Positions 1 to 20,507 of a stretch of DNA of 20,507 nucleotides are shown here, piece after piece (within the stretch, counting starts at the first letter, position 1; the number at the start of each line of letters is the position of its first letter). Where the stretch lies: IMG/VR virus record IMGVR_UViG_3300037119_002348, positions 1 through 20,507 of that record; one strand, written 5' to 3'. Position numbers and translations under genes: made by a program. The notes under the pieces were generated by a model. The model did not search any database. It saw nothing but the letters and a program-made list of their open reading frames with translations, and was not told the DNA's origin. The stretch is from a virus.

Positions 1-1
1 C

Positions 2-514
2 TGTCTTGGAGACGCGAGCCGTGCCGCGGCGGTACTGGCTGTCTGCGAGAGCTGCGGCGGGCATCCTGCGGCGCGCCGAGAAGCGGGGGAAGACATTGCC
101 CCCACGCTTGATGACGGCGCTCGTCGAGCTAGCGTCGAACTGCCGATGATTCCCGTGGCTCGCCCACTAACCGCTCGAGAATCCGGCTACCGCATGGACT
201 ACGAGACGGAAAACTTTCTTGTTGCGCGTGCGCTCACGTCACCCAGCCCAGGCAAGGGTGGCAGCTATCGACTTGACGACCATGAGAACCTGGTCGCGCC
301 CTGCGTAGACGGCGTTCGACGGCTTACGCCGCTCGAATGCGAGCGAGTCCAAGGCTGGCCTGATGGGCATACCGAATTTGCCGCGGACGGCAACCGCATC
401 CCCGATTCACACCGCTACCGCATGATCGGGAACGGGGTCGCCAGTCCGTGCGCCGAGTGGATCGGCCATCGGCTCGTGTGGGTTGACCAGCACATGGAAG
501 AAGACGCGGCATGA
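2..514 (+). CDS. DNA (cytosine-5-)methyltransferase, C-terminal part (5' end outside window)
   Basis: The reading frame is open from base 2, so the gene starts before the window and only about 170 C-terminal residues are seen. The end carries the family's late motifs: a stretch reading RRLTPLECERVQGWPDGHTE (motif IX-like region) and, about 20 residues later, YRMIGNGVASP (motif X, which folds back to help form the AdoMet pocket). Upstream, RREAGEDIAPTLDDG is typical of phage C5 methyltransferases in the target-recognition region. The catalytic PC and ENV motifs would lie outside the window. The protein should transfer methyl groups from AdoMet to cytosine C5 in a short DNA site, probably to protect phage DNA from host restriction. 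No partner restriction enzyme is visible. The stop overlaps the next start as ATGA. The family call is firm; the target sequence is unknown. Confidence 0.9.
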   Translation, partial: CLGDASRAAAVLAVCESCGGHPAARREAGEDIAPTLDDGARRASVELPMIPVARPLTARESGYRMDYETENFLVARALTSPSPGKGGSYRLDDHENLVAPCVDGVRRLTPLECERVQGWPDGHTEFAADGNRIPDSHRYRMIGNGVASPCAEWIGHRLVWVDQHMEEDAA

Positions 515-912
515 GTCGGTTGACTCGGCGCGAGGTCTGGAGTCTGACGTTTGTTGCGTGCGCCCTGCTCATTGCCTTCACTTTGATCTGGCTCGCCGCA
601 CCCGCTCGTGCTCAGGAAGCGCCGTACACCCCCGAGGACACACTGGCGGCCATCGACCAGGCCAGCGATGAGATCGGCGTCCCTGCGGCCGTGCTGTACC
701 ACATTGTGCGTTGTGAGACGGGTGGCCGATTCGACCCGTACAGCGTAGGCCGACAAGGGGAACTCGGAGCCGCCCAGCTCCATCCCCGCGGGTTGCTCCC
801 AACGTTTTACGCGTGGGGCTACGACGATCCATTCTCGCCCTGGCAATCTGTCCGATTCCTAGCCCAGCAGATCACGTATGGGCGGGCCAGTCAGTGGAGC
901 TGTGCGCGATGA
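511..912 (+). CDS. Membrane-anchored lytic-transglycosylase-like protein
   Basis: This 133-residue protein has a short basic N terminus, a hydrophobic segment at about residues 11-33 ending in AxA-like residues (signal peptide or anchor), and then a compact lysozyme-fold-like domain. Residues 61-72 (VLYHIVRCETGG) resemble the SLT-type helix with its catalytic glutamate (E69), and GELGAAQLHP (83-92) matches the following GxxGxxQ motif of soluble lytic transglycosylases. The C terminus (AQQI...W.CA) also fits. The expected role is cleavage of cell-wall peptidoglycan outside the membrane, for exit or entry. The domain is short for the family, so the call rests on the motifs. The start overlaps the methyltransferase stop (ATGA) and its stop overlaps the next ATG the same way. 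A virion or accessory role rather than an endolysin is possible, since no holin is adjacent. Confidence 0.68.
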   Translation: MSRLTRREVWSLTFVACALLIAFTLIWLAAPARAQEAPYTPEDTLAAIDQASDEIGVPAAVLYHIVRCETGGRFDPYSVGRQGELGAAQLHPRGLLPTFYAWGYDDPFSPWQSVRFLAQQITYGRASQWSCAR

Positions 913-1124
913 AATGGCTTCAGTGGTGGCGATGTCGAGACTGTGGCGAAATCCTGAAACGCCACCAACCGGACTACGTACGGCGACATGGGCGGCAATG
1001 CCCAGTAGCCCGGCGCGATTTTCCGTCTCGGCACGGATTCGATGCCGAGTGGCGGCGTCATATCTGGGCTCAGGGTCGTCTGATGAAACACGCCTGTACT
1101 TGTCCTGAAGAAAGTGCTTCCTGA
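909..1124 (+). CDS. Small Cys/His-containing protein, unknown function
   Basis: This is a 71-residue protein. The ATG at 909 is chosen because it forms an ATGA overlap with the preceding stop, the rule in this block; an upstream ATG at 813 would lie deep inside the previous gene. Residues 8-32 (CRDCG, then HQPDYVRRHGRQCP) place C8, C11, H22/H27 and C30 like a small zinc knuckle, and a second pair (CTCP) lies near the C terminus. No enzyme family is recognised. It belongs to the run of short Cys-rich genes at 909-4643. Assignment as a real gene rests on spacing, overlap and the cysteine pattern. Confidence 0.55.
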   Translation: MKWLQWWRCRDCGEILKRHQPDYVRRHGRQCPVARRDFPSRHGFDAEWRRHIWAQGRLMKHACTCPEESAS

Positions 1125-1492
1125 TGATCGACCTGAAGCGTCTGTTCGGTGTCCAGTGGGCGCCGGACCTCGAACTCCAAGATGACGAGTTCTACCGCGG
1201 TCCACATATCCATACCGACGAGCCGGACAGTGCTTGCGGTGAGGTGTATCTGGCTGCTCCAAAACCCCGGTGGACGACCGATCCGCCGGAGCATCCAGGC
1301 TACTTCTGGGTGAAGCCTCAGCACGACGACACACCGCTAGTAGTCGAGGTCTATCTGACCAAACACAACCAACTCTACGCGCGCTGGAGTGACGTCCCGG
1401 CGTTCCGCGTACCTATGTCACGGCCAGCGGGCGCCCGAGAAGGATTGCGCTGGTCGGACCGGGCCATCCCGGTGCCAGTGGAGACGCACTGA
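1124..1492 (+). CDS. Hypothetical protein (122 aa)
   Basis: I do not recognise a family. The protein is soluble, acidic in its N-terminal half and rich in aromatic residues and prolines, with no cysteine cluster beyond a single Cys, no transmembrane segment and no signal peptide. The segment HPGYFWVKPQ...PLVVEVYL...YARWSD resembles a small beta-rich domain and suggests a real fold. The start overlaps the preceding stop by one base (TGATG) and the stop overlaps the next ATG in the same way, which supports expression by translational coupling. Confidence 0.6.
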   Translation: MIDLKRLFGVQWAPDLELQDDEFYRGPHIHTDEPDSACGEVYLAAPKPRWTTDPPEHPGYFWVKPQHDDTPLVVEVYLTKHNQLYARWSDVPAFRVPMSRPAGAREGLRWSDRAIPVPVETH

Positions 1493-2028
1493 TGCCGAAG
1501 ACAAAAACCCCAGAAGCAGAGCGGTTCTGGCCTCGGGTGCGGAAGGGGTCTGGATGCTGGTTGTGGATCGGCCGCCGAGACACGTGGGGGTATGGCGTAT
1601 TCGTAAACGCTGATGGCGTTGGTGTTGGTGCGCACCGCTTTGCGTATGAGTTAGTCGTTGGATCAGTCCCAGAGGGCAAACAACTCGACCACCTGTGCCG
1701 CATCCAGGCATGTGTACGACCTGATCATCTGGAGCCCGTAACGGCCCGCGAGAACCAGATCCGTAGCAACAGCCCGACCGGCGTGAACGCCAGACGAACG
1801 CACTGCATTCGAGGACATCCGTTCGACGATAGGAACACTATTATCCAGAGTGACGGCCATCGCAACTGTCGCGCTTGCGTTGACGCTTACCAGCGGCAGT
1901 GGACCAATGATCATCGCGAACACCTGAACGCTCTACGTCGCGAACGTCGCCGCAAGAGTAAGTCCGACGTCGACGTGGCCAGGAGCGGCTATCAATTCAG
2001 CGCCGAGCCGATAAGGGAGCCACGTTGA
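1492..2028 (+). CDS. HNH homing-type endonuclease with zinc-finger-like C-terminal half
   Basis: This 178-residue protein has a recognisable HNH_3-type core. CWLWIGRRDTWGYG (22-35) is the usual lead-in strand region, and LDHLCRIQACVRPDHLEPV (65-83) holds the metal/catalytic DH pair (D66, H67), the structural cysteines C69 and C74, and the final H79. The second half has another Cys/His set, CIRGHPF (105-111) and NCRAC (125-129), the companion zinc motif common in these phage proteins. It probably makes site-specific nicks or double-strand breaks in DNA, either as a free-standing homing endonuclease or for phage DNA processing. It does not interrupt another gene here. The start and stop are linked to both neighbours by TGATG overlaps. 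The family call is strong; the role is open. Confidence 0.88.
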   Translation: MPKTKTPEAERFWPRVRKGSGCWLWIGRRDTWGYGVFVNADGVGVGAHRFAYELVVGSVPEGKQLDHLCRIQACVRPDHLEPVTARENQIRSNSPTGVNARRTHCIRGHPFDDRNTIIQSDGHRNCRACVDAYQRQWTNDHREHLNALRRERRRKSKSDVDVARSGYQFSAEPIREPR

Positions 2029-2291
2029 TGCCCGTGTCGATCTGCCTCACACCAGGGTGCTGGACACGCATCAATCGCGGCTACGTCAAACGAGAAACTC
2101 TATGTTTAGCCTGCCGATTAGATATGGATATGGAGGAAGAGGTTTCGATAAGCACATCCCGCCGTCCACAGCAGCCGCAGATATTGATCGGTGGGGTGTC
2201 GTCCAAATGCAACCATCGCGAGCACTACGACTGTCGCTGTCAGGGCTGTCGCTGCTCCTGTCACCCCTCGCACCGTCAGGACGCGGCATGA
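2028..2291 (+). CDS. Small Cys-rich protein, unknown function
   Basis: This is an 87-residue protein. The ATG at 2028 is preferred over the TTG at 2025 because it shares one base with the HNH gene stop (TGATG), as several neighbours do. Two cysteine groups are seen: a front part C..C (CLTPGC, then LCLAC) and a dense C-terminal cluster CNHREHYDCRCQGCRCSC with alternating Cys/His. Both could bind zinc or another metal. No known domain is recognised. The stop overlaps the next start as ATGA. Confidence 0.58.
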   Translation: MPVSICLTPGCWTRINRGYVKRETLCLACRLDMDMEEEVSISTSRRPQQPQILIGGVSSKCNHREHYDCRCQGCRCSCHPSHRQDAA

Positions 2292-2458
2292 GGCGATGTG
2301 AAGAATGTGGCCAGACCAGGCCGCTCACCGAGTTCTACCGGTCCAATACGTACTGGTACCGGCGCCGCTGTCGCCAGTGCAGGCTCGCATCCAAACGAGA
2401 CGCTAGCCGTGCCCTCGCCCTGTACTGGACCCAGCCCAGGAACCCGGCCGCGGCATGA
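2288..2458 (+). CDS. Zinc-ribbon-like mini-protein (56 aa)
   Basis: This short gene starts at an ATG overlapping the previous stop (ATGA) and ends in another ATGA. The protein has two CxxC pairs, CEEC at residues 4-7 and CRQC at about 33-36. They are separated by a segment (TRPLTEFYRSNTYWYRRR) typical of the small phage proteins that read CSxCG..KPLSEFY...C..C and are often found near HNH nucleases. It probably folds around one zinc ion. A DNA- or RNA-binding or HNH-accessory role is a guess from its neighbour, not shown by the sequence. Confidence 0.6.
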   Translation: MRRCEECGQTRPLTEFYRSNTYWYRRRCRQCRLASKRDASRALALYWTQPRNPAAA

Positions 2459-2604
2459 CTGCCCACCCTCCGCAGCAGCAAGCAACGAGCCGTTTCTGCC
2501 GATCAGGCCAGCACTGGGCGTGTCACGGCAAGGCGCAGGCTCGCCCCAACACAACGCGCTGTGAATGCGCGTGCCATGAACAACAACCGGAGGGAACTCA
2601 GTGA
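2455..2604 (+). CDS. Very small Cys/His protein (49 aa)
   Basis: This gene lies between the zinc-ribbon mini-protein and the next gene, in the same overlap chain: an ATGA start overlap and a GTGA stop overlap. The product has C21, C29, H30 and then the tight group CECACH (36-41), so it may bind a metal. A similar SxCxCxCH-type ending occurs in the 2028-2291 product (GCRCSCH), which suggests the two are related small domains. No function can be assigned. Support is the perfect overlap on both sides and the non-random cysteine spacing. Confidence 0.5.
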   Translation: MTAHPPQQQATSRFCRSGQHWACHGKAQARPNTTRCECACHEQQPEGTQ

Positions 2605-2783
2605 CTACCGACCAGTGGGCTGAGACTGAGATACGCGCGTGTCGGTCGTGTGGACGTCCGATCTACTGGGGCGTCACGGCAACAGGCAAACGGTGTCCTT
2701 ACGACGTGGTCGACGGCGTCGCGACTACTGTCTCTCACTTCGCAACGTGTCCCGACGCCAACTCTTGGAGAAAGTCACGATGA
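2601..2783 (+). CDS. Small zinc-finger-like protein (60 aa)
   Basis: The GTG start at 2601 overlaps the previous stop (GTGA) and has a good ribosome-binding site, GGAGG, about seven bases upstream. The protein carries CRSCGRPIYWG (residues 14-24), C32 in GKRCPY, and HFATC (46-50), a treble-clef or ribbon-like arrangement seen in many small phage proteins that begin with a CxxCG.PI.W motif. The function is unknown. The stop overlaps the start of the recombination protein (ATGA), so the two are probably translated together. Confidence 0.62.
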   Translation: MTTDQWAETEIRACRSCGRPIYWGVTATGKRCPYDVVDGVATTVSHFATCPDANSWRKSR

Positions 2784-3472
2784 CGATGACACTGGCCGAA
2801 CGCACAACCGGTGCGGAGATCATGGAACGCGTTGTGATCGAGGGCGACCTGGGCAAACTCAAGCCCGAAGAACGCGTGATCTACTACCAGCGGGTCTGTG
2901 AGTCGCTGAACATCAACCCACTCACACGGCCGTTCGACTACATCACTTTGAACGGCAAATTGACGCTATACGCGAAGAAGGATTGCACCGACCAGTTGCG
3001 TGCCAATCGCGGCGTCAGCATCACCCAACTCGAGCGCCAACGGCTCGACGAACTCTACGTGGTGACCGCATACGCAAAGGACAAGGAGGGCCGCGTCGAC
3101 AGTGCGCTCGGCGTGGTCAACGTCAAGGGTTTGACGGGTGAGGCACTGGCAAACGCGCTGATGAAGGCCGAGACGAAGGCCAAGCGCAGGGTGACGCTCA
3201 GTCTATGCGGCTTGGGATGGACAGACGAAAGCGAGGTCGGGAGCATACCCAACGCGCAGACAATCGTGGTCGACCAGGAGACGGGCGAAGTCATCGAAGA
3301 ACCGGGCGATGATCGGCGCCAGAAGGCGCTCGACCAATGGGCCGAGATCACGCAGGAAGCCGACCAGCTCAACATCATCCACAAGGATCTGCCAGTGAAT
3401 GCACCAGCCGATCAGATCGAACGGTGGGCGTTGGCACTCGAGAAGAAGGTCAGGGAGGCTGAAGAGTTTTAG
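2780..3472 (+). CDS. Probable phage ssDNA-annealing/recombination protein (RecT/Rad52-type superfamily, tentative)
   Basis: This is a 230-residue soluble protein. The front half resembles a widespread phage family reading 'L.PEER..YY..VCESL.LNPLTRPFDYI.LNGKLTLYA.KDCT.QLR', followed by 'V.TAYA.D..GR.D...G.V...GL.GEALANALMKAETKAKRR.TLSLCGLG..DE.EV'. The LNPLT.PF and KAKRR..LS.CGLG blocks are the signature stretches. The family is often found beside phage recombination and replication genes and shows the general layout of Redbeta/RecT-like annealing proteins. That function is inference from layout and neighbours (a PDDEXK nuclease and a replisome organiser follow). The C-terminal 70 residues are acidic and helical. 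The ATG at 2780 is chosen for its ATGA overlap and a GGAG about ten bases upstream. Confidence 0.6.
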   Translation: MTMTLAERTTGAEIMERVVIEGDLGKLKPEERVIYYQRVCESLNINPLTRPFDYITLNGKLTLYAKKDCTDQLRANRGVSITQLERQRLDELYVVTAYAKDKEGRVDSALGVVNVKGLTGEALANALMKAETKAKRRVTLSLCGLGWTDESEVGSIPNAQTIVVDQETGEVIEEPGDDRRQKALDQWAEITQEADQLNIIHKDLPVNAPADQIERWALALEKKVREAEEF

Positions 3473-3703
3473 ATGAGTCCCGATGCTGCGGCGCGCGCAC
3501 TCGAGCGGTATTGGCAAACCGAGGCGTGTAGGCGACGCCTTGAGGTCGGACGTGGCGAGGTACAACGTCGCCGAACGCAGTGCACTTACGACGGGCTGGT
3601 TGCTGGCGGCGTGCCTAACCTGTTGCGGAATAGCCGCGGCCAATTTACGGCTTCATTCAACGCCGTCGAAGGATTGCGGAGATGGGCGGCTCGCCGGATG
3701 TGA
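3473..3703 (+). CDS. Hypothetical basic protein (76 aa)
   Basis: The ATG lies directly after the TAG of the preceding gene, with GAAGAG six bases upstream as a possible ribosome-binding site. The product is small, arginine-rich and predicted mostly helical in the first half, with the C-terminal segment GQFTASFNAVEGLRRWAARR. No family is recognised. It might bind nucleic acid because of its charge, but nothing specific shows this. Confidence 0.5.
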   Translation: MSPDAAARALERYWQTEACRRRLEVGRGEVQRRRTQCTYDGLVAGGVPNLLRNSRGQFTASFNAVEGLRRWAARRM

Positions 3704-3749
3704 CAACAACGGGGTCTTTGGTGGTGGTAACATCGACCACGAATAAGAA

Positions 3750-3777
3750 GGCCAGCCCGGCGGGAACCGGACTGGCC
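3750..3777 (+). other. Stem-loop in leader of the PDDEXK-like gene
   Basis: An inverted repeat pairs GGCCAG (3750-3755) with CTGGCC (3772-3777). After a C-A mismatch, an inner CCGG (3757-3760) pairs with CCGG (3767-3770), closing a CGGGAA loop. It lies in the roughly 100-base gap after 3703 and ends ten bases before an AGGAGG. No T-run follows, so it does not look like a classical Rho-independent terminator. It could shape mRNA stability or translation of the next gene. The structure is seen; the role is inferred. Confidence 0.5.
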
Positions 3778-3804
3778 CATACCACTAGGAGGTTACGGCT
3801 CCCA

Positions 3805-4416
3805 ATGGCGTCATCAGACGATACCACACGCGGTCCGCGGGCCATTGAGACGGTCTACCAGGGCTACCGGTTCCGCTCTCGGCTAGAGGCGCGCTGGGCA
3901 GTGTTCTTCGATACGCTCGGACTGCGCTGGGAGTACGAGAAAGAAGGGTACGAGCTAGGCGCCGCAGGCCGCTATCTGCCTGACTTCTGGCTACCCGACC
4001 TTGAGTGCTTCGTCGAGGTCAAGGGTGCTGAGCCGACGCCTGACGAGAGGATGCTCTGCGACACACTGCGCCAACAGCACGGTGCGCCGGTCATCATCGT
4101 TCACGGTGAGGTCGGCGCCGGACCGTGGCCCTGTTACGCACACGATGTCGGTCACTCAAGCGGCGGCTCGTCCTACTGGGACGTGTACTGGTTCATCTGC
4201 GAGTGCAGCCGGCCGAAGGTGTCATGGGGCGACGGTTGCCACGCTCCTGTCAACGGTGAAACGTGGGCAAGGTTGTCGCATTGGTGCGGCTGGAACGAGG
4301 CGTACAAGGCCGATGCTTGTGGGCCTGCATTTCCCCCGTACATGGCGGTGTCCACGACCTCGCGAGCCGTCAATGCCGCCCGATCAGCGCGGTTCGGTAA
4401 GGGCGGGCGAGGCTAA
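3805..4416 (+). CDS. PDDEXK-family nuclease-like protein with C-terminal Cys-rich part
   Basis: This is a 203-residue protein. The ATG at 3805 is chosen because AGGAGG lies at 3787-3792 and family similarity begins soon after; the open frame extends upstream to an ATG at 3682, but that part looks like a noncoding leader. The N-terminal 75 residues match a common phage pattern: YQGYRFRSRLEARWAVFFDTLG (E29 in the helix), WEYEKEGYELG, then YLPDFWLP and CFVEVKG. D60 followed by E71-V-K73 is the PD...ExK active site of restriction-endonuclease-like nucleases. The second half is less familiar, with CECSRPK...GDGCHAP possibly binding zinc. The likely role is DNA cleavage or processing in phage replication or recombination. 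The family is firm; the substrate is unknown. Confidence 0.78.
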   Translation: MASSDDTTRGPRAIETVYQGYRFRSRLEARWAVFFDTLGLRWEYEKEGYELGAAGRYLPDFWLPDLECFVEVKGAEPTPDERMLCDTLRQQHGAPVIIVHGEVGAGPWPCYAHDVGHSSGGSSYWDVYWFICECSRPKVSWGDGCHAPVNGETWARLSHWCGWNEAYKADACGPAFPPYMAVSTTSRAVNAARSARFGKGGRG

Positions 4417-4643
4417 TGGCGTTGGTACGCGAATTTCAGTGCATCAAGTGCGGCGCCATGCAGTCTGAGCGGGCGCGTGAGCGGTGCGCTAACCCCGACT
4501 GGCACGATCTGCCGCCGCTCGAGCAGGAGGTTCCTGTACTGGTCGTTCAGCCTGGCACGTGTGGGCGTTGCGTCTGCGACGACATGGACGAGCCGGTGTG
4601 CTCGTGCTGCCATACGGCGCCATGCCAGGTGAGGGCAGCCTGA
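4416..4643 (+). CDS. Small Cys-rich protein (75 aa), unknown
   Basis: The start shares one base with the preceding stop (TAATG) and the stop shares one base with the next ATG (TGATG). The protein has an N-terminal CIKCG (9-13) and a C-terminal cluster CGRCVCDDMDEPVCSCCHTAPC with nine cysteines in total, suggesting one or two zinc sites. It resembles no named family that I recognise, but is of the same style as the Cys-rich products encoded at 909-2783. Confidence 0.58.
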   Translation: MALVREFQCIKCGAMQSERARERCANPDWHDLPPLEQEVPVLVVQPGTCGRCVCDDMDEPVCSCCHTAPCQVRAA

Positions 4644-5530
4644 TGCCGAAGCAACGATTGCCGTGGTTCAAGGTATGGGTCGGTGCCACACGCCATGAGA
4701 AGGTCGTCACCCTGGACGATCGCACGTTCCGCGCATGGGTCGAGCTGTTGGATGCCGCGAGCGAGCAACAGGTCCGCGGGCGCTTCACCTCATCTAAGGC
4801 GGCAGCGGCCATCATTCGTCGCCCGGTAGCACTGGTGAAACGCCTGACCGACGCTCATTTGCTGGACGAGCGCGACGACGGCCTATGGCTTCATGACTGG
4901 TCCGACTGGCAGCGCTGGAGGCCCGATGATGAGCACGGGAATGACACCGGATTGACTTACGAATCACACAGGAATAGCAACGGAAACACTCCTGATCCAC
5001 CACCGAATGACACGCCCCCTCGCGTAGAGCGCGCGAAGACGGAGAAGAGAGAAGAAGACGTAGACGTAGACGGAGATAAAGACGAATACCCCCCTGGTGC
5101 TACGCACCAGCCCCCCAAGGGACGGCGGCGCACCACCGAGATTGACGATGCGTTCACGGATGGCCTCGAAGAACGGTTCTGCCAGGAGTTCGGTTCTCGG
5201 GAGGCGGTCCGGGACAGCATCGCCACAGCACTCGGCTACAAGAAACGCTCGAGCTACACCGATCAGCAGGCATTCGTCCGCAACTGGGTCCGGCGCGACG
5301 CCGAGAGCAGCTCAACCAGGCGTGGTCATTCGACGCGGAACATCCGTCCCGTTGACAGACCGCGACCAGTGCCCGATGTCGACGATCGTCCCGCCATGCC
5401 GCCATGCACGAACTGCGGTCAGCATCCGCAGGACTCACTACCGCACGGCGACGATCCCCGGGCAGGACTGTGCGGAATCTGCGGCATTCGGTTGATGCAA
5501 GAGCGCCGCGGCTTGAGGCCAGCCGGATGA
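4643..5530 (+). CDS. Phage replisome organiser / replication initiation-like protein
   Basis: This is a 295-residue protein. The start is taken at 4643 (MPKQRLPWFKVWVGATRHEKV...) because it overlaps the previous stop (TGATG) and is the usual N terminus of phage replisome-organiser-type proteins, in which a winged-helix domain (about residues 1-95) ends in DGLWLHDWSDWQRW. A long acidic, low-complexity linker follows (about 130-170, with EKREEDVDVDGDKDE). A middle helical region (185-240) may contact helicase or a loader. The C terminus has a zinc-ribbon-like set C255, C258, C277, C280. By family it would bind the phage origin and recruit host replication proteins. No DnaC- or DnaB-like partner is present in the window. 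The call rests on the N-terminal domain. Confidence 0.66.
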   Translation: MPKQRLPWFKVWVGATRHEKVVTLDDRTFRAWVELLDAASEQQVRGRFTSSKAAAAIIRRPVALVKRLTDAHLLDERDDGLWLHDWSDWQRWRPDDEHGNDTGLTYESHRNSNGNTPDPPPNDTPPRVERAKTEKREEDVDVDGDKDEYPPGATHQPPKGRRRTTEIDDAFTDGLEERFCQEFGSREAVRDSIATALGYKKRSSYTDQQAFVRNWVRRDAESSSTRRGHSTRNIRPVDRPRPVPDVDDRPAMPPCTNCGQHPQDSLPHGDDPRAGLCGICGIRLMQERRGLRPAG

Positions 5531-5558
5531 CAATCGCTCTGCTCGAACGGGAGGTTGC

Positions 5559-6056
5559 ATGACCGTCCATAACGCCGATACCTGCCAGCACCACGACTGC
5601 AACGGAGGACAGAAGTACTACGACGACCCTCACTATCCGCAATGTGATCCGGTGTTCGGGGCTACCTGCGGCGATGTGGACCCCGTTCGCGGTCAATATG
5701 CTGACAAACAAGCCATCATCAAGAGCCAACAACGCGACCTCGCATGGTGGGAGTTGCGCGTCAATGATCTGACCGCAGACCTCGCCAGTGCGCGGGAGCA
5801 GATCGCCCAGTGGAAGCGATTGCACGATCTGGAGACGGACAATCAGACCAAGGTCATCGCAAGTTGGCAACGTGAATGCGACCAGGCCAGGGCGCAGATC
5901 GAGCAGATGCGGGAGGTGGTCGAGGCGGCTCGGCGGTTCGATGATGCTTTGGCAGAGTTCGGCTTCGAGCCGGCCTACGTTGGTGATAGCTACCAGCCAC
6001 TCCACGATGCTCTGGCCACCCTCGACCAGCAGGCCCAGCCACAAACAGGTGCATAG
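5559..6056 (+). CDS. Hypothetical coiled-coil protein (165 aa)
   Basis: A GGGAGG four bases before the ATG supports the start. The first 45 residues contain scattered Cys/His (CQHHDC, C29, C37) and little else. Residues 45-125 are a charged helix with heptad character (KQAIIKSQQRDLAW...LRVNDLTADLASAREQIAQWKRL) that should form a coiled coil. The end (about 125-160) is a conserved-looking small motif RFDDALAEFGF...YQPLHDALATLDQQ. It may be a structural or scaffold-like helper; no enzyme motif is seen. Confidence 0.62.
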   Translation: MTVHNADTCQHHDCNGGQKYYDDPHYPQCDPVFGATCGDVDPVRGQYADKQAIIKSQQRDLAWWELRVNDLTADLASAREQIAQWKRLHDLETDNQTKVIASWQRECDQARAQIEQMREVVEAARRFDDALAEFGFEPAYVGDSYQPLHDALATLDQQAQPQTGA

Positions 6057-6063
6057 CTAGCTG

Positions 6064-6555
6064 ATGATCATGGCCAGCCTCGACGAGCAGCAGCGTATCC
6101 TCGTCCTTACCGCGGCCGTCGAAGGACTCGCCCTGCTTGCTAAAGGACTCAGGCGCCGCGGGGCTAACTGCCACCTGTGCGACTACAGCCCCGACGTCGT
6201 CCGGTTCCACCTCGCCCACTGGCGCGAACTCAAGTCAGCTACCGAAGGCTGCTCAGCCGCTGGCGCTAACCCTATCGGGGGCGGCACACGCGATCGCATG
6301 AAGCTCGCCGCCATCCTCGCCGACCTCGAACAGGCCACCGACCAGGCGCTCGAGCCGCTGCTGCGCTGGCAGGCTGTCTCGCGTATCTACAAACGCCAGG
6401 AACGGTTCAGCCGCTACCTTGCCCTGCGCCGTGTCGCGTTGCTCAACTTGCACCACCCCGAGCCCAGTGCGCCGCTCGCTGAGGCGATCTGCCTCGAGGC
6501 CATCGCTCGAGCGCTCGGCTGGTACAGGCACGAGCCCTGCGAAGGTGAGGATTGA
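6064..6555 (+). CDS. Hypothetical helical protein (163 aa)
   Basis: I do not recognise the family. The protein looks almost entirely helical, with a single CHLC (36-39) near the start and a second half (LRWQAVSRIYKRQERFSRYLALRRVALLNLHH) that resembles the helical part of small phage regulators, although no clear helix-turn-helix can be claimed. The start may be the ATG at 6064 or at 6070; no strong ribosome-binding site decides. It is the last gene before the promoter candidate and the packaging genes, a position where late-gene activators often lie, but that is only a positional hint. Confidence 0.5.
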   Translation: MIMASLDEQQRILVLTAAVEGLALLAKGLRRRGANCHLCDYSPDVVRFHLAHWRELKSATEGCSAAGANPIGGGTRDRMKLAAILADLEQATDQALEPLLRWQAVSRIYKRQERFSRYLALRRVALLNLHHPEPSAPLAEAICLEAIARALGWYRHEPCEGED

Positions 6556-6581
6556 CAAAGTAGTGACGATGCAAGTACGGT
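6552..6581 (+). promoter_or_regulatory. Candidate sigma70-type promoter for the packaging/head operon
   Basis: TTGACA (6552-6557) matches the -35 consensus exactly and is followed after 18 bases by TACGGT (6576-6581), which fits the loose TANNNT -10 used in high-GC bacteria but only half of the full TATAAT consensus. It sits at the end of gene 6064-6555 in one of the few real intergenic gaps on the plus strand, just upstream of terminase. A start near 6588 would give a leader of about 55 bases containing a hairpin. Confidence 0.45.
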
Positions 6582-6604
6582 GCCCCGTTGAGCGGTAGGG
6601 CTGT

Positions 6605-6637
6605 GCCCTGCGTGGGTGCTGAACCCATGACGCGGGC
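6605..6637 (+). other. Bulged stem-loop in the small-terminase leader
   Basis: Three short arms can stack: GCCC/GGGC (6605-6608 with 6634-6637), GCGT/ACGC (6610-6613 with 6630-6633) and GGGT/ACCC (6614-6617 with 6623-6626), closed by a GCTGA loop with small bulges (T6609, ATG 6627-6629). It ends six bases before the ATG at 6644. No T-run follows, so a terminator is unlikely. It could control ribosome access to the terminase mRNA. No strong ribosome-binding site is visible outside it. Confidence 0.42.
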
Positions 6638-6643
6638 TGACCT

Positions 6644-7069
6644 ATGACGGAACAGGCTGAGCAACGTCGCTGCGTCGCCCATAATCAGGTCGGCCAGCCG
6701 TGTCGCCAGCGACCAATTCGAGGCGGAAGCGTATGTGTCGCCCATGGCGGGCGAGCGCCTCAGGTCAAACGCAAGGCCGAGGAACGTATCCGGGATCTGG
6801 TCGATCCAGCGATTAGCCGGCTCGCCAAGTTGATCGAGGATGACATCTCTGGCGTTGCCCTAGCAGCCGTCAAGGATGTCCTCGACCGGGCCGGCTACTC
6901 GGTTCGCCAACGAGTCGAGCATACCGGTGCCGATGGTGGCCCTATTGAGTTCGACGAGTGGCCAAGGATGCGTTGGCTGATTGTCGAGGCACTTGGTCCG
7001 TATCCCGAGGCGCAGCGAGCCGTGGTATTAGCGTTAGAGAGCGGGGAACAGAATGGCCGGGCGGACTGA
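6644..7069 (+). CDS. terS: Terminase small subunit-like protein
   Basis: This is a 141-residue protein directly upstream of the large terminase and overlapping it by 17 bases. The N terminus has a Cys/His knuckle ending in the HGG motif (C10, H13, C20, C31, H34, then GGRAPQVKRKAEERI), the form common in phages of actinobacteria and related hosts. It is followed by a helical region (AISRLAKLIED, AAVKDVLDRAGY) typical of this group. By family and position it should recognise the packaging site on phage DNA and bring it to the large subunit. The C-terminal half is poorly conserved, as is usual in small terminases. The call leans partly on position. Confidence 0.72.
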   Translation: MTEQAEQRRCVAHNQVGQPCRQRPIRGGSVCVAHGGRAPQVKRKAEERIRDLVDPAISRLAKLIEDDISGVALAAVKDVLDRAGYSVRQRVEHTGADGGPIEFDEWPRMRWLIVEALGPYPEAQRAVVLALESGEQNGRAD

Positions 7070-7859
7070 CGAGCTGCGCTGGGCGTTGGATCCCGCGGCA
7101 TGGGCGACCGACGTGCTTGACGTTCGGCCCGACGCCTGGCAAGCCGATGTGCTGCGTTCGAGGGCGCCGCGTCTGTTGATGAACTGTTGCCGGCAGAGTG
7201 GCAAAAGTTCTACGGCTGCGATTCTGGGGCTGCACCGCGCGGTGTTCTCGCCGCGATCGTTGGTCCTGGTTATCTCGCCGTCGCTCCGGCAGTCGAGCGA
7301 ATGGTTTCGCAAAGTGACAAACTACCTGGAGCGACTGCCGGAACGGCCAACGCTCGTTCAGGACAACCGACTATCGCTCGAATTAGCTAACGGCAGTCGT
7401 GTCGTTTCGCTCCCGTCGAGCGAGGCAACCGTCCGCGGCTTTAGCGCCGCCAGTCTGATCGTGGAAGACGAGGCTAGTCGCGTATTGGACGAGACGCACC
7501 AGGCTATCCGCGCCATGACGGCAATAAGTCGCGGTCAGCACATCCAACTCTCGACACCGAACGGTAGACGCGGGCATTTTTTCGAGGCGGCTACTGGGTC
7601 CGACAGTGATTGGCAATGTACGCGTATCACCTGGCAGGACTGTCCGAGGATCGATCCTGCGTTCGTCGAAGCGGAGCGCCGCGCACTCCCGTCGTTTGTG
7701 TTCGAGGCTGAATGGTGCTGCGCGTTCAACGATACCGCCGACGCGGTGTTTGCGAGCGTTGACATCGAAGCCATGTTCGATGATCCGTCGGCTACGCCGC
7801 TGTTCCCAGACCGACTCAGGCGCAACGTCTCGGACAATTATGTCGCTCTTGTTTCATGA
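7053..7859 (+). CDS. terL: Terminase large subunit, ATPase half (split gene)
   Basis: These 268 residues form the motor ATPase of the DNA-packaging terminase. The Walker A motif is CRQSGKSS (46-53), the strand and Walker B motif is LIVEDEAS (135-142), and a coupling-type motif LSTPNGRRG follows at about 169-177. The frame ends at a TGA (7857-7859) soon after the ATPase domain, at a point where other large terminases continue into a nuclease domain. That nuclease is encoded just downstream in the +1 frame (7840-8487). Together they would make about 475 residues, the normal size. This may be a true two-gene terminase, a programmed frameshift, a recent mutation or a sequencing error; the sequence alone cannot decide. 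The ATG at 7053 has a GGGG-containing site about seven bases upstream. Confidence 0.88.
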   Translation: MAGRTDELRWALDPAAWATDVLDVRPDAWQADVLRSRAPRLLMNCCRQSGKSSTAAILGLHRAVFSPRSLVLVISPSLRQSSEWFRKVTNYLERLPERPTLVQDNRLSLELANGSRVVSLPSSEATVRGFSAASLIVEDEASRVLDETHQAIRAMTAISRGQHIQLSTPNGRRGHFFEAATGSDSDWQCTRITWQDCPRIDPAFVEAERRALPSFVFEAEWCCAFNDTADAVFASVDIEAMFDDPSATPLFPDRLRRNVSDNYVALVS

Positions 7860-8487
7860 GAATGGGACGGGCTACGTCCGCGACCTGGAACCGGCGCCGG
7901 CACCGTCGAGTTCGGCGGTGTACCGCATAGGGCTCGACCTTGGCGCTGTTGACGACTATTCGGCGTGCAGTGTGGTCGAAGTAACGAATATCGAGCAGCC
8001 CGGCGAAGCACGCTACGAGGTCAGGCATCTTGAGCGCTGGCGCCAGCCCTATCCCTCGATCATCCCGCTGGTGCTCGATATTGTCGGACGATTGCCGGCT
8101 GAGCGCCGCTTACTCCTGGTTGACGCGACGGGTGTCGGCTTGGCGGTTGTGCAGATGATGCGACTCGCTGACCTGGACTTGCTCGGAATCACAATTACCG
8201 CGGGCGACCAGACTGGCCGCAACGCGGCAGGCATCACGGTGCCGAAGGTATCGCTGGTGGGCGCTCTACAGGTGGTCATGCAAACGCATCGGCTGAAGGT
8301 TGCGTCCGGGCTTCCGGATGGGCGCACGCTGGCTACCGAATTGCAGGCGTTCACGCGACGGCAGAATCCGGTCACCGGCAGGAATCAATATGCCGCGTGG
8401 CGCGAAGGCGAGCACGACGATCTGGTGCTAGCCGTGTCAATGGCCGTGTGGCACGGTGAGAACCGCTCAGTGAGTAGGTTTTATTAG
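7840..8487 (+). CDS. terL: Terminase large subunit, nuclease half (split gene)
   Basis: These 215 residues carry the RNase H-like nuclease domain that cuts phage concatemers during packaging. Acidic residues sit where expected: D33 in YRIGLDLGAVDDYSA, the Asp of LLLVDATGVG, and the HDD of GEHDDLVLAVSMAVW near the end. The ATG at 7840 lies inside the end of the ATPase frame (20-base overlap) and would allow separate translation. No clear ribosome-binding site precedes it, so coupling or frameshifting is needed if both halves are made. The frame stays open and well conserved to the usual terminase C terminus, which argues against old decay. The stop overlaps the epimerase start (ATTAG). Confidence 0.86.
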   Translation: MSLLFHENGTGYVRDLEPAPAPSSSAVYRIGLDLGAVDDYSACSVVEVTNIEQPGEARYEVRHLERWRQPYPSIIPLVLDIVGRLPAERRLLLVDATGVGLAVVQMMRLADLDLLGITITAGDQTGRNAAGITVPKVSLVGALQVVMQTHRLKVASGLPDGRTLATELQAFTRRQNPVTGRNQYAAWREGEHDDLVLAVSMAVWHGENRSVSRFY

Positions 8488-9364
8488 AGTCCTGGTTACT
8501 GGCGGCGAAGGATTTATCGGGCGGCATCTGGTCGAACGGTTCAGGGCGTTCGAGCACGATGTGACGGTGTACGACCTGGCGACCGGCGGCGATTTGATGA
8601 ACATGCCGCGGCTGAATGCGTCGATGGCCGGCCAGGACATGGTGTTCCATCTGGCTGGGCACGCTACGGTTCGATTGACCGCGGATCAGTGGTTGCCGAT
8701 ACGGTCAAACGTCATCTGCACGCAGAACGTGCTTGATGCCATGCGGCTCGCCGGCGTTCATCGGATCGTGTTCAGCTCAACGAGCGCGGTATACGGTGAT
8801 ACGATAACGTTCCCGACGCCCGAGGACGTGCCGTTCCCGGTCCAGACCTCGTTGTACGGAGCGTCCAAACTAGCGGCTGAAGCGCTCGTGTCAGCCTATG
8901 CTCGATCGTTCGACTTGCAGGCGACGATCTTCCGGTTCGCGCCAGTATTGGGCGAGGGCTATCACCGCGGCCATCTGTACGACTTCTGGCGGAAGCTGAA
9001 TCAAGACCCGACGCGAATCGAGATCCAGGGCAACGGCGAGCAGCGCAGGTCGTACATCTACGTGAGCGATGTGGTTGACGCCATGCTGCTGGTCGGGCTG
9101 GATGAGTCGAGTGAGCCGGTGCGGATCTTCAATGTCGGCCACTACCAGTCGTGCACGGTGAACGAGTCGCTCGGTTGGCTGTGCGAATCGTGCCACATCG
9201 AGCCTGAGCGGGTATACACTGGCACCAGTTGGAAGGGTGACAAGGCGCTGACGCTGCTCGACTGTACGCGGCTCATGGCGTTGGGCTGGACGCCCCAGGT
9301 GTCGATCAAGGACGCCGTGCTGAGGACCGTGGCGTCGTTTGATGCTGGGCGCATGAGCGCATGA
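8483..9364 (+). CDS. NAD-dependent epimerase/dehydratase (extended SDR), apparent ATT start
   Basis: Counted from an ATT at 8483, this 293-residue protein begins MRVLVTGGEGFIG, the standard N terminus of the family, with the NAD-binding TGGxGFIG at residues 6-13. The catalytic set is present: FSSTSAVYG (S98-T100 region) and LYGASKLAAE (Y125, K129). Later blocks (RFAPVLGEGY, RRSYIYVSDVVDAM, ALGW.P near the end) fit sugar-nucleotide epimerases or dehydratases of the GalE/RmlB type. It should act on an NDP-sugar, probably the NDP-heptose made by its neighbours; the exact reaction cannot be told. No ATG, GTG or TTG lies in frame between the upstream stop at 8471 and this motif; the first GTG (8561) would remove the NAD site. 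ATT at 8483 overlapping the terminase stop, or CTG at 8492, are the candidates. Confidence 0.88.
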   Translation: MRVLVTGGEGFIGRHLVERFRAFEHDVTVYDLATGGDLMNMPRLNASMAGQDMVFHLAGHATVRLTADQWLPIRSNVICTQNVLDAMRLAGVHRIVFSSTSAVYGDTITFPTPEDVPFPVQTSLYGASKLAAEALVSAYARSFDLQATIFRFAPVLGEGYHRGHLYDFWRKLNQDPTRIEIQGNGEQRRSYIYVSDVVDAMLLVGLDESSEPVRIFNVGHYQSCTVNESLGWLCESCHIEPERVYTGTSWKGDKALTLLDCTRLMALGWTPQVSIKDAVLRTVASFDAGRMSA

Positions 9365-9374
9365 GCGCATGAGC
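9351..9374 (+). repeat. Tandem repeat, three copies of GCATGAGC
   Basis: Three exact 8-base units occupy 9351-9358, 9359-9366 and 9367-9374, across the epimerase stop (9362-9364) and the next gene's start (9369). Each unit contains an ATGA. Because eight is not a multiple of three, gain or loss of a unit would change the epimerase C terminus and its overlap with the next gene. It probably arose by replication slippage. Confidence 0.8.
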
Positions 9375-9572
9375 GACGAGATTACGTTCCGAGTCCCGGT
9401 GTGCTGCAACGTGTTCTGTCATATGTGTCCGGAGCGCGACCCCGCGGCGTGTGAATGGTCGGTAAAGCCGTGGCGAGTGACGCCGGACGCGGGCGAAGCA
9501 GTGACGAACGCTGAAGTGGACGCCTTTGTTAAAACCGGTACCGGCCGACTCTGTTGGCGTGGCGTCGTTTGA
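9369..9572 (+). CDS. Small Cys-rich protein (67 aa), unknown
   Basis: The ATG in the third copy of the 8-base repeat starts a 67-residue product with a tight N-terminal cysteine group: C12, C13, C17, C20 and C28 (CCNVFCHMCPERDPAAC). A further Cys lies near the end (RLCW). It may bind a metal. No family is recognised. It sits between the epimerase and the SDR gene, and its stop overlaps the SDR start as TTGA. It looks like one of the small Cys-rich phage genes of the left region placed inside the sugar module. Confidence 0.52.
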   Translation: MSDEITFRVPVCCNVFCHMCPERDPAACEWSVKPWRVTPDAGEAVTNAEVDAFVKTGTGRLCWRGVV

Positions 9573-10276
9573 CAGATAAACGGGTCGCGCTCGTCACCGG
9601 CGGCTCGATGGGGCTGGGTAAGGCCGTGGCTGAGCATCTGGCGCAGACGATGGAAGTTAGTACGTGTGCGCGGAGCGGCGACGTGACGCACGGTGGCGAT
9701 GTTGCCAATCTGTATGACGTTGAGTACATCACTAATATCACCATCGCGGAATATGGTCGACTCGACGTACTCGTAAACAACGCAGCCGTGTACGGGCCGG
9801 TCGGTCAGCTCGACGAGACTGATGCATCCGAATGGTGGCATGCGGTCAAAATAAATCTGTTCGGACCAGTGCTCATGTCTCAGCATGTATTGCCTGTTAT
9901 GCGCAAGCAGGGCTACGGCAAGATCATCAACGTCTCGGGAGCCGGCGCTCGACCACAATCCGAATGCACGGCGTACAACGCCTCGAAGGCCGGCCTGATC
10001 CGGTTCACCGAAGCGCTCGCGGTCGACCTCGCGGGAACCGGGATCGATGTCAACGCAGTGGCCCCTGGGACGCTCGACACGCGCATGCGGTTACGGTCGG
10101 CGCTACCGGATGATCCGGCGGCCAACATGCGCAAGGCCGTCGACCTGATAGCGTGGCTGGCATCCTCGGCGAGTGATGGGGTTACGGGCCGGCTATTCAG
10201 CGCGGTGTGGGACGATTGGGAGCATTTGGGCGAACTCGGCAAGGATGACTACCGCATGCGGCGAGTTGTGCCATGA
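9569..10276 (+). CDS. Short-chain dehydrogenase/reductase (classical SDR)
   Basis: This is a 235-residue protein. The TTG at 9569 is chosen because it gives MTDKRVALVTGG and a TTGA overlap with the preceding stop; a TTG at 9554 would add five unmatched residues. The classical SDR features are TGGSMGLG (10-17, cofactor binding), NNAA (70-73), S123 in INVSGAG, and Y136/K140 in CTAYNASKAG, with N96 completing the tetrad. AVDLAGTGIDVNAVAPGTLDTRM is the usual C-terminal substrate-side segment. It should oxidise or reduce a hydroxyl/keto group with NAD(P)H. In this setting it probably works on a sugar or activated heptose after the epimerase, but the substrate is inferred only from neighbours. Confidence 0.86.
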   Translation: MTDKRVALVTGGSMGLGKAVAEHLAQTMEVSTCARSGDVTHGGDVANLYDVEYITNITIAEYGRLDVLVNNAAVYGPVGQLDETDASEWWHAVKINLFGPVLMSQHVLPVMRKQGYGKIINVSGAGARPQSECTAYNASKAGLIRFTEALAVDLAGTGIDVNAVAPGTLDTRMRLRSALPDDPAANMRKAVDLIAWLASSASDGVTGRLFSAVWDDWEHLGELGKDDYRMRRVVP

Positions 10277-10647
10277 CTGTAGACGAGCCTGAGTGGCAGG
10301 CCGGTGATGAACTCGATGCGATTATTGCTGAGCGAGTTATGGGCTGGACGCTCCATATCGCTGATGATCGCGAAGACGACTACTCACGATCTTGGCTGAC
10401 TGGCCCAAACATCCTTGTCGATTCGATTTTTGTCCATGAATTTCAGCCTAGCGTCGATATCACAGCCGCATGGCAAGTCGTCGAGCGGCTCAAGCTAGCA
10501 GTGATTCCCGACGTTGCGGGCGGTTACAGGGCAGCAAAAGAACCGTATGAGGGACCACACTGGTACGAGGTTAATGTGAACGATTGGGAATGGGGCGAGA
10601 CGGCTCCACTCGCGATCTGTCGTGCCGCACTGCGAGTTGTTTCCTGA
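10273..10647 (+). CDS. Phage ABA-sandwich-domain-like protein
   Basis: This 124-residue protein resembles the small phage ABA sandwich family, whose members read roughly 'LD..IAE.VMGW' near the start, 'YS.DI.AAW.VVE.L' in the middle and 'TAPLAICRAAL' at the end. All three are visible here (AIIAERVMGWTL, SVDITAAWQVVERL, ETAPLAICRAALRVV). The function of that family is not known. It is a phage-type gene lodged between the SDR and the heptose kinase, joined by ATGA at its start and CTGA at its end, so it is probably co-translated with them. A role in sugar metabolism is not indicated. Confidence 0.72.
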   Translation: MTVDEPEWQAGDELDAIIAERVMGWTLHIADDREDDYSRSWLTGPNILVDSIFVHEFQPSVDITAAWQVVERLKLAVIPDVAGGYRAAKEPYEGPHWYEVNVNDWEWGETAPLAICRAALRVVS

Positions 10648-11585
10648 TCATCGCTCGAGCGCCACTCCGGGTTACGCTCGGTGGAGGCGGCACAGACATC
10701 CCCGCTTACTACACGAAGCATGGTGGTCGATGTCTCGCCGCGGCGATCGACAAGTACGTGTACATCACGATCCACGAGACGTTCGTCGACGACCTGATCG
10801 TCAAGTACAGCAAACTTGAACGAGTGCCTGATTCCGAGCATGTGGAGCATCCGATCGTGCGCGAGGCGTTGCGCATGCTGCACATCAAGGGCCGTGGCCT
10901 GGAGATTTGCAGCCACGCCGACATTCCAGCCGGCACCGGGTTGGGTTCGTCGTCCAGCTTCACGGTGGCGTTACTCCAGGCGTTGCACGCATACCGGCGC
11001 CAGACGTGCTCACGCGAGCAGCTCGCTGAGGAAGCGTGCCGAATCGAGATCGACGCGCTCGAGCAGCCCATCGGCAAGCAGGATCAGTACATCGCGGCGT
11101 TCGGCGGGGTGACAATCCTGTCGTTCTACCAGGATGGTCGCGTGAGTCCGGTAGGTTTGAATATGCGAGCTGATACGTTCGCCGACCTTGAGGACAACCT
11201 GCTGCTGTTCTTCACCGGGCACACGCGCAAGGCCGCGGAGGTCCTCGGTGCCAGCACGATTCCAGACAGCCATTGGCACTGGTTTGCTGAGAATGCCGCA
11301 GACGCGCTTGAGGACGGCAATATTCGAGGATTTGCGCAGCAGATGAACGAGCAGTGGGCGGCCAAGAATCAACGAACGCCGGCTAGTGACGATATCCAGC
11401 GCTGGCACGCGCTCGGCTTGGCGAACGGTGCGCTCGGCGGAAAACTGGTTGGAGCCGGTGGCGGCGGGTTTCTGATGTTCTACGCGGAGGACAAGGCGCC
11501 ATTACGCCGAACGATGACTGAGCAAGGGTTGCGCGAGGTGCGCTTTCGGTTCGACTGTCACGGTGCGCAGGTCGTGGCGTCGTGA
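10644..11585 (+). CDS. hddA: D-glycero-alpha-D-manno-heptose-7-phosphate kinase-like GHMP kinase, apparent CTG start
   Basis: From a CTG at 10644 this 313-residue protein begins MIIARAPLRVTLGGGGTD, the standard HddA N terminus. The CTG overlaps the previous stop as CTGA, like the ATGA/GTGA/TTGA joins of neighbours. An ATG at 10584 is in frame but would add 20 residues with no family match, read out of frame inside the preceding gene. GHMP kinase motifs are GGGGTD (13-18), ADIPAGTGLGSSSS (92-105, phosphate-binding loop), IGKQDQY (143-149) and the late GGKLVGAGGGGFLMFY. By family it uses ATP to phosphorylate C1 of D-glycero-D-manno-heptose 7-phosphate, giving the alpha-1,7-bisphosphate of the GDP-heptose route. 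The kinase family is certain; heptose as substrate is supported by GmhA and HddC neighbours. Confidence 0.88.
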   Translation: MIIARAPLRVTLGGGGTDIPAYYTKHGGRCLAAAIDKYVYITIHETFVDDLIVKYSKLERVPDSEHVEHPIVREALRMLHIKGRGLEICSHADIPAGTGLGSSSSFTVALLQALHAYRRQTCSREQLAEEACRIEIDALEQPIGKQDQYIAAFGGVTILSFYQDGRVSPVGLNMRADTFADLEDNLLLFFTGHTRKAAEVLGASTIPDSHWHWFAENAADALEDGNIRGFAQQMNEQWAAKNQRTPASDDIQRWHALGLANGALGGKLVGAGGGGFLMFYAEDKAPLRRTMTEQGLREVRFRFDCHGAQVVAS

Positions 11586-12256
11586 GTCTGACCGTTGCGA
11601 TTCTGTGCGGTGGGCTCGGCACGCGGCTGAAACCGCTGACCAACACGATGCCGAAGTCGCTGGTTGAGGTCGCTGGAATCCCGTTCATTAACTACCAACT
11701 CCGACATCTGGCCAGTCAGGGCATTGAGCGCGTGGTGCTGTGTATCGGATACCGCGGCGCCCAGATCGCGGAGTTCGTCGGCAGCGGCCAGCGGTTCAAC
11801 CTCGACGTGGCGTACTCGTCCGATGGCGGCAAGCCGCTCGGTACCGCTGGCGCGATCAGGAAGGCACTACCGTTGCTCGGCTCGGAGTTCGGCGTCCTTT
11901 ACGGCGACGTGTACCCGCTGTACGACCTGCAAGCTATCGAGCTTACGAACATGGCGACAATGGCTGTACGTCGGCCAGGCCGCGGTAACGTGAAGTTCAC
12001 CAACGATCACTGGCGCATTGCCTATAAGCGTAACCAGGATGCGTGGTTACATGGCGATGCTGGATTCTCGGTGGTCGATGCTCGGGCTCTCTCGCACGTA
12101 TCGACAGCATCGGATTTAGGCGACCTGTTCTGCGACATATCCTTCGATGGGTATCTGGATGGTTACGAGGTGACGGAGCCGGTGTACGAGGTCGGCTCAT
12201 TCGAGGGACTCGCAGCATTCGAGCGGTATGTCCTTCACGACCGAATACCTGTCTGA
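11582..12256 (+). CDS. hddC: Heptose-1-phosphate nucleotidyltransferase-like (HddC-type)
   Basis: This is a 224-residue nucleotidyltransferase. The GTG start overlaps the kinase stop (GTGA). The N-terminal nucleotide-binding signature is GGLGTRLKPLT (10-20), followed by MPKSLVEVAGIPFINYQL, then YSSDGGKPLGTAGAI and VLYGDVY, in which the Asp should bind metal and substrate. By family it couples a sugar 1-phosphate to an NTP. Next to HddA and GmhA the most likely product is GDP-D-glycero-alpha-D-manno-heptose, although the base (G, A, C or T) cannot be read from the sequence. The end overlaps the isomerase gene by 29 bases, the longest overlap in this module. Confidence 0.84.
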   Translation: MSLTVAILCGGLGTRLKPLTNTMPKSLVEVAGIPFINYQLRHLASQGIERVVLCIGYRGAQIAEFVGSGQRFNLDVAYSSDGGKPLGTAGAIRKALPLLGSEFGVLYGDVYPLYDLQAIELTNMATMAVRRPGRGNVKFTNDHWRIAYKRNQDAWLHGDAGFSVVDARALSHVSTASDLGDLFCDISFDGYLDGYEVTEPVYEVGSFEGLAAFERYVLHDRIPV

Positions 12257-12779
12257 GGTTGCGGCCATTGCCGGCGATCTGGACGCCGACCAGGTTGATG
12301 CTTGCGCCGCGCTACTGTCTGAAGCAAGGCGTGTGTTTGTGTTGGGCAATGGCGGGAGTGCGGCGAACGCCAGCCACTTTGTCAACGACCTGCGCAAGGT
12401 GGCTGGGATCGAAGCCTACGCGCCGACAGACAACGTGGCCGAACTCACCGCTCGCACCAATGACGATGGCTGGCATACCGCGTTCGTCGGCTGGCTGAAG
12501 ACGAGCCATCTCGATCTGTTCGACCTCGTGTTCGTGCTGTCGGTTGGCGGCGGATCGGTCAGAACCAGCCCGAACATTGTTGCTGCGCTCGTTTATTCCC
12601 GCGAGGCTGGCGCGCAAATCGCGGGGATCGTGGGCCGAAGCGAGGGTTACACGAAACAGGTTGCCGATGCTTGCATCGTGGTCCCCACGGTCAATGAGGA
12701 GCACGTGACGCCCCACGCCGAATCGTTTCAGAGCGTGCTGTGCCATCTGCTCGTGTGGCATCCGGCCTTGCAGGCATGA
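12228..12779 (+). CDS. gmhA: Phosphoheptose isomerase-like SIS-domain protein (GmhA-type)
   Basis: This is a 183-residue single SIS-domain protein. VLGNGGSAANASHFVNDL (38-55) contains the phosphate-binding SIS motif and H50, with D54 where Escherichia coli GmhA has the catalytic E65. LSVGGGS (104-110) is the second phosphate loop. TPHAESFQSVLCHLLVWHP near the end supplies E165 and H173, eight residues apart like Q172 and H180 of E. coli GmhA. By family it converts sedoheptulose 7-phosphate to D-glycero-D-manno-heptose 7-phosphate, first step to activated heptose. The D and E substitutions may simply mark the subfamily that travels with HddA/HddC. It starts inside the nucleotidyltransferase gene and ends in an ATGA overlap with transaldolase. 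Confidence 0.82.
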   Translation: MSFTTEYLSEVAAIAGDLDADQVDACAALLSEARRVFVLGNGGSAANASHFVNDLRKVAGIEAYAPTDNVAELTARTNDDGWHTAFVGWLKTSHLDLFDLVFVLSVGGGSVRTSPNIVAALVYSREAGAQIAGIVGRSEGYTKQVADACIVVPTVNEEHVTPHAESFQSVLCHLLVWHPALQA

Positions 12780-13447
12780 AGCTGTTTGTCGACTCGGCCA
12801 ATCTTGCGGCCATCGAGGACGCGCTGCGTACCGGCGCGGTGAGCGGCGTCACGACGAACCCGAGCATCCTGGCGAAAGAGGGCGTGACCGACCCGTTGCG
12901 CCACTATGACGTGATCCTGGAGCAGTTTGGTCGCTACGGCATGAATCTGCCATTGAGCGTTGAGGTGACTGAGTCGGAACCCGTCGCCATGTTCGGCGAG
13001 GCGCTGCGCATCGTGGGAGCCCTGGACTACCCGCATCTGGCTATCAAAGTGCCAATTCAGTGGTCGTGGCTCCCCGTGGTGCGCCGATTGATCGCAGAGA
13101 GCATCAACGTCAACGTCACGGCGTGCATGTCCTACGCCCAGGCGATCGTGGCCGCGGACGCTGGCGCAACCTACGTCAGCCTGTTCTGGAACCGTATTCG
13201 CGATGGAGGCGAGCAGCCAGCCGAGATTGTGCGGGCGGTCCGCACAACCTTCCGCGAGAATGATTGCAAGACCAATATCATCGTCGGCTCGATCCGCTCA
13301 ACACGCGATGTGACCGACGCCATCATGGCTGGCGCGGACATCGTGACCGTGCCGCCACAGTTTCTCGCGCCGCTGTGCGACCACCCGAAGACCGACGAAG
13401 TGATCAGCCAGTTCCTGCGGGACGCTAAACAACCCATTCACGTCTAA
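12776..13447 (+). CDS. Transaldolase / fructose-6-phosphate aldolase-like (TalC/FSA type)
   Basis: This is a 223-residue TIM-barrel protein of the short transaldolase class. MKLFVDSANLAAIEDAL and GVTTNPSILAKEG (24-36) are family hallmarks, and K91 in HLAIKVPI is the expected Schiff-base lysine. Later barrel strands are altered: INVNVTACMS where relatives usually read NVTxxFS, and YVSLFWNRIRDGG where they usually read a VS.F.GR..D block. The ATG at 12776 is used (ATGA with the isomerase stop); an upstream in-frame GTG at 12740 lies inside the isomerase gene. Transaldolase can produce sedoheptulose 7-phosphate from fructose 6-phosphate and erythrose 4-phosphate, exactly the substrate of GmhA, so it may feed the heptose pathway. 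A related aldolase reaction cannot be excluded. Confidence 0.84.
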   Translation: MKLFVDSANLAAIEDALRTGAVSGVTTNPSILAKEGVTDPLRHYDVILEQFGRYGMNLPLSVEVTESEPVAMFGEALRIVGALDYPHLAIKVPIQWSWLPVVRRLIAESINVNVTACMSYAQAIVAADAGATYVSLFWNRIRDGGEQPAEIVRAVRTTFRENDCKTNIIVGSIRSTRDVTDAIMAGADIVTVPPQFLAPLCDHPKTDEVISQFLRDAKQPIHV

Positions 13448-13472
13448 CCGCCCTGGAGGTGGGACCGACAAT

Positions 13473-15005
13473 ATGCCGAACCCACTTCAGGCCATTGGGA
13501 AGATGCTGCGCGGCGATTACTTGTCGCACAAGTTCACGCCGCTCGATCCGAGCGTCAACTGGCAGTACATCAATCACCTGGTCTACACGGCCAACACGGT
13601 CCCGTACTCGCAGGACTACAGCGGCGACGGCAACTCGGCCGTGTTTGCCTGCTTGCGGGCGCTCGCCTACGCCAGCATTGAGGCCCCGCTTCGGGTCTGG
13701 AAACTCGACGCCAAGCAGGAACGTGAGCCGCTCTTCACCAGCCCCATCCTCGACCTGCTGGACGAGCCGCACCCCGACCTCGACCTGAACGAGATCCGCT
13801 GGTGGTCGGCTTGGGCACGGCATATCGACGGCAACGCGTACGTGCTCAAGGTCCGCTCGGGCAATTCGACGTTCGGTACGCCCGTTGAGTTGTGGCCGAT
13901 CAGCCCGACCAGGATGCGGCCACACACTGAGCGCGGCTCGAACAACTTCATCGACTGGTACGAACTCGACCGTTACAACGGCGGGCCGCCGCAAGAAATC
14001 CCGGTCGAGAACGTCATTCATTTCAAGCTGGGCGTCGATCCGTACGATACGCGTAAGGGCATCAGCCCCCTGAAGCGGCTGGTTCGCGAGATCGCCAGCG
14101 ACGGCGAGGCCACACGGTACGCAGACGCCTTGCTCCGCAACTTCGGCACACCGGGTCTGGTGGCCAAGCTGCCGGCCGAGACGATGCTGGCGCCGAAACA
14201 GATCGAGGAACTCAAGGCGAGCATCAGCCAATCCTTCGGTGGCGAGAATCGTGGCCGAGTCGGCGTGCTGTCGGGCGGCGCGGATATGGAACAATTCGGG
14301 TTCTCGCCGGACCAGTTGAACCTGAAGGTGCTCCACGACGTTCCTGAGACGCGTATCGCCGCGGTCATGGGCGTTGACCCGCTGGTAGCACGATTGGGCG
14401 TTGGGCTCGAGCAGACCAGCAACTACGCCAGCGCTCGCCAGGTCCGGGAAAACTTCACCGAGCTGACCATCATCCCGTTGTGGACGATGGATGAGTCGAA
14501 GTGGAATCGCAAACTCAAGCGGGACTTTACGGACGATCGGTCGATCATCATCGCGCACGATCTGACCGAGGTGCGCAGCCTTCAGGAAGACGAGAACGAG
14601 AAGTACAAACGGGTCATCCTCGCGGTTCAGGCCGGCGTCTTTAGTCGCGAGATGGCCTTGCGCGAGCTAGGTTTTGACGTGCTGGCTGAGGATGATTCGC
14701 TGTGGGTGCCGACGGCTGGCAAGTGGGTCGCGGTGAGCGATAGCGTCACGGACCCCGAGGCAGAGCGCCAGCAGGCATTGGCCGAGGCCGAGGCAAGGCG
14801 ACCAGCACCAGGGCTACCAGCGGCAGGCGCGCCTGCTACGCAGCCGGCGGCCCCTTCAGGCGGGAAGGCCCGCGGCGATGCGTTTGCTGAGGTGGTGCAG
14901 AGCATCGTGGATCAGGCAGCGGGCGACTTCGCTGACGACCTGCAGCGGCTGCAGGACGGCCAGCAGAAGCGCGTTACCAACAGCCTTGTCAATGGCTCGC
15001 GCTGA
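13473..15005 (+). CDS. Phage portal protein (HK97-type)
   Basis: This 510-residue portal is preceded by GGAGGT at 13455-13460 after a short gap, the first clear ribosome-binding site since the sugar module began. Typical HK97-family portal stretches are seen: SAVFACLRALAYASIEAPLRVW near the start, LLDEPHPDLDLNEIRWWSAWARHIDGNAYVLKVR, VIHFKLGVDPYDTRKGISPLKRL, FGTPGLVAKLPAE, and VPETRIAAVMGVDPLVARLGVGLEQTSNYASARQ. The C-terminal ~80 residues are Ala/Pro/Gln-rich and variable. Twelve subunits form the ring at the capsid vertex through which terminase pumps DNA. The stop overlaps the next start by 14 bases. Confidence 0.95.
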   Translation: MPNPLQAIGKMLRGDYLSHKFTPLDPSVNWQYINHLVYTANTVPYSQDYSGDGNSAVFACLRALAYASIEAPLRVWKLDAKQEREPLFTSPILDLLDEPHPDLDLNEIRWWSAWARHIDGNAYVLKVRSGNSTFGTPVELWPISPTRMRPHTERGSNNFIDWYELDRYNGGPPQEIPVENVIHFKLGVDPYDTRKGISPLKRLVREIASDGEATRYADALLRNFGTPGLVAKLPAETMLAPKQIEELKASISQSFGGENRGRVGVLSGGADMEQFGFSPDQLNLKVLHDVPETRIAAVMGVDPLVARLGVGLEQTSNYASARQVRENFTELTIIPLWTMDESKWNRKLKRDFTDDRSIIIAHDLTEVRSLQEDENEKYKRVILAVQAGVFSREMALRELGFDVLAEDDSLWVPTAGKWVAVSDSVTDPEAERQQALAEAEARRPAPGLPAAGAPATQPAAPSGGKARGDAFAEVVQSIVDQAAGDFADDLQRLQDGQQKRVTNSLVNGSR

Positions 15006-15585
15006 AGTCAAGCAGGGCGCCGACGAACAGCACGGCTTCCGCGACGACGACCTCGAGCTTGCGCTCCTGACGGCGGCTTTCGCGCTGTGGTACGGCACCA
15101 CCTTGCGAGCGGTTCATACGCTGGCGTTGCGCGTGCTCAATCTCGGCACGGTCCCGCTCGATGATCCGTCGGTACGACAGATTGTCATGGCTGGGCGTGC
15201 AGCCGCGGTCGCGGTCGATGCCACCACACGGCGGCTAATCGCCGAACGAATCAGCACTGGACTCGAGCAGGGTTTGACGGTCAGCCAGATCGCGTATGGC
15301 ACGCCCGACTTTCCAGGAATCACGGGCCTGTTCGAGGACACGTGGAAGGGCCGGCCGCTCACGGTAGCCAGGACGGAGTTACAGAAGGCGCAGCTCCTGG
15401 CTACTGCGAACCGCTTTCAAACGGTTGGCCGCGGCGTAGTAACCGGCTTACTCGCCCACGATGGCGACCATGATGCGGCCTGCGCGGCTCGGGATGGACG
15501 CATCTTCCCGGTCAGTCAGCCGCCCGATCTACTTCACCCCAACTGCCGCCTTGTTGTCAGTCCAGTTATTGGAGGAGTCCCGTGA
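14992..15585 (+). CDS. Head morphogenesis protein (SPP1 gp7 / MuF-like)
   Basis: This is a 197-residue protein. The ATG at 14992 is chosen because the family-like sequence begins there and it slightly overlaps the portal stop; upstream frame sequence is a shadow of the portal. The C-terminal half has the MuF/gp7 pattern: RPLTVARTELQKAQLLATANRFQ, then LLAHDGDHDAACAARDGRIFPV and PPDLLHPNCRLVVSPV, where the D-x-C...G..F.....P.HPNCRC-like block is diagnostic. Such minor head proteins sit at the portal and are packaged in a few copies. It ends in a GTGA overlap. Confidence 0.86.
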   Translation: MARAEVKQGADEQHGFRDDDLELALLTAAFALWYGTTLRAVHTLALRVLNLGTVPLDDPSVRQIVMAGRAAAVAVDATTRRLIAERISTGLEQGLTVSQIAYGTPDFPGITGLFEDTWKGRPLTVARTELQKAQLLATANRFQTVGRGVVTGLLAHDGDHDAACAARDGRIFPVSQPPDLLHPNCRLVVSPVIGGVP

Positions 15586-16025
15586 CCACAGTTGTGCGGC
15601 CCAGCGAGGCCGACCTGATCGCGATAGCACGCCGTATCAGTGGCCCGCTATCTCCAGAAGGTGCCGATGCCTGGTATCGCAACGATGCCGCCGCGCTGAT
15701 CGAGGAGGTGCGTACGCTGCGTCAGGAGGCCGAGGCCGCGCGTCAAAGTTTTCTCAATGATGGCGCTCAGGCTGAACCGGACGCGCCGCTTGTCGAGTGG
15801 GCGAGGGCATGGAAGGCGAACACGACGGGCTTCTGGGAGAAGACGCAGACGAAGCATTTGCGTCAGAAGATCGTCGAGTTGACTCGAGCCAATGAAGACT
15901 TGCAGGCCACGATTGAGAAAGAGCGCGAGGATCACGAGCATCTCGTCGAAGCGGTCAACGCGCGCCACTCTGAACTGGCGGCTGAGGTCAAGCGGAATCT
16001 GATCAGGACTGCGGGGCTCCTGTGA
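15582..16025 (+). CDS. Hypothetical coiled-coil protein in head cassette (147 aa)
   Basis: The GTG start overlaps the MuF-like stop (GTGA) and the stop overlaps the next GTG. The middle and end are strongly charged helix (LIEEVRTLRQEAEAARQ, then KTKHLRQKIVELTRANEDLQATIEKEREDHEHL as a long heptad region from about residue 88 to 125) and should form a coiled coil. No cysteine, signal or enzyme motif. Its position between the minor head protein and the protease would suit a scaffold or head-assembly helper, but similar proteins are also found as accessory genes. Confidence 0.6.
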   Translation: MTTVVRPSEADLIAIARRISGPLSPEGADAWYRNDAAALIEEVRTLRQEAEAARQSFLNDGAQAEPDAPLVEWARAWKANTTGFWEKTQTKHLRQKIVELTRANEDLQATIEKEREDHEHLVEAVNARHSELAAEVKRNLIRTAGLL

Positions 16026-16234
16026 CCAAACGGCGGGCGAAGGCACCGGTACTCACGCCTCATGGGTTCGACCTGGCGTACGGGAAGGATTCCGCCGCGC
16101 AGCCGGGCATGGTCATGTTCAGAATTGCCAACGAAGGCGTGATCAAGTGGGAGTTGAACATGCCGCCCGAGGAGTTCCTGGTCCTGGCGCACGCGTTCGA
16201 GAACGTGGCTCGAGCCGTCGCCGCGGACGTGTAG
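16022..16234 (+). CDS. Small hypothetical protein (70 aa)
   Basis: The GTG start overlaps the preceding stop (GTGA). The product has a basic first ten residues, then a compact mixed alpha/beta segment (DSAAQPGMVMFRIANEGVIKWELNMPPEEFLVLAHAFENVARAVA) that reads like a small folded domain. I do not recognise it. It ends 16 bases before the end of the convergent minus-strand gene at 16251-16505. Confidence 0.55.
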   Translation: MTKRRAKAPVLTPHGFDLAYGKDSAAQPGMVMFRIANEGVIKWELNMPPEEFLVLAHAFENVARAVAADV

Positions 16235-16250
16235 AAGAACGAACCCGACT

Positions 16251-16505
16251 TCAGCGGTTCCTGGCCCGGCTTAACGCTAGCCAGCCAGGGATCTCGTGTC
16301 CATGGTTCTCACACACGGTATCGCCATAGCCAGCTAAGCGATGGCACTGGTCGCATTCGTCCTTAGGACGGCGACTCCATACGTAGTGCCCGTAGCCGTG
16401 TTCTGGGTCTTCATGCCCCTCTGGTCGGTCGCATGTGGCGAAGTGGATGTCGCCGCTAGAGAGCACTTGGATCTCAGGGTACTCGTCGCCGCACTCGTTC
16501 AACAT
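16251..16505 (-). CDS. Minus-strand small zinc-binding-like protein (84 aa)
   Basis: This is one of only two convincing minus-strand genes. The product has two Cys/His groups: C25-H31-H40 (CDRPEGHEDPEHGYGHYVWS, a pattern familiar from small phage and actinobacterial proteins of the form C..PEGH...H...H..W) and C51, C54, C65, H68 (CDQC...VCENHGH). The spacing is strongly non-random and no plus-strand gene overlaps it, so it is unlikely to be a shadow. It fills the gap between the small gene ending at 16234 and the glycosyltransferase start at 16523, only 17 bases from the latter and divergent from it. No ribosome-binding site is strong. Function unknown. Confidence 0.6.
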   Translation of the reverse strand: MLNECGDEYPEIQVLSSGDIHFATCDRPEGHEDPEHGYGHYVWSRRPKDECDQCHRLAGYGDTVCENHGHEIPGWLALSRARNR

Positions 16506-16522
16506 GGGGGGATTTTACCACC

Positions 16523-17647
16523 TTGGCACTTGGCCGTGCTCCACGTACCTTAGCTCTAGTCGGAGATGAGACTGGATGCTCCCTTTGGAGAGTCTGGCAA
16601 CCATTCGCTGAGTTAGAGAACCGCGGGTTTATTGCCGAGTGGGCACATAAAGATAAGGCCGACCAGATCCTGCCGCTGGTTGCGGTTGGACGCTACGACG
16701 CCGTCATTACGCCGCGGATCGTGTGGCCGGTCGAGAAGATCGGTGAGCAGTGGATCAGGGCGATTCATAACGCCGGGCTGGCCTGGATTTACGAGGTCGA
16801 CGACGATGTGTTCTCGCCGCGCATCGTTGAACGGCAGATGCGTGTCTTCCCGACCGAACGCGAGAAGGGCGCTGAGCAGCTCGAATGGGAACGGCTCGAG
16901 CGCATCAAACTCTTGAGGTCGTGCGATGGCGTCACGGTCGCCAGCCGGCGACTCGCGACGATTGTGCGCCGGTATGCGCCTGACGGTACGCCGGTGTACT
17001 GGATTCCCAATGCGATCGACGCGAAGTGGTTCAAGTCGACGCTCCGCGGAATCGGTCGTATCCCCGCGCTGGAAGGCAAGCTAACCATCGGCTGGGCGGG
17101 CGGCGCCCGCGAAGAGGCCGATATGAAGCCGCTGGCGCTGGCGTGGCCGATCATTGCCGAGCGGTATCCCGACGTCCAGTTCGTCATTCAGGGCCACATG
17201 AGCGATTCGCTCTACCACTGCCTGCCGCGGGATCGGCTGCACACGCTGCCGTGGCTGCAATTGCACGAGTACCCGCGCGCACTGATCAACTTCGATATTG
17301 GCTGCTGCAGTGTTGCGCCGCTGGTGTTCAACACGAGCAAGACAGCTATCAAGTGGTACGAGATGACGTTAGCCGGCGTGACGTGCGTCGTCAGCCCGAC
17401 GTTGTACGGCCCCGAGGTGACGGACGGCGAGGATGCGCTAGTGGCCGACACGGTCGATCAGTGGGTAACGGCGCTGAGCCGGCTGATCGAGGACGCCGAG
17501 TTACGCAGGACGCTGAGCCGGAACGCCCGGCGCAAGGTCATGGAAGAACACTCACTGGAACAGAACTGGTGGCGTTGGCCGGAAGCCTGGTCGGACGCGA
17601 TCGAACGATTCCGCGCGAAGCCGAGACTTATTCTCGCGACGGCGTAA
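16523..17647 (+). CDS. Glycosyltransferase, GT-B/GT4-like
   Basis: This 374-residue protein starts at a TTG with a G6 run 12 bases upstream. The N-terminal domain contains GCSLWRVWQPFAEL (18-31), DAVITPRIVWP and WIYEVDDDVF (88-97), typical of a group of phage and bacterial GT-B enzymes. The linker IPNAID (161-166) and the C-terminal domain motifs LTIGWAGG.REEADMKPLA, PDVQFVIQGH and TAIKWYEMTLAGVTCVVS...GPEVTDGEDALVAD match the nucleotide-sugar side of the GT4-like fold, where a Glu follows the SKTAIKWYE segment. No membrane segment is seen, so it should act in the cytoplasm. It could transfer the heptose-based sugar made by the 8483-13447 module to a phage protein, DNA or host molecule; donor and acceptor are inferred. 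It interrupts the normal head-gene order. Confidence 0.82.
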   Translation: MALGRAPRTLALVGDETGCSLWRVWQPFAELENRGFIAEWAHKDKADQILPLVAVGRYDAVITPRIVWPVEKIGEQWIRAIHNAGLAWIYEVDDDVFSPRIVERQMRVFPTEREKGAEQLEWERLERIKLLRSCDGVTVASRRLATIVRRYAPDGTPVYWIPNAIDAKWFKSTLRGIGRIPALEGKLTIGWAGGAREEADMKPLALAWPIIAERYPDVQFVIQGHMSDSLYHCLPRDRLHTLPWLQLHEYPRALINFDIGCCSVAPLVFNTSKTAIKWYEMTLAGVTCVVSPTLYGPEVTDGEDALVADTVDQWVTALSRLIEDAELRRTLSRNARRKVMEEHSLEQNWWRWPEAWSDAIERFRAKPRLILATA

Positions 17648-17849
17648 GGACGTAGAACTCGTCATCGGCTTGACCGACGACTCGATGCGCTTCGATCCAT
17701 CCTTCAGTCACACGCAGAATAGCGCCACATTCTTCGGCCGAGATGTTTACCTTTCCGTCTAGCGTCAAGTGATCAGACTTGACGAAGAAGAACTCTCGGG
17801 CTACGAGGAATCGACGCAACACCTCGGCTAGCAGTTCTGTGTCAGTCAT
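17628..17849 (-). CDS. Minus-strand hypothetical protein (73 aa)
   Basis: From the ATG at 17849 the product reads MTDTELLAEVLRRFLVAREFFFVKSDHLTLDGKVNISAEECGAILRVTEGW..., with regular helix/strand composition. It is the only plausible coding frame in the roughly 275-base gap between the glycosyltransferase and the protease, and its last 20 bases overlap the glycosyltransferase end tail-to-tail. A longer version from 17963 or 17894 is possible, but that extra part looks unlike protein. No family is recognised, though such short acidic proteins are common in actinobacterial phages. Confidence 0.5.
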   Translation of the reverse strand: MTDTELLAEVLRRFLVAREFFFVKSDHLTLDGKVNISAEECGAILRVTEGWIEAHRVVGQADDEFYVLTPSRE

Positions 17850-17922
17850 CAACCAGTAGTTTATCCGCCGGCGCGAGCAATCTCCCCGGCTCATCTTCAA
17901 CGCTTCATGAAGGGAGCCGGCT

Positions 17923-18771
17923 TTGCTGTACCTGTCTACACCGCTGGAGCTGGTCGAGATCAAGGCCGACTCGTCCGGCGCTATGGAATTTTCTGCTTAC
18001 GCGTCGACCTTCAACAACAAGGACCACGGCGGCGATGTCATCACCAAAGGCGCGTTTAGCGCCAGTCTCGCCGAACGCAAGTTCCGGCCGCTGCTCTGGC
18101 AGCACGACATGCGCGAGCCGATCGGTATCGAAAAATCGCTCAAGGAAGATGGCCGTGGCTTACTCGGTACGTGGGAACTGGTCGATACGCAGCGTGGTCG
18201 TGAAGCCTACAAACTGCTCAAGGCCGGCGCGGTCCGTTCCATGTCGATTGGCTATGTGCCGGTCGAATTCAAGTTCGATGACGCCGGCGACACGCGCATT
18301 CTCAACCGTATCGACCTGCTCGAAAATAGCGTGGTCAGCTTGCCGATGAACGAGCAGGCCCAGGTGCAATCCGTCAAGCACGTCCATTGCGCGACATGCA
18401 TGGCACTCGTCGAAACACCTAAGAAGGAGGAGGAGCCCCCTACCGAAACCGAAGATAAATACGGGGATATGACGCTGGCGCAACTCGCCGGCGCAGTCAG
18501 TGAGGTGGTCGCAGCGTTCGGTGAACGCGCCCGCGGCTTTCTCGACAAACTCTCGGCCAGCGATCTTGACCTGACCGAATCGAAGCGCACAGACCTCCAG
18601 GCACTTCTCGAGACGTTCTCGGGGATCGACGCCGTGCGTCACGACGCCGAAGCGGTACTGGCTCACAAGCAGCACCAGGTACCCGACCCGACGACTAGCC
18701 AGATCAGTGCGACTGCCCTGGCTCTTGAACTGGCCCGTCACCGCCTCCGAGCGCGTGGCGTGGAGGTCTGA
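17923..18771 (+). CDS. HK97-family prohead protease
   Basis: This is a 282-residue protein starting at TTG with GGGAG about seven bases upstream. The protease domain fills the first ~155 residues: FSAYASTFNNKDHGGDVITKGAF (23-45), LLWQHDMREPIG (57-68) with the catalytic H61, and VRSMSIGY (104-111) with the probable nucleophile S108, then LLENSVVSLPMNEQAQV. The C-terminal 125 residues are a long charged, helical tail with CATC at about 152-155; this might act as an internal scaffold, as in other phages where protease and scaffold are joined. It cleaves the capsid delta domain during maturation. The capsid gene begins seven bases after its stop. Confidence 0.92.
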   Translation: MLYLSTPLELVEIKADSSGAMEFSAYASTFNNKDHGGDVITKGAFSASLAERKFRPLLWQHDMREPIGIEKSLKEDGRGLLGTWELVDTQRGREAYKLLKAGAVRSMSIGYVPVEFKFDDAGDTRILNRIDLLENSVVSLPMNEQAQVQSVKHVHCATCMALVETPKKEEEPPTETEDKYGDMTLAQLAGAVSEVVAAFGERARGFLDKLSASDLDLTESKRTDLQALLETFSGIDAVRHDAEAVLAHKQHQVPDPTTSQISATALALELARHRLRARGVEV

Positions 18772-18778
18772 ACACATC

Positions 18779-20098
18779 ATGGCTATGTCAATTGCCGAGG
18801 CTCAAGGCGCGCTCAAGGAAAAACTTGAGCAGGCCGACCTGCGCGAACGGAAGTATTCCGGCGATCCGGAGCAGATGCCCAACGAGGAGCGCGAAGAGCA
18901 GCAGAAGTTGCTCAACGATATCGCTGGCCTCGAAACTACGCTGAACACGCTCGAGGACGCCGAGCAGCGCAAGCAGCGGCTCGCCGACTTGTGGGAGCGC
19001 ACGAAGCGACCGGCTAACGGCGCGCGACCAACGTACGCCGGCGACGAGATGCTCGAAGGCAAGCGGTTCTCACCAGGTCGTCAGTTCCTCGAATCGCTGG
19101 ACTATCGGTCGGCCAAACAGCGCAATCTGTTCGACTCGAACCTGAGTCGTGTTGAACTCAATGCGACGATGTCCGAGGGCACGAGCATGCTCGAGTGGGC
19201 GCAGTCGAAAGCGTTGCTGCGCGGCGGCTCGACTACTTCTGGCGGCGCGTTCGTGCTCGAGGATCACCAGCCAGGGTTCCTCGACATTTTGCAGGCGCCG
19301 CTCAACGTCATCGACATTATTCAGCGCTCGCAGACTTCGAGTGACACCATTGAGTACGTCAGGGAAGACACGTTCACCAACTCCGCGGCGTTCGTCGCTG
19401 AGGCAACGGGTTATACGGCGTCGACGCTTGGCGGTACGGGCCTCAAGCCTGAAAGCGCGCTGGCATACAGCACTCAGACGGCGACCGTTCGCACGATGGC
19501 TCACTGGATCCCGGTCACCAACCGCATGCTCCAGGATGCACCGGCGATCCGCGGCGTCATCGATGGCCGGCTGCTCTTCGGATTGCAGCAGAAACTGCAA
19601 TCGCAGATTGTTTCGGGCGATGGCACCGGTGAGAACCTGACCGGCATCCTGAACTCGGGTATCGGCGTCGTGGGCAAGGGCTCCGACTCCGTGATCGACG
19701 CTCTGTACAAGGGGCGCACGATGGTCACCTGGACGGGCTACGGGCGCGCGACCGCGTTCATTCTGAACCCGACCGACTGGCAGACCATTCGTCTGGCACG
19801 TGAAACCGCGATCACCGGCGTCAATCCGGGCGGGTATCTGTTCGGTCCTCCGTCCGGTATGGGCGCCCCCACGTTGTGGGGTATTCCGGTCGTCGAAGAT
19901 CCGAACATGACGCAGGGCACCGGCCTGGTCGGCGACTTCCAGCAAGGCGCCACGCTCTACGATCGCGAACAGGGCGCGGTCAGGGTGGGCACGGTGAACG
20001 ACCAATTCATCAGAAATATTCAAACAATTCTGGCGGAATTGAGGGTGGCATTTGTAGTCTGGCGTCCCGCCGTTTTTGCCCGAGTAACTGGGTTGTAG
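18779..20098 (+). CDS. Major capsid protein (HK97 fold)
   Basis: This is a 439-residue protein; ATG 18779 is used (an alternative ATG at 18785), with GGAGG at 18762-18766. Residues 1-90 are a charged coiled coil (AEAQGALKEKLEQADLRERKY...EEREEQQKLLNDIAGLETTLNTLEDAEQRKQRLADL) equivalent to the delta/scaffolding domain. The rest matches phage HK97-type capsids: GGAFVLEDHQPGFLDILQAPLNVIDIIQRSQTSSDTIEYVRE, AFVAEATGYTASTLGGTGLKPESALAYSTQTATVRTMAHWIPVTNRMLQDAPA, LVSGDGTGENLTGILN-like, AFILNPTDWQTIRLARE, LWGIPVVEDPNMTQGTGLVGDF. It forms the icosahedral shell after cleavage by the upstream protease. Confidence 0.95.
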   Translation: MAMSIAEAQGALKEKLEQADLRERKYSGDPEQMPNEEREEQQKLLNDIAGLETTLNTLEDAEQRKQRLADLWERTKRPANGARPTYAGDEMLEGKRFSPGRQFLESLDYRSAKQRNLFDSNLSRVELNATMSEGTSMLEWAQSKALLRGGSTTSGGAFVLEDHQPGFLDILQAPLNVIDIIQRSQTSSDTIEYVREDTFTNSAAFVAEATGYTASTLGGTGLKPESALAYSTQTATVRTMAHWIPVTNRMLQDAPAIRGVIDGRLLFGLQQKLQSQIVSGDGTGENLTGILNSGIGVVGKGSDSVIDALYKGRTMVTWTGYGRATAFILNPTDWQTIRLARETAITGVNPGGYLFGPPSGMGAPTLWGIPVVEDPNMTQGTGLVGDFQQGATLYDREQGAVRVGTVNDQFIRNIQTILAELRVAFVVWRPAVFARVTGL

Positions 20099-20111
20099 TC
20101 ACAAGGTGACT
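20097..20111 (+). other. Short stem-loop after the capsid gene
   Basis: AGTCAC (20097-20102) pairs with GTGACT (20106-20111) around a three-base AAG loop, directly at the capsid stop codon. There is no T-run, so a strong terminator is not supported. It could slightly attenuate read-through or protect the capsid mRNA end. The following gene begins 12 bases on. Confidence 0.3.
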
Positions 20112-20123
20112 GGACTCTAAGTC

Positions 20124-20312
20124 ATGGCTAATCCTGCGCCTGTAGTCATGGACGCTGTTCGCCGTCTGCGGCTGCGCTTACGCAGGATTGGAAACGGCGA
20201 GCCGGCAACGGAGCATCCACCGTTGCCGGCCGCCGGCCAGAAACGCTGGAAGTTCTACTACGACAAAATGCGACGCAACTTTGAAGACAAGGGGGCACCA
20301 CCGCATGGCTGA
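20124..20312 (+). CDS. Small basic protein after capsid (62 aa)
   Basis: The product is basic and helical (AVRRLRLRLRRIGNG..., KRWKFYYDKMRRNFEDKG), with no cysteines. Its position directly after the capsid is where a head-tail connector or decoration gene often lies, but the size and composition do not match a connector that I recognise. An AAGGTGA about 14 bases upstream of the ATG is a weak ribosome-binding site. The stop lies inside the next gene (8-base overlap). Confidence 0.55.
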   Translation: MANPAPVVMDAVRRLRLRLRRIGNGEPATEHPPLPAAGQKRWKFYYDKMRRNFEDKGAPPHG

Positions 20313-20507
20313 TGGGTTTCTGGTGCAGCTCTACGACAGCAACGGCCAGTATGTGACCGATGCGCTCACCGATCAGGACTTGACTATGGCTGTCAACCGC
20401 GAGAACCACATTGACAGCGGCGGCAAGATCTATTGTTGGAAGCAACGGTACGCCCAGTGGCGCGAGTCACCAGGCGTCATCACCCTCGCCGGCAAGTCTG
20501 AGGCCGA
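20305..20507 (+). CDS. Hypothetical protein, 3' end outside window
   Basis: The ATG at 20305 has a GGGGG stretch about nine bases upstream and opens a frame that runs off the window (67 residues seen). The visible part begins MADGFLVQLYDSNGQYVTDAL and continues with TMAVNRENHIDSGGKIYCWKQRY. No family is recognised. It overlaps the previous gene by eight bases, consistent with continuing operon transcription into the head-tail region. Confidence 0.6.
   Translation, partial: MADGFLVQLYDSNGQYVTDALTDQDLTMAVNRENHIDSGGKIYCWKQRYAQWRESPGVITLAGKSEA

Follow-up and report, generated by a model that had tools for sequence, protein, structure and literature searches.

A predicted higher-carbon nucleotide-sugar module in a phage head operon, collinear with a widespread bacterial and archaeal operon

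The stretch of phage DNA analysed here (20,507 nucleotides, hereafter the window) carries six sugar-metabolism genes, all on the plus strand, between the terminase large subunit gene (terL) and the portal gene (8483-13447; ORF calls and family searches), and this module appears to be a trimmed, collinear copy of an operon that is widespread in bacteria and archaea. On the overall reading developed below, to which we give an even chance, the copy supplies, late in infection, an activated C7 or C8 sugar with which the virion is glycosylated. The preliminary description of the window considered the combined pathway at this site unusual; this holds for residence in a phage head operon, but not for the six-enzyme pathway itself, which is that of a common bacterial operon. 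The window is a fragment of a phage genome; two longer related contigs (L003, 61 kb; L005, 55 kb) were also examined for absent genes.

The module is bordered on the left by terL (7053..8487, +), which is read as two overlapping ORFs, an ATPase part at 7053-7859 (PHROG terminase large subunit, E 3e-52) and a C-terminal part at ~7840-8487 (phrog_27743), and on the right by the portal gene (13473..15005, +; PHROG portal, E 6e-55). The first sugar gene (8483..9364, +) encodes a predicted NAD-dependent nucleotide-sugar epimerase/dehydratase of the LmbM/GalE-like class (PF01370, E 7e-37; PHROG nucleotide-sugar epimerase) with GGEGFIG and YGASK motifs; its start codon, a rare ATT where L003 has CTG, overlaps the stop of terL, and the gene is conserved in L002, L003 and L005. 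The remaining five genes, likewise on the plus strand, encode an SDR oxidoreductase (9569..10276, start approximate; PF00106, E 7e-41; YNASK motif), a GHMP-family sugar-phosphate kinase of the HddA/LmbP class (10644..11585, start approximate), a sugar-1-phosphate nucleotidyltransferase of the HddC/MurU/LmbO class (11582..12256; PF00483, E 1e-16), a SIS-domain sugar-phosphate isomerase of the GmhA/LmbN class (12228..12779; PF13580, E 8e-7) and a short, talC-type transaldolase (12776..13447, start approximate; PF00923, E 7e-42). Family searches bear out the enzyme classes proposed earlier for these genes, and the tight joints are confirmed as well: neighbouring ORFs overlap or nearly do so, the largest gap (~25 nt) lying just 5' of the portal gene. 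Promoter- and terminator-like sites are not over-represented in the module region, whose GC content (0.59-0.62) equals that of the remaining window. Two small non-sugar ORFs, both absent from the preliminary description, are interspersed: a 67-aa ORF of unassigned function (9369..9572, +; no Pfam, NCBIfam or PHROG match), seen among the mapped relatives only in L001, and a Phage_ABA_S small protein (10273..10647, +; PF18066, E 1.6e-16), swapped for an unrelated ORF in L003.

The kinase, which starts with CTG in the window and GTG in L003 and L005, has HddA as its best NCBIfam model (E 1e-37) at 130 bits, below the equivalog cut-off of 600. The nucleotidyltransferase scores 106 bits to MurU and 79 bits to HddC (cut-off 300), and its PDB matches comprise MurU-type (4y7t, 8hhd) and heptose-pathway enzymes (6jq8, 5xhw). 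The isomerase ORF overlaps that of the nucleotidyltransferase by 29 nt, as it also does in L003 and L005; GmhA is its best PDB family (5ltz, 2xbl, 2x3y; E to 6e-11), while the NCBIfam gmhA model gives 45 bits against a cut-off of 209. Residues H50, D54, E165 and H173 of the isomerase are invariant among 12 relatives; of the four metal/catalytic sites, two that are E and Q in GmhA are D and E in this family. Placement of these three enzymes in non-heptose families by structure-based searches had been named earlier as a ground for refutation: heptose-pathway enzymes come first among the solved structures for the kinase (4usm, 4usk, 3k85, 4n3o; E to 1e-34) and for the isomerase, whereas the nucleotidyltransferase scores higher to MurU than to HddC. 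The transaldolase matches the 3s0c transaldolase (E 1e-38) and the PHROG transaldolase family. Its Lys91, Glu63 and Phe137 align with 3s0c and presumably form the catalytic set of a transaldolase rather than of a fructose-6-phosphate aldolase, so that the active site reads as transaldolase-like, not aldolase-like. Given the sub-threshold scores, and a transaldolase that fits C8 too, the NDP-heptose product named earlier is not supported in that form.

Apart from the window, the module block occurs in L001 (99.9% DNA identity over 11.4 kb), L002 (81-89%), L003 (78-82%) and L005 (73-77%; L004, identical to L005 over the shared 16 kb, was counted together with it). The module is therefore represented in four phage types, i.e. 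the window and three further related phages, from several metagenomes. Relative to the window, dN/dS is 0.08-0.31 for the module genes, except for the L005 transaldolase (0.41), which also has an internal deletion; the corresponding values for the portal, protease, capsid and glycosyltransferase genes are 0.11-0.24. Thus, the module is under purifying selection, as are the head genes. A recent insertion or a chimera is ruled out, since block and joints are common to the four types and divergence is as in portal and capsid genes; together with the uniform GC content, this upholds the earlier view of a settled part of the genome, and the module is a long-standing resident and no artefact. In the kinase tree, the window groups with L003 and L005 (support 100/100) within the bacterial kinases; the nearest bacterial neighbour of this clade is weakly supported, while the kinase of another viral contig, L011, is placed apart, within the Acidobacteriota. 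A single phage origin of the kinase was rejected, as the tree requires at least two changes. A search for the host with a portal profile against 400 Chloroflexota genomes returned distant matches only.

The bacterial and archaeal counterpart has the order epimerase, NDP-sugar dehydrogenase, SDR, Gfo/Idh, GHMP kinase, nucleotidyltransferase, SIS isomerase, GmhB phosphatase and transaldolase, as exemplified by Methyloglobulus morosus L082 and, in an annotated rearranged copy, by plasmid 3 of Lawsonia intracellularis. Among the 80 closest bacterial/archaeal relatives of the phage kinase, the neighbourhood contains a nucleotidyltransferase in 73, a SIS isomerase in 70, an epimerase in 65, GmhB in 64 and a transaldolase in 62; all six phage gene classes occur together at 37 of these 80 loci, 27 of them in the phage order. 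For kinase, nucleotidyltransferase, isomerase and transaldolase alone, the phage order, which the window shows on one strand, is found at 52 of 59 bacterial loci. The six classes are collinear, with identities of 48-56% (kinase), ~45-60% (isomerase) and ~26-46% (nucleotidyltransferase), and the phage SDR occupies the position of the operon SDR. In contrast to the operon, the phage copy lies inside a head operon, and no NDP-sugar dehydrogenase, Gfo/Idh or GmhB was found between the module genes of the window, L003 and L005; the Phage_ABA_S ORF fills the Gfo/Idh slot. The transaldolase also differs: that of the window scores 144 bits to the talC model (TIGR00875) versus 78 bits to TIGR02134, and the L082 enzyme scores 328 bits to the latter, so the phage enzyme is not a direct orthologue of the operon transaldolase. 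As the GmhB 7-phosphatase (TIGR01656) was found neither in the window nor in the whole of L003 and L005, the pathway was not as complete as it had seemed. GmhB is present in L007 and in L011, where it is fused to a transaldolase adjoining isomerase, nucleotidyltransferase and kinase genes, an arrangement which points to a functional link.

A candidate user of the module sugar, judged from sequence, is a glycosyltransferase of the Glyco_trans_1 class (16523..17647, +; PF13524, E 2e-9; PHROG glycosyltransferase, E 2e-15), located in the head gene block between a head-morphogenesis gene and the prohead protease (17923..18771, +; PF04586, E 9e-33). It is kept in L003, L005 and L109, and also in two relatives without the module between terL and portal, L112 and L114; a module-type kinase had no match in the 78-kb contig of L112. 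The glycosyltransferase can therefore use another donor, and its link with the module is not exclusive; a reading of the two as an inseparable unit was rejected for the same reason. Neither this gene nor its retention in module-less relatives featured in the preliminary description. Its AlphaFold model (pLDDT 52) was too low in confidence for a fold search. Further 3', beyond the capsid gene, L003 encodes GT2 enzymes, two DegT aminotransferases, an FkbM methyltransferase and a GNAT protein, with counterparts in L005. Cluster O phages (Corndogvirus) are reported to use such enzymes to modify proteins of their capsid and tail tube (PMC11600133). In Corndogvirus Idergollasper, an O-methyltransferase and two annotated glycosyltransferases lie between portal and protease, the interval that holds the glycosyltransferase in the window. 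The annotated Idergollasper part examined shows no NDP-sugar pathway, and no mycobacteriophage match was found for the window glycosyltransferase.

Genes, conservation, purifying selection and operon homology being observed directly, a route can be proposed in which every substrate, product and acceptor is inferred. The transaldolase would make sedoheptulose-7-phosphate (or octulose-8-phosphate), which the SIS enzyme would convert from ketose to aldose; the GHMP kinase would then phosphorylate C1, a host-supplied phosphatase would remove the terminal phosphate, the nucleotidyltransferase would attach an NMP (probably GMP), and the epimerase and SDR would tailor the NDP-sugar. Placement in the late head operon, with no space for a promoter of their own, would mean that the sugar is made during virion assembly. 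The glycosyltransferase at 16523-17647 would then attach the sugar or its derivatives to virion proteins, joined in relatives by the glycosyltransferases, aminotransferases and methyltransferase 3' of the capsid gene. The most likely use of the module is to provide, late in infection, an activated higher-carbon sugar with which the virion is glycosylated. The isomerase, kinase and nucleotidyltransferase classes are shared with the GDP-heptose pathway of the C. jejuni capsule, which likewise has its GmhB encoded apart from the cluster (PMC10680097); the predicted phage set differs in its added transaldolase, its scores below every equivalog cut-off and its SIS metal/catalytic positions.

Whether the product has seven or eight carbons bears on the route rather than on its use, as a C8 (octose-type) NDP-sugar like that of lincosamide biosynthesis is compatible with either virion or host-surface use; such a product is a serious possibility, though less likely than not. 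The transaldolase, isomerase, kinase, nucleotidyltransferase and epimerase correspond in enzyme class to the octose enzymes LmbR, LmbN, LmbP, LmbO and LmbM (PMC4351081), of which LmbR makes an octulose phosphate from ribose-5-phosphate (PMC5854111). Lincosamide octose synthesis typically has a transaldolase of its own, and such an enzyme fits a C8 as well as a C7 route; the C. jejuni GDP-heptose enzyme list includes no cluster-borne transaldolase (PMC10680097). The D and E residues of the SIS family and the LmbK-, LmbL- and LmbZ-class counterparts in the bacterial parent operon point the same way. The DegT aminotransferases of L003 and L005 are a further feature in common with the lincosamide pathway. 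Against this, the solved relatives of kinase and isomerase are heptose enzymes, and a transaldolase can also raise sedoheptulose-7-phosphate. Of the lincosamide set (LmbR, N, P, K, O, M, L, Z, S), the phage lineage is without an LmbK-class phosphatase and the module without an LmbL- or LmbZ-class gene. Searches of Actinomycetota and plasmids yielded no recognisable lincosamide cluster sequences.

As for use, entry of the sugar into a host surface glycan, blocking superinfection or altering the receptor (by lysogenic conversion or late in infection), is unlikely but deserves consideration, because bacterial copies adjoin glycosyltransferases, an NDP-sugar dehydrogenase and other polysaccharide genes, and the translations of L003 and L005 include integrase-like recombinases, so that these phages are probably temperate. 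Caulobacter phage Cr30 has a cluster of epimerase, GT2, heptose kinase and phosphoheptose isomerase genes outside a head operon. The present module, however, is locked in a head operon without its own promoter and should be silent in a lysogen, and its surroundings showed no recognisable flippase, polymerase or O-acetyltransferase. Diversion of pentose-phosphate flux towards nucleotides by transaldolase and isomerase, as proposed for cyanophage talC, with the other genes incidental, is very improbable: phages are known to carry talC as a metabolic gene and the window enzyme belongs to the PHROG transaldolase family, but the kinase, nucleotidyltransferase and epimerase would be pointless, yet are conserved with low dN/dS, and the six-enzyme set recurs in bacteria. 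Least credible of all is attachment of the sugar to phage DNA bases. Phage DNA carrying sugars is a known phenomenon and the window holds a C5-cytosine methylase fragment (2-514; family search), but nothing was recognised as a hydroxymethylase, thymidylate-synthase-like or base-modification gene, and the glycosyltransferase sits among head genes.

In a wider, tentative and rather doubtful interpretation, these phages bring their own rare C7/C8 nucleotide-sugar pathway, timed with head assembly, and coat capsid or tail with the derived glycan, with a parent operon that spans phyla, is uncharacterised and leads to a lincosamide-like octose or heptose derivative. If true, phages would build a rare sugar for virion glycosylation themselves, in step with head assembly, beyond borrowing host sugars; attention would be drawn to a common, apparently unstudied bacterial/archaeal operon with lincosamide-octose enzyme classes, and the identity of the higher-carbon sugar would become a directly testable question. 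Among phages, Cr30 and Synechococcus phage SynMITS9220M01 share an HddA-like kinase with epimerase, glycosyltransferases and either isomerase or nucleotidyltransferase; they differ in being large phages whose clusters, in the part examined, are apart from head genes and contain no annotated transaldolase. The terL-portal interval had been described as usually short, which fits the module-less relatives L115 (356 bp) and L113 (804 bp) but not L114 (1347 bp) or L112 (2761 bp). Gaps of 0.36-2.8 kb in such relatives, of which that in L112 carries a different cargo, mark this interval as a site for accessory cargo.

Eight plus-strand ORFs lie between the end of terL (8487) and the start of the portal gene (13473) in the window, a record of 20,507 bases from an uncultured phage: six encode sugar enzymes (an epimerase, an SDR, a GHMP kinase, a nucleotidyltransferase, a SIS isomerase and a short transaldolase), while the other two, one of 67 aa and one of the Phage_ABA_S type, do not. 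The tight packing proposed in the preliminary description is borne out, as the joints overlap or almost do so (widest gap 25 nt, ahead of the portal gene), and promoter space is absent within the module. The overlaps of the window copy need rare start codons, an ATT in the epimerase gene and a CTG in the kinase gene. Since related viral contigs of 61 kb (L003) and 55 kb (L005) have the same joints with CTG (epimerase, L003) or GTG (kinase, both), and the Rossmann motif of the epimerase starts directly after the ATT, the true starts must be close to these codons. At the SDR-kinase joint, where bacteria carry Gfo/Idh, unrelated small ORFs are found in the window (10273-10647) and L003 (6558-7007).

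The same block recurs in the IMG/VR contigs L001 (99.9% DNA identity to the window), L002/L006, L003 and L004/L005, the last two being identical across their common 16 kb. Module and head genes show similar protein identities to L003 (kinase 90%, portal 87%) and L005 (79% for both). Module dN/dS is 0.08-0.31, with the L005 transaldolase (0.41) as sole exception, and that of portal, glycosyltransferase, protease and capsid genes is 0.11-0.24; no difference in base composition was found for the module. Thus, the module is genuine and old, as had been suggested in describing it as settled and neither a contaminant nor a recent insertion. The L005 transaldolase (10555-11181) lacks ~12 residues present in a relative (L109) and has Gln for a conserved Glu; it is possibly altered or decaying.

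The terL-portal spot, previously described as usually kept short, is so in two portal relatives without the module (L115, 356 bp; L113, 804 bp) but not in two others (L114, 1347 bp; L112, 2761 bp), L112 carrying an unrelated 691-aa ORF (7717-9792). The site thus accepts cargo, of which the module is one example. The 691-aa ORF has a signal-like start and matches virion structural protein families. In the window (7053-8487) and L001, terL reads as two overlapping ORFs (ATPase and C-terminal parts), through either a natural split or a frameshift, while it is intact in L003 (3499-4968) and L005 (4639-6189), in neither of which tblastn matched the window/L001 terL. DNA similarity between the window and L003 stops upstream at 6583 and restarts at 8490, beside the epimerase start. 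terS-terL was exchanged while the module remained with the portal gene, the exchange boundary adjoining the first base of the module.

Judged by enzyme class, the route would run from transaldolase through a ketose/aldose-phosphate isomerase, a C1 kinase and the nucleotidyltransferase to two tailoring oxidoreductases. The NDP-heptose pathway envisaged earlier fits these classes and the solved-structure relatives of kinase and isomerase, which are heptose enzymes; however, no module enzyme reaches the curated heptose cut-offs, and the product may instead be a C8 sugar. The nucleotidyltransferase matches MurU first, then HddC, in structure. The SIS enzyme has H, D, E and H as four candidate metal/catalytic residues, against H, E, Q and H in GmhA, where these positions have metal/catalytic roles. 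The lincosamide GDP-octose pathway employs the same classes as the module (LmbR transaldolase, LmbN isomerase, LmbP kinase, LmbK phosphatase, LmbO guanylyltransferase and LmbM epimerase; PMC4351081; PMC5854111). The heptose enzymes listed for C. jejuni begin at sedoheptulose-7-phosphate and include no transaldolase, and the GmhB gene of this bacterium is at another genomic location (PMC10680097), so the absence of GmhB from the phage is not fatal. The product may be either a C7 or a C8 sugar.

A phage-kinase profile retrieved the 80 closest bacterial and archaeal loci (one genome per species), which are not near-copies, being spread over many phyla. Near the kinase were the nucleotidyltransferase (73), SIS (70), epimerase (65), GmhB-type phosphatase (64), transaldolase (62) and SDR (47); all six phage genes co-occurred in 37/80, 27 of these in the exact phage order, although the operons are related and hence not independent events, and such counts are no probability. 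The usual order is epimerase, NDP-sugar dehydrogenase, SDR, Gfo/Idh oxidoreductase, kinase, nucleotidyltransferase, SIS, GmhB and transaldolase; three of these nine genes are absent from the phage. The operon transaldolase is of the TIGR02134 type, whereas the phage enzyme, in the same position, belongs to the talC subfamily, which looks like displacement with retention of function. In another viral contig, L011, a single protein (12271-13530) combines a GmhB-type phosphatase with a TIGR02134 transaldolase, beside SIS, nucleotidyltransferase and kinase genes, and this fusion ties the transaldolase to the pathway. The kinase tree unites the window, L003 and L005 in a single clade (support 100/100), whose long branch lies among bacterial kinases; other phage kinases are placed elsewhere. 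Lawsonia intracellularis plasmid 3 holds an annotated, rearranged copy of the operon. The operon spans phyla, and its enzymes belong to the classes that serve lincosamide octose synthesis; no publication naming its product was found. In contig L007 (814-4835), with a sample number near that of L001, SIS, a GmhB-type phosphatase, a possible glycosyltransferase and an HddA-like kinase occur together.

Phage talC and virion glycosylation are already known, as are sugar clusters with heptose-type kinases (phages Cr30 and SynMITS9220M01). As for the location thought unusual, the gene combination itself is a common bacterial/archaeal operon, but a near-whole transaldolase-to-NDP-sugar set within the head operon, common to a phage lineage, is new.

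Late sugar synthesis for virion glycosylation is our best guess, with about an even chance of being right. It draws on the lack of promoter space and on a glycosyltransferase (16523-17647) between portal and prohead protease, the interval in which Corndogvirus Idergollasper carries two glycosyltransferases and an O-methyltransferase. Moreover, cluster O phages reportedly modify capsid and tail-tube proteins (PMC11600133), and related F1 phages have been reported with glycans on the capsid protein (PMC11256854). A second sugar block 3' of the capsid gene in the 61-kb (L022, 1365-7539) and 55-kb (L026, 1771-8071) contigs points the same way, encoding GT2 enzymes, two DegT aminotransferases and an FkbM methyltransferase in both, and a GNAT in L003. 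Against virion glycosylation, the same glycosyltransferase is retained in phages without the module at this site, where its donor must differ; the main rival is that the sugar would serve host-surface remodelling. The L112 contig, which has no module, likewise encodes a DegT enzyme.
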